Shown here piece after piece: positions 1-64,000 of a stretch of 64,000 nucleotides of DNA. The translations under genes and the position numbers were made by a program. Every line of letters begins with the position of its first letter. The stretch's first letter is position 1. Origin of the DNA: Fodinibius saliphilus (lineage in GTDB: Bacteria > Bacteroidota > Rhodothermia > Balneolales > Balneolaceae); assembly GCF_005869845.1 (NCBI RefSeq), contig NZ_VAWF01000001.1:1550001-1614000 (forward strand), in the 5' to 3' direction. The notes beneath the pieces are model-generated. The model saw only the letters and a program-made list of their open reading frames with translations. It was not told where the DNA came from and did not search any database.

Positions 1-792
1 ATAGAATCTCCGGCTATGAATTATCCCGCTACCGACGAGAATATCCGTAAAACGGTTCAGGATGAAGAAAGAGCAATAGCACAAGCTGAACGTTATTTTG
101 AGATTTATAAGGATGATATAGCCTGCATCATTATTGAACCAATTCAGGCCGAAGGGGGCGATCGTCACTTTCGACTCGAGTTTCACCAGGCTCTGCGCGA
201 ACTGGCCGATAAGCACGATGCACTGCTGATATATGATGAAGTACAGACCGGCGTTGGTCTGACCGGTAAGTTCTGGGCCCATGAGCATTATGTGAAACCC
301 GATATCCTTGCATTTGGTAAAAAAGCCCAGGTTTGCGGTATCTTGGCTGGGGAACGCATTGAAGACATTGATACCAACTGTTTTGAAGTATCCTCGCGTA
401 TTAACTCTACCTGGGGGGGTAACTTAGTAGATATGGTACGCTTTGGACGCATTCTGGAAGTAATAGAAGAAGAAAATCTTGTTGAAAATGCTGCTACGGT
501 AGGAAATTATCTGCTCGAAAAACTTCAAAACCTTGAAGAGCAGTTTGAACACGTCAGCAATCCACGTGGCAAAGGATTGTTATGTGCCATTGACTTTCCA
601 AACGGACACGTTCGAGATGCCGTAATTAAGGAATGTTTTGAGAATAACTTGATGATCCTTTCATGCGGACCTAAAACCATGCGATTCCGTCCGCCATTAA
701 ATGTTACTAAAGATCATATTGACGAAGGACTTGAGATCATTGAAAAATCCATCAAGTCAGCAATGAAAAAGTGCCCTGCACTTGACGCCTAA
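1..792 (+). CDS. lat: L-lysine 6-aminotransferase, C-terminal part (5' end outside window)
   Basis: The reading frame is open to the first base of the window, so the true start lies upstream; about 263 residues are visible. It is a PLP-dependent class III aminotransferase. The cofactor-binding Asp lies in IYDEVQTG and the Schiff-base Lys in FGKKAQVCG. This Lys context, together with SRINSTWGGN and the C-terminal MRFRPPLNVT, is characteristic of L-lysine 6-aminotransferase, which moves the epsilon-amino group of lysine to 2-oxoglutarate and gives piperideine-6-carboxylate. The family call is firm. The lysine specificity is by resemblance; ornithine or 4-aminobutyrate transaminase is the alternative. 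A hairpin follows the stop codon. Confidence 0.8.
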   Translation: MESPAMNYPATDENIRKTVQDEERAIAQAERYFEIYKDDIACIIIEPIQAEGGDRHFRLEFHQALRELADKHDALLIYDEVQTGVGLTGKFWAHEHYVKPDILAFGKKAQVCGILAGERIEDIDTNCFEVSSRINSTWGGNLVDMVRFGRILEVIEEENLVENAATVGNYLLEKLQNLEEQFEHVSNPRGKGLLCAIDFPNGHVRDAVIKECFENNLMILSCGPKTMRFRPPLNVTKDHIDEGLEIIEKSIKSAMKKCPALDA

Positions 793-805
793 TTTAGTTT
801 CAGCA

Positions 806-859
806 ATCAGTAAAACAGTTAACAGTTGAGGTATTACCTCCTGTTAACTGCATACTGAT
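806..859. terminator. Long hairpin between convergent genes
   Basis: Inverted repeat: CAGTTAACAG (816-825) pairs with CTGTTAACTG (841-850), with an inner GAGG/CCTC stem and an outer ATCAGTA (806-812)/TACTGAT (853-859). It lies between the convergent lysine aminotransferase and SDR genes. It is long enough to end transcription from both sides, although there is no strong T run on the plus strand. Confidence 0.6.
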
Positions 860-874
860 AACTATATTTCCTAC

Positions 875-1594
875 CTATACCATCTGGTGTGATTCGGGCT
901 GAATAGTAATCTCATTAAGAACCGAACCTTCCGGTTGATTAGCTGCATAATACACTGATTTCGCCACCTCTTCGGTACTTAGCATTTTTTTCTTTTGCAC
1001 TCGCATATTTACCGTGTCACTGTCCCACATTGGCGTATCTACACCCCCAAGGTGCATCAGGGTAAACTTTACTCCGCTTCTCTTGTGCTCTTCCACCAGA
1101 GATTTTGTGAATCCAGTGACGGCAAACTTTGAAGCTGAATAGATCGAAGAATTTTTCATAGGATATTTTCCTACACTGCCGGGAAACAGAATTACCCTTC
1201 CTTTTTTCTCCGTAGCCATATATCGAACTACCGTTTGCGTAACTAAGAAAGTACCATATACATTTACATCTAACATCTCTTTGGCATCTTCAGGCTTAAT
1301 ATCCAGCAAAGGTTGAATAACAGCAGTACCAAACGCATTTACAAGAACATCAGTAGGCCCAAGGTCTTCAATAACCTCGCGCGCCATCTTTGATACCGAA
1401 GCCAGATCTGTAACATCTACACCAATAACATAGGCCTCTCCCCCCTCATCGTTTATTTCCTTTGCCACCTCTTCGGCTTTCTGCTGGTTTCGCGCCGCTA
1501 ATACGACGGTAGCCCCGCCCTTTGCAAATACACGCCCACATGCACTTCCTATTCCACCTGATCCACCTACGATTAGTACAATTTTATCCTTCAT
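875..1594 (-). CDS. SDR family oxidoreductase
   Basis: 239-residue classical short-chain dehydrogenase. The N-terminal cofactor loop reads GGSGGIG (residues 10-16), slightly unlike the usual TGxxxGIG. NAFG stands where NNAG is normal, and the catalytic YSASK (YxxxK) is intact with a preceding Ser region. The Arg in AARNQQ after the second beta strand suggests NADP(H) preference. The substrate cannot be deduced. It sits alone, convergent with the aminotransferase and downstream of purL, from which a terminator separates it. Confidence 0.85.
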   Translation of the reverse strand: MKDKIVLIVGGSGGIGSACGRVFAKGGATVVLAARNQQKAEEVAKEINDEGGEAYVIGVDVTDLASVSKMAREVIEDLGPTDVLVNAFGTAVIQPLLDIKPEDAKEMLDVNVYGTFLVTQTVVRYMATEKKGRVILFPGSVGKYPMKNSSIYSASKFAVTGFTKSLVEEHKRSGVKFTLMHLGGVDTPMWDSDTVNMRVQKKKMLSTEEVAKSVYYAANQPEGSVLNEITIQPESHQMV

Positions 1595-1664
1595 TTCAAT
1601 AAATATTTTATCTTTAATTCTTTTGAATCTGTTAATTCAGTTTCGCTCCAAATCGTTCAAAAAG

Positions 1665-1695
1665 AAAAGGGACTTCCTATTTAGGAGTCCCTTTT
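1665..1695 (-). terminator. Rho-independent terminator of purL
   Basis: AAAAGGGACTTCCT (1665-1678) and AGGAGTCCCTTTT (1683-1695) form a near-perfect stem with a four-base loop. On the minus strand the stem ends in a T run. It lies 46 bp past the purL stop codon and before the SDR gene. Confidence 0.85.
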
Positions 1696-1740
1696 GATAT
1701 TTTATTACAAACTTATAAAAAGTGCAGAAATTATAAGCGG

Positions 1741-3987
1741 TTATCGCTGCTGCATTCCAGCCTTAATTACATTATCATAGATTGATACCATCTCATCTTG
1801 GGTAAAGGTCAAAAGGCCTGAAATTTCAAAATCATCACTTTCTCCGCCGACTTTGCCCAACTCAATAAATGGCAGATCGTTGTCAGTAAAGTGACTTTCA
1901 ACAGTCTTCTTCTGATTAGAACTGCATGTTACGACAACTCCGGATTGAGCTTCACTGTAGAGTACTTCGTGCATGTTAGATCCCAACTCATCAACTGAGA
2001 CCGTTGCACCTTTACCTCCGAACATCGACATCTCAGCTAAAGTGATTGCCAATCCGCCATCAGAAACATCATGTGCAGCATTAACCAGGTTCCGCTGAAT
2101 AGCTTCAAGTAATACTTTTTGCAGACGTCCTTCAAACTCCAGATCAATTTCAGGAGCATCACCGGTGGTAAGGTCATGAATTGTGTGCAGATATTCGCTA
2201 GCTCCCAGCCCTTTTCTAGGCGCACCAATGTAATAAATGGAATCAGACTCTTCTTTGAACTCCGGTGTCATGCGATCATTTTCCAGATCTTCGATAAGTC
2301 CCAACATTCCAATAACAGGTGTTGGGAATACTGCCATTTCAGGATTTTCGTTATAGAAACTTACATTTCCACCTGTTACCGGCGTATTAAAAGTACGACA
2401 AGCGTCCCCCATTCCGGCAAGTGCTTCTTTAAATGTCCAGTATACTTCCGGTTTATAAGGATTACCGAAGTTCAGGCAGTTTGTTATCGCCATCGGCTTA
2501 GCGCCGCTACAAACGACATTTCGTGCAGATTCGGCCACAGCAATTTGGCCACCTTTGCGGGGATTCAAATGGACATAACGCCCGTTACAATCGGTCTTCA
2601 CTGCCAGCCCTTTGTTAGTACCTTTGATACGAACAACACCAGAATCTGAAGCTCCCGGGCCGTTCACCGTATTGGTGCGTACCATGGTATCATACTGCTC
2701 ATAAACCCATCGCTTGGATGCGATATTTGCAGCCCCCAACAAACCGGACATAATCTCTTTGTGATCTGTAGGATGATCCAGGGAATCGATATCAAACGAC
2801 TGTGTTTCCTCGAGGTATTCAGGCTTCTTGGTTTCACGCTTGTACTGGGGAGCGCCACCGCCCAATACCAAACTATCAGCAGGAATATCCGCCTTTACTT
2901 CCCCATCTTTCTTGTACGTTACATTTTCGCCTTCTACAACTTCACCAATAACAACGGCATTGAGATCCCATTTCTCATAAATGTCAATAATTTCTTGCTC
3001 ACGTCCATCTTCAGCCACAACCAGCATACGCTCCTGGCTCTCAGAGAGCAGTAACTCATAGGCAGTCATACCCTCCTCACGGGCAGGAACTTTGTCAAGG
3101 TCCAGCTCCATTCCAACGCCGCCTTTGGCCGTCATCTCGGAAGAAGAACAGCTGATACCGGCAGCTCCCATATCCTGAATTCCGACGATACCACCATTTT
3201 TAATAACTTCCAATGTAGCTTCAAGCAGCTGTTTCTCAGAAAATGGATCTCCTACCTGAACACTAGGTCGCTTATCTTCACTTTCTTCACTAATCTCTTC
3301 GGATGCAAAGGTTGCCCCGTGAATTCCGTCGCGACCTGTATCAGATCCTACAATAATAACAGGGTTTCCAATTCCCTCGGCGATTGCCGATGCGGTCTGA
3401 TCTTCTTTCACAATTCCAACACTCATCGCGTTAACTAGCGGATTGCCCTCATACTTTTCGTCGAAATAGATTTCGCCGCCAACCATAGGTACACCAAAAG
3501 AATTCCCGTAATCTGCAATCCCTCTTACCACCCCATCAAGCAGAAATCGCACTCTGGGTGTATCAAGGTCTCCAAAGCGCAGAGAGTTCAAGCTTGCAAT
3601 AGGCCGAGCACCCATAGTGAAAATATCACGGTGAATTCCACCAACCCCTGTTGCTGCTCCTTCATAAGGTTCAATAGCAGAAGGGTGGTTATGACTCTCT
3701 ACCTTGAAAACACAGCCAAGGCCATCACCAATATCTACCAGACCCGCATTCTCTTCACCGGCATCTACCAACATTTGAGGCCCTTCGTTGGGCAGCTTTT
3801 TAATTTCAAGGATTGAGTTTTTGTAAGAGCAGTGCTCACTCCACATTACCGAATAGACACCCAATTCGGTAAAAGTAGGCATACGCCCCAAGTAATCTTT
3901 GACCATTTCGAACTCCTCTTCTGTGAGTCCGTGATCTTTCGCTAATTCGAGTGTTACTTTCGGCTCAGTAATAGTAGTATCAGACAT
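1741..3987 (-). CDS. purL: Phosphoribosylformylglycinamidine synthase subunit PurL
   Basis: 748 residues, the usual length of the small (bacillus-type) PurL. It catalyses the ATP-dependent conversion of FGAR to FGAM in de novo purine synthesis, using ammonia delivered by PurQ with PurS; neither is in this window. Signature blocks are present: [11 protein letters not shown] near the N-terminus (catalytic His region), [19 protein letters not shown] (ATP/Mg site), and the repeated AIRS-type half starting near residue 440 with [13 protein letters not shown] start, 6 bp after the stop of the HAD phosphatase gene, so the two are probably co-transcribed. Confidence 0.97.
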
Positions 3988-3993
3988 CAGTTA

Positions 3994-4701
3994 TTATGAT
4001 TGAGTGTTGGAAAGTTCCAGTAACTGTTCTAGTTGTTCAAATTCCTTAAAAACGAAATCAGCTTTCGCATGTTTTTCGGGCTCCCCGTTAGAAGTAAACC
4101 ATGCTGTATTCCAGCCATACTGCGAACCGCCTTCAATATCGGAAGAAAAAGAATCGCCCACATATAAGATCTTATTTTTTTCAACACCTGCTGCTTCCGT
4201 GGCATGCTCAAATACTCTGGGATCGGGCTTTAACACCCCTACATCTTCAGAAATAACAGTATGGTCCGCTGACTCATAAAACCCGAATTCTTCAAACTTT
4301 AACCGTTGTGTTTCGGCAAATCCATTTGTCAAAATTCCTACAGGATAATGTTCAGCTATTTTCAAATAGACTTCTTTAGCACCATCTACCCATTGCCAAT
4401 GATTACGATAGCACTGCATGTAATAATTGCCTATCTCTTCGTATCGGCTGGCACTTAGTTCCAGATTCTGAAGTGTCTTTTCAAATCGATTTCGCTGCAG
4501 TTCTGATCGGTCGACTTTTCCGCGGCTATAGAGTCCCCATTGTTCACTATTTACCTTATGGTACTCATCTATAAGCTCGGAGGGACTAACCTCTTCAAAA
4601 AGTGCAAAGTTGTTATAAACCTCCTGAAGCCCGGCTTGTTCCGCTGCCTTGTGATTAAGGAGCGTGTCATCCAAATCGAAGTAGATATACTGGTACGGCA
4701 A
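3994..4701 (-). CDS. HAD-family hydrolase, YjjG-type nucleotidase
   Basis: 235 residues. HAD motif I is FDLDDTLLNH near residue 8 (nucleophile Asp and acid/base Asp), motif II is GILTNGF, and motif IV is LYVGDSFSSDIEGG. The helical cap after motif I and the overall length match the YjjG family of pyrimidine 5'-nucleotidases, which cleave (non-canonical) nucleoside monophosphates. The start must be TTG at 4701: a stop codon lies only a few codons upstream and no nearby ATG keeps motif I. It precedes purL by 6 bp, which fits a nucleotide-metabolism pairing. Other phosphatase substrates are possible. Confidence 0.85.
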   Translation of the reverse strand: MPYQYIYFDLDDTLLNHKAAEQAGLQEVYNNFALFEEVSPSELIDEYHKVNSEQWGLYSRGKVDRSELQRNRFEKTLQNLELSASRYEEIGNYYMQCYRNHWQWVDGAKEVYLKIAEHYPVGILTNGFAETQRLKFEEFGFYESADHTVISEDVGVLKPDPRVFEHATEAAGVEKNKILYVGDSFSSDIEGGSQYGWNTAWFTSNGEPEKHAKADFVFKEFEQLEQLLELSNTQS

Positions 4702-4907
4702 AAGAAGTACTTAAATCTTGTTGAAAATGATTCGCTCAAAGATAGGGATTTGATTAATAAGATTTAAAAAACATATTGATGATATTTAATTTTGCTTCTA
4801 CCTCTCTCACAATTGTTTATTTCAAATTCTTAATTTTCAAAAATGTATCAATTTTCTGATCCTTTCGTATATTGTGCATCATAAATATTAAACTAATATC
4901 GGGATCA

Positions 4908-5498
4908 ATGAATATTAAAACTATCATCGGATTAGGCGTCGCCGCATTACTCTTTTTTTATGGCGTCAGTGTAAATAATGGACTTGTTAATAAACAGGAA
5001 ACAGTAAATCAACGATGGGCACAGGTCGAAAACCAGTACCAACGCCGTGCTGATTTGGTCCCCAACCTCGTTAATACTGTGAAAGGGGCCGCAGACTTTG
5101 AAAAAAGCACGCTTACACAGGTTATTGAAGCACGAAGTAAAGCATCTTCTATCCAGGTTTCTGCTGATGACCTCAACAACCCACAAAAACTGCAGCAGTT
5201 CCAGCAGGCTCAAAAGCAACTTTCAGGAGCCCTGTCACGACTCCTTGTTACTGTAGAGAAATATCCTGAGCTCAAAGCGAATGAAAACTTCAGAGATCTA
5301 CAAAACCAACTGGAAGGTACCGAAAATCGAATTGCCACAGAACGACAGCGTTTTAATGAAGCAGTCCAAAGCTATAATACCGAAATCAGGCTCTTCCCGG
5401 GTAATATCTTTGCTAGTATTCTAGGTTTTGAAAAGAAGGCCTATTTCGAAGCAGATGAGGGAGCGGAAGAAGCCCCCGAAGTTAATTTTAGTGAATAG
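4908..5498 (+). CDS. lemA: LemA family protein
   Basis: 196 residues from the ATG at 4908; the frame is open a few codons further up but the extension has no signal-like character. There is one N-terminal membrane segment (IIGLGVAALLFFYGVSV), then the typical LemA body: QRWAQVENQYQRRADLVPNLVNTVKGAADFE, a long coiled-coil-like region, and TEIRLFPGNIFASILGF. The N-terminus is outside and the helical domain is probably periplasmic. The biochemical role of LemA is not settled. The next two genes both encode TPM-domain proteins, a pairing very common in bacteria, so the three probably act together at the envelope. Confidence 0.93.
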   Translation: MNIKTIIGLGVAALLFFYGVSVNNGLVNKQETVNQRWAQVENQYQRRADLVPNLVNTVKGAADFEKSTLTQVIEARSKASSIQVSADDLNNPQKLQQFQQAQKQLSGALSRLLVTVEKYPELKANENFRDLQNQLEGTENRIATERQRFNEAVQSYNTEIRLFPGNIFASILGFEKKAYFEADEGAEEAPEVNFSE

Positions 5499-5525
5499 AC
5501 AGAACAACCTCTAAGGAGTAACAAG

Positions 5526-5975
5526 ATGGCAGACAAAGATTTACTAACAGAAGAACAGGAACAACAGGTTATTTCAGCGATACAAAAAGCTGAAAACAAA
5601 TCTTCCGGTGAAATTCGCGTACATATTGAAGAAGAATGTGAAAGCGATGCATTAGAACGAGCAGCTCAAGTCTTTCATGACTTGGGGATGGATCAAACCC
5701 AACGGCAAAATGGGGTATTGATTTATATCGCCTCTGAAGATCATAAAGCGGCGGTATATGCCGGTAAAGGTATCCATACCGAAGTAGAAGAAGGATTCTG
5801 GAGTGATGTCTTGGACATACTCATACGGCATTTTAAAGAAGATGCCTATGAGGAAGGGATCGAAAAAGCAGTCTACAAAGTGGGTGAAAAGCTCGTGGAA
5901 CTATTCCCTCATAAAAAGGGAGATATCGATGAACTCTCCAATGAGATAAGCTATCGCGATTCCAACAATTCCTAG
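5526..5975 (+). CDS. TPM-domain protein without signal peptide
   Basis: 149 residues, almost entirely one TPM domain: SSGEIRVHIEE at the front, NGVLIYIASEDHKAAVYAGKGI in the middle, and YEEGIEKAVYKVGEKLVELFP at the end. No signal peptide or membrane helix is visible, so it looks cytosolic, unlike the following paralogue. A clear Shine-Dalgarno-like AAGGAG lies 8 bp before the ATG. It is 27 bp after lemA and 29 bp before the glycine-rich TPM gene. The molecular function of the family is unknown; roles in envelope quality control or photosystem II repair have been proposed for homologues. Confidence 0.88.
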   Translation: MADKDLLTEEQEQQVISAIQKAENKSSGEIRVHIEEECESDALERAAQVFHDLGMDQTQRQNGVLIYIASEDHKAAVYAGKGIHTEVEEGFWSDVLDILIRHFKEDAYEEGIEKAVYKVGEKLVELFPHKKGDIDELSNEISYRDSNNS

Positions 5976-6004
5976 TTAGAACTATCTTTAAAGATTATAA
6001 TCGT

Positions 6005-6787
6005 ATGTTTCCAATGAACCGATCTCGTTTTTTCCATACTTATATTATTCCACTTTTCCTGTGCTTATTCTTTTTACCCACTCTACTTAACGCTCAGGAT
6101 CTGCCATCTGAGCCCACAGGACATGTAAGCGATTTTGCAAAAATGTTAAATCGTTCAGAGCAACAACAACTGGAAATGAAATTGCGAAATTATCGTGATA
6201 CCACTACCACTGTTATTGCCATAGCGACTTTGCAAACTCTTAACAATATTTCTATTGAAGAAACAGCTACTACTCTGTTTAACAGCTGGAAAATGTGGCA
6301 AGGTCAAAAAGATAATGGGATTCTGATAGTCATTGCTAAAGAAGAACGTAAGATGCGTATTGAAGTTGGCTATGGCCTAGAAGGGGTAGTCACCGATGTC
6401 ATGGCAGGACGAATCATCCGAAATATTCTGACGCCCGATTTTAAACGCGGTAATTTTTATGAAGGTTTAGACCGCGCCACTTCGGCAATCATACAGCTGG
6501 CCAGCGGCGAATATATTGATCAGCTTACCGAAAAGACCTCAAACGATAATGACACCATCTCCTTTATCATATTTGCACTCTTTGTGTTTTTTGTCTTCTA
6601 CTCTGCCGGGCGCGGTGGTGGCAAAGGGAAAGGTAAGCGTCGACGAACGCTGGGATCTGGCGGTTTTATCTTTCTTGGTGGAGGCGGCGGCTTTGGCGGA
6701 AGCAGCTCCGGCGGTGGCAGCTTCGGTGGTTTCAGTGGAGGTGGCGGCTTTGGTTCCGGTGGCGGTGGTGCCAGCGGAGGTTGGTAA
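6005..6787 (+). CDS. Exported TPM-domain protein with Gly-rich tail (YgcG family)
   Basis: 260 residues. A signal peptide (hydrophobic IIPLFLCLFFLPTLLNA, cleavage near residue 30) is followed by a TPM domain (DFAKMLNRSEQQQLEMKL to YEGLDRATSAIIQLASGEY). After that come a membrane segment (about 181-198, FIIFALFVFFVFYSAG), a basic stretch (GKGKGKRRR), and a tail of about 45 residues that is nearly all Gly and Ser, ending ASGGW. This is the classic YgcG/DUF2207-like layout next to lemA. The first ATG is used here; one three codons later is equally possible. A hairpin follows the stop. Confidence 0.9.
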   Translation: MFPMNRSRFFHTYIIPLFLCLFFLPTLLNAQDLPSEPTGHVSDFAKMLNRSEQQQLEMKLRNYRDTTTTVIAIATLQTLNNISIEETATTLFNSWKMWQGQKDNGILIVIAKEERKMRIEVGYGLEGVVTDVMAGRIIRNILTPDFKRGNFYEGLDRATSAIIQLASGEYIDQLTEKTSNDNDTISFIIFALFVFFVFYSAGRGGGKGKGKRRRTLGSGGFIFLGGGGGFGGSSSGGGSFGGFSGGGGFGSGGGGASGGW

Positions 6788-6801
6788 GTAGCTATTATAT
6801 T

Positions 6802-6834
6802 CCACAGAGGGCAGTATCGTATTGGCCTCTGTGG
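6802..6834. terminator. Hairpin between convergent transcripts
   Basis: CCACAGAGG (6802-6810) and CCTCTGTGG (6826-6834) form a perfect 9 bp stem, followed on the plus strand by TTATTCTTATTT. It separates the lemA-TPM group from the convergent Nramp gene, so it can serve both strands. Confidence 0.65.
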
Positions 6835-6840
6835 TTATTC

Positions 6841-8145
6841 TTATTTCTCGCGCAACTTCTGTATAGTACGATATACCGGCCAGATGATAAGAACAGAAAT
6901 AATCAGCGAAGTAATAAGTATATAGGTTTCGTTTACCAGCTCAACCGGTAACGTATTGGAAAGTGCCCGTGCTACATTACGGACTCCAATAATAATCGTT
7001 ATAAAAACCACCACGCTCATTAAAAGGTTGATGGCATTTGAATTTACAGCCTTCGAAGTCATCAACTCCCTGTTATTTACCAAGATAAGAAGTGCAATAG
7101 CTACCATCGGCAATATGATACCATTTAAAGCCTGTGCTAATATAATAGCAGGTATTGGTTGTACTTGCGAAGCTCCAAAAATGAGACCTATCAATAACAC
7201 TCCCACCCATACAGCCCGAAAGTTACGGCCATCCTCTGCCCATTTTCCGTCATCGTCCTCATTATCGGCAACGCTTTGAGCAGTTACAGCAGCAGCCAAC
7301 GGCGCCGTTATTGAAGAACTTAAACCTGCAGCAAAAAGCCCCAAACCAAGTAAAAAAGATGCCCAACTTCCCATCTGCTCCGTAAGAGCAGCTGCCAGGC
7401 CCTCAAAGGTAAAAGCACCGGCAATGGCTGTACCTACGATAAGAACCCCAATAGAAATCAATCCCCCCAAGCCAATTGCAATACTTAAACTCCAACGCAT
7501 CTCTTTCAGATCTTGACCCGACGCTATACCTGAACCCAAAAATAAGTTATAAGGAACCACAGTAGTCCCTACAAGAGCTAGAATAAGCATACTTGACCCT
7601 TCCGGGATTTTCGGAATTGCTAAACTCCCTACTACTGCTCCTAAGTCGGGCTTCATAGTAATAGCTGTAACGAGGAAGCAGAATCCCATAAAGGCAACCA
7701 ACACGCCCATGATTTTTGCTACAGACTCCACCGTTCCAAACCAAAATAATGGTAACACTATTGCCCCCATAGCTAATACAATCCAATATGTCGGTATCTC
7801 AAAAATAAGCGTAATACCTGCCACAGCACCCAATATATTCCCAGCCTCATAGGCAGCACACCCTAAAATTACGGCACCTACTATCATACCCAACAGTCCA
7901 CTCATAGCGGGACTCACATGCAAATACTTCTTCAATGCTTCTCCCAAGTTGATTCCTGATGACATTGTTAATCGGGCGCTGGCTTCTTGTAACACAATAC
8001 AAGCAATTGTAGAAAACATAAGTGCCCAAATAAGGGAATAACCAAATTCTGCACCGGCAGCTGCTGCTGTAGTTATTGTTCCCGGTCCAATAAAAGCCGC
8101 AGAAATTACGGCCCAAAACAAAATATTTAAGAAACGCTTTTTCAT
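6841..8145 (-). CDS. Nramp-family transporter with atypical metal site
   Basis: About 434 residues and 11 hydrophobic helices, the length and pattern of Nramp (MntH) transporters. The region equivalent to the helix-1 DPGN metal motif reads GPGT (residues 20-23), and the helix-6 region equivalent to MPHN reads VPYN (near 200). The Asp, Met and His ligands that bind Mn2+/Fe2+ in canonical members therefore appear to be missing. It may carry another substrate. The frame opens at a TTG at 8166, but the ATG at 8145 has GGGA upstream and starts just before helix 1. It lies just downstream of the 5-oxoprolinase gene, so the two are probably one transcript. Confidence 0.8.
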   Translation of the reverse strand: MKKRFLNILFWAVISAAFIGPGTITTAAAAGAEFGYSLIWALMFSTIACIVLQEASARLTMSSGINLGEALKKYLHVSPAMSGLLGMIVGAVILGCAAYEAGNILGAVAGITLIFEIPTYWIVLAMGAIVLPLFWFGTVESVAKIMGVLVAFMGFCFLVTAITMKPDLGAVVGSLAIPKIPEGSSMLILALVGTTVVPYNLFLGSGIASGQDLKEMRWSLSIAIGLGGLISIGVLIVGTAIAGAFTFEGLAAALTEQMGSWASFLLGLGLFAAGLSSSITAPLAAAVTAQSVADNEDDDGKWAEDGRNFRAVWVGVLLIGLIFGASQVQPIPAIILAQALNGIILPMVAIALLILVNNRELMTSKAVNSNAINLLMSVVVFITIIIGVRNVARALSNTLPVELVNETYILITSLIISVLIIWPVYRTIQKLREK

Positions 8146-8174
8146 AATCCCATTTAATAATTTCAATATGCTTA

Positions 8175-11100
8175 TTAATTCTCTGGACTGCCAAAACCAC
8201 CGCCTCCGGGTGTTTTTAAGACAAAACTATCTCCCTCTTCCAATTCGCAACCATCTACAGAATTCAGTTTCTTTTTAGTTCCATTCCGGAAAAGTACCCA
8301 CTGCTCCCCTACGGTGCCGGCCTTACCCCCGGAAAGACCATAAGCCCCTTCTTTACGGTGCTGGGTCAATACGGTTAGTTCTACAGTATCTAAAAAAGTA
8401 ATCTTTCGATAGATTCCATTACCTCCTTTCCACTTGCCTCCACCACCGGAATTTTTTCGTACTGAATATTCATCCAGACGAACGGGATAACGGTATTCAA
8501 ATATTTCAGGATCAGTACCTCGTGTATTCGTCATGTGGTGATGTACCGCATCGGCTCCATTGAAGCCGGGACCAGCACCGGTACCTCCGCCAACCGTCTC
8601 ATAATACCCAAAGCTATCGTTACCAAAAAGTACGTTATTCATCGTCCCCTGGCTGCAGGCTACTCTTTTAAACGGTTTTAGCAAGGTGTCAACTAAACGC
8701 TGACTTATTTCGATATTTCCGCCCACCACCGCCGGACACTTTTGGGGCTCATCATCAAATTCAGGATTTAATAAACACCTTGGTAAATTTATACTCACCG
8801 CTTTCAGTATCCCCTCATTTAATGGTATCGGCTCGTTAATAAGTAACCGTAATACATACATCACTACACTATTTAAAATTGCAGGTGTAGCATTAAGGTT
8901 ACCCCGCTGTACTGCTCCCGTTCCGCTGAAATCCAACTGTATCTCATCTTTCTCTACTTTTACCTCTACCCGTAATGAAGTTCCATCATCCAATAATTCC
9001 TCACTTATAAACTGCCCGTTCTCCATGTCCCTAATGGTCGAGCGCATCTTAGCCTCAGCATGTTCAGTCAAGGCACTCATATAGTGTCTCACGTTTTCAA
9101 CACTGTGTACTCTACATAAATTTTCCAAGCTATCAATTCCTCGTTTATTGGCAGCAACAGCCGCCTGAAGGTCAGCAATATTTTCATCAATACTACGTGT
9201 TGGATAGGGATCAGAAAGCAAGTGTTTCTTTATTTTTGACCACTTCCCTTCTCCCTCATTAATCAAATGCATAGGCGGAATAACAACCCCCTCTTGCTGG
9301 AGATTTGTGGCCGTGGGTGGCATCGATCCCGGTGTTACTCCTCCAATTTCAGCGTGATGGGCCCTGCTTGCTGCAAAACCAATAAGATCATTCTCTACAA
9401 AACACGGAGTAATAACCGTAACATCAGGCAGATGTGAACCTCCATATGCCGGATGGTTCGTCACCAAAACATCTCCCGGTGCAATCTCCAATGCTTCTTT
9501 TACTTTTCGTACACATAATCCTAATGCCCCCAAATGCACCGGAATATGCGGTGCATTAACGACCAACTCCCCTTCGGCATTGAGCAAAGCACATGAAAAA
9601 TCCAGTCGATCTTTTACATTTACAGAGAGGGCTGTGCGCTGCAACATCTCTCCCATCTCCGCAGCAATAGAACTAAATCGATTAGTATAAAGCTCAAGAT
9701 TGACCACTTCTGAGAGTTCTTCATCAATTTCTTTTTCTACCCCCTCTTTTTGTGTGATCTCCAGCGCCCCTTCATCTGTTACAACAAGTTGCCATTCAGG
9801 CTCCAGAACAATGGTACTGTGAGGATCTAAAATAAGAGCAGGTCCTGAAATACGAGCCCCTATTTTCAGTTCTTCTCTTTTAAAAACCGGTGTCTCCTGG
9901 CTTTGACCTTCGAACCAAATCTCCTTTGCAAAATCTGCATCAGCATAATAACTAACCCTATTAGGCTGTTCTCCCTGCTCATCAATAAGATCTGCCGAAA
10001 CTACAACCCGTAAACTTACTACTTCAATTTCCCGACCGGTTATCCAGTGCCCATACTGCTCGCAGTACTCCTCCTTAAAAATATTCTCGATATCTTTTTT
10101 ACGATCATACTCGATCTCCAGAGAAGTTTCCTGACCCGATAAACGCATCGACAATATTTCGCGACGCACCTCAATATCCTGAACAGAGATACCAGCGTTA
10201 ACCAATTTTTCTTCGGCCTGATTGTTCAGCTTATCAAAGTAAGTGTCTAATTCTGACTCCAACTCAGCTAATGGTTGAAGAATTTGCGATTCAGCAAACT
10301 CTTCAACTACAGCATGTCCCAGCCCTTCGGCACTTAATAAACCCGCTTCTTTAGGAATAACAATTGTGTCTATGTTTAACCTATCGGCAATAGCACACGC
10401 ATGTTGGCCTCCAGCCCCACCAAAAGCCACTAATCCATAATTTTGGGTGTCATAGCCTTTTTGAACTGAAACTTTTCGAATAGCGTCAGCCATACGTTCA
10501 TTGGCAATTTGTAAAAAGCCTGAGAGTATATCATGCCGAGAAAGTGTAATAGCTGTACTCTCTTTAACTTCTTTTAACAGCTTGTCTAGCTGGTCATTCG
10601 CAGCTTCCACGTCTACTGGAATATGAAAGTTTTCAGGATCCAGACGTCCCAATAAAAGATTTACATCTGTAACCGTAAGGGGGCCACCCGCACCATAGCA
10701 AGCCGGTCCAGGCCATGCTCCCGCACTTTCCGGACCTACACAAAGCTTATGCCCATCAAAATAACATTTTGACCCTCCGCCGGCAGCTACCGTCTCAATA
10801 TTAAGAGCAGGAGCAACAAGATGTGCATCGCCTATCGTGTGTTCAAAAACATATTCATAACCGGCATCATAACGAGCAACATCAGTGCTTGTCCCCCCCA
10901 TATCGAATGATATAACATGATCTATCCCTGCTTTGCTTCCGGCTGTAGCTGCTCCAACAACCCCACCCGCCGGACCGCTAAGTAGACTATCCTTAGGAGC
11001 AAAGTTCTCCTCTAATGTGAGTCCCCCGGCACTGGTCATAATAAACATCTGTTCATCTTTGACTACGGTCTGTACATCATCTAGGTACTGCTGTATGGTG

Positions 11101-11963
11101 GGTGCCAGATATGCATTAACCAATGTGGTTTCGGTACGGGCTAAAATCTGGATAAACGGACTCAATGTAGAAGAAACTGAAACATGCTCAAAACCTTGAT
11201 CAAGCAGCCATTTTTTTAGCTTTTGTTCGTGCTTATTATTCTTATAACTATGCATCAGTGAAACTGCCGCTGACCTAATACCATTATCCAACATGCGCTC
11301 TACCTTAGGCCTCAACGACTGAATATCCAGAGCCTGTAAAACGGTCCCCTCTGCATCCAACCGTTCATCTACCTCAACTACCTGCTCATATAAAGGAGCC
11401 CGTTTATTGATTTGAAGGGCAAAAAGGTCGGGACGTTGCTGAGTTCCAATTTCTAACAAATCCCTAAAACCTTTTGTTACAAAAAGAGCAGTAGGTGCCC
11501 CCTTCTTTTCTAGTAAAGCATTGGTCGCTTTAGTCGTTGCCAGTCTAAGATCTGTCAGCGGCAAATTCTTTTTCCGAGCTGTGTTGGTAACAAGCCTTGC
11601 CGCTAGTACCGGGGCTTCTTCGTCTGAAAGCACCTCGAATGGGGTATCCTCTCTCACCTCTATAGGCTCGTTAATTGTAATAACAGACTTTTCGCTATCA
11701 AATGCCGTAATTTCTACATGATGCTGAGAACCGTCCAGAGGTTTAAATTCGAATCCCTCAACGAAATTATCCGGTGCTTGCCAAGATTGATCAACTTTAT
11801 AACTCAGGTCAGAAACTCTTGATATTATTTTTCCCCTGAGAGCACTACTGCTTAGGACCTTTGCTTTTCTTCGGTCTCCTTCGGGATTAATGGCGATACA
11901 ATCCGTAAAAGTACCTCCCGTATCTACCCAAACTTTCCAAGCGGACTTCTGACCTTCCCTCAT
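8175..11963 (-). CDS. Fused hydantoinase/5-oxoprolinase (HyuA-HyuB)
   Basis: 1262 residues, the length of the fused ATP-dependent 5-oxoprolinase. The HyuA half starts with VDTGGTFTDCIA (ATPase-like phosphate loop), contains SFDMGGTSTDVARYD and FGGAGGQHACAIAD, and ends near residue 700. The HyuB half runs from about 745 (TNRFSSIAAEMGEMLQRTA) through NHPAYGGSHLPDVTVI to the C-terminal KTPGGGGFG. The expected reaction is ATP-driven opening of 5-oxoproline to glutamate; hydantoinase or acetone carboxylase-type activity cannot be excluded from sequence alone. The downstream Nramp-like gene begins within about 30 bp. Confidence 0.9.
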   Translation of the reverse strand: MREGQKSAWKVWVDTGGTFTDCIAINPEGDRRKAKVLSSSALRGKIISRVSDLSYKVDQSWQAPDNFVEGFEFKPLDGSQHHVEITAFDSEKSVITINEPIEVREDTPFEVLSDEEAPVLAARLVTNTARKKNLPLTDLRLATTKATNALLEKKGAPTALFVTKGFRDLLEIGTQQRPDLFALQINKRAPLYEQVVEVDERLDAEGTVLQALDIQSLRPKVERMLDNGIRSAAVSLMHSYKNNKHEQKLKKWLLDQGFEHVSVSSTLSPFIQILARTETTLVNAYLAPTIQQYLDDVQTVVKDEQMFIMTSAGGLTLEENFAPKDSLLSGPAGGVVGAATAGSKAGIDHVISFDMGGTSTDVARYDAGYEYVFEHTIGDAHLVAPALNIETVAAGGGSKCYFDGHKLCVGPESAGAWPGPACYGAGGPLTVTDVNLLLGRLDPENFHIPVDVEAANDQLDKLLKEVKESTAITLSRHDILSGFLQIANERMADAIRKVSVQKGYDTQNYGLVAFGGAGGQHACAIADRLNIDTIVIPKEAGLLSAEGLGHAVVEEFAESQILQPLAELESELDTYFDKLNNQAEEKLVNAGISVQDIEVRREILSMRLSGQETSLEIEYDRKKDIENIFKEEYCEQYGHWITGREIEVVSLRVVVSADLIDEQGEQPNRVSYYADADFAKEIWFEGQSQETPVFKREELKIGARISGPALILDPHSTIVLEPEWQLVVTDEGALEITQKEGVEKEIDEELSEVVNLELYTNRFSSIAAEMGEMLQRTALSVNVKDRLDFSCALLNAEGELVVNAPHIPVHLGALGLCVRKVKEALEIAPGDVLVTNHPAYGGSHLPDVTVITPCFVENDLIGFAASRAHHAEIGGVTPGSMPPTATNLQQEGVVIPPMHLINEGEGKWSKIKKHLLSDPYPTRSIDENIADLQAAVAANKRGIDSLENLCRVHSVENVRHYMSALTEHAEAKMRSTIRDMENGQFISEELLDDGTSLRVEVKVEKDEIQLDFSGTGAVQRGNLNATPAILNSVVMYVLRLLINEPIPLNEGILKAVSINLPRCLLNPEFDDEPQKCPAVVGGNIEISQRLVDTLLKPFKRVACSQGTMNNVLFGNDSFGYYETVGGGTGAGPGFNGADAVHHHMTNTRGTDPEIFEYRYPVRLDEYSVRKNSGGGGKWKGGNGIYRKITFLDTVELTVLTQHRKEGAYGLSGGKAGTVGEQWVLFRNGTKKKLNSVDGCELEEGDSFVLKTPGGGGFGSPEN

Positions 11964-12112
11964 ATTAAATGCATATTGGGTTCAAATTATCATAATAGTC
12001 GCCCTAATATTTCATTTAATTCGGTTCTATGCCATTATCAGCTAAAACTTTATCTAGCGGGAGCAAAACGCCCTAGAAGTTTATTATTACAAAAAGCGTC
12101 TATAACCAAACA

Positions 12113-13342
12113 CTAAGCCATCACTGCCTTTAATGCTTTCAGCGCCTGTTCAAGATCGCCGATAATATCATCCACATTCTCAATGCCCACCGCCAGACGA
12201 ACAAGACCGTCGGTAATACCTGCTTGTTCTCTAATCTCCGGATCCATAACGGAATGTGTCATGGAGGCTGGGTGCTGTATTAGGGTATCCACCGTACCAA
12301 GACTTACAGCCAATGTACAAAACTCCACCTTATTCATCATAGAAACGCCGGCCTCGAAACCGCCTTTAAGCTCAAAGCTCATAACACCACCAAAGCCTTT
12401 CTCAAAAAGCTCATCTGCTAATTCATGTTCGCTATCAGACGATAACCCTGGATAGTATACTTTTTCAATGGCCTCGTGCTGGTCAAGATACTCAGCAACC
12501 TTTACCCCATTTTTGGCATGTTGCTGCATTCGCAGAGTGAACGTTTTCAATCCGTTTAAATTAAGCCAGGCATCAAATGGACTGGTAACTCCACCCAAAT
12601 TCTTTCGGAACAGCGCCACATTATGTGCATCAATTAAAGACTGCTCTGCTATCAATGCCCCCCCAATGAGAGTTCCGTGCCCATTCAAATATTTAGTAGT
12701 AGAATGAAGCACCATATCAGCACCTAATTCTAAAGGGCGCAAGTGATAAGGCGTAGCAAATGTATTGTCAACGAGAAACAACACATTATGTGTTTTAGCT
12801 ATTTCTGCAACGGCTGGTATATTAAGAACAGTCATTGTGGGATTTGCCATTGTTTCCCCGTAAATTACTTTCACATCGGGATTTTCCCCCAAAACCTGTT
12901 CCACAGCCTCTAAGTTATTGAGATCTACAAAATGGGTGTTAATTCCCAATTCGGGTGCCTCATCTTTCAGAAACTGACCCGTGCACCCATACAAAGCCGG
13001 CTGAGCAACAACAGAACCCCCATTGGCTAAGGCCAACAAGGCTGTACTTACAGCTGCCATTCCACTGCCAAAGGCTAACGCACCAACTTCAGAGCTGATA
13101 TTCTCTCCTTCCATTGTGGCAAAAGCCTGCTCCAAGCGATCTACTGTGGGGTTTCCCAAACGAGAATAAGCATGAGAACCGCCCCCCTCTTCATGGGCAA
13201 AAAACTTTCTGCCATCTTCAACAGAGTTAAACTTAAATGTTGAAGTTTGATAAATAGGCATTACATGCGAACCAAACGGATCATTTTCTGGCTGATCAGC
13301 ATGTACCATCTCTGACTCTACGCTATATTTTTGATTCTTCAT
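12113..13342 (-). CDS. Methionine gamma-lyase / trans-sulfuration PLP enzyme
   Basis: About 409 residues, Cys/Met-metabolism PLP family. The PLP Lys is in HSTTKYLNGHG and the cofactor Asp in LVDNTFATP. The loop ALYGCT keeps the Cys found in methionine gamma-lyases (Cys116 of the Pseudomonas enzyme), where cystathionine lyases differ; LIQHPASMTHSVMDPE is also typical. The likely reaction is methionine to methanethiol, 2-oxobutyrate and ammonia. Two ATGs are possible. The one at 13342 is preferred because GAGG lies six bases before it. The start overlaps the end of the Lrp-type gene by 20 bp, so the two are translationally linked. Confidence 0.85.
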   Translation of the reverse strand: MKNQKYSVESEMVHADQPENDPFGSHVMPIYQTSTFKFNSVEDGRKFFAHEEGGGSHAYSRLGNPTVDRLEQAFATMEGENISSEVGALAFGSGMAAVSTALLALANGGSVVAQPALYGCTGQFLKDEAPELGINTHFVDLNNLEAVEQVLGENPDVKVIYGETMANPTMTVLNIPAVAEIAKTHNVLFLVDNTFATPYHLRPLELGADMVLHSTTKYLNGHGTLIGGALIAEQSLIDAHNVALFRKNLGGVTSPFDAWLNLNGLKTFTLRMQQHAKNGVKVAEYLDQHEAIEKVYYPGLSSDSEHELADELFEKGFGGVMSFELKGGFEAGVSMMNKVEFCTLAVSLGTVDTLIQHPASMTHSVMDPEIREQAGITDGLVRLAVGIENVDDIIGDLEQALKALKAVMA

Positions 13343-13820
13343 GGTGATCCTCATTTATAGGAAGGTGATAATTTTCTTTCTTCGTAGACATCACAATATT
13401 ACTGTAGATTCGCTCAATGCCTTGCAATTGGGTTAACTTATCATGTACAAAACGTTCGTACGCCGGCATATCCTTAACCACAATTTTTAACAGAAAGTCG
13501 GCATCACCGGTAATATGATAACAGGCCTGAATTTCTGTCAGCTCATCTATCTCACTACAGACCTCGTCCAGCGTATTCATTTTATGGACAGCCAGCCTAA
13601 GCGAGCAAAATACAACGAGTCCTTTTTCTACAGCTTCTGGATCTACCTGGGCTCCATATCCCTTAATCACCCCTTCACGTTCCAATCTTTTGACCCGCTC
13701 TAAGGTAGGGGTTGTAGTTAGCCCTACTTTCTCAGCCAACTTATTATTAGCTATTCGCCCATCCTTTTGAAGGATTGAGAGGATCTTTTTATCGGTATCA
13801 TCCAGCTGATATCTACTCAT
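13323..13820 (-). CDS. Lrp/AsnC family transcriptional regulator
   Basis: 165 residues. N-terminal winged helix-turn-helix (ILSILQKDGRIANNKLAEKVGLTTTPTLERVKRLE, about 12-46), then the RAM ligand-binding domain (CYHITGDADFLLKIVVKDMPAYERFV). It overlaps the methionine gamma-lyase gene and is transcribed ahead of it. Lrp-type regulators coupled to amino-acid catabolic genes usually respond to the amino acid broken down, so methionine or a branched-chain relative is the likely effector (inference). Confidence 0.93.
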   Translation of the reverse strand: MSRYQLDDTDKKILSILQKDGRIANNKLAEKVGLTTTPTLERVKRLEREGVIKGYGAQVDPEAVEKGLVVFCSLRLAVHKMNTLDEVCSEIDELTEIQACYHITGDADFLLKIVVKDMPAYERFVHDKLTQLQGIERIYSNIVMSTKKENYHLPINEDHHEESKI

Positions 13821-13930
13821 ATTATTTTATAATAGTAAATATTACTTATTTAGAATATAATTCTATTATATATATTAATCAAAGTATATTTAACTACTGT
13901 TTTCTGTATAGAAGTATTATATCTCTTCTA

Positions 13931-13970
13931 ATAAAATAAAAAAGCCCCACTGGCAATAACCAGCAGGGCT
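13931..13970 (-). terminator. Rho-independent terminator of the acyl-CoA dehydrogenase gene
   Basis: AGCCC-CTGG (13943-13954) pairs with CCAG-GGGCT (13960-13970). On the minus strand the stem is followed by TTTTTTATTTTATT. It lies 25 bp past the stop of the fadE-like gene. Confidence 0.9.
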
Positions 13971-13994
13971 CTAATAATAAAGTAAAGATGTTAA

Positions 13995-16487
13995 CTATGG
14001 CGTAATGTCTTTTGCCTCAGCAGAATCTTCAAACTTAGGTGTTGATGGAGTTTGGTTTTCGTATTCCTCCAGTGTAAACTCATCAACCTCAACTACATCA
14101 ATACGGGCCTCTTCCGCTTTTCTAATATGTTTTGCTTCGTCTTCTGTGATGATTCCTTTTTCCAGGGCTTTATCAATAACAAAGCGAGGCTGTGTTTTAG
14201 GCAGCTCTTTCTTCTTCGTAGCCACATATATTTTCTTGTATACAGGTTCCGCTTCTTCTAATAACTTCATAGCATGTTCGTAACGCCCAAGTGCCTGGTC
14301 TGCATCCTTAGGAATATAGATTCCTTCTGTAATATGATCTCGTGTTTCTCCACGCTGTTGCATAGCCTGTGCCACTTTATGGCCCAGCTTATCTGAGGGT
14401 TTTGACCCGATACGATTCAAACGAGACCACATAGCAATAGGACCACGGAATAGCCAGCTGAGACCGGGAACCTTAATTTCACTATAGATCTCATCAAAGG
14501 CTTCCTGTATTTGGCCAAATGCATATTCCATAGACCACTCAAAGAATGCACGATCTTCTTCTCTCTGCCCCTCTGCATCGTACCTTCGTAGTGTAGCAGT
14601 AGCCAAGTACATCCAGCTTAAAATATCAGCAAAACGCCCGCTAATCTTTTCTTTAATCTTAAGTCCTCCACCATAAGAACCCAGTGCAATATCTGCTAGG
14701 AAAGCAAAAGAGGCTGAAGCCCATGACAACTTTTTATAATATTTTTTTGCCGGACCTCCTACCGGTGAAGAAGCAATTACTCCCCGCGTCAAACTCATTA
14801 TCAATGCACGGGCTTCATTACGTCCCACATGCCCAACATGCTTCCAAAAAGAATTATCAAAAGCCTTTAAATCCCCTTTTGTTAAGGCATCAATTTCATC
14901 ATAGGCATAAGGGTGACATCGTATCGCTCCCTGACCAAATATCATAAGACTTCGAGTGAGGATGTTAGCTCCCTCAACCGTTATTGCTATGGGCAGAGAT
15001 ATATAACTATGAGCAAAAATATTGCGAGGCCCGCGGGAAATACCGGCACCGCCCTGAATATCCATGGCATCATTTACAATCTGTCTGCCCAGCTCGGTAA
15101 AGTTGTACTTCGCAATAGCAGTTACTACCGAAGGTTTTTCTCCGATATCTAATCCACCACAAGTATATCGTCTGGCTGCATCCATCAGGTAAGTAAAACC
15201 ACCAATTCGGGCCATCGGCTCTTCGATCCCTTCAAACTTACCAATGTTAATTCCGAACTGACGACGAATAGCCGTATAAGCACCCAGAGCACGTGTTGCC
15301 ACTTTCGCACCGCCAAGACTTTGAGCAGGTAGGGATATTCCTCGTCCCACACCTAAGGATTCCATCAGCATTTGCCAACCATTTCCAGCTTGATCCGGTC
15401 CGCCAATAATCTGGTCAACAGAAACAACGGCATCCTCGCCATCAATGGGGCAATTATAGAAAGGTACCCCCATGGGATCGTGACGACGTCCCAATATGAT
15501 TCCCTCCGTATCACTCGGAATCAGTGCACAAGTAATACCAGGATATTCACCTTTGCCCAAATGATTTTCGGGATCTCGCAACTTAAAAGCGAGTCCGATA
15601 AGTGTCGAAATAGCCGCGAGGGTAATATATCGCTTAGTGAAATTCAGACGTATATACAGTTCGCCGTCATCTCCTTTAAATACTTCTCCCTCAGCCGTCA
15701 TTGCCCCCGCATCAGAACCGGCTGTTGGCTCAGTTAGTGCAAAACAGGGCATCTCTTCTCCGGTTGCAAGACGTGGCAGGTAATGGTCTTTCTGTTCTTG
15801 GGTACCATAATGCATCAACAGTTCGGCAGGCCCCAAAGAGTTAGGTACCATCACCGTTGTTGCCAAAGGGCCACAGCGTGAAGATAGCTTTGCGATGATA
15901 GCACTGTGTGCACTGGCTGAAAATTCCAGACCACCATATTCTTCCGGAATAATTAGACCAAAAAATTTATGCTCGCGCATATAATCCCACTGCTTTTGGG
16001 TAAATCCTTTTCGTACATACACATCCCAGTCTTCAACCATAGAACATAGCTCTTCAACTGGGCCTTCTAGAAAAGCTTGCTCCTCTTCGGATAGCTCAGG
16101 ATATGATTCGTTTGCCAGCCTGTTCAGATCTGGTTTTCCCGAAAAAAGCTCGGCATCTACCCATACATTACCAGCCTCAATAGCGGTACGTTCCGTTTCA
16201 GATATAGCTGGCAAGAAGTTTAGTGCATCCAATAACTTCATAAGCGGTGCCGTCAACGCATATCGACGAATCACTTTTATATTAAAGAGCACGACCAAAC
16301 CGCCAAACACCCAAATAGCCCAAGTAGGAGCCGAGAACCCCCAAAGTGTTATGAAACCGGCAATGGCCCATACCCACAGTGGCGTTCCCCAAAAGGCCAA
16401 CAATGTTGCTACAATTACCATACTTACAATCACCGCCCATAGCGGGTATTGAAATAAAAAGCCGAAACTTTCATTCAAAAATTCCAT
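13995..16487 (-). CDS. fadE: FadE-like acyl-CoA dehydrogenase
   Basis: 830 residues, close to E. coli FadE (about 814) and much longer than ordinary 380-residue acyl-CoA dehydrogenases. Three N-terminal membrane segments (about 12-75) are followed by the dehydrogenase core: FGLIIPEEYGG, the FAD-binding FALTEPTAGSDAGAM, and RQFGINIGKFEGIEEPMARIGG. The long C-terminal extension of the FadE type follows. It oxidises acyl-CoA to trans-2-enoyl-CoA, the first step of beta-oxidation. A TetR regulator gene lies 36 bp upstream on the same strand and is the probable controller. Confidence 0.95.
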   Translation of the reverse strand: MEFLNESFGFLFQYPLWAVIVSMVIVATLLAFWGTPLWVWAIAGFITLWGFSAPTWAIWVFGGLVVLFNIKVIRRYALTAPLMKLLDALNFLPAISETERTAIEAGNVWVDAELFSGKPDLNRLANESYPELSEEEQAFLEGPVEELCSMVEDWDVYVRKGFTQKQWDYMREHKFFGLIIPEEYGGLEFSASAHSAIIAKLSSRCGPLATTVMVPNSLGPAELLMHYGTQEQKDHYLPRLATGEEMPCFALTEPTAGSDAGAMTAEGEVFKGDDGELYIRLNFTKRYITLAAISTLIGLAFKLRDPENHLGKGEYPGITCALIPSDTEGIILGRRHDPMGVPFYNCPIDGEDAVVSVDQIIGGPDQAGNGWQMLMESLGVGRGISLPAQSLGGAKVATRALGAYTAIRRQFGINIGKFEGIEEPMARIGGFTYLMDAARRYTCGGLDIGEKPSVVTAIAKYNFTELGRQIVNDAMDIQGGAGISRGPRNIFAHSYISLPIAITVEGANILTRSLMIFGQGAIRCHPYAYDEIDALTKGDLKAFDNSFWKHVGHVGRNEARALIMSLTRGVIASSPVGGPAKKYYKKLSWASASFAFLADIALGSYGGGLKIKEKISGRFADILSWMYLATATLRRYDAEGQREEDRAFFEWSMEYAFGQIQEAFDEIYSEIKVPGLSWLFRGPIAMWSRLNRIGSKPSDKLGHKVAQAMQQRGETRDHITEGIYIPKDADQALGRYEHAMKLLEEAEPVYKKIYVATKKKELPKTQPRFVIDKALEKGIITEDEAKHIRKAEEARIDVVEVDEFTLEEYENQTPSTPKFEDSAEAKDITP

Positions 16488-16523
16488 AACTGTCTCCTGT
16501 TAAAGTTCTGCGTTTCTACGTTA

Positions 16524-17126
16524 TTATAAGGATGTCCGCAGCTGATATCCTTTGATTATATGGTCAATCGCTTCTTCTATAAATTCTTCCTGGTTAATAC
16601 GATTATCCAATCTCTTAGAAAGTACTACTGACATCACTCCATGAAGCTGGGCCCAAAATGTATATGCTGCCAACCGGGGCCTACTTTCTGATATTAGACC
16701 AGACTCTACTCCCTGTTTCAAAACATCAGTAACAATTTCATATCCCTTTCGTGCCTTTCGAAACTTTTCTTTGGGGTAACGCGTCATTTCGTCTGAGCTA
16801 ATTAAATAGATTACTTGATACTCACGTGGATGAGCAAGTGCAAACTCAACATATTCTCTTGCCAAAGCTTCCAATTTCGCAATCGGATTATCAGCTTCAG
16901 CGACTTTCTGTTCAAGCTGCCTGTTAAGTCGTGATATGGCTTTTCCCATTAAGGTATGTACCAGATCATCTTTATTTTCAAAATGCAGATAAATACTGGT
17001 AGCACTTACATCAATCTCTCCAGCTATTTTTCGCAGAGAAAAGTTACGATACCCCTTGTCCACCAGCACCTTTCGAGCGGCACCAATTATTTGTTCTTTT
17101 AAACTCTTTTCTTCGACTTGATCCAT
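16524..17126 (-). CDS. TetR/AcrR family regulator
   Basis: 200 residues. N-terminal TetR helix-turn-helix (IIGAARKVLVDKGYRNFSLRKIAGEIDVSATSIYLHFENKDDL, about 12-55) and an all-helical C-terminal ligand domain with FWAQLHGVMSVVLS. It precedes the fadE-like gene in the same direction, so a repressor released by acyl-CoA or fatty acid is the natural reading (inference). Three GTTAAC palindromes lie immediately upstream of its start and may be its own operator. Confidence 0.93.
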   Translation of the reverse strand: MDQVEEKSLKEQIIGAARKVLVDKGYRNFSLRKIAGEIDVSATSIYLHFENKDDLVHTLMGKAISRLNRQLEQKVAEADNPIAKLEALAREYVEFALAHPREYQVIYLISSDEMTRYPKEKFRKARKGYEIVTDVLKQGVESGLISESRPRLAAYTFWAQLHGVMSVVLSKRLDNRINQEEFIEEAIDHIIKGYQLRTSL

Positions 17127-17135
17127 ATAAACAGA

Positions 17136-17165
17136 GGTTAACGCTGTTAACTAAAAGATAGTTAA
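17136..17165. promoter_or_regulatory. Triple GTTAAC cluster, candidate TetR operator
   Basis: Three perfect copies of the self-complementary hexamer GTTAAC at 17136, 17145 and 17160, within 40 bp upstream of the TetR start. The last two are separated by AAAAGAT-like sequence and together form a longer palindrome (AGTTAAC/GTTAACT). Autoregulation by the adjacent TetR protein is the likely use. Confidence 0.4.
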
Positions 17166-17239
17166 CTAATTTAGTAAGATAAATCAACCGCATTAGATAA
17201 TTTTTTTTATGGGTTAAAAAAAAATACATTTAAAAAATA

Positions 17240-17923
17240 TTAACCTTTGATCGGCTTTTCTGGGAGACAAAAACTGATGAATGAAATTTCTTTTCCCTTC
17301 TTTAAGTGTTTTTCCTCAAAATCTGTTTTTATCGACAATAGTTCATCATCCGGACGCTCATCATATACGCTTTCTACAATATCTGTCACCTTACAGTCTG
17401 TTTCACTTAATATTCTCTTGGTATATGAAAATAACTCATTACTGTCTGTTTTCAGCCGAATATGTGCATTAGATGTTACCACCTGCTGATATATACTCAG
17501 AAATTTGGGAGCAACTAAGCGCTTATCACGATTACCTGCCCGGGGATATGGGTCGGGAAAAGTGATCCATATATCATCTACCTCTTTCGGTGCAAAGTAC
17601 TCATAAAGGTGATCAATATAGATTCGTAAAAAACGCACGTTCTCTAACCCTTCTTCTAAAGCTTGTGTTGCGCCCTTCCATATCCGCCCTCCTTTTATAT
17701 CAATTCCAATAACATTTACATTGGGACTTCTACGCGCTAGCTCCAAAGTATAAGTGCCTTTCCCACAGGCCAATTCCAATACTATAGACTTTTCATTACC
17801 GAAAATGGCTTTATGCCATCCTCCTTTAGGTTTTGAGGATTTACCATCCTGGAAATCAGTATGCTCCAAAACATTTTCATACGCTGTAATTTCTTTAAAA
17901 CGCTGCAGTTTATTTGTTCCCAT
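17240..17923 (-). CDS. trmB: tRNA (guanine-N7-)-methyltransferase
   Basis: 227 residues. SAM-binding loop VLELACGKGTYTLELA, then VIGIDIKGGRIWKGA, and the TrmB signature DDIWITFPDPYP, which sits at the catalytic/tRNA site. It makes m7G46 in the variable loop of tRNA. The Bacteroidota form typically has WKGA and DPYP rather than the proteobacterial RPWPDPWH. ATG start. It is followed by the TetR-fadE genes on the same strand after an AT-rich gap. Confidence 0.93.
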   Translation of the reverse strand: MGTNKLQRFKEITAYENVLEHTDFQDGKSSKPKGGWHKAIFGNEKSIVLELACGKGTYTLELARRSPNVNVIGIDIKGGRIWKGATQALEEGLENVRFLRIYIDHLYEYFAPKEVDDIWITFPDPYPRAGNRDKRLVAPKFLSIYQQVVTSNAHIRLKTDSNELFSYTKRILSETDCKVTDIVESVYDERPDDELLSIKTDFEEKHLKKGKEISFISFCLPEKPIKG

Positions 17924-18039
17924 TTCTAATAGTTCTGATACCTAGATATTTTACCCTTTTAGTGAAGCAAGTATATTGAAAATTAAGAGATATCACGAGC
18001 AGTTCGTAACCTCCATTAATTAACAACCAAGGTAGAACT

Positions 18040-18667
18040 ATGAATTTCATCAAATCCCTTAAAAAGGGATACCATTTCATTTTCGAAAAAGGACTAATTT
18101 TGGCACAATTGATTGCTATATGGGCTTCAAACTACCTATAGGCTGAAAAGGAACTTTTGCCCATTCTCAACCGTGATTTTGATGTTGTAAAAACAGTCGA
18201 CATCCCAATCATTAAACCGGCCAAGAAGCTGCCCAAACCTACAAAGCCCATTACGTTCAACCCCGTCCTAAATAATAAGATCATCGAAAACCATATACGT
18301 ATGGTTACCCACCGGGAAAATTCAGGCAATATTCAGTTGTCGAAAAAGGTCTTACTAAAGAATGATGAAGAGATCTTATCGTAATTGAAGAGAAGCCTAA
18401 AATAAGGGTAGCATCCAATCTTTATATAATGAACTCACGCATCCAAGAATAGCCAAATCAGCTAATATAGAAGGTATAGTACAGGTTCAATTTATTGTTG
18501 GAAAGGATGGTTATGTTATCAATGTGGAAGTTATTTAAGGTATAGGTACAGGATATGGAAAAGAGACTATTCAGGCCATACCAAACCTCACCTTTATACC
18601 CGGCCGACAACGAGGCCGACCGGTAAGGGTTCAATTAACTATTCCCGTAAAGTTCCAACTTCAATAA
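18040..18667 (+). pseudogene. Decayed energy transducer TonB gene
   Basis: Translated in pieces, this stretch rebuilds a TonB. An N-terminal anchor (KKGYHFIFEKGLILAQLIA) runs into an in-frame TAG at 18139, and the same frame then continues with a Pro/Lys-rich linker (KPAKKLPKPTKP) to a TAA at 18382. A second frame gives IVIEEKPKI. A third frame gives the TonB C-terminal domain from about 18407 (YNELTHPRIAKSANIEGIVQVQFIV), broken by a TAA at 18536, then IPGRQRGRPVRVQLTIPVKF and the normal stop. At least two stops and two frameshifts make a functional product very unlikely. It ends 1 bp short of the convergent pdxH. Confidence 0.85.
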
Positions 18668-18668
18668 C

Positions 18669-19325
18669 CTAGGGCGCAAGGCGGGAGAGTTTCCATTCTT
18701 CCGCCTCTTTTTTATAACAGATACGATCATGTAATCGACTTGGTCTACCCTGCCAAAACTCAACTCTGTCTGGTACAAGCAAATAACCACCCCAAAAGTC
18801 TGGAAGCGGTACCTCTTGCCCTTCAAAATGCTCCTTCAATTCTTCAAACTTAGATTCGAGCTCCTTGCGAGATTCAACCTCATTACTCTGTTTTGAAGCC
18901 CAAGCACCGATTTGGCTTGGACGAGGACGCTGTTTAAAATACGATTCAGAAATTTCCGGAGATAACCGTTCAACCTTGCCTTGTATACGCACTTGGCGAG
19001 ATAATGGTGCCCAGTAAAAGCAAAGCGAAGCCTTCGGATTTTGCTTTAACTCTTCTCCTTTCTGGCTACTGTAATTCGTATAAAAACGAAACCCCCGCTC
19101 CTCGATACCTTTAAGTAATACAATTCGAGAAGACGGTTGCATGGAATCCGAAACCGTTGCAAGAGTCATTGCATTCGCATCCAAAAGGTCCGCAGAAAGG
19201 GCTTGTTCAAACCACTCTTTAAACTGGGCTATGGGATCATCTTTTACGGCTGATTTTGACAGTTCTTCACCTGCATAGTCGCGCCGTATTTTTTCTACGT
19301 CTTGCTGTGCCTTGTTTACAGACAT
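18669..19325 (-). CDS. pdxH: Pyridoxamine 5'-phosphate oxidase
   Basis: 218 residues, standard length. It converts PNP or PMP to pyridoxal 5'-phosphate with FMN and oxygen. Visible landmarks are AMTLATVSD, SRIVLLKGIEERGFRFYTNYSSQKGEEL (FMN contacts), RQVRIQGKVERL, the RPRPSQIGAWAS stretch, and the C-terminal WQGRPSRLHDR family signature. It lies 4 bp downstream of the redoxin gene and is probably co-transcribed with it. The window is rich in PLP enzymes that use its product. Confidence 0.97.
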   Translation of the reverse strand: MSVNKAQQDVEKIRRDYAGEELSKSAVKDDPIAQFKEWFEQALSADLLDANAMTLATVSDSMQPSSRIVLLKGIEERGFRFYTNYSSQKGEELKQNPKASLCFYWAPLSRQVRIQGKVERLSPEISESYFKQRPRPSQIGAWASKQSNEVESRKELESKFEELKEHFEGQEVPLPDFWGGYLLVPDRVEFWQGRPSRLHDRICYKKEAEEWKLSRLAP

Positions 19326-19329
19326 ATAC

Positions 19330-19908
19330 CTACCCGAAATAATTTGGTTCTTTACCTGGCTTCCATTTAATATTGCATCCCATACTAGGCTTTTGATTTT
19401 CTTTCACTTCTTCATCAAAAAGGAGGTCGGCTGCTTCTCGAATATCTTTACCGGTAATGGGTTCATCGTTTCCAGGTCGACTATCATCAAACTGTCCACG
19501 ATAGACAAGCTTGTCATTCTCATTAAAGAGATAAAAATCGGGGGTGCATGCAGCACGGTATGCTTTTGCAACTTCTTGCGTTCCGTCATAGAGATAGGGG
19601 AATGAAAACTGTTTATCCCGTGCCAGTTGAGCCATTTTAACAGGACTATCGTCAGGATAGTTTTCAACATCGTTGGAACTAATAGCAACAACGCCAATTC
19701 CTTTCTGCTGCAGGTCACGTGCCGTGATAACAAAATCATCCAAAATATGTTTCACAAATGGGCAGTGATTGCACATAAACACAACAAGCAAGCCTTTAGC
19801 ATTATCAAAGTCATCGAGAGATACCAGCTGGTTATTTACTGTATCAAAAAGTTTAAAGGCTGGTGCATCGGTTCCGAGTTCCAGCATTGTGGAAGGAGTG
19901 TTAGACAT
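19330..19908 (-). CDS. Redoxin / AhpC-TSA-like thioredoxin-fold protein
   Basis: 192 residues. Thioredoxin fold with FMCNHCPFVKHI, in which CNHC forms a CxxC site, and the C-terminal PSMGCNIKWKPGKEPNYF typical of a widespread but little-studied peroxiredoxin-like subfamily. YRAACTPDFYLF gives the cis-Pro region. No signal peptide, so cytosolic. It is the first gene of a two-gene unit with pdxH. A thiol-disulfide or peroxide-reducing role is likely; the substrate is unknown. Confidence 0.85.
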   Translation of the reverse strand: MSNTPSTMLELGTDAPAFKLFDTVNNQLVSLDDFDNAKGLLVVFMCNHCPFVKHILDDFVITARDLQQKGIGVVAISSNDVENYPDDSPVKMAQLARDKQFSFPYLYDGTQEVAKAYRAACTPDFYLFNENDKLVYRGQFDDSRPGNDEPITGKDIREAADLLFDEEVKENQKPSMGCNIKWKPGKEPNYFG

Positions 19909-20031
19909 AAATACTTGTTAGTAAACTTGAAGTTTTTAATTATTCTTTCTGCACCTGAATATATTAAATGCAAAGGATAAGTAAATATAAAAAATGTTCA
20001 GTATTCACTTCTTTTTCCTGCTTCAACTTTA

Positions 20032-21123
20032 TTAAAACAAATCTAACTGCCCTATTTGGGGACGCTTAAAATATTTTGTTGAAAGTGAGGAATTGTGTTC
20101 ATCAAATCCCAACTTGTTGGTTTGTACCCGAAACATTTCTCTGATTTGATTAGCAAACTCTCCCTCTCCTCTAAAACGCCTTCCAAATTCACTGTTATAC
20201 AGATCACCATTCCTCATAGACTTCAAGCGATTTAAAACCTTTTCTTTTCGGTCAGGGTAATGCTGTTGCAACCATTCTTTAAATAGATCTTTCACCCCAT
20301 GCGGTAACCTAAGGATCGTGTACCCTGCCCTGCTAGCCCCCGCCTTTCGAGCTTCTTTCAATATCTCAACACATTCATGATCAGTTAAGCCGGGTATTAT
20401 CGGGGCTACATTAACCCCAACAGATATCCCCACCTCTGACAACTTCTGAATCGCTTTCAATCGTCTATTGGGTTGCGATGTTCTAGGCTCCATTACTCGT
20501 GCCAGCTTTCTATCCAGCGTTGTTATTGAGAAATTAACATAAACAGCGTTATATTTTGCAAGCTCGCTTAAAAGATCAATATCACGTGTAACTAAGTAAT
20601 TTTTAGTAATAATGCTGACAGGATTTCGAGACTCTGCAAAAACTTCCAGACATCCTCTCGTAATCTCTAGCTCTCTTTCCACCGGTTGATAGGGATCCGT
20701 AACCCCACTCATCACTACCACTTCCGGCATCCAACTATTTTGAGCAAACTTTTTCCTAAGTTTTCGAGGAGCCTCATATTTGACCATAATGCGAGATTCA
20801 AAATCCAGACCTGCAGAATACCCCAAAAATTCATGCGTAGGCCTGGCATAACAGTAGATACATCCATGCTCACATCCGCGATAAGGATTCAGTCCATAGG
20901 TGAAGGGAATATCAGGACTTTCATTTTTGGAAAGAATCTCTTTTGTATTATCAGCAATAAACCTTGTATTCTGGCTCGGCTTTTCACCCGTTTCTTCGTC
21001 TAAATGGTAGTCTGTATACTTATCTTCAAACCGATTAGCAGGATTATCGGATGCACCGCGACCACGAATTGGATTCCTATCATTACCCATAATAAACGAA
21101 GCGTAAATCCTATTGCTATTCAC
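20032..21123 (-). CDS. Radical SAM protein, PA0069/SplB-like family
   Basis: 363 residues. The radical SAM cluster motif is GCEHGCIYCYARPTHEFLG (CxxxCxxC). N-terminal GRGASDNPANRFE and the later VSGVTDPYQPVERELEITRGCLE and NYLVTRDIDLL match the family annotated as PA0069-type or spore photoproduct lyase-related Rv2578c-like proteins. The function of this family is not established; a nucleic-acid role is suspected from SplB similarity. It stands alone on the minus strand. Confidence 0.88.
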   Translation of the reverse strand: MNSNRIYASFIMGNDRNPIRGRGASDNPANRFEDKYTDYHLDEETGEKPSQNTRFIADNTKEILSKNESPDIPFTYGLNPYRGCEHGCIYCYARPTHEFLGYSAGLDFESRIMVKYEAPRKLRKKFAQNSWMPEVVVMSGVTDPYQPVERELEITRGCLEVFAESRNPVSIITKNYLVTRDIDLLSELAKYNAVYVNFSITTLDRKLARVMEPRTSQPNRRLKAIQKLSEVGISVGVNVAPIIPGLTDHECVEILKEARKAGASRAGYTILRLPHGVKDLFKEWLQQHYPDRKEKVLNRLKSMRNGDLYNSEFGRRFRGEGEFANQIREMFRVQTNKLGFDEHNSSLSTKYFKRPQIGQLDLF

Positions 21124-21184
21124 TTATACTATAAAGTAACATAATGACACCATGGTGTCACTTTGATTTTCAGAAATTTCCCCC

Positions 21185-21212
21185 AAAAAAAAAGGCCCGG
21201 CAATCCGGGCCT
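21185..21212 (-). terminator. Rho-independent terminator of the lipoprotein gene
   Basis: GGCCCGG (21194-21200) and CCGGGCC (21205-21211) form a perfect stem with a 4-base loop. On the minus strand it is followed by nine T residues. It lies 30 bp beyond the lipoprotein stop. Confidence 0.92.
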
Positions 21213-21240
21213 TCTCAAATATAATTGCAATATTTTACGT

Positions 21241-22071
21241 TTAGGGGCAAACAGTATTATCATCCTGGAAGGTACTGTCCCAGCCTTTGCATTCAGTGCC
21301 TTGTACCATATAGCCTGTTTTGTTATCCGTATTCCAGTAAATTTCAATATTCGATTGTTGGGAATTAGGATAATTCATTGTCAATGTATGTTCAGGTACA
21401 TCTTCAGTATATCCCCCTTCAATCTGTACTGCACCTGAATCATCAAAAAATTTAAATGAGGTTTCCATTTTCGTATCACTAGAGACAAGCCAGCTAAATA
21501 CAAATGCTTTAATCTCTTGGGTACCTGTTTTTTCCAGATCAATGGCGTTAAAGATCCACTCCCCCTCTGAACCATCTGCCGAGGTCGTACCCTCAAAAAC
21601 CTTATAATTTTCTACGCTAAAATCACTGGTATCCATGGATAAAAACATAGCCCATTTATAACCATCAGATGTCTCTTCGGCCTCTAATCTAAACGTCCCG
21701 GTATCACCAGTTTCCGGATTCGTATGGGTAAATTCCCATACCCATTTCCCATCTTTAAATTCCGGCTCTTTAGATGAAGCAGGGGCCATAAAACCACTAT
21801 ATAAACTATTCATGCTTGCAATGCCGGAAAGAGTCAGCGCGCTGTTCCTAGCAGCATAGTAGTTATTTGTACTTTTGGTATTATCACCTGTCAACTGCTT
21901 TGGTTGATTATTTTTAAAATAGCTGACATCCGGCTGCGCATCCTCATTGACAATTTTAGTAGGAACTGAAGGGGCATCACCTGGATCAGGCCCAGTACTA
22001 TCACTACCACAGCTCATCAAGCCTATAAATAGTGTTAAAATAACGATGTATTTTAAACAGTCACGTATCAT
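21241..22071 (-). CDS. Predicted lipoprotein, unknown function
   Basis: 276 residues from the ATG at 22071, which has GGGAG five bases upstream. The frame is open eight codons further up, but this start gives a proper lipoprotein signal: hydrophobic IVILTLFIGLMSC with the lipobox Cys followed by GSDSTGPDPGDAP. The mature part is acidic and Thr/Ser-rich with alternating short beta-like segments (KWVWEFTHTNPETGDTGTF, YKWAMFLSMDT), which suggests a beta-barrel or beta-sandwich fold. I do not recognise a family. It has its own terminator and no operon partner. Confidence 0.75.
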   Translation of the reverse strand: MIRDCLKYIVILTLFIGLMSCGSDSTGPDPGDAPSVPTKIVNEDAQPDVSYFKNNQPKQLTGDNTKSTNNYYAARNSALTLSGIASMNSLYSGFMAPASSKEPEFKDGKWVWEFTHTNPETGDTGTFRLEAEETSDGYKWAMFLSMDTSDFSVENYKVFEGTTSADGSEGEWIFNAIDLEKTGTQEIKAFVFSWLVSSDTKMETSFKFFDDSGAVQIEGGYTEDVPEHTLTMNYPNSQQSNIEIYWNTDNKTGYMVQGTECKGWDSTFQDDNTVCP

Positions 22072-22183
22072 ATTTACTCCCATTTTTGTATTCACTTTTG
22101 TTCACTGGTATATGCGAATTGTAGATGAAAAATAGTTCATTCAACTATTTAGTATGACCGTTATTGGAATAAATCCTTACAAT

Positions 22184-23545
22184 TTAATTTATATATATGG
22201 TTTTTTTGTTTACAAACTCCATAATACCAAAATGAGAAAGTTCTCTACCTAGCCCCGATTTTTTTATCCCTCCAAACGGTAACCTTGGGTCCGATTTTAC
22301 GAAATCATTGACGAAGCAACACCCCGCTTTCAGCTTCTTAGCAGCTAGTTGTTCTGCCCTCACAATGTTCGCAGAAAAAACAGCGGCTCCCAATCCATAC
22401 TCTGTATCATTTGCTACCGAAATTGCCTCATTTTCATCTGCAACCTTAATTACAGCAACTACGGGGCCAAAAAGCTCTTCTTCGTATGCTGGCATGCCTT
22501 TAGCAACATTTGTCAAAACAGTGGGAGGATAAAAAGCACCTTTACAATCGGGAATCTCTCCACCCAAAACACAATTTGCCCCCCTTTTTATACTTTCCCG
22601 TACCTGCTGATGCAGCTTTTCTCTTAAATCTTTTCGAGCCATGGGTCCGATATCAGTTTCATCCTCGAAGGGATCTCCAAACTTCATACGACTCATTTGA
22701 TCAACTACCTTCTGCAAAAAAGAATCATAGTTCTCTTCTACTACAATAAGTCTTTTGGCTGCTATACAGCTCTGCCCACTATTAATGAGTCTGGATGTGA
22801 CACAAGTTTCTGCTGCCTGTTCTAAATCTGCATCTTTAAGTATGAGGTATGGATCACTACCACCCAGTTCAAGCACTGTCTTCTTCAATTCTTCTCCTGC
22901 AGTAGAAGCTACAGCTCTACCGGCACGCGTACTACCCGTTAAAGTAACGGCGGCAATTCCGGTATGCTTTATAAGTTGTTGTGTTTGCTCAACATCTACT
23001 ACAACCGTCCTAAAAAGCGCTCTAGGAATACCGGCCTCATGTAATACATCTTCAATGGCTAGCGCACAACCAGTAACATTCGGAGCATGCTTCAAGATAG
23101 CAGCATTACCAGCCATCAGGGCAGGAGAAGCAAAGCGAAATAACTGCCAAAACGGAAAATTCCACGGCATTATTGCAAGTACTGTGCCCAATGGATTGAA
23201 CGTTACATAACTCTTTTCAGCATCTGACTCGATATACTCATCCTCCAGAAAACCTTCGGCATTTTCAGCATAATAGTTACACACCCAAGCACACTTTTCA
23301 CTTTCTGATACCCCCTGAGGCAATGGCTTGCCCATCTCCCGGGCCATTAGCTCGGCAAATTCGTTCTTGCGAGATTTAAGTATTTTTGCTGCTTTTATAA
23401 GTATTTGAGACCGCTCATCAAAAGATCTCTTTTGCCACTCTTCCTGGGCCTGAACCGCATCATTTATAATGTGATCCAAAGTTTGATCATCCATCTGTTC
23501 ATATGTTGCTTCAACTTCATCTGTTGCTGGATTAATTGACTTCAT
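22184..23545 (-). CDS. Aldehyde dehydrogenase, succinate-semialdehyde type
   Basis: 453 residues, ALDH superfamily. MPWNFPFWQ (NAD(P) site), catalytic Glu in VLELGGSDP and catalytic Cys in NSGQSCIAAKR are intact, as is the C-terminal LPFGGIKKSGLGRE. The short N-terminus that starts directly at INPATDE is typical of the Sad/GabD2 group that oxidises succinate semialdehyde. It is the gene after a class III aminotransferase on the same strand (67 bp gap). If that enzyme is a GABA transaminase, the pair would form a GABA-to-succinate route (inference). Confidence 0.88.
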   Translation of the reverse strand: MKSINPATDEVEATYEQMDDQTLDHIINDAVQAQEEWQKRSFDERSQILIKAAKILKSRKNEFAELMAREMGKPLPQGVSESEKCAWVCNYYAENAEGFLEDEYIESDAEKSYVTFNPLGTVLAIMPWNFPFWQLFRFASPALMAGNAAILKHAPNVTGCALAIEDVLHEAGIPRALFRTVVVDVEQTQQLIKHTGIAAVTLTGSTRAGRAVASTAGEELKKTVLELGGSDPYLILKDADLEQAAETCVTSRLINSGQSCIAAKRLIVVEENYDSFLQKVVDQMSRMKFGDPFEDETDIGPMARKDLREKLHQQVRESIKRGANCVLGGEIPDCKGAFYPPTVLTNVAKGMPAYEEELFGPVVAVIKVADENEAISVANDTEYGLGAAVFSANIVRAEQLAAKKLKAGCCFVNDFVKSDPRLPFGGIKKSGLGRELSHFGIMEFVNKKTIYIN

Positions 23546-23612
23546 AGGTGTTCGTTTTCTGATAGTTGATCATTTGGGGGATTATTAATAATACTGATAT
23601 TACTCAGTTTTT

Positions 23613-24800
23613 TTAATTAGAAAGTTCTTGGATACTATCATTAATCATCATGAGCGTTGATCGAAGTAGCTCATGTTCAATAATAAGGGGTGGTGCAATG
23701 CGAACAAGAGTATTTGAATGCAAAGTCCATCCCAAAATAATACCTTGTTCAAAACATGCTTCTACTACCTTTTGTGTGAGCTCTTTGTTTGCTAATTCTA
23801 AACCAAGCATTGCGCCTACTCCTCTTATTTCAACAATGCTCTCAGCGGTAAGCTCTTCTCGAACAATGGACTCAATTTCTGTAGCCCGTTTCCCATAATC
23901 ATCTGACAACAGCTCATTGAGTGTAGCATAAGCAGCCGCACAAGAAACCGGATGTCCTCCAAACGTTGTTACATGATTAAGTGGAGGATTGTACATGAAT
24001 GACTCAAAATTTTCAGATGAAGATACAAAGGCCCCCATCGGCATGCCCCCGCCCATTGCTTTTGCCAAACACAAGATATCCGGTGTTACTTCATAATTTT
24101 GAAAAGCAAATAATGAACCGGTACGATAAAAGCCTGTTTGAATCTCATCAAAAATTAATAGTGCCCCTACTTCATTGCATCGTTCCCTGACAGCCCTCAA
24201 CCATTTTTTTTGAGCGGGAATAATACCTCCTTCTCCCTGTATGGGCTCCATAATTACTGCTGCTGTTTCCTCATCAATGGTCTCAAGCTTTTCGTAACTA
24301 TTAAAATCGAGAAAATGGATATCCGGAAGCAAGGGCAAATATGGATCTCTATATACATCGCGACCTGTTACACTTAGTGATCCATGGGTATCACCGTGGT
24401 AGCCATGATTAAAAGCTACAAACTTATGCCGTCCAGTATGCTTCTTTGCAAGCTTTAGGGCTCCTTCATTAGCTTCGGTACCACTATTAACAAAATACAC
24501 CCGGTCTAAGATCTCCGGCAATTGGGAGGTTAAAAGCTCAGCATAGGCCGATTGGGGCTCTTGAATATATTCACCGTACACCATCACATGTAAGTGCCGA
24601 TCCACTTGTTCCTTAACAGCTTTTACAACACGGGGATGACGGTGTCCCAAACTGCTCACAGCGATACCTGATATAAAGTCTACATACTCTTTCCCCTCCG
24701 AAGTATAGATGTAAGCTCCCGAGGCTTTATCTATTTCTAGTCCCATCGGGGCATCGCTGGTTTGTGCTACATGTTTGTAAAATGATTTTTTATGATCCAA
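23613..24800 (-). CDS. Class III aminotransferase (acetylornithine/GABA type)
   Basis: 395 residues. Subgroup-II PLP aminotransferase: VNSGTEANEGALKLA (phosphate loop), LLIFDEIQTGFYRTG (Asp for the pyridine N), and CLAKAMGGGMPMGAF (Schiff-base Lys). It resembles the Bacteroidota 'aspartate aminotransferase family' proteins, related to acetylornithine and 4-aminobutyrate transaminases. The dedicated argD is in the arginine operon, so this enzyme probably serves a different, catabolic substrate. Its aldehyde-dehydrogenase neighbour supports a GABA or other omega-amino acid. Confidence 0.85.
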   Translation of the reverse strand: MDHKKSFYKHVAQTSDAPMGLEIDKASGAYIYTSEGKEYVDFISGIAVSSLGHRHPRVVKAVKEQVDRHLHVMVYGEYIQEPQSAYAELLTSQLPEILDRVYFVNSGTEANEGALKLAKKHTGRHKFVAFNHGYHGDTHGSLSVTGRDVYRDPYLPLLPDIHFLDFNSYEKLETIDEETAAVIMEPIQGEGGIIPAQKKWLRAVRERCNEVGALLIFDEIQTGFYRTGSLFAFQNYEVTPDILCLAKAMGGGMPMGAFVSSSENFESFMYNPPLNHVTTFGGHPVSCAAAYATLNELLSDDYGKRATEIESIVREELTAESIVEIRGVGAMLGLELANKELTQKVVEACFEQGIILGWTLHSNTLVRIAPPLIIEHELLRSTLMMINDSIQELSN

Positions 24801-25062
24801 AACTATCTTTTTTTAATTATTCTAGAGTGAGAACTTTTTAATCAGGTTTACTTCACTAGGATTTATCGTATTTTATATTAAATACCACTTAACGTTATCT
24901 AAACGATATTTTGTAGAAGACAAAAAAGTTGAGTGTCAGTTTTCATTTTAACACCAGCAGTTTTGTACTAACAGTTCGTAAAAACTTTAAAGTATATCTC
25001 TTTTAGCAAAAAAACTTGAAGTATTTACGGCTCCGGTAACACCAACGATCAAATAGAAAAAA

Positions 25063-28000
25063 ATGGATTTAAAAGCTACAAAGAAAGCATTGATTCCCCT
25101 TTTAGCTGTAATTGTTGCTATAAGCGGTTACTGGATAATTACTCAATATTCAGCTCCCGGTAATACTGAATTTTCAGCAGAGTCAATGTCTGAAGAACAG
25201 GAGATGGACCGGATTGAAGCTAAAAAAGCTCGGAGGGAATATTTCTTTCGCATGTTGAGAAATCCGGCAACAAATAAGATCCCAGCTAATATACGTGCTC
25301 GCGAAATCAACCACGCTAAGCAACTTCCTTCCTTTAACACAATCCAACGAAAAAGAAAGTCTAGCAAGCCTTCTATGCAGGTGGCAGAAGGTTTTGAGTG
25401 GCAACTGGCAGGCCCGGCTGCTATTGGCGGACGTACTCGTGCCTTGGGCATTGATCAGCAAAATTCAGATATCATTATTGCCGGTGGAGTATCAGGTGGA
25501 ATCTGGAAATCAACGGATGGAGGGGCAAGCTGGGAGCTAAAAACCGAAGAATTAGAAAATTTTAGTGTTACTTCATTAGCACAAGACCCAACCGATATGG
25601 ATACCTGGTATTACACTTCCGGAGAACTACTAGGAAATTCCGCAAGGGCAACAGGAGCCTCTTATTATGGAACGGGAATATTTAAATCTACTGATAACGG
25701 CGAATCTTGGTCTCGAATTCCTTCAACCAGAGATCAAGATAGCAGGTTCAGCAGCCAATTTGACTATATCAACCGCATTGATATCCATCCTGTAACAGGA
25801 ACCATTTATACTGCTAATAACGGTTTTGGCATTTATAGATCTGAAGATGGTAGTGATTTCGAGAATTTGGTACTTGGTGGGGCTGGTGAACATCTTTATG
25901 CTGATATTGATATTGCCCCTAACGGCAACCTGATAGCTGTATTATCCAGTGTCAATGCTGGTTCTAGCGGGAGTCCTGGCATATTTTATTCCACAGATGA
26001 TGGACAAAATTGGAATAATATCACTCCTCCTTCTTTTCCTGATGATCACGCTCGAAGTGTATTAACGTTTGCACCATCTAACCCAGATATTGCATATGTA
26101 TTTACACAGAAAGTAAATGACGATACCAACCAGGGAGTAAGTCTATTTCAAATCGACTTATCGGGTGGTTTGAACAATATTGCCTATGATGATCGGTCAG
26201 CCAACTTACCTAACTTTGGGTCCCCCGTTGGTGGAGTAAATCTTCAAGGGGGATATAATATGACCATTGCGGTAAAACCTGATGATCCGGATTTTGTTAC
26301 TTTAGGTGGCACAAATCTATTTCGATCAACAGATAGCTTTTCCACTAAGCCTTCGGATAGTGAAAAGGATAAATATTGGATTGGAGGCTATGACAACAAT
26401 AATGATGTTAGCCAATACCCTAATCAGCATCCTGACCAACATGTTCAAGTTTATGACCCTACTGACCCCAATAAACTCTGGGTAGGCCATGATGGTGGAA
26501 TTTCTGTTACTAATGACATTACACAAGAACCGATGCAGTGGATTGATCGCAATGAAACTTATGTGGTAACGCAGTATTATGATGTTTCTATTGCCCCTGA
26601 AGCCGGAAATTACCAGTTACTCGGAGGTACCCAAGATAATGGAACCCCATTCTTTGAATATGATTTTACCAATAAAACAGCCAGTACTTCTGTAGACATA
26701 TCCTCGGGTGATGGAGCCTTTTCCTTTTGGGGTACCAATTATGCCTATGTATCTTCTCAGAATGGTCGGATTTTGCGTGTTGGCCGTGAAAATGACGGGT
26801 CAATTAGCTCTCCTTTTGATGGAAATACAGCTACAGATTGGACCTTAGTTCATCCAGACGAGGCCTCCAATCAATTATTTATTCATCCTTATGCAGTAGA
26901 TCCCAATGATGAAGGCATTATGTATTACCCAGATGGAGGCGAACTATATCGTAATATTGAAGTAGATGGAAGTAGCCCAAAAAATAATTGGTCACGTTTA
27001 TCGAATGCAACAATATCAAATTACAATATTACCGCTCTCTCGGTAAGCACCCAGCCTGCTAATATTCTCTACTATGCCGGATCTAATAGTGATGATAAAC
27101 CTATAATAAAGCGATTAGTTGATGCTAAGGATTCAAACTCTTCACCTGAAGATATCTCAATTGCAGATGCTGCTGATGGTGCCTATGTGAAAGATATAGC
27201 CATTAATCCCAACAACGGAAACGAAGCCTTGGTAGTAATGCCAAACTATGGTATTGTTGGTCTTTATCACACTACGAATGGAGGAGAAAGTTGGCAAAAG
27301 GTTGAGGGGAACCTGGCAGGCTCTGAAAATCTAAGCAGTGATAATGCAGGACCTTCGATGCGTTCTGCAACTATTATACCTGCAGAATCAGGAACTATTT
27401 ATGTACTAGGTACAAGTACCGGTGTTTATGCGACTCAGGGACTAAATGGAAGCCAGACCCAATGGGGGCGCGAATCTGAATTTGACGGTACAGGCGAAGC
27501 CGATATTGGATACTCAGTTATTGAGAATGTAGATTCCCGTCGGATAGATGGAGACTTAGCTATCGGTAGTCATGGACGTGGTATTTTTGTCGGTGATTTT
27601 AAAGGGAAAGTAGCTGACAGCAATTTCCCTTTTGCCTCGATTTCTCCCACTCAAGGAAAAGCCGGTGATGAAATCACTATATCTGCTAACAATTTTCAAT
27701 TTAGTACTACCAAGGCCGAAAACACTATTAAATTTAACGGTATAGAAGCCATCGTCACAGAGGCTTCAAATTCTGAAGTAACAGTCGAAGTTCCCCGAAA
27801 TACTGTAGAACAAGGTCTAATAACGAATGGAAAAGCTTCTGTACCAGTAAGTATTAAAAATAACAACGGTACAGATCCGATGGACTTAAATTTCTCAGTT
27901 ATCTTACCAAACAAATTCACGGTCAAACAAAACTATCCTAATCCTTTCAATCCCTCTACGACTATTCCCTTTGACCTACCTGTTGATGCTGAAACAGCTA

Positions 28001-28194
28001 ACATAACCATATATAATATGGCTGGACAAAAAGTATGGGAAAAGGCATTACAAGGTAAAGAGCTGTCTGCGGGAACACGTAATGTATCGGTTGATATGTC
28101 AAACTTAGCCAGTGGAGTATATATCTACCGAATTTATGTCAAGACCAGTAATGATGAAGCCCTACAAACGAAAAAAATGACTTTAGTTAAATAG
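25063..28194 (+). CDS. Secreted BNR/VPS10-like repeat protein with T9SS sorting signal
   Basis: 1043 residues. An N-terminal membrane/signal segment (ALIPLLAVIVAISGYWII) is followed by a long beta-propeller region with BNR/Asp-box repeats: STDGGASW (about 150), STDNGESW (about 208), STDDGQNW (about 310) and TTNGGESW (about 736). A TIG/IPT-like domain lies at about 855-945 (ASISPTQGKAGDEITISANNF). The C-terminal domain of about 90 residues begins KQNYPNPFNPST and ends KKMTLVK, the type A sorting signal of the type IX secretion system. It is therefore a surface or secreted protein. The propeller resembles sortilin/VPS10 and xyloglucanase-type folds, but no catalytic residues can be named. Confidence 0.9.
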   Translation: MDLKATKKALIPLLAVIVAISGYWIITQYSAPGNTEFSAESMSEEQEMDRIEAKKARREYFFRMLRNPATNKIPANIRAREINHAKQLPSFNTIQRKRKSSKPSMQVAEGFEWQLAGPAAIGGRTRALGIDQQNSDIIIAGGVSGGIWKSTDGGASWELKTEELENFSVTSLAQDPTDMDTWYYTSGELLGNSARATGASYYGTGIFKSTDNGESWSRIPSTRDQDSRFSSQFDYINRIDIHPVTGTIYTANNGFGIYRSEDGSDFENLVLGGAGEHLYADIDIAPNGNLIAVLSSVNAGSSGSPGIFYSTDDGQNWNNITPPSFPDDHARSVLTFAPSNPDIAYVFTQKVNDDTNQGVSLFQIDLSGGLNNIAYDDRSANLPNFGSPVGGVNLQGGYNMTIAVKPDDPDFVTLGGTNLFRSTDSFSTKPSDSEKDKYWIGGYDNNNDVSQYPNQHPDQHVQVYDPTDPNKLWVGHDGGISVTNDITQEPMQWIDRNETYVVTQYYDVSIAPEAGNYQLLGGTQDNGTPFFEYDFTNKTASTSVDISSGDGAFSFWGTNYAYVSSQNGRILRVGRENDGSISSPFDGNTATDWTLVHPDEASNQLFIHPYAVDPNDEGIMYYPDGGELYRNIEVDGSSPKNNWSRLSNATISNYNITALSVSTQPANILYYAGSNSDDKPIIKRLVDAKDSNSSPEDISIADAADGAYVKDIAINPNNGNEALVVMPNYGIVGLYHTTNGGESWQKVEGNLAGSENLSSDNAGPSMRSATIIPAESGTIYVLGTSTGVYATQGLNGSQTQWGRESEFDGTGEADIGYSVIENVDSRRIDGDLAIGSHGRGIFVGDFKGKVADSNFPFASISPTQGKAGDEITISANNFQFSTTKAENTIKFNGIEAIVTEASNSEVTVEVPRNTVEQGLITNGKASVPVSIKNNNGTDPMDLNFSVILPNKFTVKQNYPNPFNPSTTIPFDLPVDAETANITIYNMAGQKVWEKALQGKELSAGTRNVSVDMSNLASGVYIYRIYVKTSNDEALQTKKMTLVK

Positions 28195-28224
28195 CTAGTA
28201 AGGCTTTTCAATATAATTAATTAG

Positions 28225-28265
28225 CTCAGCATGTTAAATTACTGGTCAACATGCTGAGTTTTTTT
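28225..28265 (+). terminator. Rho-independent terminator of the T9SS cargo gene
   Basis: CTCAGCATGTT (28225-28235) and AACATGCTGAG (28248-28258) form a perfect 11 bp stem followed by seven T residues. The T run touches the stop codon of the convergent thioredoxin-like gene. Confidence 0.95.
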
Positions 28266-28881
28266 ATTTCCAATCTTTTAATAATTCCACAAATTCTGAC
28301 TGGAGTTCTTTCCCTCTATCCTTTGCATACCATTTATGTAATTCCCTCGCCCACTCTTCTTTACTTAATTCAGTATTATCAATCCAGTTTCTCACTTTCT
28401 TTTGTGCTTCCTCAGGCCGTGGCCCCCAACTTCCTTTTTCATCCAATGATTCTGCATCAAGGCAAATAAGTTTGGGAATAGCACGTCCTCCATTTGTAAG
28501 AAACTGATCCATAATTTCGGGGTGCTCATCTCTCAAAATAAGTTCAAGCTCTATCTTGTCACTGGCATTAGCTATTTTTGCAATCACAGGAATATTCTGA
28601 GCTGCATCACCACACCAAGCTTCTGTTAATACAAGCCAAACCAACTTTGAGTCCAATTGCTGTAATTGGTTCTTTATTTTGTCAGTGAGTGTTACTCGTT
28701 TATCAAGCCGCGTCATCCGATGCACATTCATGGTGGTGTAGTGTATCATATCTTCCGAATGATCACTACCTGTAGTTTTATCTTCAGCTAGAAGCTCGCC
28801 AATCATACGACGATATTCCTTGTAACTCATAGCCTGCTCAATAACCTTGGAAGTAATAACTTGTTCTGACACCTTACTCAT
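28264..28881 (-). CDS. Thioredoxin-family protein with a single active-site Cys
   Basis: 205 residues. The thioredoxin fold is recognisable from VWLVLTEAWCGDAAQNIPVI and the cis-Pro region GGRAIPKLICLD. The active site reads CGDA, so the second Cys of CxxC is missing. This is the usual state of a Bacteroidota thioredoxin-like family with this WCGDA motif. Helical N-terminal (about 1-70) and C-terminal extensions flank the domain. Redox function by a monothiol mechanism is possible but unproven. No signal peptide. Confidence 0.82.
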   Translation of the reverse strand: MSKVSEQVITSKVIEQAMSYKEYRRMIGELLAEDKTTGSDHSEDMIHYTTMNVHRMTRLDKRVTLTDKIKNQLQQLDSKLVWLVLTEAWCGDAAQNIPVIAKIANASDKIELELILRDEHPEIMDQFLTNGGRAIPKLICLDAESLDEKGSWGPRPEEAQKKVRNWIDNTELSKEEWARELHKWYAKDRGKELQSEFVELLKDWK

Positions 28882-28941
28882 AACTATGCCTGTAGTATAT
28901 TAATGGGAATTACGTCAATAGATGTATATATCTATAATATC

Positions 28942-29874
28942 TTATCTTAACAGCAAATCTGCAACCACAGATATTTCTTCAATAGTTGTATGCTTTAGAA
29001 GCAATACAAAAAACAAAAAAAGGACAAAACCCATTGAGGTGCTATATTTGATCTGCATCACCTGCTGGTAGTCATCCTGTTTGGCGGTAAGAGAAGTAAT
29101 GCGATAACGAACCCACAACTCGATCGTGATTCCAATAATTCCAAATACCAGTGCTAACCCGGAATGCATCCCATATAACACTGCAGTAATTAAAAAAAGA
29201 CCACTGAAAAAAGCACCTTCAAAGAAATGAAGCACCCCTGACTTTCCATATTGAATAGCAAACGTTTGATCTCCCCGACGTTGATCTTCCTCTTGTTGAT
29301 AAATTTGCGAAATTGGATACAAGCTTAATAACATCAGACTAACTCCGATAGCTGCTAGCACAATAGATATCGAGAGGACCCTGTTTCCTGCGGCAAGATA
29401 TCCCAATAAAACCGAATTAAAACCTGTGCTTATACCTATAGCAATTAGACTCTTTATAGGCCTGCTTTTCCATCGTGCCAGTGGTGTAGAGTATAACCAA
29501 AAGAAAATTATGCTACATAAATATACCATTGTGTAAATCCACCCTGCTACAGTAGCCAACATAAGACCCAGTAACTGAACAAGAAGTGATGCTCCCCACA
29601 TCCATCGCTCCATCTCCGGAGGATTAGCAAGCCCTCCAATCGGTCCTTCATCTTTATCCCAATAGGAGTTATAGGCGGTTGCACCACCAAACAATAGCAG
29701 ATGAACATTTAAAAACTGCTGCAGATATAATTGAACATTCAATTCGGCACTGAGTACTCCGCCTAATAAGAAACCGCCGGACAAAATAAAGAGTTGATAA
29801 TGCCAGCGCAGATGTACTATAAAATGCCAGCACTGGTTCAATATATGGATGTTATTTTCACTTGAATTCTTCAC
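28942..29874 (-). CDS. UbiA-family prenyltransferase-like membrane protein
   Basis: 310 residues with eight or nine hydrophobic helices. The first Asp-rich loop reads NSYWDKDEGPIGGLANPP (near residue 64), and the second corresponds to the YPISQIYQQEEDQRRGDQT loop (near 186), which contains the expected acidic cluster. UbiA enzymes move a prenyl or phytyl group to an aromatic or other acceptor. The acceptor here is unknown, and no quinone or haem genes are nearby. It is divergent from the next gene. Confidence 0.82.
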   Translation of the reverse strand: MKNSSENNIHILNQCWHFIVHLRWHYQLFILSGGFLLGGVLSAELNVQLYLQQFLNVHLLLFGGATAYNSYWDKDEGPIGGLANPPEMERWMWGASLLVQLLGLMLATVAGWIYTMVYLCSIIFFWLYSTPLARWKSRPIKSLIAIGISTGFNSVLLGYLAAGNRVLSISIVLAAIGVSLMLLSLYPISQIYQQEEDQRRGDQTFAIQYGKSGVLHFFEGAFFSGLFLITAVLYGMHSGLALVFGIIGITIELWVRYRITSLTAKQDDYQQVMQIKYSTSMGFVLFLFFVLLLKHTTIEEISVVADLLLR

Positions 29875-29956
29875 ATAACTAAATTAATAAACACTCAGTA
29901 GTGATCATACCATTTAAAGCTTATCAATCCAATAAAAGATTGGTATTTTAATAGCT

Positions 29957-30859
29957 ATGATTTCTACACAAACAACATCACCCACTTACGTTACCAACCA
30001 GTTGCAGCCCAACCAGTGGCACCGACAAAAGACCAGGCATAAACAGGCAATCAGTGAGCTGATTGACGATTACCTGGAGCACCGTTCTCATCAAAAGAAG
30101 CAACCTGTTATGGACTTCTTGTTCGAATACTATGCATTTCGACCTTCCTACCTCAAGAGGTGGTCACCAGGATTGGGTACTCTGCTCATTAATGGTAGTA
30201 ACGAAGACTGGCCATTTGAAGAGATGGAATCACACAATGGAAATAGCTACCTGAATATTGATCATTTTGACCAAAACAGGATCTCTTCTTTAAAATGGAT
30301 TCTTAATGTGTTAGAACAATCGGAAAACAGAAAACCCTCTTTCGGCTGTTTTGGGATGCATGAATGGGCCATGGTCTATAAAGCTGACCGGCTGCGCCAC
30401 AATTACCTTTCACTGCGTATGGATAAGGATAAACTAGCTGATTTTGTTGAATCTCGTCCCTTAGTATGCACTCATTTCGATGCATTCCGCTTTTTTACGG
30501 ATGAAGCTAAACCTCAAAACAAACATGCCCTAAACCGTGATACATTTGCTGAAATGGAGCAACCCGGATGCCTGCACAGTAACATGGATCTCTATAAATG
30601 GGCTTTTAAAATGTATCCATGGATCTCGAGTAATACAATAAGACAAGCATTTACTCTTGCATTGGAAACTCGGATCGTAGATATGAAGGCTAGTCCTTAT
30701 GATCTGCGTGAACGTGGCTTGTCCCCTATCAAAATTGAAACTGAGGAAGGCAGAAAAGAATATCTGGAAAAACAACGATCCATTTTCGAAAAATCGAAAC
30801 CTATACGCAACACGCTTATTAAAGAATATAAAACAATTTTAAACACTCTCTCAGACTGA
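29957..30859 (+). CDS. Conserved protein annotated elsewhere as 3-methyladenine DNA glycosylase
   Basis: 300 residues. Highly conserved blocks GMHEWAMVY, CTHFDAFRFFT, EQPGCLHSNMDLYKWA and KASPYDLRERG identify a family present in Actinobacteria and Bacteroidota that databases often label '3-methyladenine DNA glycosylase'. I see no helix-hairpin-helix or AlkA/Tag/MPG motif to support that label. The abundance of invariant His, Asp, Cys and Trp suggests an enzyme. Monocistronic, divergent from the UbiA gene. Confidence 0.7.
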   Translation: MISTQTTSPTYVTNQLQPNQWHRQKTRHKQAISELIDDYLEHRSHQKKQPVMDFLFEYYAFRPSYLKRWSPGLGTLLINGSNEDWPFEEMESHNGNSYLNIDHFDQNRISSLKWILNVLEQSENRKPSFGCFGMHEWAMVYKADRLRHNYLSLRMDKDKLADFVESRPLVCTHFDAFRFFTDEAKPQNKHALNRDTFAEMEQPGCLHSNMDLYKWAFKMYPWISSNTIRQAFTLALETRIVDMKASPYDLRERGLSPIKIETEEGRKEYLEKQRSIFEKSKPIRNTLIKEYKTILNTLSD

Positions 30860-30984
30860 TATGAAACGAAATTTTTTATATTTCTTTTTATGCTTTATCC
30901 AACTTTTACATTGATTGCCTACGAGCTATTGCGTATTGTTCGGCAACTAATCTCAGAAAACATAAGGAAACGAAAAATATTAAA

Positions 30985-31242
30985 ATGGCAGATTTAGATA
31001 ATACCGATTATGAAGCGTATGAACAGGATATTAAACTCTTGGTTGATACGCTTCGTAAATGCTTTAATGCCGAAAAAGCCCGATATAATATAGTGGGACA
31101 CCAAAACTCACTTTTCATCGAAATTGAGGGGCTCGATGACTTAACAGCAGATGAAATTTCGGAAGTAGCAGAACCGGTTTTAGATGAACTGGATATGGAT
31201 TTTGACCAGATCTCCTTGTTACCCCTTAACAAGAAAAAGTAA
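30985..31242 (+). CDS. Small acidic protein, unknown function
   Basis: 85 residues, strongly acidic in the middle (EIEGLDDLTADEISEVAEPVLDELDMDFDQ) with a basic tail (NKKK). It has no signal peptide or membrane segment. The gene is preceded by AAGGAAACG. The pattern of alternating charged and hydrophobic residues argues for a real folded domain. I do not recognise the family. It lies 88 bp upstream of the PLP-enzyme fusion gene in the same direction. Confidence 0.6.
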   Translation: MADLDNTDYEAYEQDIKLLVDTLRKCFNAEKARYNIVGHQNSLFIEIEGLDDLTADEISEVAEPVLDELDMDFDQISLLPLNKKK

Positions 31243-31330
31243 CTTTTTTGAGATTGAGAACTTCGCTACGCTCTAAAGCACCTAGACAAATTTACCATTT
31301 ACAACAATTTTTTTTCAAAACAGAGATTTT

Positions 31331-33037
31331 ATGATGCCAAGCACAACAAAAAATTACCAGTTGAAATGTGTGGCAAATGGGCACTTGAATTCAGAGAAGG
31401 AAACGACAACCTACTGTACTGAGTGCGGTAGTGTACTGCGTGTTTATTACGATGAACCTGCCAACGGACTTCGATACCCACTTGATTCATTAGTGCCAGA
31501 TCCGCTTAAAAGCAATAATTCGGCCTTAACACATTTAGATCGTCTATCCGAAACCTATGAGGCTGATCTATTTGCCAAGCTGGATTTTGAACATCCCACT
31601 GGCTGCTTCAAAGACCGTGGTAGCTATATTGAAGTCCAAAAAGCGTTGGAACTTGATGCGGATGCCATCTGTGTTGCTTCTACCGGGAATATGGCTGCAT
31701 CTGTTGCTGCCTATGCGTGCTACTTCAAAATTCCCTGCTTTATCTTTGTCCCCGAAAAGACAACAGATGCCAAAATAGCTCAAGCTACTATCTATGATGC
31801 GAATATCATACGTATTAAGGGAGACTTCAGCGTATGTGAAGGACTTTGTCGTAAGTTTGCCGAATCGGGCAACTACTATATGGCCGGAGATTATGTATTT
31901 CGTGAAGAGGGACAAAAAGCTTTTCCCTATGAAATTCATGAACAACATAAGGGTGAATTTGACTACATCTTTATTCCAATAGGTTGTGGAACCAATTTCG
32001 CTGCTATCCATAAAGGGTATAAAGAGCTCAAAGAAGCGGGAGAAATTTCTAAGCTCCCGAAACTTATAGCATTACAGCCCGAACAGAGTTCTCCGGTTGT
32101 AGAAGGCATCTTCAAGAAAAAGAAAATCATCAAAAAACAGGTTAACACGATGGCCCAGTCTGTTGCAGCCTCAGACCCGGTGGATTTTGAAAAGGTACTT
32201 ATCGGTATTCAGGATACAGATGGGGCTGCTTATACGGTAACTGAAGATGAAATTTTGCAATCTCTTAAAGAGATGGCTGTAGAAGAAGGATACTTTACGG
32301 AACCGGCCTGTGCATTGCCTCTGGCTGCTTTTAAAAACAACCTGGATACCTTTAAAAACAAAAAATGCTTATTTATCCTTACCGGTGCCGGACTCAAAGA
32401 TACAAAAACGGTAGCGAAACACTCTTTATCTTCTCCTGTTCTATCGCCCGATATCGATAAAATAAGGAACTATATTGAATCGGGATACATCGAAATGCAA
32501 AAGGAATCATGGGGTAAGTCTCGCGATACCTTTATGGCTCAACTGGATATGGATAAAGGACATCAGAAACTATATAATCAATATGTTTCTGATTTCAACA
32601 AAAAAGGAAAAACACTGAGTAATAATGAAATTGAAGTACTACAATCGCTGGTATTCAATGAAGATATAGATCTGGATTACCCTGCCGAAGTGCTAGACTA
32701 TAAACTCACTATGCGTAAGCATGGTCTGGTTCAGGCAAAAGTAAAGCTTGATATTGAAGGCAAAGAGATTATTACAGAAGCAAGTGGTGTTGGCCCTATT
32801 GATGCCATCTTAAGTGCCATGAAATCTGAAACTGACAATATCTTTCATCTTAATGTTAGCAACCACGAGGTAGAGATTTTAAGTCCTGACACAGACTCAC
32901 TGGTAATGGTTACTTTAACATTAGCAAATAACGATCAAGAATGGGTTTCTAAAGGAGCTTCACCCGATACCCTGGAAGCCGTAATACAGGCTTTCACTAA
33001 AGGACTGGCAATTGCTACGAAAAGTACCCCCGCATAA
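31331..33037 (+). CDS. Threonine synthase-like PLP enzyme fused to a LeuA-type regulatory domain
   Basis: 568 residues in three parts. Residues 10-35 hold a zinc-ribbon-like segment (Cys13, His18, Cys29, Cys32) like that before many threonine synthases. Residues about 65-375 are a fold-type II PLP enzyme: Lys94 in PTGCFKDRG, CVASTGNMAASVAAY, IPIGCGTNFAA, and ILTGAGLKD at the end. Residues about 455-565 (GLVQAKVKLDIEGKEIITEASGVGPIDAIL onward) resemble the leucine/isoleucine-binding dimer domain at the end of isopropylmalate or citramalate synthase. It is probably a threonine synthase or threonine/serine dehydratase under amino-acid control. It faces a separate, ordinary thrC. Confidence 0.82.
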   Translation: MMPSTTKNYQLKCVANGHLNSEKETTTYCTECGSVLRVYYDEPANGLRYPLDSLVPDPLKSNNSALTHLDRLSETYEADLFAKLDFEHPTGCFKDRGSYIEVQKALELDADAICVASTGNMAASVAAYACYFKIPCFIFVPEKTTDAKIAQATIYDANIIRIKGDFSVCEGLCRKFAESGNYYMAGDYVFREEGQKAFPYEIHEQHKGEFDYIFIPIGCGTNFAAIHKGYKELKEAGEISKLPKLIALQPEQSSPVVEGIFKKKKIIKKQVNTMAQSVAASDPVDFEKVLIGIQDTDGAAYTVTEDEILQSLKEMAVEEGYFTEPACALPLAAFKNNLDTFKNKKCLFILTGAGLKDTKTVAKHSLSSPVLSPDIDKIRNYIESGYIEMQKESWGKSRDTFMAQLDMDKGHQKLYNQYVSDFNKKGKTLSNNEIEVLQSLVFNEDIDLDYPAEVLDYKLTMRKHGLVQAKVKLDIEGKEIITEASGVGPIDAILSAMKSETDNIFHLNVSNHEVEILSPDTDSLVMVTLTLANNDQEWVSKGASPDTLEAVIQAFTKGLAIATKSTPA

Positions 33038-33049
33038 AATCAGATTATG

Positions 33050-33080
33050 CCCTCCCGGTGCTTTAAAGGTGCCGGCGGGG
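33050..33080. terminator. GC-rich hairpin between convergent genes
   Basis: CCCTCCCGGTGC and GGTGCCGGCGGGG form an imperfect stem around TTTAAA, between the PLP fusion gene and thrC. No T run follows on either strand, so it may act only as a weak or Rho-assisted terminator. Confidence 0.4.
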
Positions 33081-33086
33081 TAATTG

Positions 33087-34403
33087 TTAATAGTTTTGCA
33101 ATAACCATTCCTTTAAAACTGTATAGTCATTTTCTAACCCGATACTCTTCTTTTTCTTCTCCAAACAACGTGATAACCGTTCAGGGATTTCTACCTCTTC
33201 ATTTATAACCGGCTCAATCACATCCCCAAATTTTGCCGGATGTGCCGTAGACAATATTACAAATGGGGCTGATGGGGCTTCCTCAAAGTATCCTTGTGCC
33301 TGCTTCTTATACTGTTCAACAGCCAGAAATGCTATCGCTGTGTGAGGATCCATAAGATACCCATAGTCCTCATAGACCTTTTTAATAGCTTCTTTTGTCT
33401 TACGATCCGAGAAATCCGCTCCCCAGATTGAACTTCTCATCTTTTTATAGTCTCCGTCGAATAGATAATGCATCCGCTCAAAATTACTGGGCCGGCCCAC
33501 ATCCATGGCATTGGATATGGTCTGCTTTGATTCTCGCGGATTGAAAGACCCTGTCTGTAGATATTCAGGTATAACATCATTAGCATTTGTTGCCGCTACA
33601 AAACCTGCAGCAGGCATACCTAATCTCTCCGCCATAAGTCCAGCTGTCAGGTTTCCAAAATTCCCGCTGGGGACACAAAATATTGGCTCTTTATCAGCAG
33701 CAAGTTGTGACAAAGCATAAGTATAATAAAACATCTGGGGTATGAGGCGAGCGATGTTAATCGAATTTGCTGAACTTAGAAGCAACTGCTCATTTAACGA
33801 ATCATCGGAAAAAGCCTGCTTCACCATTCGCTGACAGTCATCAAAAGTTCCGTCGACTTCGAGAGCGGTAACATTTTGTCCGGCGGTTGTAAGCTGCAGC
33901 TCCTGAATATGACTTACTTTTCCACTGGGGTATAGCAGACACACTTTTATGCCTTCTACTCCTAAAAATCCTTGGGCCACCGCACTCCCTGTATCGCCTG
34001 AAGTAGCAGCAAGTATAATCAAATCCTGGCCTTTATCTTCTCGAAAGGCAGAAAAGGTACGAGCCATAAACCGTGCTCCGAAATCCTTAAAAGCGAGTGT
34101 GGGTCCGTGAAAAAGTTCTAGCACATAGCTATTCTCATTAAGAGCAACCAGGGGAGCATCAAAGTTAATGCCATCCTTAATGATTGTATGTACCACCTCT
34201 TCATTTAACTCTTCAATAAAAGGCCGACACATACTGTAGCCGATCTCTTGGAGGTTTTTACCTTGGATATTACTCCAAAAATCATTCGATAATGTAGGCC
34301 ACTCTCCTGGAATATATAACCCCCCATCAGGGGCAAGTCCATTTAAGGCTGCTTGTTTAAATAAAACCGGTTTAGCATTGCCTTTGGTACTAACAAATCT
34401 CAT
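33087..34403 (-). CDS. thrC: Threonine synthase
   Basis: 438 residues. Fold-type II PLP enzyme of the ThrC type found in bacteria and plants: MRFVSTKGNAKPVLFKQA start, PLP Lys in HGPTLAFKDFGARFMAR, LAATSGDTGSAVAQGF (phosphate loop) and FCVPSGNFGNLTAGL. It converts O-phosphohomoserine to threonine. Last gene of the minus-strand dap-thr operon, 2 bp after thrB. A hairpin follows. A second threonine-synthase-like gene ends 49 bp away on the opposite strand. Confidence 0.96.
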   Translation of the reverse strand: MRFVSTKGNAKPVLFKQAALNGLAPDGGLYIPGEWPTLSNDFWSNIQGKNLQEIGYSMCRPFIEELNEEVVHTIIKDGINFDAPLVALNENSYVLELFHGPTLAFKDFGARFMARTFSAFREDKGQDLIILAATSGDTGSAVAQGFLGVEGIKVCLLYPSGKVSHIQELQLTTAGQNVTALEVDGTFDDCQRMVKQAFSDDSLNEQLLLSSANSINIARLIPQMFYYTYALSQLAADKEPIFCVPSGNFGNLTAGLMAERLGMPAAGFVAATNANDVIPEYLQTGSFNPRESKQTISNAMDVGRPSNFERMHYLFDGDYKKMRSSIWGADFSDRKTKEAIKKVYEDYGYLMDPHTAIAFLAVEQYKKQAQGYFEEAPSAPFVILSTAHPAKFGDVIEPVINEEVEIPERLSRCLEKKKKSIGLENDYTVLKEWLLQNY

Positions 34404-34405
34404 CC

Positions 34406-35362
34406 TTAGTGCTCCTCCAAAATTTGAGGTCCTTGCTCATTAACTTTTGAGATATAACATTCATTATCGAGCCCGATTTCATCAAACGCCTGTTGCATTC
34501 CTTTTCCTGCATCTACCGCCTGTTCTATTGTGGATGAAAGTGCAAAAACTGACGGACCGGAACCGGAAATGCCACTGCCTAAAACTCCCGCTTTTATAGC
34601 AGCTTCTTTAACCTTATCAAAACCAGGTATTAATACCGAACGAACAGGTTCAATAATTTCGTCATGCAGTGAGCGAGAAATGAGATCATAATCCCCTTTT
34701 AAAAGCCCCGCTACCAGTCCTCCGACATTTCCCCACTGGGTAACTGCCTTTTTGAGAGAGATATCTCTGCGCAGTATGTTCCGTGTATCTTCCGTATTAA
34801 TTTCAATTTGAGGATGCACTACCGTTGCGAAAAGAGGTTTAGGACATGCCAGACCAAAAACGTCAACTGACTCTTGATCGCGAATGAAAATGATGCCACC
34901 CATTAGCGAAGGGGCCACATTATCAAGATGAGCGGTTCCACATGCTACCCGTTCTCCTTCTGCGGCGAACTGTAACAACTCCTTGTCAGCTAGTGGAGCC
35001 CCCAATAATCTATTCACCGCCACTACGGCCCCAACAGAGCTGGCAGCACTCGATCCCAGTCCACTGCCCAAAGGCATTTTTTTATGGATTTCCAGCGCAA
35101 TGCCAGCATCGCATTCCAGGTAATCCAAAAGCATCTGTGCAGCCACACCGGCAGTATTTTCTTCTACAGAAGTTGGCAACATTCCCTCCTCACCGGTTAC
35201 CTGCACAATCTTAAGTCCATCAAAATCATCTGTATGGCTGGCAACGATCACATCACCGGGCTCCTGCAGGGCAAACCCCATTACATCAAAACCACAGCTC
35301 ACATTTGCCACAGAAGCAGGTGCAAAAACTTTTACCCGTTCTAAATTATCTTTCAAATTCAT
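34406..35362 (-). CDS. thrB: Homoserine kinase
   Basis: 318 residues from the ATG at 35362. The frame is open 10 codons further into thrA, but this start lies one base after the thrA stop and has GGTGAG before it. GHMP kinase: VFAPASVANVSCGFDVMGFAL at the front, MPLGSGLGSSAASSVGAVVAVN (ATP loop), and LGSGISGSGPSVFALS near the C-terminus. It phosphorylates homoserine for ThrC. Sandwiched between thrA and thrC with near-zero spacing. Confidence 0.97.
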   Translation of the reverse strand: MNLKDNLERVKVFAPASVANVSCGFDVMGFALQEPGDVIVASHTDDFDGLKIVQVTGEEGMLPTSVEENTAGVAAQMLLDYLECDAGIALEIHKKMPLGSGLGSSAASSVGAVVAVNRLLGAPLADKELLQFAAEGERVACGTAHLDNVAPSLMGGIIFIRDQESVDVFGLACPKPLFATVVHPQIEINTEDTRNILRRDISLKKAVTQWGNVGGLVAGLLKGDYDLISRSLHDEIIEPVRSVLIPGFDKVKEAAIKAGVLGSGISGSGPSVFALSSTIEQAVDAGKGMQQAFDEIGLDNECYISKVNEQGPQILEEH

Positions 35363-35363
35363 C

Positions 35364-37838
35364 TCACCACTCTTTTCTAAATGAAGGCGCATTACTGATG
35401 CGCAGAATATCAGCGATAATACCGCTGGCCGTTACCTCTGCTCCTGCTCCGGGACCTTTTACCACAATAGGACTATCTTTATAATGGCGTGTTTTAAAAG
35501 CCACAATATTGTCGCTGCCATCCAAGCCGTAAAAAGGATGGTCCGGGGCAATACTCTCAAGCTTCACCGAAGCATTTCCATCTTCGTACCGAGCGATATA
35601 GCACAACTTATTATCATTTTCAGCTGCCCCTTCATATAGTTTCATAAACTCAGAGTCGTAATCCGATAAAATCTCAAAAAACTGATCTACCTTTTCAACC
35701 GACCGTGCTTCTTTGGGTACAAGATTTTCGATATCAATATTTTCGAACTCAAGCTTAAATCCTGCTTCCCTTGTTAATATGAGTAGTTTTCGGCCCACAT
35801 CCTGTCCATTCAGGTCTTCGCGGGGATCAGGTTCGGTATATCCTTTTTCACGCGCTGTACGAACTACCTCACTAAAAGGTATGCTGCCATCATAGGTATT
35901 AAAAATGTAACTCAACGTACCCGAAAGCACTCCCTCGATACGCATCACATCATCACCAGTTAGGATCTGTTCTTTTAGGGTTGCTACAACCGGCAAACCC
36001 GCTCCTACATTCGTCTCATACAAATACGCTACATTATGTTTAAAAGCCAATTTTTGCAGCTTTTCGTATGTTTCCAATGAACTGGAGTTTGCTTTTTTAT
36101 TTGCGGTAACAATTGAGATATTTGATTTAAGGATTTCATCATATTCATCAGCAATCTCCTCGCTGGCGGTGCAATCGATAAAAATACTATTCGAGAGGTT
36201 TAGTCCCGCCATCTTTTCTATAAAACCATCAATATCGGCCCCGTCTCCTTCTACCGCCAAGCGCTCTTCCCATTCATCAATAGCAATACCATCTCTATCG
36301 ATCAGAAAACTTTTACTATTAGATATTCCCGTAATTTTAAGCTCCAGATGGTATTCTGCAAGAAGCTGTTTCGTCTGCTTTTTCATGAGTTCTAACAGCT
36401 TGCCCCCAATAAGTCCAACACCAATAAGAAAGAGGTTTACCGTTTTAACATTCGCCATAAAAAAAGCGTCATGGAGGGTATTCAAAGTTTTAGTCTCATT
36501 AGAGCGGTCTACCACAATTGAGATATTACGCTCTGAAGAACCTTGAGCTGTGGCTACTACATTTATCCCGTTTTGGCCCAAAGCCTGAAATACCCGACCC
36601 GATATCCCCGGTTTATGCCTCATATCATCACTTACTACCGCTACAATAGAGAGGTCTTTTTCAATCTTTACTTCATCAATGACATCATCTTTCAGTTCAT
36701 ACTTAAACTCCGATTCAATAGCGGCTTGTGCAGCCTCAGCTTGGTCCGGTAAAACAGCCACACAGATCGTATGTTCTGATGATGCTTGGGTAATCATGAT
36801 AATGTTGATACCGGCATCTGCCAAAGCTCTAAATAATCGCGCCGAAATACCGGTCACACCAATCATCCCACTGCCCCGTACAGTGAGCAAAGTTATATTA
36901 TCAATTGAAGATATTCCCTTAATAACTGACGGTCCGGGATGTGATTCATTACTAATTGTTGTGCCTTCTTCCCCGGGCTTAAACGTATTTTTTATTTGGA
37001 TGGGGATAGAAGCTTTCATTGCAGGTTGAAGGGTAGGCGGATATACCACCTTCGCTCCAAAATGGGAGAGCTCCATCGCTTCTTCATAAGAAAGATGAGG
37101 AATAACAAAATAGCGTTCTACCTTTCTCGGATCAGCAGTCATGAGTCCTTCAATATCTGTCCATAACTCAATAGTCTCAGCATTTAATGCTGCACTGATT
37201 ATTGCAGCGGTATAGTCTGATCCACCCCGTCCCAATGTTGTTGAAACTCCCGATAAAGTAGAAGCTACAAATCCCGTTACTATCTGTACAATATCAGGCT
37301 CCGCTCGGCCGAAATAGGTTCTGATATTTTCATAGGTTTCATCAAACAGCACCCGTGCCTCCCCAAACTGCTCGTCAGTTTTAATAACTTCCCGGGCATC
37401 CAAATAATCAGCTGCAGTATCAGTATCATTTAAAAATTCGCTAATAATAAAAGCTGAAAAACGTTCTCCAAAACCTAAAACAAAATCTCGGGTTCGGTTA
37501 GTAAGCTCTCGGGTCAATGAAACGCCATGTAAGACATCATCCAGCTCATTAAACATCATTTTAAATTGAGCCAGTGTTGAACTTTGATTTTCAATACCGA
37601 TAAGCTCTTTAATTACTGTAATGTGCCGCTCTTCAAGTGTATGTAATATCTCTTGATATTGTTCGTCTCCGTTTGATGCTTTTTCAATAGCGTCCTCAAG
37701 TAGATCTGTTACCCCTTCAAAAGCAGAAACCACCACCGCTAAGTGATGGTCTTGCTTTTTCTTATTGATAATACTTTCTACCTGCAGAATAGCATCAGCG
37801 GACCCAACTGAGGATCCGCCAAATTTTAATACGCGCAT
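35364..37838 (-). CDS. thrA: Bifunctional aspartokinase / homoserine dehydrogenase
   Basis: 824 residues from the ATG at 37838; a TTG three codons upstream also keeps the frame. Residues 1-290 are aspartokinase (VLKFGGSSVGSADAI, SDYTAAIISAALNAE). Two ACT domains lie at about 310-460 (LLTVRGSGMIGVTGISARLF; VAVVSDDMRHKPGISGRVFQAL), and homoserine dehydrogenase spans about 470-820 (FLIGVGLIGGKLLELM, ETNVGAGLPVV, GTLSYIF). It makes aspartyl phosphate and homoserine. Feedback by threonine through the ACT domains is known for the family. It follows dapD by 27 bp, so one operon feeds both lysine/diaminopimelate and threonine. Confidence 0.97.
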   Translation of the reverse strand: MRVLKFGGSSVGSADAILQVESIINKKKQDHHLAVVVSAFEGVTDLLEDAIEKASNGDEQYQEILHTLEERHITVIKELIGIENQSSTLAQFKMMFNELDDVLHGVSLTRELTNRTRDFVLGFGERFSAFIISEFLNDTDTAADYLDAREVIKTDEQFGEARVLFDETYENIRTYFGRAEPDIVQIVTGFVASTLSGVSTTLGRGGSDYTAAIISAALNAETIELWTDIEGLMTADPRKVERYFVIPHLSYEEAMELSHFGAKVVYPPTLQPAMKASIPIQIKNTFKPGEEGTTISNESHPGPSVIKGISSIDNITLLTVRGSGMIGVTGISARLFRALADAGINIIMITQASSEHTICVAVLPDQAEAAQAAIESEFKYELKDDVIDEVKIEKDLSIVAVVSDDMRHKPGISGRVFQALGQNGINVVATAQGSSERNISIVVDRSNETKTLNTLHDAFFMANVKTVNLFLIGVGLIGGKLLELMKKQTKQLLAEYHLELKITGISNSKSFLIDRDGIAIDEWEERLAVEGDGADIDGFIEKMAGLNLSNSIFIDCTASEEIADEYDEILKSNISIVTANKKANSSSLETYEKLQKLAFKHNVAYLYETNVGAGLPVVATLKEQILTGDDVMRIEGVLSGTLSYIFNTYDGSIPFSEVVRTAREKGYTEPDPREDLNGQDVGRKLLILTREAGFKLEFENIDIENLVPKEARSVEKVDQFFEILSDYDSEFMKLYEGAAENDNKLCYIARYEDGNASVKLESIAPDHPFYGLDGSDNIVAFKTRHYKDSPIVVKGPGAGAEVTASGIIADILRISNAPSFRKEW

Positions 37839-37865
37839 ATTTCTCAATTAGAAATTCAAATATAG

Positions 37866-38621
37866 TTAACGTAATGCATCTTCTAGTTCAAGGGAAGCAT
37901 CACTGTCAGCGTCACGATACTTGACGATCATCGGACATGCAACATTTAACCCCTGCTCTTTTGCCCAGTCGCTACTCATAGGCCGTGTTCCCGGAACAAC
38001 AACAGCTCGCTCAGGAATATCTGCCCCTTTACCCAATATCTCTTCGTTTACACAATCGTACACAGGTATAGATTTTGAAAGGGTTACACCGGGTGCAATT
38101 ACAGCTCCTTTTTTAACTAAAATTCCTTCCACTACTACTGAACCTGCTCCAATGAAACAGTCATCCTCAATAACAACGGGGGATAAGCCTACAGGCTCAA
38201 GCACGCCACCCAGCTGTACTCCTGCCGAAAGGTGTACATTCTTACCAACTTGGGCACATGATCCTACCAGAGCATGGCTATCGATCATCGAACCTTCATC
38301 GACATATCCGCCAACATTGATATAAGCAGGAGGCATAATAATTACACCGGGAGCTACATAAGCACCCCGCCGGACCGAAGATCCACCAGGCACAAGCCGG
38401 ACTTGCTGGTTAGCTGAAAAACGTCGAGGTGGCAAATTATGCTTGTCAACGAAACCATCATAAATGCCGGAGTATTCCGTATTTTTCCCTTCGCCAAAAG
38501 ATTCTAAAATAGCTTCTTTCACTTCCCGATTTGCTTCCCAGCCGTCTCCTTTTGGTTCTGCTGCTCGAAGTTCACCGGTTTCCAATTTATCTAAAACATC
38601 TTCCCAATCCATATCACTCAT
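37866..38621 (-). CDS. dapD: Tetrahydrodipicolinate N-succinyltransferase
   Basis: 251 residues with a left-handed beta-helix built of hexapeptide repeats (IIMPPAYINVGGYVDEGSMIDSHALVGSCAQVGKN, about 95-135) and the DapD-specific GGVLEPVGLSPVVIEDDCFIGAGS. The N-terminus is shorter than in the 274-residue E. coli enzyme. It adds succinyl from succinyl-CoA in the diaminopimelate branch, so this organism probably uses the succinylase route; DapC and DapE would be elsewhere. It lies 99 bp after dapA and before thrA. Confidence 0.95.
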   Translation of the reverse strand: MSDMDWEDVLDKLETGELRAAEPKGDGWEANREVKEAILESFGEGKNTEYSGIYDGFVDKHNLPPRRFSANQQVRLVPGGSSVRRGAYVAPGVIIMPPAYINVGGYVDEGSMIDSHALVGSCAQVGKNVHLSAGVQLGGVLEPVGLSPVVIEDDCFIGAGSVVVEGILVKKGAVIAPGVTLSKSIPVYDCVNEEILGKGADIPERAVVVPGTRPMSSDWAKEQGLNVACPMIVKYRDADSDASLELEDALR

Positions 38622-38720
38622 CAGTTAATAAAATTTAAAAATAGAGGTTAAAATATACGTTGATCCCTAAGGTATTAACTATATACCGCCAGGTAATAAA
38701 GAATTATTAATTGCGAATTA

Positions 38721-39608
38721 CTACTTATTTGTTTTGTTATACCACTGCTGGATCATATTATCAGCATTTTTCAACAGGCTTATGTCATCCACCTCATCAG
38801 TCGTAAGTGGTGGGCGTAGTGATGCATTTTCAATCCAGCCCTTTTCCTGCAGCAGCACCTTTGCCGGTACAGGATTGGGCCATTTGAATAATATATCCGT
38901 GCATTCTTGCCATAATGGTAACAGTTCCGGTCCACGGCCATCAAGGCACCAATCAACATATTGGTGAGTTTCTTTAGGCCAAACATTTGCCGCCACAGAA
39001 ACTAAGCCATCACATCCTGCCATCGCAAAAAATGGCAACAAACCGTCATCACCACTATAAAAAGCGATATCGTCAGCTGTTTTTCGGTACTGCTGAAAAT
39101 CATCAATACTACCGCTGGCTTCTTTAACTGCTGCGAAGTTAGGATGATCGGCCAGCTCTTTTAACACAAGCAAACTCATTTTCGAACCTGTACGTGATGG
39201 CACATTATAGAGCATGCAGGGGCGTTCAGCTGTATCCAGCAGTGATTTAAACCATTTAACCTGTCCTTTGGGACCCGGCTTTGCGTACAACGGAGTAACC
39301 AATAAAAATGAATCAACATCAAAATCATGACAATACTCTATCCAGGCGATCTGGTTTCGGAGGTTGAATCCCCCGACCCCAACCATAATAGGTACTTCTA
39401 TATTTAAGCTCGTTGCAGTTTTTACGACTTGCTTCTTATCCTCTAGACCAAGGGCAAGCCCTTCTCCGGTACTACCCAGAATGAGTACACCATTACCGGC
39501 TTCATCTTGCCGATGAATAAGTGACGCAAGTCCATCAAGATCGAGATCCCCGTTTTCTTTCATGGGGGTCACAATTGCGGTATAAAGTTGTGTATCCGTT
39601 AGACTCAT
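38721..39608 (-). CDS. dapA: 4-hydroxy-tetrahydrodipicolinate synthase
   Basis: 295 residues, (beta/alpha)8 aldolase of the DapA/NAL family. ILGSTGEGLALGLEDKKQVV holds the pyruvate-carboxylate loop, LYNVPSRTGSKMSL holds the catalytic Tyr, and FAAVKEASGSIDD holds the Schiff-base Lys. It condenses pyruvate with aspartate semialdehyde. The start overlaps the dapB stop by 4 bp (ATGA), indicating translational coupling. Confidence 0.96.
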   Translation of the reverse strand: MSLTDTQLYTAIVTPMKENGDLDLDGLASLIHRQDEAGNGVLILGSTGEGLALGLEDKKQVVKTATSLNIEVPIMVGVGGFNLRNQIAWIEYCHDFDVDSFLLVTPLYAKPGPKGQVKWFKSLLDTAERPCMLYNVPSRTGSKMSLLVLKELADHPNFAAVKEASGSIDDFQQYRKTADDIAFYSGDDGLLPFFAMAGCDGLVSVAANVWPKETHQYVDWCLDGRGPELLPLWQECTDILFKWPNPVPAKVLLQEKGWIENASLRPPLTTDEVDDISLLKNADNMIQQWYNKTNK

Positions 39609-40279
39609 AATTGTTTCATTATATTATCAAAGATAGTGGAAAGACGGTGAAAACCAGGATCTACCTCCTCTTTCACCAATTGTTCAGCTGCCCATATGGC
39701 ACCCTCAGCAAAAATCTTTCGATCGTGTGCTTCATGTTCCAGTTTAATAGATTCTGTATCAGAAGATACTTCCAGCTGATGAATCCCTTTGATATCTCCT
39801 TTACGCTCAGAGGTTATTTCAGCATCCTTGCCAAGCCACTCTTCCCAGGATATAGCTGTACCACTGGGGGCATCCTGTTTGTGAACATGGTGGATCTCAT
39901 GAATATGAAAAGTAGGATCAGTAAGTACCGATGAACTCTGCCCAATCACGTTAAGACATCGACGCACAATATTCATCCCCAAACTAAAATTTGATGCTCG
40001 CAGCCATTTAATATTTTTCTGTTTTAACTGGGCATCCAAGTCACCGGGCCACTCATATCCCGTAGTACCCCATGCAGCAGGTATCCCCGACTCCAGCAGA
40101 GGTTCTATCAGCTCTTCGACTGCGGGCCCGGGCACAAATAGAATCGCCGCATCCGCTTTCTCAAGCTCCTTTGCAGAAGGTTTATTTGTAGAATCAAAGG
40201 GACCTACAATCTGATCTTTGTCAAGAATTTCTAATACTTTACCACCAGTTTTACCGGTTCCAATAACAGCAAATTTCAT
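39605..40279 (-). CDS. dapB: 4-hydroxy-tetrahydrodipicolinate reductase (short form)
   Basis: 224 residues, shorter than the 270-residue E. coli enzyme, as is usual in Bacteroidota. The nucleotide loop is IGTGKTGGK, and the family signature EIHHVHKQDAPSGTA (catalytic His and Lys, substrate loop) is complete. It reduces the DapA product with NAD(P)H. First gene of the dapB-dapA-dapD-thrA-thrB-thrC operon. The promoter should lie in the 128 bp shared with the divergent DUF819 gene. Confidence 0.95.
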   Translation of the reverse strand: MKFAVIGTGKTGGKVLEILDKDQIVGPFDSTNKPSAKELEKADAAILFVPGPAVEELIEPLLESGIPAAWGTTGYEWPGDLDAQLKQKNIKWLRASNFSLGMNIVRRCLNVIGQSSSVLTDPTFHIHEIHHVHKQDAPSGTAISWEEWLGKDAEITSERKGDIKGIHQLEVSSDTESIKLEHEAHDRKIFAEGAIWAAEQLVKEEVDPGFHRLSTIFDNIMKQL

Positions 40280-40407
40280 ATCTCTATTTCAATTAATCTC
40301 AAAAATGAACAATAAGTATAACCTTTTGAAGATCGATTTTCATACCATTTGCGCATATCCCCTAATATAATGTAGATTCAGACGTAATTATTTAACAAAA
40401 TCAGCTT

Positions 40408-41664
40408 ATGTTTAATATTCTTGCTACTCCGGTTTTTACAAATGATGCTGTTGTACTGGGAATTCTCCTAGTCATTTTGGCGGCTATCTTTATTACCTCG
40501 AACAGTGACAATCCCAAATGGCAAAAATTCTATACCTTTGTGCCATCGCTGTTGCTCTGCTATTTTATCCCATCGATACTAAATTCGATGGGACTGATAT
40601 CCGGAGAAGAATCCAATTTATACTTTGTAGCTTCTCGATATCTCCTACCAGCCAGTTTAGTACTACTAACTATCAGTATCGATTTTAAAGGAATAATTGG
40701 TCTTGGTCCCAAAGCAATTATCATGTTCTTAGCAGGAACAGTAGGTATCGTTATTGGTGGGCCACTAGCCTTAATTACGGTTAGTTACTTTGCGCCGGAA
40801 ATGACGGGCGGTGCCGGTCCCGAGGCTTTATGGCGAGGACTTTCAACCGTTGCAGGAAGCTGGATTGGTGGCGGGGCCAACCAAACAGCGATGTTCGAAG
40901 TCTTTGACCCCAGTGCTAAACTTTTTTCAGCAATGGTTACAGTAGATATTATTGTAGCAAATATCTGGCTTGCCTTTCTTCTTTATGGGGCAGGCATTTC
41001 AGAGAAAATTGATGCATGGTTTAAGGCTGATGCTTCTCCAATTACGGAATTGCGTAAAAAAATTGAGGACTATAAAGCCAGTATTGCTAAAATAGCAACA
41101 CTCGCTGATATCACTACAATCGTTGCTGTTGCTTTTGCAATAACCGCGATAGGTCATTTGGGCGCTGACTTTATGGCTCCTTTAATCGGCGAAAACTTCC
41201 CCGAACTCAGCAAGCTTAGCCTGGATTCCCGCTTTTTCTGGATTATTGTAATTGCAACCACAGGTGGCTTGGTGCTCTCCTTTACACGAGCCCGCAAACT
41301 TGAGGGTGCCGGTGCGTCAAAAATCGGAAGCCTATTTTTATACGTTTTAGTAGCTACAATAGGGATGAAAATGGATGTATTGGCTATTTTCGAAAATCCG
41401 GGCTTCTTCCTCATTGGTCTTTTCTGGATCATTATTCACGTCATAATCCTCTTCATAACAGCAAAAGTTATCAATGCCCCTTTCTTCTTTGTAGCGGTGG
41501 GTAGTCAAGCCAATGTTGGCGGGGCTGCCTCAGCTCCTATCGTTGCTTCGGCCTTTCACCCGGCCCTGGCCCCTGTGGGTGTTTTGTTGGCTGTCTTGGG
41601 ATACGCCCTCGGAACCTATGCCGCTTGGTTTTGCGCTATATTGATGAAATATGCCAGTATGTAA
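40408..41664 (+). CDS. DUF819 family membrane protein
   Basis: 418 residues with about 11 or 12 membrane helices. Family landmarks are GLSTVAGSWIGGGANQTAM and, near the C-terminus, FVAVGSQANVGGAASAPIVASAFHPALAPVGVLLAVLGYALGTY. These glycine-rich repeated half-helices resemble those of inverted-repeat transporters, so a transport role is reasonable; no substrate is established. Divergent from dapB, and a strong hairpin follows it. Confidence 0.88.
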   Translation: MFNILATPVFTNDAVVLGILLVILAAIFITSNSDNPKWQKFYTFVPSLLLCYFIPSILNSMGLISGEESNLYFVASRYLLPASLVLLTISIDFKGIIGLGPKAIIMFLAGTVGIVIGGPLALITVSYFAPEMTGGAGPEALWRGLSTVAGSWIGGGANQTAMFEVFDPSAKLFSAMVTVDIIVANIWLAFLLYGAGISEKIDAWFKADASPITELRKKIEDYKASIAKIATLADITTIVAVAFAITAIGHLGADFMAPLIGENFPELSKLSLDSRFFWIIVIATTGGLVLSFTRARKLEGAGASKIGSLFLYVLVATIGMKMDVLAIFENPGFFLIGLFWIIIHVIILFITAKVINAPFFFVAVGSQANVGGAASAPIVASAFHPALAPVGVLLAVLGYALGTYAAWFCAILMKYASM

Positions 41665-41672
41665 ATTAAGTG

Positions 41673-41700
41673 GAAAGAAGTGGGGTTACCCACTTCTTTC
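41673..41700 (+). terminator. Hairpin after the DUF819 gene
   Basis: GAAAGAAGTGGG (41673-41684) and CCCACTTCTTTC (41689-41700) form a perfect 12 bp stem with a four-base loop, 9 bp after the stop. The T-rich half of the stem substitutes for a separate T run. Confidence 0.7.
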
Positions 41701-41808
41701 TAAAACTTAAGGTGTAGAACATTTTTACTTACAATTCTTTGCTGATTAAGGGGAATAGAGTCCGTATATTTGAGTTCTAATTTGAATTCGTATTTCCCAC
41801 ACTGCTTC

Positions 41809-43008
41809 ATGCGTATCCTTAAATTTGTAGGTGCTTTTGTCGGCACATTTTTGCTCATCTTTTTTCTCGCTTTTGGCTTTAACCTTGATGCTCTTTCTAC
41901 CCTTTTTAAAAACAGCGGAGACCTGCAAGAAGGACAAGAGTGGGTTACACAGGCAACCTCTCTTCGCGGATTAACTGACTATATTGGGGAAAACCCTCAA
42001 CATTCAGCTGTGGTCTCTCGATCTGGCATCAATCCAGATACAACCATTGCATATAACAAAGACAGTCTTCACACGATGGGAACACTGTCAAACTTTTTTC
42101 TTATTACTACTTATACAAGATTGGTAGAAAACGAGCAGATTAATCCCGATACACTTATTTCGATTGAAGATATTGATCGCTACCAACTGCCTTATATAGA
42201 TGCCTCAAATCACGAAAATGCTAAGGCAGTTCTGACTGATGAAGGCTATATTAATACTCAAAACAAGGCCCCATTGCAGGCGTTGGTGAGTAAAGCTATT
42301 ATCTACAATGATTTAGCAATCTCGGATTATCTGTACTATAAATTGGGGCCAGCCGAAATCAAACGTACGATTTCAAATCTTGATTTAAAAAACACAGATA
42401 CGCCCCTTCCTTTTTCAGGATTATATATTGTCTCACACCCCGGATTACACGGTAATGATTTCAAAACGCATTTTGACCAACTCCAATCACTCCCTGATAG
42501 CACTTTCCGAGATTCTGTACACGAAGTAACAAAAAAGTATATAAACGAATCCGCCTTCCATCAATTGGTCAATTCCCATTTTTCTGAGCAACAGGGATTA
42601 GGAGTAGGATTTAAAGAACGACGAGATTTACTGCATTTCTTCCCAAAATCTACAGCTTCAGAACTCTCGCAGTTAATGATAAAGCTAGAACAAGACCGTA
42701 TACTTTCCCCGGCCATCTCGAAACGGGTAAAGGAAATAATGAGCTGGCCGTATAAGCAACAAAGCCTAAACAGTGATTTTAAGTATTATGGGGCTATATA
42801 TGATAACCGTCTAGGGCTCCTAAATGGTATTGATTACGGGGCATCCGTATATTCAGGAGAACCCTTTGGACAAGCAGTGTTCTTTGACTCTCTTCAAGTT
42901 GCATTCTGGTTTCATATGAGTAGTAACCTGATGCACCAAGATTACCAACAGAGACTAATGTGGGATCCCGCCCTGCGAACGGCTACACTTCAGGAAATCA
43001 ATAAATAG
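41809..43008 (+). CDS. Class A beta-lactamase-fold protein lacking the catalytic motifs
   Basis: 399 residues from the ATG at 41809, chosen because it starts a membrane anchor (ILKFVGAFVGTFLLIFFLAFGF); the frame is open 13 codons further up. The body has the layout of class A beta-lactamase-like serine hydrolases: LHTMGTLSNFFLITTYTRLVENEQ sits where the SxxK helix belongs, and KAIIYNDLAISDYLYYKLG where SDN belongs. By eye the SxxK motif reads TLSN, SDN reads NDL, and no KTG is seen. It is therefore probably a membrane-anchored pseudoenzyme, perhaps binding peptidoglycan. Confidence in the fold is moderate. Confidence 0.6.
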   Translation: MRILKFVGAFVGTFLLIFFLAFGFNLDALSTLFKNSGDLQEGQEWVTQATSLRGLTDYIGENPQHSAVVSRSGINPDTTIAYNKDSLHTMGTLSNFFLITTYTRLVENEQINPDTLISIEDIDRYQLPYIDASNHENAKAVLTDEGYINTQNKAPLQALVSKAIIYNDLAISDYLYYKLGPAEIKRTISNLDLKNTDTPLPFSGLYIVSHPGLHGNDFKTHFDQLQSLPDSTFRDSVHEVTKKYINESAFHQLVNSHFSEQQGLGVGFKERRDLLHFFPKSTASELSQLMIKLEQDRILSPAISKRVKEIMSWPYKQQSLNSDFKYYGAIYDNRLGLLNGIDYGASVYSGEPFGQAVFFDSLQVAFWFHMSSNLMHQDYQQRLMWDPALRTATLQEINK

Positions 43009-43050
43009 TTTATATTGCCATAAATCTGTATTCATTAAACTACTTTTATT

Positions 43051-43215
43051 ATGGCTAAATCAGGAAAAGTAAATGAAACGGTACGCGGTGGAATAACATT
43101 AGGCACAGCATTAGCTGTCACTATATCTTGGTCACTGAATAAATCTATCTTGTGGGCTATTATTCACGGATTACTCAGCTGGTTCTACGTAATCTATTAT
43201 GCATTTTTTCTATAA
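43051..43215 (+). CDS. 54-residue small membrane protein
   Basis: A short ORF with an ATG start: MAKSGKVNETVRGGITLGTA, then two hydrophobic stretches around SWSLNKSILWAIIHGLLSWF and a C-terminal YVIYYAFFL. The charged head followed by hydrophobic segments with Trp and His predicts one or two membrane helices. It fills the gap between the beta-lactamase-fold gene and the next membrane protein with good spacing, which argues for a real gene. The short-helix pattern with NKSILWAIIHG resembles small conserved bacterial membrane proteins of unknown function. Confidence 0.65.
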   Translation: MAKSGKVNETVRGGITLGTALAVTISWSLNKSILWAIIHGLLSWFYVIYYAFFL

Positions 43216-43236
43216 CTAATTTGCAATATTTTCTAA

Positions 43237-43719
43237 ATGAAAAATTATAAATTCCTTTACCTTTTTTGGCTTCTCCCTTTGTCTTTTCTCTTTCTAATTG
43301 GACAACAAGGCCTAGTTTATTATGGAATTGATGATACCTTCGAAAATGGCACCAGTTATACTGCAGAAGTCGTAGATTTCGATCTAAAACAAATTGCTGC
43401 CCAAACAAATGGTTATATTATTCTTCGGTTTGAGACAAAAACGGGTGAAGAAATTGAGCGAAAACTTTCTCTGCCTATAGAAATGGCCGGCGAGCTACAA
43501 CAAATTCGGGTGGTTCCTATTCGTTATAATCCGGGGGGATGGCAAGAGATTCTTCTTTTACCAACGATAGAAACGCAAAAAAACTTGGTATGGACCAATG
43601 CTTTGATGGCTTTTGTTGCCCTCCTTATTACACTGGCAATAGCAATAACTGCTCATCGCTTTGCAAATAAAAAATTATCTGAAGAACAAGAAGAGCTCGT
43701 TTTTGAAAGAATTGATTAG
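43237..43719 (+). CDS. Membrane protein with two helices and an extracytoplasmic domain
   Basis: 160 residues. Hydrophobic FLYLFWLLPLSFLFLIGQQGL (about 5-25) and TNALMAFVALLITLAIAITA (about 125-145) flank a beta-rich domain of about 95 residues (SYTAEVVDFDLKQI ... LRFETKTGEEIERKLSL ... VVPIRYNPGGWQEILL). This is the DUF3592-like layout, though I would not insist on the family. It is followed after 6 bp by the methyltransferase gene and may be co-transcribed with it. Confidence 0.7.
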   Translation: MKNYKFLYLFWLLPLSFLFLIGQQGLVYYGIDDTFENGTSYTAEVVDFDLKQIAAQTNGYIILRFETKTGEEIERKLSLPIEMAGELQQIRVVPIRYNPGGWQEILLLPTIETQKNLVWTNALMAFVALLITLAIAITAHRFANKKLSEEQEELVFERID

Positions 43720-43725
43720 GTGATT

Positions 43726-44451
43726 ATGGCTGCGGATAAATCTGAGAAAGGAACCCTTTATCTTATTCCTAATACGCTGGGCAAAACCCCTGAAAATAAT
43801 ACGATTCCCGAATATGTATTAAACATTATTCGGAAGCTAGATGTGCTCATTGTTGAAAACGTACAAACGACATCGCGATATCTGCAATGGGTGGGTGAAA
43901 CGATACCGGAATATGAAATTGATTTCTTTCTTTTAAATAAAAAGACACCGGTACAAGAAATTATTTCTTTTATAAGCCCCTTAAAACAGGGAAAAGATGC
44001 CGGGTTAATTTCTGAGGCGGGCTGTCCGGTTGTTGCTGATCCGGGCTCAGAGCTCATCAAACTAGCCCACGATAATGACATTAACGTTTCACCGCTGGTA
44101 GGTCCCTCATCTATCCTGCTGGCTTTGATGGGCTCCGGGTTTAACGGGCAGCAGTTTAGTTTTCACGGCTACCTGCCCATTAATAAGAACAAACGCCAAT
44201 CAGCCATCGTTGACCTTGAAAATGAATCAAGAAAAAAGGGAAGCACTCAAATATTTATGGAAGCCCCCCACCGCAATGATGCCGTAAAAAAAGATGTAAT
44301 CAGGCTTTGCCAACCCCAAACACGGTTTTGTACCGCTACAAATCTCACACTTCCCCAAGAAGATATTCGTTCTCAGAAGATATCGGAATGGCGTAAAAAT
44401 ACCGGCCCCTCTATTCACAAAGAACCGACTATATTTCTGATCCATGCATAA
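43726..44451 (+). CDS. RsmI-like SAM-dependent methyltransferase (tetrapyrrole methylase fold)
   Basis: 241 residues from the ATG at 43726; a GTG two codons upstream is the alternative. Landmarks are GTLYLIPNTLG, the SAM loop ISEAGCPVVADPGSELIKLA, and PLVGPSSILLALMGSGFNGQQFSFHGYLP, which mirror RsmI (SDAGTPGISDPG and PGPSA). RsmI 2'-O-methylates C1402 of 16S rRNA. This compact variant, common in Bacteroidota, lacks the C-terminal extension, so its target may differ. A hairpin follows. Confidence 0.85.
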   Translation: MAADKSEKGTLYLIPNTLGKTPENNTIPEYVLNIIRKLDVLIVENVQTTSRYLQWVGETIPEYEIDFFLLNKKTPVQEIISFISPLKQGKDAGLISEAGCPVVADPGSELIKLAHDNDINVSPLVGPSSILLALMGSGFNGQQFSFHGYLPINKNKRQSAIVDLENESRKKGSTQIFMEAPHRNDAVKKDVIRLCQPQTRFCTATNLTLPQEDIRSQKISEWRKNTGPSIHKEPTIFLIHA

Positions 44452-44452
44452 A

Positions 44453-44485
44453 AAAGCCTGCTTCTGTACTATAGAAACAGGCTTT
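44453..44485. terminator. Bidirectional terminator
   Basis: AAAGCCTG (44453-44460) pairs with CAGGCTTT (44478-44485), with an inner TTCT/AGAA. A run of T follows on the minus strand and a T-rich stretch on the plus strand. It separates the convergent methyltransferase and ankyrin genes. Confidence 0.8.
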
Positions 44486-44513
44486 CAAATAATTTTATAA
44501 TGAATAACGTCGG

Positions 44514-44891
44514 CTACGCTCCCGCACTTTCAAGCATATGCACTATGTCATCATAATGGTGAGTGCTTGCTTGATCCTTGGCGGTCCAACCTCGATCATC
44601 CACCACACTAACATCACTGTGATGTTGAATTAAGAGCTGTACGATATCTTGATAACCGTTGTTCGAGGCCCAATATAAAGCATTTGTTCCACGATTATCT
44701 CGAATATTAACATCAGCTCCATGTTCCAAAAGTATCTGCACAACATTAAGGTGTCCGTGCTTTGCTGCTTTCATCAATGCTGTACGATTGTGCTCATCAG
44801 CAGTATTAACATCTTCGCCATGTTGAAGACGTTGTTTCACTTCTACTCTATCTCCGTTCTCTGCTGCTTCTAGAAAAGCGTTTTCTTCCAT
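44514..44891 (-). CDS. Ankyrin-repeat protein
   Basis: 125 residues made of about four ankyrin repeats with the usual hallmarks (NRTALMKAAKHGHLNVVQILLEHGADVN, NALYWASNNGYQDIVQLLIQHHSD, GWTAKDQASTHHYDDIVHMLES). No signal peptide. Ankyrin repeats mediate protein-protein binding; the partner is unknown. Stand-alone gene between two terminators. Confidence 0.88.
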   Translation of the reverse strand: MEENAFLEAAENGDRVEVKQRLQHGEDVNTADEHNRTALMKAAKHGHLNVVQILLEHGADVNIRDNRGTNALYWASNNGYQDIVQLLIQHHSDVSVVDDRGWTAKDQASTHHYDDIVHMLESAGA

Positions 44892-44990
44892 ATCTCATCT
44901 CCTTCATTAAGTTGAGGTGGGTGTGTATTTATATTTTAAATGATTCCGTGACCAGAGTCAACTTTTGAAGGAGATTAAAACCCTTCTTTA

Positions 44991-45023
44991 AAAAGAACAG
45001 GGGGTGCATATAGCACCCCCTGT
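44991..45023 (-). terminator. Rho-independent terminator of the metallopeptidase gene
   Basis: ACAGGGGGTGC (44997-45007) and GCACCCCCTGT (45013-45023) form a perfect 11 bp stem. On the minus strand TCTTTTT follows. It is 25 bp past the stop. Confidence 0.92.
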
Positions 45024-45048
45024 AAAATAGCTATGGACTATTTCAATC

Positions 45049-46701
45049 TTACTCTAAACCAAGCACTTTTTTTCCCTGTTTAAAAGTAACATCTACGGGA
45101 ATAGATTCCTCAGAAAGGCGATCCAGCGACCGCTGCAGCTGTTCACCGACTTTCCCATACTCTTCAACAAAGGCTTCTACTCCCTCATAATCTCCATCAC
45201 CCTGTAATGTCAGTATTTTATTCGACAAAGAGTCTGTAGCTTTAGCAATCCTGTCAAAGTTAACACGATAGGTATTTGATTCTTCATCATAAGCAAAAGC
45301 TCCTTTTTCCTTAAAATAATTGAATCGAATAAGATTGGCTTTACCATGTGCACTTGAGGAGCCAAAACGAATAGATCGGAAGATACTTGCCATAAAAGTT
45401 ACGTAATTATCTTCTATCGAACCTTCAGTTACCAGCTTGTCTTTTCTTAACTCAGAAACCATATAAAGTCCCAATACATCGGCCTTCCCCTCTTCCAGTG
45501 CTGACGCATACTCTTTTAGAGCTTCCCGCACAGTTCCCTTGTCGGTAATAGTATTTTTAATACCCAGCCCGTGTGCAACTTCGTGGAACATGGTGTTTCC
45601 AAAGAAGGCATCGAAGGTGATATTCTTACGCTGATCTTCAGCAATTAACTCCGCAGAAATCGGCTCTAATATCTTATCGTATTTAGCCCGCATCGCATTT
45701 TTGAGCTGTAACCGCCGTGTACCTTTTTCCAGCTGTACTTCCTCGTCATTGGGCAAATTAATAGCAATAGTTTTGGAGCCAGCATTAGCATCCCCGGCAT
45801 AATAAATGGCATCGTAAGCGTTCAAATCAGAATCGCGGCCCGGTGTTTCCTGTTTATACTTCTCGTCTACCGGTAAACCTTTCTGCAGTTCAGGTAACAC
45901 TTTCGCATATTTTGATAACCGTTCACTCCACTCTTTATCTTTGACTAATACAAAAGTTTCGTGAGCCGCTTTATATCCAAACAGTTGATCTTCATAAGTT
46001 TCGATAGGTCCGATAACAACTTCAATGGTATTCTCTTTCATATCCATCCACGCCATATCACTGGCTCGGTAATTATCTGTTAATAACGCTTCGGCACGGA
46101 GGTTGAGATATTTTTTAAGTCCTTCATCTTCAGCTAATTCTGCTGCTTCCTTTAACTTCTGAGCCGCTTTCTTATGTTGGGCCGAAAAAGCTTCATAATA
46201 GGGGACTGTTTTTAGATCCCCATCATCATCGCGGCGTACCAGCGTATATAAATCATCTTTTTCCTCAGAGTCCCAGTTATTAAATTCCTCTTTCGTCATA
46301 TCACTGGGATAAAAGTTGGCTCCTTCCGGCTTGGCGCCAACACCATTTACAAAAGGCTCGTTGCCATTCAAACGATCCCAGGGGCCATAATTAATTTCTG
46401 CAAAACGCTTCGCCTTGGGATTATCGAGGTTCTCCATCAGCTTACTCTTATCTCCATAGGCCTCCATCCAAAACACCTCTTCCATCTCCTTCGCAGCATC
46501 AATAAGTAGTGGGATCATCTTTTTTTGGTTTTCACTAAGTCCCGACAAATCAGCATCCAGAGTAAACTCGGTATATTGATTTAGCCTATCATCTATACTC
46601 ATCCCTTCTTTTTTGTTATTGGTTGTTTCTGTACAAGAGATCGCCCAAAAAACAGCCAAACAAAGCGTACAAATACTTTTAACAGTTATTGATTTCATCA
46701 T
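45049..46701 (-). CDS. DPP III-like (M49-related) zinc peptidase, lipoprotein
   Basis: About 550 residues. The start at 46701 (ATG ATG) gives a lipoprotein signal: ICTLCLAVFWAISC with lipobox Cys near residue 21. The zinc site reads FHEVAHGLG (about 370), a plain HEXXH, whereas true dipeptidyl peptidase III has HEXXGH. The third ligand motif EEGKAD (about 402) matches the EECRAD-type glutamate. Bacteroidota proteins of this layout are annotated as M49-like or Zn-dependent hydrolases. The likely location is the inner face of the outer membrane or the periplasm, cutting peptides. Its own terminator follows. Confidence 0.82.
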   Translation of the reverse strand: MMKSITVKSICTLCLAVFWAISCTETTNNKKEGMSIDDRLNQYTEFTLDADLSGLSENQKKMIPLLIDAAKEMEEVFWMEAYGDKSKLMENLDNPKAKRFAEINYGPWDRLNGNEPFVNGVGAKPEGANFYPSDMTKEEFNNWDSEEKDDLYTLVRRDDDGDLKTVPYYEAFSAQHKKAAQKLKEAAELAEDEGLKKYLNLRAEALLTDNYRASDMAWMDMKENTIEVVIGPIETYEDQLFGYKAAHETFVLVKDKEWSERLSKYAKVLPELQKGLPVDEKYKQETPGRDSDLNAYDAIYYAGDANAGSKTIAINLPNDEEVQLEKGTRRLQLKNAMRAKYDKILEPISAELIAEDQRKNITFDAFFGNTMFHEVAHGLGIKNTITDKGTVREALKEYASALEEGKADVLGLYMVSELRKDKLVTEGSIEDNYVTFMASIFRSIRFGSSSAHGKANLIRFNYFKEKGAFAYDEESNTYRVNFDRIAKATDSLSNKILTLQGDGDYEGVEAFVEEYGKVGEQLQRSLDRLSEESIPVDVTFKQGKKVLGLE

Positions 46702-46950
46702 TAATGGATACAATTAAATTAAAGTGATTGTTTGAGCAACTAATTAACCACAAATAGAGTATTTAATGTTAAGTTTCCAATATCACTTTTAAAAATGATA
46801 TCTCTTAAAGAGAATAAAAAACACTAGTAAAAAAGATACAAGTATATGCTCTTTTATTGTTGCTCAAATATTAGTTAATTTCGACCATAGTTTTCAGTAC
46901 TCAATTTGAAATTAAAGGTGTCAGTCAATCCTATTTTATATAAACTGTGG

Positions 46951-48222
46951 ATGAGCATGTTCAGTCAGTATCTATTACTGTCAGTATTGGGTTGTCTCTT
47001 TTTGTTGCAACCACAAGCTCAACTTCAAGCCCAAGACAACATTCTTGATCGAGTTTCAGTAGCCCAACGCAGTGATGGTCAGGGATATGTAAGCCGGTTT
47101 CACATGTCTCAACCGGTAGACTCCTTTAATGTGTATCAGCCCAGCATTGACCTTATTCAAATGACCCTGTACAGTAGTAAAATCGATACTACTGAAATAA
47201 ACCTTCCCGAACAGTCTCAGATCTATGATGAAATCAGCTTTTATGATATCCCCAACGGCATCGGTGTTGATCTTTACATCACCAAGGATAAATACTTTAA
47301 AAGCAAAGCATACCACGATGCAAACAGTGACGACCTACTGTTAGGACTTACCACAACAAATAAAATTGATCTCGAGTATGTGACTCGGGATATGGAACCA
47401 CTCATCTGGTCGCGCCTTACTATGAATGCTGAAAGCCTTTTAGTGGATGACACAGATGCTATACCCGACAACCAGCTGAATAGCAACTCTGATTACGATA
47501 AATTTAAAGATAAGCTTAAATTTGATGTCGTCGTTATTGATCCCGGTCATGGAGGACATGATCCAGGTTCAATAGGATATAAGAATGTTAAAGAGAAAGA
47601 TATAGTACTTGATATTGCTAAAAAAGTGGGGGGCTATATTGAAGAACACCTCCCCAATGTAAAAGTAATTTATACCCGCGACGATGATACTTTTGTAGGC
47701 CTAAAAGAACGAGGCAGTATTGCCAACAAGGCGGAAGGGGACCTTTTTATTTCTTTACATTGCAATTCATTTTCATCGCGACAACCTCACGGTACCGAAG
47801 TATACTTTCTGGGGCTAGAAAAAAGTGAAACAGCTCTCGAGGTTATGAAACGTGAGAACAGAGTAGTACGGGCCGATAATGACACTGAACAAAAAGAGCT
47901 AACACAGGAAGAGTTATTAATTTATGAACTTGCAAACAGCGGTTATATAGCAAGCAGTGAACATATAGCCGGTATGCTGGAACACCAATTCGATGATCGT
48001 GCTCAGCGTCGCTCGCGGGGAGTAAAACAAGCTCGTTTTGTTGTTTTATATCACGCCTCAATGCCAGCAGTATTGGTAGAAGCAGGGTTTATAAGTAATC
48101 CCAGCGAAGCCCGATATCTTACTTCAGACTATGGACAAAGCATTATTGCTTCGGCAATATTCCGATCGATACGAAATTACAAAAAGAAATACGAGAAGAG
48201 TCAACACTTTAACACTAAATAA
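46951..48222 (+). CDS. N-acetylmuramoyl-L-alanine amidase (Amidase_3)
   Basis: 423 residues from the ATG at 46951. An in-frame TTG at 46906 exists, but only the later start gives a clean signal peptide (YLLLSVLGCLFLLQPQA, cleavage after AQLQA). Residues about 30-190 are a beta-rich, unassigned region in the place of an AMIN domain. The catalytic part (about 200-420) shows VVIDPGHGGHDPGS (zinc His), EKDIVLDIA (Glu), ISLHCNSF (second His) and LVEAGFISNPSEA (catalytic Glu). It cleaves the amide between MurNAc and L-Ala in periplasmic peptidoglycan, usually for daughter-cell separation. udk follows after 9 bp. Confidence 0.92.
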   Translation: MSMFSQYLLLSVLGCLFLLQPQAQLQAQDNILDRVSVAQRSDGQGYVSRFHMSQPVDSFNVYQPSIDLIQMTLYSSKIDTTEINLPEQSQIYDEISFYDIPNGIGVDLYITKDKYFKSKAYHDANSDDLLLGLTTTNKIDLEYVTRDMEPLIWSRLTMNAESLLVDDTDAIPDNQLNSNSDYDKFKDKLKFDVVVIDPGHGGHDPGSIGYKNVKEKDIVLDIAKKVGGYIEEHLPNVKVIYTRDDDTFVGLKERGSIANKAEGDLFISLHCNSFSSRQPHGTEVYFLGLEKSETALEVMKRENRVVRADNDTEQKELTQEELLIYELANSGYIASSEHIAGMLEHQFDDRAQRRSRGVKQARFVVLYHASMPAVLVEAGFISNPSEARYLTSDYGQSIIASAIFRSIRNYKKKYEKSQHFNTK

Positions 48223-48231
48223 AATCACCAA

Positions 48232-48852
48232 TTGGAATCATTAATTATTGGCGTTGCCGGCGGCAGCGGATCTGGAAAAACAACCGTCGTTAAGCATATT
48301 ATTGAAGCTGTTGGCAAAGAAAACATTTTATTGCTCCAGCATGATTCATACTACCGCGATCTCAAACACCTCCCCTTCGAAGAACGGACCAAACAAAACT
48401 TTGACCATCCTTCTGCCCTTGAAACAGAGTTAATGATTCGTCATCTCAAAGCCCTGAAAGAAGGATACCAGGTAGAAGTACCCATTTATGATTTCACTAA
48501 GCATATTCGTAAAGAAAAAACGAATCTCGTAGAGCCCAAGAAAATAATTCTTATCGACGGTATCCTTATTTTTACTGAGAAAGAATTACGCGATCAGATG
48601 GATATCAAGCTGTATGTAGATACTGATGACGATATTAGGCTACTTCGTAGAATACAACGAGATATCGTAGAACGTGATCGGCAGTTAGAAAATGTACTCT
48701 CTCAGTACCAAAAGTTTGTACGTCCTATGCACCTTGAATTTGTGGAACCAACTAAACGTTATGCCGATATTATTATACCACGCGGCGGTGAAAACCAAGT
48801 TGCACTGGATATGGTGAATGCCCTAATCCAAGAACGATTGCAAAAAAAGTAA
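48232..48852 (+). CDS. udk: Uridine kinase
   Basis: 206 residues. P-loop GVAGGSGSGKTT near residue 8, then HDSYYRD, NFDHPSALE and PIYDFTKHIRK, all signatures of bacterial uridine/cytidine kinase. It phosphorylates uridine and cytidine with ATP or GTP. The start codon must be TTG at 48232, because the first in-frame ATG would remove the P-loop. It is 9 bp after the amidase gene. Confidence 0.94.
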   Translation: MESLIIGVAGGSGSGKTTVVKHIIEAVGKENILLLQHDSYYRDLKHLPFEERTKQNFDHPSALETELMIRHLKALKEGYQVEVPIYDFTKHIRKEKTNLVEPKKIILIDGILIFTEKELRDQMDIKLYVDTDDDIRLLRRIQRDIVERDRQLENVLSQYQKFVRPMHLEFVEPTKRYADIIIPRGGENQVALDMVNALIQERLQKK

Positions 48853-48925
48853 CAACAGGGAATGAAATTGAAGCTCCTATTGCTTCTGTAACTAGGTCAT
48901 TACAAAATAACTAACAGTATCTATT

Positions 48926-49645
48926 ATGGATATAAATGGGAAAATTGGCATTGTTACCGGTGCAAGCAGTGGAATCGGAACGGCATTTAGCAGTGCCCTC
49001 ATTGAGAACGGAGCAACAGTCTACGGATTAGCACGTAGCACCCAAAAGCTGGAAAACATCCAGAAAAAAATGGGTGAGCAATTTATTCCAATTACACTGG
49101 ATATCACTGACTACAAAGCTGTTGAACAATGGATTCAGGATACCTTTTCTGAGCAAAATCAGCCTGACATCCTGATCAATAATGCAGGCCTCGGACGCTT
49201 TGGAGAAGTGGACAAACTTTCTATTAAGGATTGGGATGATATGATTAAGACCAACCTGTCCGGAACGTTTTATATGACCAGGAAATTGGTGCCCTTCATG
49301 AAGACGAATGAATCCGTTTGTCATATCATTAATATTGCTTCTATTGCCGGCAAAATAGGCAATCCACAGCTTACCGGTTATAATGCCTCAAAATTTGGAG
49401 TACGCGGTTTTAGTGAAGCTTTGTTTAAAGAGGTGCGTTATGATGGTATTAAGGTAACTTGTTTTTACCCCGGTTCTATTGCCACCAACTTCTTTGAGCA
49501 AGTTGATATGGATACCCATTCAAACATGATGCAACCCGGTGATGTCGCCAAGGTTATGGTAAATATCCTGCAAACACCAGATAATTTCCTTATTAATGAT
49601 ATCACAATGAGACCTCTAAACCCCAAACCGCCATCAGAGCAATAA
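48926..49645 (+). CDS. SDR family oxidoreductase
   Basis: 239 residues, classical SDR with TGASSGIG (about 11-18), NNAGLG, the catalytic Ser in INIASIAGK and YNASK. ALARS-like sequence after strand 2 (YGLARSTQK) suggests NADP. Unlike the SDR at the left end of the window, all motifs are canonical. The substrate is unknown. It ends 1 bp before the DUF4296 lipoprotein start, so the two are co-transcribed. Confidence 0.92.
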   Translation: MDINGKIGIVTGASSGIGTAFSSALIENGATVYGLARSTQKLENIQKKMGEQFIPITLDITDYKAVEQWIQDTFSEQNQPDILINNAGLGRFGEVDKLSIKDWDDMIKTNLSGTFYMTRKLVPFMKTNESVCHIINIASIAGKIGNPQLTGYNASKFGVRGFSEALFKEVRYDGIKVTCFYPGSIATNFFEQVDMDTHSNMMQPGDVAKVMVNILQTPDNFLINDITMRPLNPKPPSEQ

Positions 49646-49646
49646 A

Positions 49647-50033
49647 ATGTCAAAAGGAATCTACTTACTGCTCTTTCTCTTGGTAAGTGTTACCAGTTGT
49701 AACCTTCTGGATGAGGAAAAACCGGAAAACCTTATTCCTGAAAAAAAATATGTTCCCTTACTGGTTGAATTGCAGCTGTTAAAATCCTATAGCGAAAACT
49801 CCAAAGCTGATACCACTACTATAGACTCACTGACTTCTGAGGTTTATAAGAAATATGCAGTAACGAAAAACCAATTTCATCTAAGCCATACATATTACCA
49901 GCAATCGCCCAAAGAGCAGAAAGACCGAGTGGAACAAGCAATTGAAGAACTAAAAATGGAATTGGTATCCGAACAACAAGACACAACCTCTACTCCCCAC
50001 CCGGAGAAACAACCTACAGAAATTGAAAAATAG
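49647..50033 (+). CDS. DUF4296 lipoprotein
   Basis: 128 residues. Lipoprotein signal GIYLLLFLLVSVTSC with the lipobox Cys at about 18, then ENLIPEKKYVPLLVELQLLKSY, which matches the DUF4296 domain found almost only in Bacteroidota and relatives. Helical, with a charged Thr/Gln/Pro-rich tail. Function unknown. It follows the SDR by 1 bp and is convergent with recQ, whose stop is 3 bp away. Confidence 0.85.
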   Translation: MSKGIYLLLFLLVSVTSCNLLDEEKPENLIPEKKYVPLLVELQLLKSYSENSKADTTTIDSLTSEVYKKYAVTKNQFHLSHTYYQQSPKEQKDRVEQAIEELKMELVSEQQDTTSTPHPEKQPTEIEK

Positions 50034-50036
50034 TAA

Positions 50037-51962
50037 CTATGCTTTCCAATGAAATTTATCTGCTTCTGAAAAGACTTTCTGTTCTCTCATTAAATAACTT
50101 AACGATTGTTTAATTCGTGCTTCACTCCATTCAAAATTAGCACGTATTTGTTCAAATGATTTTGGCCCATCACTTAACAGCTCCTTAAGCCGACGGAGAT
50201 CACTATCTGATACAGCTGACTCATGTTTTTGTTTAGACAAACAATTATCACAATGTCCACAGTTTGCTACTTTTTCTTCACCAAAATAATGTCTTAAATA
50301 CTTTTCGCGACACTCATCTGTTTTTATATATCCGATCATATATTCCAATTTTTCCAAGAGTGTATCCCGATGTTTTTCCAGCTCCTGCTTACTTAACTCC
50401 AAGGTAGCCTGGCGTTCATCAATAAGATGTATAAGGGGCAGTGTTCCAGTAGATTCAAATATTAACATCTGATCATGATCTTGCAGAACCTGTAATCCTT
50501 TTCTTAATCCATTGGGAGACACGCCAATCTTCTCTTGGATATAATCGAACTTCATATACTTCATTTCCCCAAATGCTTCTCCTCCAAACTGTCGAAACAA
50601 TGTATCCAGAAAATCAGCTTTTCTTTGATTATCCATATCTTCAATTTGTCTGCGGATATAATCAGGGCTTACAACAAACTGAATACCTATTTGAGGCTTC
50701 AAATGCTCAATAAGATGAACTACTCCTAACTGGTTCAATACATCCAGTGATGATTCTACAATACGCTTGGAACTCCCGGATCGCTTTTTAAGTGCTTCAA
50801 TGGAAACTTGTTTTGCCTCTTCCATTTCAGATCCTACGGCCAAATTAAGATGGTCACAAAGCACATCATATACGTGTTGCAGTTCCTCTTTGCTTGGATA
50901 AGAATCCTTGATACGTTTTTCTGCAACTATTGCATCAGCCGGTTTAAACAATAATAGTGGAAAACTTTCCTCACCATCTCTTCCTGCCCTACCGGCCTCT
51001 TGGTAATAAGATTCCAGCGAATATGGCATCTCATAGTGAATGACATAGCGGCAATCAGATTTATCAATCCCCATCCCAAAAGCATTTGTAGCTACAACCA
51101 AGGGAGTCTCTCCTCGGATCCAGTCCTGTTGAATCTGTTCACGTTTTGCTGATTCATAACCTGCGTGGTAAGCCTGAGCTTTAACTTTCAACTTCTGTTT
51201 AATAGCCTCGGATAGCTTTTCACAATTTCTTCGTGTGCCACCATAGATTAGTCCTGCCCCCTTTGGCGCTGCTTTGCTTACAGCCTGCAGTATTTTTTTC
51301 TTCTTCTGTTCTGTAATACTTACCCACCACTTTAAATTAGGCCGCTCAAAACCTTTGGAAACCACCGTTGGATTCTCAAATAAAAGGTTTTCTTGGATAT
51401 CTTCACGAACCTCCGGGGTTGCTGTTGCCGTTAAGGCAATCCATGTTACTTCATCTGCTAAATCTTCGAAAGACGGTTTAATCTCGCGATAACTTGGCCG
51501 AAAATCGTGCCCCCATTCCGAAATACAGTGAGCTTCATCAATTGCTACAAGCCGAATATTCAGTTTGGGCATCTCAGCTTTCCACAAATCAGTTTTCAAA
51601 CGTTCCGGCGAACAATACAACAGATCATACATCCCGTTTCGGGCATTGGCAAATCGTTGTTCGATCTCCCATTTAGAGATTGAACTATTAACAAAAGTAG
51701 CAGCAATACCCCGGTCATTGAGCTGTTGCACCTGATCCTGCATCAGGGCTACCAATGGTGATATTACAATGGTAAGTCCCTCAATTACTGTAGCCGGCAC
51801 TTGGTAGCAGACCGATTTCCCCCCGCCTGTAGGAAGTAAAACTAACGTATTTTTTCCAGCTAATACTGATCGAATAGCCTCTTGCTGCCCTGATCGAAAG
51901 TCAGAAAATCCCCAATATTGCTGCAGTGATTGTTGTGCCTTTTGATATAACTCTGAACTCAT
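50037..51962 (-). CDS. recQ: ATP-dependent DNA helicase RecQ
   Basis: 641 residues. Walker [17 protein letters not shown] box [19 protein letters not shown] (with the RecQ aromatic-rich loop), helicase motif [14 protein letters not shown], and the zinc-binding Cys set ([10 protein letters not shown] then NCGHCDNCL). The winged-helix RQC follows. The C-terminus (about 580-641) is a small helical region rather than a clear HRDC domain. RecQ unwinds recombination intermediates. Divergent from the arginine operon. Confidence 0.95.
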
Positions 51963-52112
51963 AACAGTTTTAAAATGCGAGTCGTTGTTTGAGACAACAT
52001 CACCATTATCCGTGAAATAAAAAAGGCTGTGTTAGCATTTGAGTATTACTGTAATGAATTACCCGTAAAGAACTGTTTCGCTCATTTTCACGCACAGTAA
52101 TGATCTATAATT

Positions 52113-52144
52113 AAAAGTAAGACAGGTTAAGTGTCTTTACTTTT
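52113..52144. repeat. Inverted repeat upstream of the arg leader
   Basis: AAAAGTAAGACA (52113-52124) and TGTCTTTACTTTT (52132-52144) pair with one bulged base around a 7-base loop. No gene ends here on the plus strand, so it is more likely an operator or RNA element than a terminator. Confidence 0.45.
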
Positions 52145-52282
52145 ATAACAAAAAATAGCAGATCTTTATAAGCCATAACTCACTGCCAGACAATATTTTA
52201 TAGCACTTTTACACCCCAATTAAACTTTGGAATAAATTTCTTCTTGCCTTTTTATTCAGAAGCCCGGAGTTTATATGACTCA

Positions 52283-52387
52283 ATGAAAACAAAAGGAACA
52301 CATATCACTTTTTCTAGCGACAGCTCACCTGTTGCAGGCATCTCTACGTTCCGCTTTCGTGTACGGCCACGGCCCGTTCGGGTCTAA
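52283..52387 (+). CDS. Putative arginine leader peptide (34 residues)
   Basis: ATG at 52283, TAA at 52385-52387. The first 23 residues are ordinary (MKTKGTHITF...), but the last eleven read RFRVRPRPVRV, with five Arg encoded by CGC, CGT, CGG, CGG and CGG. It lies 125 bp upstream of the first gene of the complete arginine operon and is followed by alternative hairpins. Amino-acid leader peptides used for attenuation carry repeated codons for the end product in just this position. GAGTTTAT at 52267-52274, before the start, is fully complementary to ATAAACTC at 52388-52395, just after the stop. No other gene or ORF explains this stretch. Not demonstrated to be expressed. Confidence 0.6.
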   Translation: MKTKGTHITFSSDSSPVAGISTFRFRVRPRPVRV

Positions 52388-52392
52388 ATAAA

Positions 52393-52430
52393 CTCTCCTT
52401 ATGGAGGGTACTCAGTACTGTATCCTCCAT
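52393..52430 (+). promoter_or_regulatory. Mutually exclusive hairpins, candidate attenuator
   Basis: CTCTCC (52393-52398) can pair with GGAGGG (52403-52408) across a TTAT loop. Alternatively ATGGAGG (52401-52407) pairs with CCTCCAT (52424-52430). The two cannot coexist. The second is followed 15 bases later by a T5 run (52446-52450), so it is not a textbook terminator; Rho or translational effects are possible. Confidence 0.5.
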
Positions 52431-52465
52431 CCGACAACACAACTCTTTTTCTAACTATCAATTAA

Positions 52466-52494
52466 TTATCAGCGCATAACTTTATCGCTGATAA
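52466..52494. repeat. 9 bp palindrome before the first arg gene
   Basis: TTATCAGCG (52466-52474) and CGCTGATAA (52486-52494) are perfect complements around an 11-base loop, ending 18 bp before the start codon. As RNA it would place a hairpin next to the ribosome-binding region; as DNA it could be an operator. Confidence 0.6.
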
Positions 52495-52512
52495 AATTAA
52501 CATCGCCGTACG

Positions 52513-53181
52513 ATGGATATTTCAATCACTGTAGCTGGTACCCAGCATCTGAGCTATGCCGAAAAAATCTGTGCCTTGATGGAAGAAGCCGCCAAACAAC
52601 GTGGCACCGGAATTGCCAAAAGGGCCCCGGAGTACATCCAGACAAAGATTAATGAAGGCAAAGCTGTTATTGCTATCGACCAGACTAACGGACAATTGGC
52701 CGGCTTTTGCTACATCGAAAACTGGGATCACGACAATTATATTGCTAATTCCGGCCTTATTGTGCACCCTCACTATCGAAAGCTGGGGCTTGGCAGAAAA
52801 ATCAAAAAACAGATTTTCGAACTCTCAAAAGAGAAATATCCTGATGCCAAAATTTTTGGTATCACCACCAGTATGGCTGTAATGAAAATTAATTCTGATA
52901 TGGGCTACAAGCCCGTAACCTTTGCGGAACTAACGCAAGACGAGAAATTCTGGAAAGGCTGTCAGAGCTGCCCCAACTATGATATTCTGACCAGTAAAGA
53001 GCGAAAAGGCTGTCTTTGCACGGGGATGTTATACGATCCTGAAAAAGAGGATACACCATCATCACAGGCTAATGATTCGCAAAAAGCGAAACGCTGGGAA
53101 GCATTCAAACGCTTCCTGCGGCTGCACAGATATAACATCCAGCGCAAAACAAAATCCCTTTTCACTTTTAATACTGACTAA
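52513..53181 (+). CDS. GNAT acetyltransferase, probable N-acetylglutamate synthase of the arg operon
   Basis: 222 residues. GNAT core with the acetyl-CoA loop HPHYRKLGLGRKIKK (about 85-100) and MAVMKINSDMGYKPV. A Cys-rich segment follows (KGCQSCPNYDILTSKERKGC, about 155-175), then a basic tail. The same type of gene stands first in arginine operons of many Bacteroidota, which lack classical argA/argJ. It is therefore the best candidate for acetylating glutamate. It lies 3 bp before argG. The Cys pair set could bind zinc. Confidence 0.8.
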   Translation: MDISITVAGTQHLSYAEKICALMEEAAKQRGTGIAKRAPEYIQTKINEGKAVIAIDQTNGQLAGFCYIENWDHDNYIANSGLIVHPHYRKLGLGRKIKKQIFELSKEKYPDAKIFGITTSMAVMKINSDMGYKPVTFAELTQDEKFWKGCQSCPNYDILTSKERKGCLCTGMLYDPEKEDTPSSQANDSQKAKRWEAFKRFLRLHRYNIQRKTKSLFTFNTD

Positions 53182-53184
53182 CCA

Positions 53185-54381
53185 ATGAGTAACAAGAAAA
53201 AAATTGTCCTCGCCTTTAGCGGCGGACTCGACACCTCGTACTGTGTACCGTATCTCAAACAAACCTACGGTTCCGAAATACATACCGTACTGGTTAACAC
53301 CGGTGGTTTTTCTGATAAAGAACTCACTCAAACCAAAGAACACGCTTATAAACTGGGAGCCGACACCCATAAAACACTACAGCAGACTGAGCAGTTTTAC
53401 CAAGAGGTTATCAAGTATCTTATTTTTGGGAACATCCTGAAAAATGATACCTATCCCCTTTCGGTGAGCTCCGAGCGTGCATTCCAAGCAGTAGCCATTG
53501 CCAACTATGCTCAACAGATTGGCGCTGATGCCATTGCCCATGGCAGTACCGGGGCCGGCAACGACCAGGTACGTTTCGATCTGATCTTTAACGTAATTGC
53601 CCCGGAACTCGAGATTATCACCCCCATACGAGACCAGCAGCTAAGTAGGCAGCAAGAAGTGGAATTCTTACAACAACAGGGCTATGACTTTGAATGGGCA
53701 GAGGCAAAGTATTCGATCAATAAAGGCCTTTGGGGCACCAGTGTTGGCGGGGCCGAAACGCTGACCTCCGACCAGCCCTTGCCCGAAGAGGCTTGGCCGA
53801 GTCAGCTTAACAAAACCGACCAAGAAACATTAACCGTTAAATTTAAAAATGGTGAACCAACGGCACTTAATGATAAGCAACTATCCGCCGTTGAACTGAT
53901 TCAACAGCTCAACGAACTGGCCTCTGACTATGCCGTAGGCCGAGATATTCACGTGGGTGATACCATTATTGGTATTAAAGGGCGAGTGGGTTTTGAAGCA
54001 GCAGCACCGCTAATCCTTATCAACGCACACAAGCAGCTCGAAAAACACGTGCTTACCAAATGGCAAATCTATTGGAAAAAACAGTTGTCCGAATGGTACG
54101 GGATGATGTTGCATGAAGGACAGTATCTGGATCCTGTAATGAGAAATATTGAGCAGTTCCTAGCAGACACCCAAAGTAATGTTTCGGGTATGGTATCAGT
54201 CAACCTTACTCCCTACCAGTTTACCATTGAAGGCATTACCTCAGACAACGACCTGATGGATGCTAAGTTTGGCGATTATGGGGAGATGAATAATGCCTGG
54301 AGCGGCGAAGACGTCAAAGGCTTTGCAAAAATTCTATCTAACCAGATTAACATACACAAATCGGTGAACAGTCATGATTAG
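53185..54381 (+). CDS. argG: Argininosuccinate synthase
   Basis: 398 residues. The ATP pyrophosphatase loop is AFSGGLDTSYCVPYL. Further landmarks are GSTGAGNDQVRFDL, the YSINKGLWGTSVGG stretch, and GFEAAAPLILINAHKQLEKHVL. It joins citrulline and aspartate. Its stop overlaps argC by 8 bp. It stands early in the operon, as in other Bacteroidota, rather than beside argH. Confidence 0.97.
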   Translation: MSNKKKIVLAFSGGLDTSYCVPYLKQTYGSEIHTVLVNTGGFSDKELTQTKEHAYKLGADTHKTLQQTEQFYQEVIKYLIFGNILKNDTYPLSVSSERAFQAVAIANYAQQIGADAIAHGSTGAGNDQVRFDLIFNVIAPELEIITPIRDQQLSRQQEVEFLQQQGYDFEWAEAKYSINKGLWGTSVGGAETLTSDQPLPEEAWPSQLNKTDQETLTVKFKNGEPTALNDKQLSAVELIQQLNELASDYAVGRDIHVGDTIIGIKGRVGFEAAAPLILINAHKQLEKHVLTKWQIYWKKQLSEWYGMMLHEGQYLDPVMRNIEQFLADTQSNVSGMVSVNLTPYQFTIEGITSDNDLMDAKFGDYGEMNNAWSGEDVKGFAKILSNQINIHKSVNSHD

Positions 54382-55351
54382 AGTAGGAATTGTAGGCGGT
54401 TCGGGTTATACGGCTGGTGAGCTTATTCGATTGCTTTTGAACCACCCGGATACAACTATCGAATTTGTCTTTAGTACCAGTAAAGCGGGGGAAGCTATAA
54501 CTGCAGTACATAAGGATCTAATAGGAGAAACTGATCTTACATTCTGTTCCCGAATAACCCCATCGGTTGATGTGCTTTTTTTGTGTACCGGTCATGGTAA
54601 CTCAACCGAGGTTCTTAAGCAGCATACCATATCAGAACAGACTAAAATAATTGACCTGAGCCGGGATTTCAGACTATCGGGGCAAAATAGGTTTGGACAT
54701 CGCAGCTTTATCTATGGACTACCTGAACTAAATAAAGAAGCCATTAAAGAAGGTGAAAATATTGCTAATCCCGGCTGTTTTGCCACGGTTATACAGCTGG
54801 CACTTCTTCCGCTAGCTCACGATTCGGCACTGACCAATGATGTACATATCCACGGGATCACCGGGGCTACCGGTGCGGGTAGCTCACTGAGTGATACCAC
54901 CCATTTTAGCTGGCGAGCCAATAATGTCTCCGTATATAAGGGACTCAACCACCAACATATATCAGAAATACAGCAAAGTCTTAACCAGCTGTATTCCTCT
55001 TTTGGCAACAAACTAAACTTTGTACCGGTGCGAGGTAACTTTAGCAGAGGAATCTTTATCTCGGCTTACACTAACTATGAGGGTAATCTTGCTGAAGCCC
55101 AATCCCTGTTCACTGAGTTCTTTAAAGAGTCTCCATTTGTATATCACAGCCATCAGTCAATTTACCTGAAGCAGGTCGTAAATACCAACAAATGCCTGCT
55201 ACACCTGGAAAAAGAAAATGGACAACTGCTTATCACAGCAGCTATTGACAACCTTTTGAAAGGGGCCTCTGGGCAAGCCCTGCAAAATATGAACCTGATG
55301 TTCGGTCTCGAAGAAGACGCTGGACTTCACCTTAAACCCACACATTTTTGA
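54374..55351 (+). CDS. argC: N-acetyl-gamma-glutamyl-phosphate reductase
   Basis: 325 residues. NADP loop GIVGGSGYTAGELIRLL, catalytic Cys in ANPGCFATV, then HGITGATGAGSSLSD and the FVPVRGNFSRGIF stretch. It reduces N-acyl-glutamyl phosphate to the semialdehyde. It overlaps argG by 8 bp and is followed by argD after 1 bp. Confidence 0.96.
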   Translation: MIRVGIVGGSGYTAGELIRLLLNHPDTTIEFVFSTSKAGEAITAVHKDLIGETDLTFCSRITPSVDVLFLCTGHGNSTEVLKQHTISEQTKIIDLSRDFRLSGQNRFGHRSFIYGLPELNKEAIKEGENIANPGCFATVIQLALLPLAHDSALTNDVHIHGITGATGAGSSLSDTTHFSWRANNVSVYKGLNHQHISEIQQSLNQLYSSFGNKLNFVPVRGNFSRGIFISAYTNYEGNLAEAQSLFTEFFKESPFVYHSHQSIYLKQVVNTNKCLLHLEKENGQLLITAAIDNLLKGASGQALQNMNLMFGLEEDAGLHLKPTHF

Positions 55352-55352
55352 G

Positions 55353-56495
55353 ATGAATATTTTTGATGTTTACCCCTTACTCGATCTTGAACCAATCAAA
55401 GCAGATGGCAATTATATCTTCTGCAGTGACGGAAAAAAGTACCTGGATTTCTATGGTGGTCATGCTGTGATCTCTATCGGTCACAGCCACCCACACTATG
55501 TTTCGAAGATCAGCAAGCAGCTAAAAACCATCGGGTTTTACTCCAACTCGGTGCAAAATCCGCTTCAGGCTGAATTAGCACAAAACCTGGGTAGACTCTC
55601 CGGCTATGAAGATTACCAGCTGTTTCTCTGCAACTCGGGTGCCGAAGCTATTGAAAACGCGCTCAAGATGGCCTCATTTCATACTGGAAAATCAAAAGTC
55701 ATTGCTTTTAACAAGGCTTTCCACGGGCGTACCACCACGGCGCTTAGCGTCACAGACAATGATAAATATACCGCTCCGATTAATGAGAATAATAATACAA
55801 TCTTCCTGAAATTGAATGACCTGGAATCACTTAAACAGGAGGTTTCCAAAGGTGATATCTGCGCAGTACTATTTGAAGGCATTCAGGGCATTGGCGGTAT
55901 TCGCCTGTTTGAGGATTCCTTCCTTCAGGAAGTTCAATCGCTCTGCAATACACACAATGTAGTTTTGATATGTGATGAGATTCAGTCCGGATTCGGAAGA
56001 ACAGGCACATTCTTTGCGCACCAGCACGTCGGTATCACACCTGATATTATTACCGTAGCCAAAGGTATGGGCAACGGTTTCCCGATAGCGGGAACCATGT
56101 TAAGCCCTGATTTTGAGAGCATTCACGGCCGCCTGGGATCTACCTTTGGAGGCAATCACTTGGCCTGTGCAGCAGCCAGCGCAGTACTGGATGTTATTGA
56201 AGGAGAACAGCTCATCGAAAACGCAGCGGTCCAAGGCTATGGTCTCATCGAGAAGCTTAATACCCTGCCGGGAGTTACGGAGGTGCGCGGCCGGGGATTG
56301 ATGATTGGACTTGAATTCCCATTCCCCATAAAAGAGCTGCGGCAGCAGCTAATAGAAAAAGAGCAGGTCGTCACCGGCGTAGCCTCAAACCCGAATGTGC
56401 TCCGGCTGTTGCCACCACTGGCCATAACCCAAACCGAAGTTGACCACTTTTTTACTGCATTACAAAACGTTTTAACACAGCACGCATACCAATGA
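55353..56495 (+). CDS. argD: Acetylornithine (N-acyl-ornithine) aminotransferase
   Basis: 380 residues, class III aminotransferase. CNSGAEAIENALKMA, the Asp in LICDEIQSGFGRTG, the PLP Lys in VAKGMGNGFPIAG and STFGGNHLACAAA are all intact. It transaminates N-acyl-glutamate semialdehyde to N-acyl-ornithine. The start follows argC by 1 bp and the end overlaps argF' by 4 bp (ATGA). Confidence 0.95.
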   Translation: MNIFDVYPLLDLEPIKADGNYIFCSDGKKYLDFYGGHAVISIGHSHPHYVSKISKQLKTIGFYSNSVQNPLQAELAQNLGRLSGYEDYQLFLCNSGAEAIENALKMASFHTGKSKVIAFNKAFHGRTTTALSVTDNDKYTAPINENNNTIFLKLNDLESLKQEVSKGDICAVLFEGIQGIGGIRLFEDSFLQEVQSLCNTHNVVLICDEIQSGFGRTGTFFAHQHVGITPDIITVAKGMGNGFPIAGTMLSPDFESIHGRLGSTFGGNHLACAAASAVLDVIEGEQLIENAAVQGYGLIEKLNTLPGVTEVRGRGLMIGLEFPFPIKELRQQLIEKEQVVTGVASNPNVLRLLPPLAITQTEVDHFFTALQNVLTQHAYQ

Positions 56496-57427
56496 CAAAT
56501 TTTACATCCATACACGACACACAATATCCAACGGCACTTGTACAGCAGGTACTTGAACTAAAAAGCAACGGGCATCATTCCTCTCTTGGAAAGGGGAAAA
56601 CTCTGGGACTGATTTTCTTCAATCCCAGCCTGCGAACCCGTTTGAGTACCCAAAAAGCGGCAGCTAACCTGGGCATGAATGTGATCGTCATGAATATCAC
56701 CGGCAATGCCTGGAATATCGAATTTAAGGATGGCTCCGTGATGAATGGTTCCACCCAGGAACACATCAAAGATGCCGTACAGGTTATTAGCGGATATTGT
56801 GATGTGATGGGGGTCAGAACCTTTGCCAAGCTCGAGGATCCGCAAGAAGACTACCAGGAAAAGGTTTTAAACAACTTTATAAAGCATTCGTCGGTCCCGG
56901 TTGTCAGCCTCGAATCAGCCACCCTGCACCCACTGCAATCGTTGACTGACCTTGCCACCATCGCTGAAACCGGTAAGAAGGTACCCAAAATAGTGTTAAG
57001 CTGGGCACCCCATCCCAAAAAGTTACCACAGGCCGTGACTAACTCTTTTTTGCAATGGATAAGTACAACCGAGGCAGAAACAACGGTCGCACATCCTAAA
57101 GGATATGAGCTCAGCGAGGAGTTTACGAAAGGAGTTAAAATCTGCCATGACCAAGAAACAGCGTTGACAGATGCCGACTTCGTCTATACCAAAAACTGGT
57201 CCAGCTATGCCAACTACGGGCAGACGCCCCCGGTCAAGAAAGACTGGACGATTACCGAACAGAAGATGAAGCTGACCAATAACGGCAAATTTATGCACTG
57301 CCTACCGATCCGAAGAAATGTGGTAGCTACTGATACAGTGATTGACAACTCATTAGTCTATAAACAAGCTAAAAATCGTGAATATGCCGCCCAAGCCGTA
57401 CTTCAAAACATTTTGGAGGAACTGTAA
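56492..57427 (+). CDS. N-acyl-ornithine carbamoyltransferase (ArgF')
   Basis: 311 residues. Carbamoyl-phosphate loop FFNPSLRTRLSTQ; then NITGNAWNIE, VMNGSTQEH, SWAPHPKKLPQAV and FMHCLPIRRN. These place it in the acetyl/succinyl-ornithine carbamoyltransferase group, not the ordinary OTCase group, so carbamoylation happens before deacylation. The residue that decides acyl specificity (Pro90 in the Bacteroides fragilis succinyl enzyme, Glu92 in the Xanthomonas acetyl enzyme) aligns with Gln89 here. Acetyl or succinyl is therefore open. It overlaps argD by 4 bp and argB by 1 bp. Confidence 0.93.
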   Translation: MTNFTSIHDTQYPTALVQQVLELKSNGHHSSLGKGKTLGLIFFNPSLRTRLSTQKAAANLGMNVIVMNITGNAWNIEFKDGSVMNGSTQEHIKDAVQVISGYCDVMGVRTFAKLEDPQEDYQEKVLNNFIKHSSVPVVSLESATLHPLQSLTDLATIAETGKKVPKIVLSWAPHPKKLPQAVTNSFLQWISTTEAETTVAHPKGYELSEEFTKGVKICHDQETALTDADFVYTKNWSSYANYGQTPPVKKDWTITEQKMKLTNNGKFMHCLPIRRNVVATDTVIDNSLVYKQAKNREYAAQAVLQNILEEL

Positions 57428-58203
57428 TGCAGAAACTACAGATTATTAAAATTGGCGGGAAGATCGCCAATGACGACAAAAAAATGGACACTTTCCTGAA
57501 TCATTTCACCCAACTTGACCATCCCAAAATACTGGTTCACGGGGGCGGGAGTTCGGCCTCACAGCTTTGTAAAAAACTGGACATCCCCATTCAAATGAAT
57601 GACGGCCGTCGTATTACGGACGGCCCCACCTTGGATGTGGCTGTAATGGTATATGCAGGCCTGATCAACAAAACGATTGTGGCCAAACTGCAAGGGCACT
57701 CCTGTAATGCACTGGGGCTTTCAGGGGCAGACCTGAATATCATTCCTGCCACCAAAAGAAGCGATACCACCATAGACTATGGCTTTGTTGGGGATATCCA
57801 AGCCAATGAAATCAATACCTACTTTATAAAACGACTGTTAAATGAACAGATCATCCCGGTCTTCCCGGCTATTACTCATGACGGGCAGGGGCAACTACTC
57901 AATACCAATGCCGATACCATTGCTTCTGCGCTCGCTGTTGCACTTGGCAAAAGCTATGAAGTGACGCTGACTTACTGCTTTGAAAAAGTGGGGGTTTTGC
58001 ATAATGAGAAGGATGAGAATTCACTGATCGAACATATCACAATGGATTGTTTCTCGGAGTTGAAAGAAAACGGCACCATCCATGACGGGATGATCCCCAA
58101 GCTGGATACCGCTTTTGAGGCGCTCAAACAGGATATCGACAGAGTATATATTAAACATGCCCAAAATCTAACAACCCAAATAGGAACGGAGCTGTCCTTA
58201 TGA
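57427..58203 (+). CDS. argB: N-acetylglutamate kinase
   Basis: 258 residues, amino-acid kinase fold. IIKIGGKIANDD at the N-terminus, VHGGGSSASQL, MNDGRRITDGPTLDVA and the later GQLLNTNADTIASALA. It lacks the N-terminal helix that arginine-sensitive kinases carry, so allosteric inhibition by arginine is not expected, which makes control by the leader region more relevant (inference). The start ATG overlaps the argF' stop, and the end overlaps argE by 4 bp. Confidence 0.95.
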   Translation: MQKLQIIKIGGKIANDDKKMDTFLNHFTQLDHPKILVHGGGSSASQLCKKLDIPIQMNDGRRITDGPTLDVAVMVYAGLINKTIVAKLQGHSCNALGLSGADLNIIPATKRSDTTIDYGFVGDIQANEINTYFIKRLLNEQIIPVFPAITHDGQGQLLNTNADTIASALAVALGKSYEVTLTYCFEKVGVLHNEKDENSLIEHITMDCFSELKENGTIHDGMIPKLDTAFEALKQDIDRVYIKHAQNLTTQIGTELSL

Positions 58204-59258
58204 ACCAATTGGCAACCAAATCCATCGACTTATTAAAACAGCTGATTGCGACACCATCGATTTCGAAACATGAGGAGGCTACAGCTAATATTATCTACCA
58301 ACATTTAAGGGCAAACGATGTCAACTTTAAGCGTCATTTAAATAATATTTGGGCTGTCAATGAAGCATTTGATCCTGCCCGTCCTACTCTATTACTAAAT
58401 TCACATCACGATACCGTGAAGCCGAACTCCAGCTATAGCCGTGACCCTTTTCAGCCCACCATTGAAGGTGGCAGACTTTACGGCCTCGGCTCCAACGATG
58501 CCGGTGGGGCGCTGGTCTCTCTCATTGCAACTTTTATCCACTTTCATAAGCAAAGAGATCTGAACTACAACCTGGTGTTGGCCGCTACCGCGGAAGAAGA
58601 AATATCGGGCAATAACGGTATTAGTGCTCTCTGGGAACATTTGCCGGAAATCGACAGTGCTATTGTTGGCGAACCTACGCAGATGCGCATGGCCGTAGCT
58701 GAAAAAGGTCTGATGGTGTTGGATTGTACTGCCAATGGCAAAAGTGGTCATGCCGCCCGCGGCGAAGGTAAAAACGCTATCTATACCGCTATGAATGACA
58801 TCGCTTGGATTAGAAACCACCAGTTTGAAAAAGTTTCCAACTTTCTCGGTCCTATAAAGATGACCACAACAATCATTAATAGTGGCAGCAAGCATAATGT
58901 GGTTCCAAACAGTTGCTCATTTACCGTAGACGTGCGTACTACTGATGCCTACAGCAACAAGGAAACGCTATCAATTATAAAAAAAAGTTTGGACTCGGAA
59001 GTTCGGCCAAGATCCACGAAACTCAATCCCTCATACATCACGCCGGACCATCCGCTGGTGCATGCCGGGCAAAAATTGGACATTAACAGCTATGGTTCTC
59101 CTACTCTTTCTGATCAGGCCCTAATGCCCGTACCATCGCTAAAAATAGGTCCGGGAAAATCGGCACGATCACATACGGCAGACGAGTTTATCTACCTGGA
59201 TGAGATTGAGAAGGGGATAGATGGATATGTTAATCTGTTAAACCATATTATTCGATAA
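58200..59258 (+). CDS. argE: M20 deacylase, N-acyl-citrulline/ornithine deacetylase
   Basis: 352 residues, M20 zinc peptidase. Metal ligands are visible in LNSHHDTV, SNDAGGAL, AAEEEISG, VGEPT and the final SHTADEF. In operons with ArgF' this enzyme removes the acyl group from N-acyl-citrulline to give citrulline for ArgG. It overlaps argB by 4 bp; 80 bp separate it from argH. Confidence 0.92.
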   Translation: MNQLATKSIDLLKQLIATPSISKHEEATANIIYQHLRANDVNFKRHLNNIWAVNEAFDPARPTLLLNSHHDTVKPNSSYSRDPFQPTIEGGRLYGLGSNDAGGALVSLIATFIHFHKQRDLNYNLVLAATAEEEISGNNGISALWEHLPEIDSAIVGEPTQMRMAVAEKGLMVLDCTANGKSGHAARGEGKNAIYTAMNDIAWIRNHQFEKVSNFLGPIKMTTTIINSGSKHNVVPNSCSFTVDVRTTDAYSNKETLSIIKKSLDSEVRPRSTKLNPSYITPDHPLVHAGQKLDINSYGSPTLSDQALMPVPSLKIGPGKSARSHTADEFIYLDEIEKGIDGYVNLLNHIIR

Positions 59259-59338
59259 AAGTGAATGGCTATTGGGACATGAAACCCAAATAACAAGTAA
59301 CTATTAACCAATGACTAATAATTAACCAAAACCAAACT

Positions 59339-60622
59339 ATGAAGCTCTGGAATAGCGGACAACAATCGACAAGTGATATTATTGACCAGTTCACGGTGGG
59401 TGATGACCGGATTTTCGATTTGCAAATAGCGAAATATGACCTTCAGGCCTCTAAGGCACATGCTAAAATGCTAAAAAACATTGATTTACTTTCGGATGAA
59501 GAGTTGGAAGCACTTATTAATAAACTTGACCATCTCTTAGAACAAGTTAACGACGACCATTTTACTATAGAAGCAGAATTCGAAGATGTCCACTCAAAAA
59601 TTGAATATGAACTTACCCAGACAGTCGGTGATACTGGTAAAAAAATTCACGCCGGGCGTTCCCGTAACGACCAAGTACTGGTATGTCTGCATATGTATGT
59701 CAAGGATCAAATTCAAGAGATCAAAGATCTTATAAATTCGCTTTTTTATCAGCTTATAAAACTTAGTGAAGAGCACAAAGAGGTATTGATTCCCGGCTAT
59801 ACACATATGCAGGTAGCTATGCCCTCTTCTTTTGGACTCTGGTTTGGTGCCTATGCAGAATCGCTGACAGATGACCTACAGCTGTTGAATGCTGCCTACC
59901 AAATAGCGGATCAAAATCCATTGGGGTCGGCAGCCGGTTATGGGAATTCCCTTCCCCTGGATCGTCATATGACTACCGAACTACTTGGGTTTAGTACTTT
60001 GAAGTATAACTCCGTAGCAGCCCAGATGAGTCGCGGAAGACTGGAAAAACAAACGGCCATGGGACTCAGTGCAGTAGCAGGAACACTTTCCAAGATGGCG
60101 ATGGATGTATGCCTGTACTGTAGCCAAAACTATAATTTTCTCTCATTTCCTGATGAGCTAACAACTGGCTCCAGCATTATGCCCCATAAAAAGAACCCTG
60201 ATGTATTTGAGCTGATCCGTGCTAAGTGTAATGATATTCAATCGTTGCCCAACCAGCTGACCTTGGTTACCAATAACCTGCCCAGCGGTTATCACAGAGA
60301 TTACCAACTTTTAAAGGGCAAGCTTTTTCCCGCAGTGGAAACATTGAAATCATGTCTGGAAATGAGTCGCTTTATGTTCGAGCATGTTCAGGTTAATACT
60401 AATGCGATTAATGATGAAAAATATAAATACATATTTAGTGTAGAGTCTGTCAATAAAAATGTACAGTCGGGTCTCCCTTTTAGAGAAGCTTATCAAGAAA
60501 TTGCACAACGTATTTCTCAAAATACTTTTACCCCCGAAAAAGAGGTTAAGCATACCCATGAAGGCAGTATTGGTAACCTTTGCAATGAACAAATCAAAAC
60601 GAAATTTGAACGAATATTTTAA
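59339..60622 (+). CDS. argH: Argininosuccinate lyase
   Basis: 427 residues, slightly shorter than usual (about 450-460). Fumarase/aspartase superfamily: KIHAGRSRNDQVL, GYTHMQVAMPSSFGLWFGAYAE and the signature GSSIMPHKKNPDVFELIRAK with the catalytic Ser. It releases arginine and fumarate. It is the last true arg gene before a palindromic repeat and proC. Confidence 0.96.
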   Translation: MKLWNSGQQSTSDIIDQFTVGDDRIFDLQIAKYDLQASKAHAKMLKNIDLLSDEELEALINKLDHLLEQVNDDHFTIEAEFEDVHSKIEYELTQTVGDTGKKIHAGRSRNDQVLVCLHMYVKDQIQEIKDLINSLFYQLIKLSEEHKEVLIPGYTHMQVAMPSSFGLWFGAYAESLTDDLQLLNAAYQIADQNPLGSAAGYGNSLPLDRHMTTELLGFSTLKYNSVAAQMSRGRLEKQTAMGLSAVAGTLSKMAMDVCLYCSQNYNFLSFPDELTTGSSIMPHKKNPDVFELIRAKCNDIQSLPNQLTLVTNNLPSGYHRDYQLLKGKLFPAVETLKSCLEMSRFMFEHVQVNTNAINDEKYKYIFSVESVNKNVQSGLPFREAYQEIAQRISQNTFTPEKEVKHTHEGSIGNLCNEQIKTKFERIF

Positions 60623-60631
60623 TTATTAGAA

Positions 60632-60760
60632 GGCTTTGCAAAACCTAGATTGTCATCCTGAATTCAGTTCAGGATCTTGGGTTACCCCCCCACCCAACAA
60701 CTGCATGTGAGATTCTGAAACAAGCTCAGAATGACAAAATGTAGATAGTTTTGTAAAGCC
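60632..60760. repeat. 129 bp palindromic intergenic element (MITE/REP-like)
   Basis: Nested inverted repeats: outer GGCTTTGCAAAACCTA (60632-60647) with TAGTTTTGTAAAGCC (60746-60760), and inner TGTCATCCTGAATTCAGTTCAGGATCT (from 60651) with AGATTCTGAAACAAGCTCAGAATGACA (60710-60736), around a C-rich centre. The TCATCCTGA...CAGAATGAC pair is the type of imperfect palindrome seen in dispersed intergenic repeats of many bacteria. It lies between argH and proC. Confidence 0.8.
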
Positions 60761-60781
60761 ATCTATTAAAAATCGAATACT

Positions 60782-61582
60782 ATGAAAACCGAAGTCGCCA
60801 TTTTAGGTGGAGGAAATCTTGGATCATCGTTAGCACAGGGCTTTAAACAATCTCCCGAAGCCATTGACAAATATCATATCACCGTCACCCGAAGAAATAT
60901 AAAATTGATTAAGCACCTGAAAGGTAAAAACGTTGATGTTTCTACCGATAATATTGCTGCTGTAGAAGGAGCTGACATCATCATATTTGCTGTTCAGCCT
61001 GCCCAGATTAACAACCTGATCCAAGAGATAAAGCCGGCGCTGGACTCTAAGAAACATATCCTGTCTTCTACTATGGCAGGCGTCAGCAGTGCCGATATTG
61101 CCGAACTGACCAGTCCAAAATTTGCGATACTACGCATTATGCCCAACACCGCGGCGGCCGTAAACCAAGCGATGACGTGCATCGAAGAAATTGAAAACAA
61201 AGAAGCCGAAACTGAAGTTATTAAGCTCTTCAAAACTATTGGGCGCACCTTAGTTGTACAATCGGAACTCATGGAGGCAACGACCGTACTGGGGGCTTGT
61301 GGTATCGCTTTCTTTTTACGATTCATACGTGCAGCATCTCAAGGTGGAATTGAGGTTGGGTTTCATGCCGAGGAAGCACAGTTCATTGCAGCTCAAACGG
61401 CTTTGGGAGCGTCTGCTTTACTTTTGGATTCCAATAACCACCCCGAGCATGAAATTGACAAGGTCACCACACCGAAGGGCTGTACCATTGCAGGACTTAA
61501 TGAGATGGAACACAACGGGCTCAGCTCTGCTTTAATTAAGGGCATTAAAACTTCTTTTGAAAAGATTGACGAAATTGGGTGA
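60782..61582 (+). CDS. proC: Pyrroline-5-carboxylate reductase
   Basis: 266 residues. NAD(P) loop AILGGGNLGSSLAQGF, the AVQPAQINNLIQEI region, LRIMPNTAAAVNQAMTC, and the C-terminal KVTTPKGCTIAGLNEME, which matches the ProC signature. It makes proline from pyrroline-5-carboxylate, linking proline synthesis to the arginine operon as in other Bacteroidota. The repeat between argH and proC may influence how much of the transcript reaches it. Confidence 0.95.
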   Translation: MKTEVAILGGGNLGSSLAQGFKQSPEAIDKYHITVTRRNIKLIKHLKGKNVDVSTDNIAAVEGADIIIFAVQPAQINNLIQEIKPALDSKKHILSSTMAGVSSADIAELTSPKFAILRIMPNTAAAVNQAMTCIEEIENKEAETEVIKLFKTIGRTLVVQSELMEATTVLGACGIAFFLRFIRAASQGGIEVGFHAEEAQFIAAQTALGASALLLDSNNHPEHEIDKVTTPKGCTIAGLNEMEHNGLSSALIKGIKTSFEKIDEIG

Positions 61583-61685
61583 AGAGCTGACTGGAGATCT
61601 AAATGCTTGTACAACTAATTTTATTTCTTCGTTCATCGTTCTATTAATGAAGGACTTTCTTCTGGGGCAGAGAACATGGGATAAA

Positions 61686-61717
61686 ATTAAAAAGCTCCAT
61701 AGCACAGCTACGGAGCC
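61686..61717 (-). terminator. Rho-independent terminator of the sdh operon
   Basis: GCTCCATAGC (61694-61703) and GCTACGGAGC (61707-61716) pair with one G-U wobble. On the minus strand TTTTTAATTTTAT follows. It lies about 40 bp past the sdhB stop. Confidence 0.88.
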
Positions 61718-61756
61718 AAATACTGAAAAATATCAGTCCAAAATAAATACCATCGA

Positions 61757-62512
61757 TTAGCCGCTTAAAGCAGCTTTCATATAATTGCGTCGCATCTCGG
61801 CGATAGCAGAGATCGAGATACCTTTCGGGCAAACAGCTTCACATTCTGCGTAATTGGAGCAATCACCAAAGCCCTCTTCTTCCATCTGTTCAACCATAGC
61901 TACGGTACGCTCTTCTCGTTCGGGTTCACCTTGCGGTAAACGATTAAGATGGGCGAGCTTAGCACCGGTAAACAGCGAGGCCGAGGAGTTCGGGCAGGCT
62001 GCCACACAGGCCCCACATCCAATACAAGTAGCATAGTCAAAAGCGGTATCAGCTACCGATTTATCAACCGGAATGGAGTTGGCATCTGGTGCTGAACCGG
62101 TCTTAACAGATACATATCCACCGGCTTCAATAATACGGTCAAAAGCACTGCGATCAACCACCAAGTCTTTCACAACAGGGAACCCCTTAGCACGAAACGG
62201 TTCAATAACAATAGTATCACCGTCACTGTAATTACGCATATGCAGCTGGCACGAGCAGGTCATTGCTTTGGGCCCGTGCGCTTGACCATTGATCATCAGG
62301 TTGCAAGACCCACAAATACCTTCGCGACAATCGTAATCAAATTCAACAGGAACACCGCCCTCTTTTACGATCTCTTCGTTGAGAACGTCGAGCATCTCTA
62401 AAAATGACATATGCTCGTTAACTTTATCAAGAGTATAATCGACTAACTCACCGGGTTCGTTGGGACCGTCTTGTCGCCAAATTTTAAGGTGAACGGTAAA
62501 TGTATCAGCCAT
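61757..62512 (-). CDS. sdhB: Succinate dehydrogenase/fumarate reductase iron-sulfur subunit
   Basis: 251 residues. N-terminal 2Fe-2S domain with CREGICGSCNLMING and CSCQLHM. C-terminal 4Fe-4S/3Fe-4S part with CIGCGACVAACP (about 150) and CSNYAECEAVCPKGIS (about 210-225). Of the Bacteroides/Wolinella FrdB type. It passes electrons between the flavin subunit and quinone at the membrane. It follows sdhA by 58 bp; sdhC should lie outside the window. Confidence 0.95.
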   Translation of the reverse strand: MADTFTVHLKIWRQDGPNEPGELVDYTLDKVNEHMSFLEMLDVLNEEIVKEGGVPVEFDYDCREGICGSCNLMINGQAHGPKAMTCSCQLHMRNYSDGDTIVIEPFRAKGFPVVKDLVVDRSAFDRIIEAGGYVSVKTGSAPDANSIPVDKSVADTAFDYATCIGCGACVAACPNSSASLFTGAKLAHLNRLPQGEPEREERTVAMVEQMEEEGFGDCSNYAECEAVCPKGISISAIAEMRRNYMKAALSG

Positions 62513-62570
62513 AATTCTTTAATCTATTAAATTGGAACGCAAATAATATTGCTAGTAAATCAGCGCTCTA

Positions 62571-64000
62571 TTACTTATAACTTCTCTGCTTCAGTTCTAC
62601 AAACTCAAATTCGAGATCTTCTTTGTGGAGCTCTTCCTGCAACTCTCCATTTACTCCTTGGAATTCCCAAGCAGCTACATATGAATATTCCTCATCATTA
62701 CGCAGTGCTTCTCCTTCCTCAGACTGGTGCTCAGCCCGGAGGTGGCAACCGCAGGATTCGTCACGGTGCAAGGCATCTTTCGCCATCAGTTCACCTAGCT
62801 CAAGGAAATCAGCAACACGACCAGCAAACTCCAAGTACTTATTGTAGTTGGCAGCTTCACCAGGTACGCGAACATTATTCCAGAACTCCTCGCGAAGCTC
62901 TTGGATCTGCTTAATTGCTTCTTTCAAACCTTCTTCGCTACGAGAAATCCCTACTTTATCCCACATAATTTGTCCCAGCTCACGATGGAACTCGACAACG
63001 CTTTTGTCACCATCAACTTCGAAGAGCTTATCAATATGCCCTTGCGCATTCTCAGCAGCCTCATCAAACGCTTCATGATCTTTGCTAACATCAGGCAACT
63101 CTTCACCGGCAATGTAATTACCGATTGTATAAGGGATAATAAAATACCCGTCAGAAAGTCCTTGCATTAATGCACTGGCGCCCAATCGGTTGGCACCGTG
63201 ATCAGAGAAATTTGCTTCTCCAGCCACGAAAAGCCCCGGGATATTACTCATCAGGTTATAATCTACCCAGAGCCCGCCCATGGTATAGTGCACAGCCGGG
63301 AATATCCGCATCGGTTCTTCATAAGGATTATTATCTGTAATATTTTCATACATCTCGAAGAGATTTCCATACTTGTCAGATATCGCCTGTTTTCCTTCAC
63401 GCTCGATAGCATCACGGAAATCAAGGTATACTGCACGACCTGTTGGCCCTACCCCCATGCCTTCATCACATACAATTTTGGCGTTACGAGAGGCAACATC
63501 ACGTGGTACCAGGTTACCGAAAGCAGGATATTTTTCTTCGAGGTAATAATAACGTTCGTCTTCTGGAATATCATTAGGATGGCGATCATCTCCCTTCTCT
63601 TTGGGTACCCAAACACGTCCGTCGTTACGGAGACTCTCACTCATCAGCGTAAGCTTAGACTGGTAGTCACCGGAAACGGGAATACAAGTTGGGTGTATCT
63701 GAACATAACATGGGTTTGCAAATGCAGCACCCCGTTTATGGCATCGCCATGCAGCCGTTACGTTTGAGTTAATAGCATTCGTAGACAAATAAAAGGCATT
63801 CCCATACCCGCCACTGGCCAGTACAACAGCATCGGCCATCCAGCGCTGGATTTCGCCGGAAACCAAGTCACGCGTAATAATACCACGTGCTTTTCCGTCA
63901 ACTATTACCACGTCTAACATTTCCTGCCGGGTCTGCATATCAATTTTCCCGTTGTGCACTTGGCGCATCATCGCCTGGTAGGCACCGAGTAGCAGCTGCT
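62571..64000 (-). CDS. sdhA: Succinate dehydrogenase/fumarate reductase flavoprotein subunit (5' end outside window)
   Basis: The frame runs off the right edge; the first visible residues read [14 protein letters not shown], so the FAD-binding N-terminus lies beyond 64000. The roughly 476 residues present include [20 protein letters not shown], the substrate/active-site region [31 protein letters not shown], the catalytic [26 protein letters not shown], and the C-terminal helical domain with the [12 protein letters not shown] motif. This is the long Bacteroides-type SdhA/FrdA. Confidence 0.95.

Follow-up and report, generated by a model that had tools for sequence, protein, structure and literature searches.

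The arginine operon of Fodinibius saliphilus is preceded by a short ORF whose last codons are rich in Arg, and we consider it probable that this leader belongs to a ribosome-mediated arginine attenuator which works without an intrinsic terminator, perhaps through Rho. The existence of a leader peptide with Arg codons is nearly certain and its role as the arginine sensor is very likely; by analogy, it is likely that arginine starvation releases the operon. In the window, that is, the whole stretch of 64,000 nucleotides analysed here, the leader ORF occupies positions 52283-52387 of the plus strand, between a divergent upstream gene and a gene encoding a GNAT acetyltransferase (52513-53181, plus strand; Pfam Acetyltransf_1). 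Its 34 codons encode MKTKGTHITFSSDSSPVAGISTFRFRVRPRPVRV, followed by a stop codon, and translation agrees with the initial annotation in placing five Arg among the last eleven. At least five Arg among the final 12 codons are found in 4 of the 682 ATG-initiated ORFs of 12-70 codons in the window, the leader ORF included.

The operon behind the ORF makes arginine, as had been proposed. Gene models from GNAT through proC give the order GNAT-argG-argC-argD-acetylornithine carbamoyltransferase-argB-argE-like-argH-proC, the genes from argG to proC lying at 53185-61582 on the plus strand, with argD and the argE-like gene scoring below the model cut-offs. The GNAT protein, the first product of the operon, has generic GNAT matches only in Pfam, and its closest named match is from Fodinibius salsisoli, identical in DNA to G008, a genome of the window genus. 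Past its acetyltransferase fold it has four cysteines (C150, C153, C167 and C169) that are invariant in an alignment of 38 sequences and are possibly a metal site. In three genomes of family f28 (G149, G270 and G301; loci L263, L265 and L267) the GNAT match lies within an open frame of 588-630 residues, perhaps a fusion to argG.

The leader has been kept with the operon well beyond the genus. A first search of 58 genomes, including that of the organism itself, found GNAT in 23 of them, with an Arg-rich short ORF ahead of it in 21; the two in which no such ORF was found, G025 and G031, are small genomes (1.8 and 1.5 Mb). Three forms of the peptide are found in Balneolaceae, each running to the stop codon: MKANGTHITFSSD...RRRPRALPGS in the window genus, MQxxLAHRI...PRRR in most remaining members, and a third, MLISKVYRP...RRRR. 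Named genomes yielded at least 592 matching stretches, of which the best 80 came from Chitinophagaceae, Sphingobacterium, Cytophagales, Flavobacteriales, Pontibacter, one Ignavibacteriota bin and others. A strict rule (ATG start, at least three Arg in the last 12 codons, no more than 350 nt from GNAT) was satisfied at 61 of these best 80 loci, and 15 of the remaining 19 have a weaker form when read by eye, the difference being the start codon, a smaller number of Arg or truncation of the record, so that 76 of the 80 have a leader. Neither the rule nor the eye found one at L090, L117, L133 and L143.

A second set consisted of 139 GNAT loci, 42 of the 43 from the window's family (G108, with a broken GNAT gene, was excluded) and 97 from a phylum sample of 296 genomes, each at least 90% complete. 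G356 offers just 160 nt upstream, and 15 of the named loci are identical in DNA to loci of this set. Under an automatic rule, ORFs with at least three Arg in the last 12 codons were found at 80 of the 139 loci and with at least four at 64. The corresponding backgrounds were 9-20 and 0-7 in ten dinucleotide shuffles and 17 and 5 on the reverse strand, and leucine, the runner-up amino acid, reached 35 and 9. Curation by eye, which was unblinded, dropped nine of the 80 loci as chance (G242, G350, G339, G311, G149, G249, G243, G308 and G268) and added 14, many of them with a non-ATG start or just two Arg. This left an Arg leader at 85 of the 139 loci and a conserved two-Arg version at 13 more, every one in genus g70 of family f27, which we guess to be Flavobacterium; at 41 loci no leader was seen by eye. 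Later counts use 84 of the 85 curated loci, G015 being omitted because of unread bases, and in 8 of these 84 leaders the final 12 codons include just one or two Arg.

By family, leaders were found at 40 of the 42 loci of f1 (Balneolaceae) and at all loci of f19 (7), f22 (9), f35 (7), f30 (5) and f45 (2); the share was 12 of 28 in f27 (plus the 13 two-Arg loci), 1 of 4 in f28, 1 of 9 in f29 and 1 of 2 in f36. No leader was found at the 24 loci that f9, f10, f13, f14, f15, f17, f25, f33, f46 and f49 have together. Because their leaders resemble those of named loci, f19, f22 and f27 look like Sphingobacteriaceae, Chitinophagaceae and Flavobacteriaceae, respectively. Four loci with GNAT and no leader (L206, L215, L266 and L268) have AGATAAAATATCT-like repeats, noticed by eye, in their promoter regions, perhaps the operator of another regulator.

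What is conserved is the amino acid Arg and not the base sequence. In the last 12 codons Arg is mostly written CGG in f1, CGC and CGT in f27, CGA in f19 and f22, and AGG in f35 and f45, and in 68 of the 84 leaders no more than one codon separates the final Arg from the stop. Beyond the Arg run, the peptides of different families have little in common by eye. Fifteen f1 ORFs of equal length show 629, 606 and 899 pairwise differences at codon positions 1, 2 and 3, which suggests a mild coding signal in an RNA with structure of its own; their single-base codon differences comprise 296 synonymous and 264 nonsynonymous ones. Comparison supports the leader ORF and its Arg codons: their loss in relatives, which would have spoken against the initial annotation, is not what the family shows, and the leader before the arginine operon is kept across many families with changing codons.

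ArgR/AhrC is a protein repressor of arg operons. It has the same target genes as the leader described here but is a protein, and its domain (PF01316) was found in none of the 58 genomes of the first search, own and relatives, and in none of the 48 among them that are at least 90% complete; the same search was positive in 9 of 14 control genomes. The earlier idea of arginine sensing by the leader is strengthened by the comparison, in which a conserved Arg leader occurs in genomes where ArgR was not found. In the phylum sample ArgR was found in 110 and GNAT in 124 of the 296 genomes, and the two occurred together only in G155, G175, G324 and G331; the first two cases, with five identical copies and a score of 26.9 bits, respectively, are probably spurious. 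This anti-association is largely one deep split and thus carries little statistical weight. In G324 and G331, both of family f46, the gap between the end of argR and the GNAT match is 39 and 82 nt, respectively, and there is no shared Arg leader before GNAT or before argR; G324 has MYFIRRYCIFLRQQSE, with three Arg, before argR, which is absent from G331, where the ORFs have at most two Arg in the last 12 codons, and we read it as no leader.

The region before argR served as a control in 28 of 32 genomes (left out were one with no argG match, one with no locus and two with argR elsewhere, in one case on another contig and in the other outside the locus). In 25 of these 28 genomes argR lies no more than 700 nt from argG. 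Arg-rich ORFs precede argR in 7 of the 28 with at least three Arg and in 4 with at least four, a less than clean contrast with the 80 and 64 of 139 GNAT loci, and four of the seven share a phrase that by eye resembles another frame of the preceding gene. The pattern suggests that the operon is headed by either argR or a leader, although independent switches between the two are few.

The position of the promoter, too, finds support in the comparison of loci. In F. psychrophilum the sigma-A box TAnnTTTG is placed at -12 to -5 of the transcript start (PMC9723704). At 26 f1 loci outside the window genus, some of them closely related, near-identical ones being excluded, T-A-n-n-T-T-T occupies positions -12 to -6 relative to the leader ATG (T 85% and A 62%, followed by T 96%, T 88% and T 50%), and TTG stands at -36 to -34. 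The exact TAnnTTTG is found near the leader ATG at just 2 of 36 Balneolaceae loci (shuffle mean 0.5); in other families it lies no more than 22 bases from the start codon at 14 of 45 loci (shuffle mean 0.5, maximum 3), in 13 of the 14 at 4-8 bases before it. Given this spacing, the 5' end of the leader mRNA is expected at its AUG or a few bases upstream, although leaderless mRNAs make up only 5.5% in F. psychrophilum (PMC9723704). By analogy with the 26 sister-genus loci, the leader promoter of the window is predicted at 52244-52276 on the plus strand, where the match is weak, with TTG at 52244 (-33 type) and a degenerate -7 box at about 52269-52276; the transcript would start at about 52278-52283. 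Some his leaders are similar, as in G000, where the TATATTTG box ends 5 bases before the ATG.

The leader RNA is also predicted to be strongly folded. That of the window reaches -50.7 kcal/mol (z -4.6), beating 200 of 200 shuffles. Segments of 80 nt around the leader stop have a mean z of -1.37 over 142 loci, the controls being 143 random segments of the window (-0.27) and 26 segments taken upstream of other ORFs (-0.28); the mean is -2.96 in the window genus, where 8 of 9 segments lie below -2, and -0.38 in the 12 segments of f27, which fold little. The elements predicted on the plus strand of the window are a hairpin inside the ORF (GCGACAG/CTGTTGC, 52317-52335; RNAalifold on 10 loci), a stop-proximal hairpin over the last Arg codons (GGCCC(GTTC)GGGTC, 52371-52384; from the fold, with similar ones by eye elsewhere), the post-stop hairpin P2 (52401-52430; 11 bp, segment z -3.6), which has no U-tract directly after it, and a hairpin S3 upstream of the GNAT start (TTATCAGCG/CGCTGATAA, 52466-52494), recognized by eye in loci of the window genus and family.

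Covariation in the stems, which had been suggested as a check on the initial annotation, was found in the sister genera and was not significant in the window genus. In 21 other Balneolaceae (27 distinct sequences less five with the MLISKVYRP form and one near-duplicate) a long-range stem pairs leader codons 6-9 with a segment before GNAT, and P2 follows the stop. RNAalifold recovers both helices, in which 87.3% of cells are paired (26-42% after sliding) and both sides have changed at 10 of the 15 pairs; two of the five stem measures are less striking, since the observed value is reached by 21 of 500 shuffles for pairs changed and by 194 of 500 for pair types. For P2 of the window genus, 76.7% of cells are paired in a MAFFT alignment in which about half of the 3' arms look misaligned by eye, against 75.6% in shuffles.

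Comparison argues for a folded leader RNA, the anatomy of which varies between lineages. In a number of Cytophagales and Flavobacteriales P2 carries a UAYGY loop, found in 18 of 143 segments and in 0-2 after shuffling, and among loops closed by at least five pairs in these segments TACGT and TACGC occur most often. The 18 hairpins and three more found by eye (20 distinct) have 95% of cells paired and all 7 pairs changed on both sides, a pairing score biased upward because members were picked as hairpins; more telling is that stems of such variety carry one loop. By eye, other lineages have the stop codon inside a stem (f22), a uAGGUGAGUCC loop (f27) or a CAGCUCG loop (Sphingobacterium). The UAYGY loop recurs in hairpins behind the his leader in two f19 genomes (L343 and L334). 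Rfam, the source of models for T-boxes, riboswitches and listed leaders, gave no match at gathering score in the window and none over the leaders of 16 arg and 2 his loci, where the single match, to whalefall-1, lies outside the leader (L018:234-289, 40.5 bits).

The initial annotation had the ribosome decide between alternative pairings, and the motifs that it named are present: GAGTTTAT at 52267-52274, ATAAACTC at 52388-52395, CTCTCC at 52393-52398, GGAGGG at 52403-52408, CCTCCAT at 52424-52430 and a T run at 52446-52450, 15 bases 3' of the stem. The switches built on these motifs found no support. The 8-bp pairing GAGTTTAT:ATAAACTC is not a conserved element, being present at 2 of 10 close loci, the window and G004, whose GNAT is 90% identical to that of the window; moreover, GAGTTTAT is probably outside the transcript, because it overlaps the -7 promoter box predicted by spacing. 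The 2:3 hairpin CTCTCC/GGAGGG (52393-52408, plus strand), taken as the alternative to ATGGAGG/CCTCCAT, was in equilibrium folding never the minimum-energy fold in 10 species and never beat the downstream hairpin, with the ribosome modelled at the first Arg codon of the cluster, at the last Arg codon or at the stop. All three of these states give P2 in the 10 species, the one departure being G003, where P2 is trimmed by a ribosome at the stop, and consequently the position of the ribosome on the ORF would not by itself select the fold at equilibrium. Equilibrium folding, as modelled, does not explain a switch in the window genus. Since the last Arg codon usually adjoins the stop, we favour ribosome occupancy rather than position as what governs the fold, a step that we infer. 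In the window genus RNAalifold also pairs the leader-end CCCUUCC with GGAGGG as an alternative.

In the attenuator that we propose, the transcript would begin no more than a few bases away from the leader AUG, and a ribosome would therefore load once the 5' end emerges. When charged Arg-tRNA, presumably the signal, is plentiful, the ribosome would pass the Arg codons beside the stop and depart; the stop-codon hairpin, P2 and, in the sister genera, the long-range stem would then fold, and the operon would be turned down. When arginine is scarce, the ribosome would stay parked on the last Arg codons and hold the fold open, and the operon would be expressed, which is the direction of control that we infer. 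The turn-down step would most likely be Rho-dependent termination, as in leader control of the mgtL and speF type, in the C-rich, G-poor untranslated stretch before GNAT (52431-52512, plus strand), which by its composition is a possible Rho entry region. The last 75 nt before GNAT contain 18 C and 7 G in the window and on average 20.5 C and 7.1 G at 39 f1 loci, against 11.3 C and 9.5 G in 27 upstream segments of the window, among them that of the arg operon; in other families the C excess is modest (15.1 C vs 10.1 G in 45 arg leaders). Rho itself is present, with matches to its RNA-binding domain at G000:C1:1521142-1521360 (110 bits) and G000:C2:154389-154601 (44 bits), possibly two paralogues.

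Stalled ribosomes might instead alter the fold so as to affect GNAT initiation or mRNA decay, as for speF orf34, a form of translational or mRNA-stability control that we regard as possible but rather unlikely. Salmonella speF orf34 provides a precedent with Arg codons (PMC6386406). In the window a CATCG-CCGTA-CGATG hairpin (52501-52515) encloses the GNAT start codon, a CATYG/CGATG likeness being seen in five species of the window genus, and in Sphingobacterium the Arg codons can, by eye, pair with bases just before GNAT. However, no start-site pairing common to several families was seen, and the leader stop lies at a median of 113 nt before the GNAT match.

It is still less probable that the leader is a classical attenuator of the trp/his type, in which a 2:3 antiterminator competes with a 3:4 intrinsic terminator and P2 terminates despite the distance of the U run. 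In the window, segment 2 would be masked by a stop-bound ribosome and free when the ribosome stalls at Arg, a T run does occur 15 bases past the stem, and true terminators are found on his leaders of related genomes. However, under a strict rule (a stem of at least 8 pairs and a U-tract) a strong terminator was found at none of 143 arg leaders (84 curated loci and 59 named ones, among which L161 and G290 have the same DNA), though the window has six elsewhere, all on the minus strand, against 0-1 per strand in three shuffles. The comparison thus points to the absence of a strong terminator from the arg leaders, while 8 of 23 his leaders pass the same rule, all from genomes that also carry an arg leader, and none of the 7 his leaders of Balneolaceae does. 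A looser rule yields weak candidates at 26 of the 84 arg leaders (shuffles 5-11) and at 8 of the 23 his leaders (shuffles 0-3); the stricter rule was adopted because many of the loose arg matches are short stems, several of them at the stop hairpin. Moreover, the 2:3 pairing is not favoured in folding and fits poorly by eye in about half of the 10 loci.

Fungal AAP and SpeFL are arrest peptides that sense free arginine or a product. A nascent chain of the arrest class, to which TnaC also belongs, would agree with the Arg run directly before the stop and with the conserved N-terminal phrase in Balneolaceae; we think it very unlikely here, as peptides of different families show so little likeness by eye outside the Arg run and the codons of the Balneolaceae phrase overlap the long-range RNA stem on its 5' strand. 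That the ORF arose by chance or encodes an ordinary small protein with no regulatory role is hardly credible and, in our view, already refuted by conservation. Short ORFs are common, and 29 of the 682 in the window end in 12 codons with at least three Arg, but many families keep the position of the leader, its amino acid and its promoter.

In the his operon, a His-rich leader, MLKRQLHIHSHLHHGGSHRR and a stop codon, lies ahead of hisG (G000:C3, L332), with a short hairpin and no U-tract, and ORFs with at least four His precede hisG in 23 of 25 genomes tested. As arg and some his leaders have no strong terminator, a leader module of this type recurs for two amino acids. We tentatively suggest, as an idea with somewhat less than an even chance of being right, a second kind of leader attenuator in Bacteroidota, with no intrinsic terminator, a start at the AUG and a post-stop hairpin, which would serve arg and some his operons and replace ArgR. 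In such an attenuator the ribosome would park on end-product codons beside the stop, and the post-stop hairpin, with its UAYGY loop invariant in some lineages, would act through Rho or an RNA-binding partner.

The his, trp, ilv, leu and thr operons of Enterobacteria have ribosome-mediated attenuators with end-product codons in the leader. The arginine leader resembles them in its short ORF rich in end-product codons before the matching operon and in the hairpins around the stop; unlike them, it concerns arginine, has no strong U-tract terminator and a predicted start near the AUG, and is found in Bacteroidota. Salmonella speF orf34 is alike in its 34 codons, its Arg codons and the hairpin just past the stop, its authors found no intrinsic terminator, and Rho is involved; however, its target is an ornithine decarboxylase and its sensing Arg pair lies at codons 12-13 (PMC6386406), and it is unrelated to the arg leader in sequence and phylum. 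The small ORF rbfL of S. aureus likewise senses arginine limitation, but it is described as overlapping the ribosome-binding site of a biofilm regulator, the translation of which is repressed by stalling (PMC13009471). The uORFC-8-2 cysS motif was also found comparatively and combines a leader ORF, codons for the sensed amino acid and RNA stems; its account differs in concerning cysteine and Alphaproteobacteria and in an apparent intrinsic terminator (PMC8632094). For F. psychrophilum, strong clues for leader-peptide attenuation before amino-acid operons are reported, arginine being unnamed in the pertinent portion of the paper (PMC9723704); see also Naville and Gautheret 2010 (PMC2965389) and PMC7366714. 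Among the literature matches listed, which did not extend to subscription papers and supplements, none described an Arg leader before a bacterial arginine-synthesis operon.

Attenuation through end-product codons is a textbook mechanism for several amino acids, and here it would apply to arginine in several families of a large phylum. Since the leader occurs in genomes in which no ArgR was found, it becomes possible to compare two solutions of one control problem. The arg leaders have no strong terminator, whereas his leaders often have one, which makes the means of attenuation and the role of Rho testable, and the post-stop UAYGY hairpin, found with arg leaders and with two his leaders, offers a specific lead.
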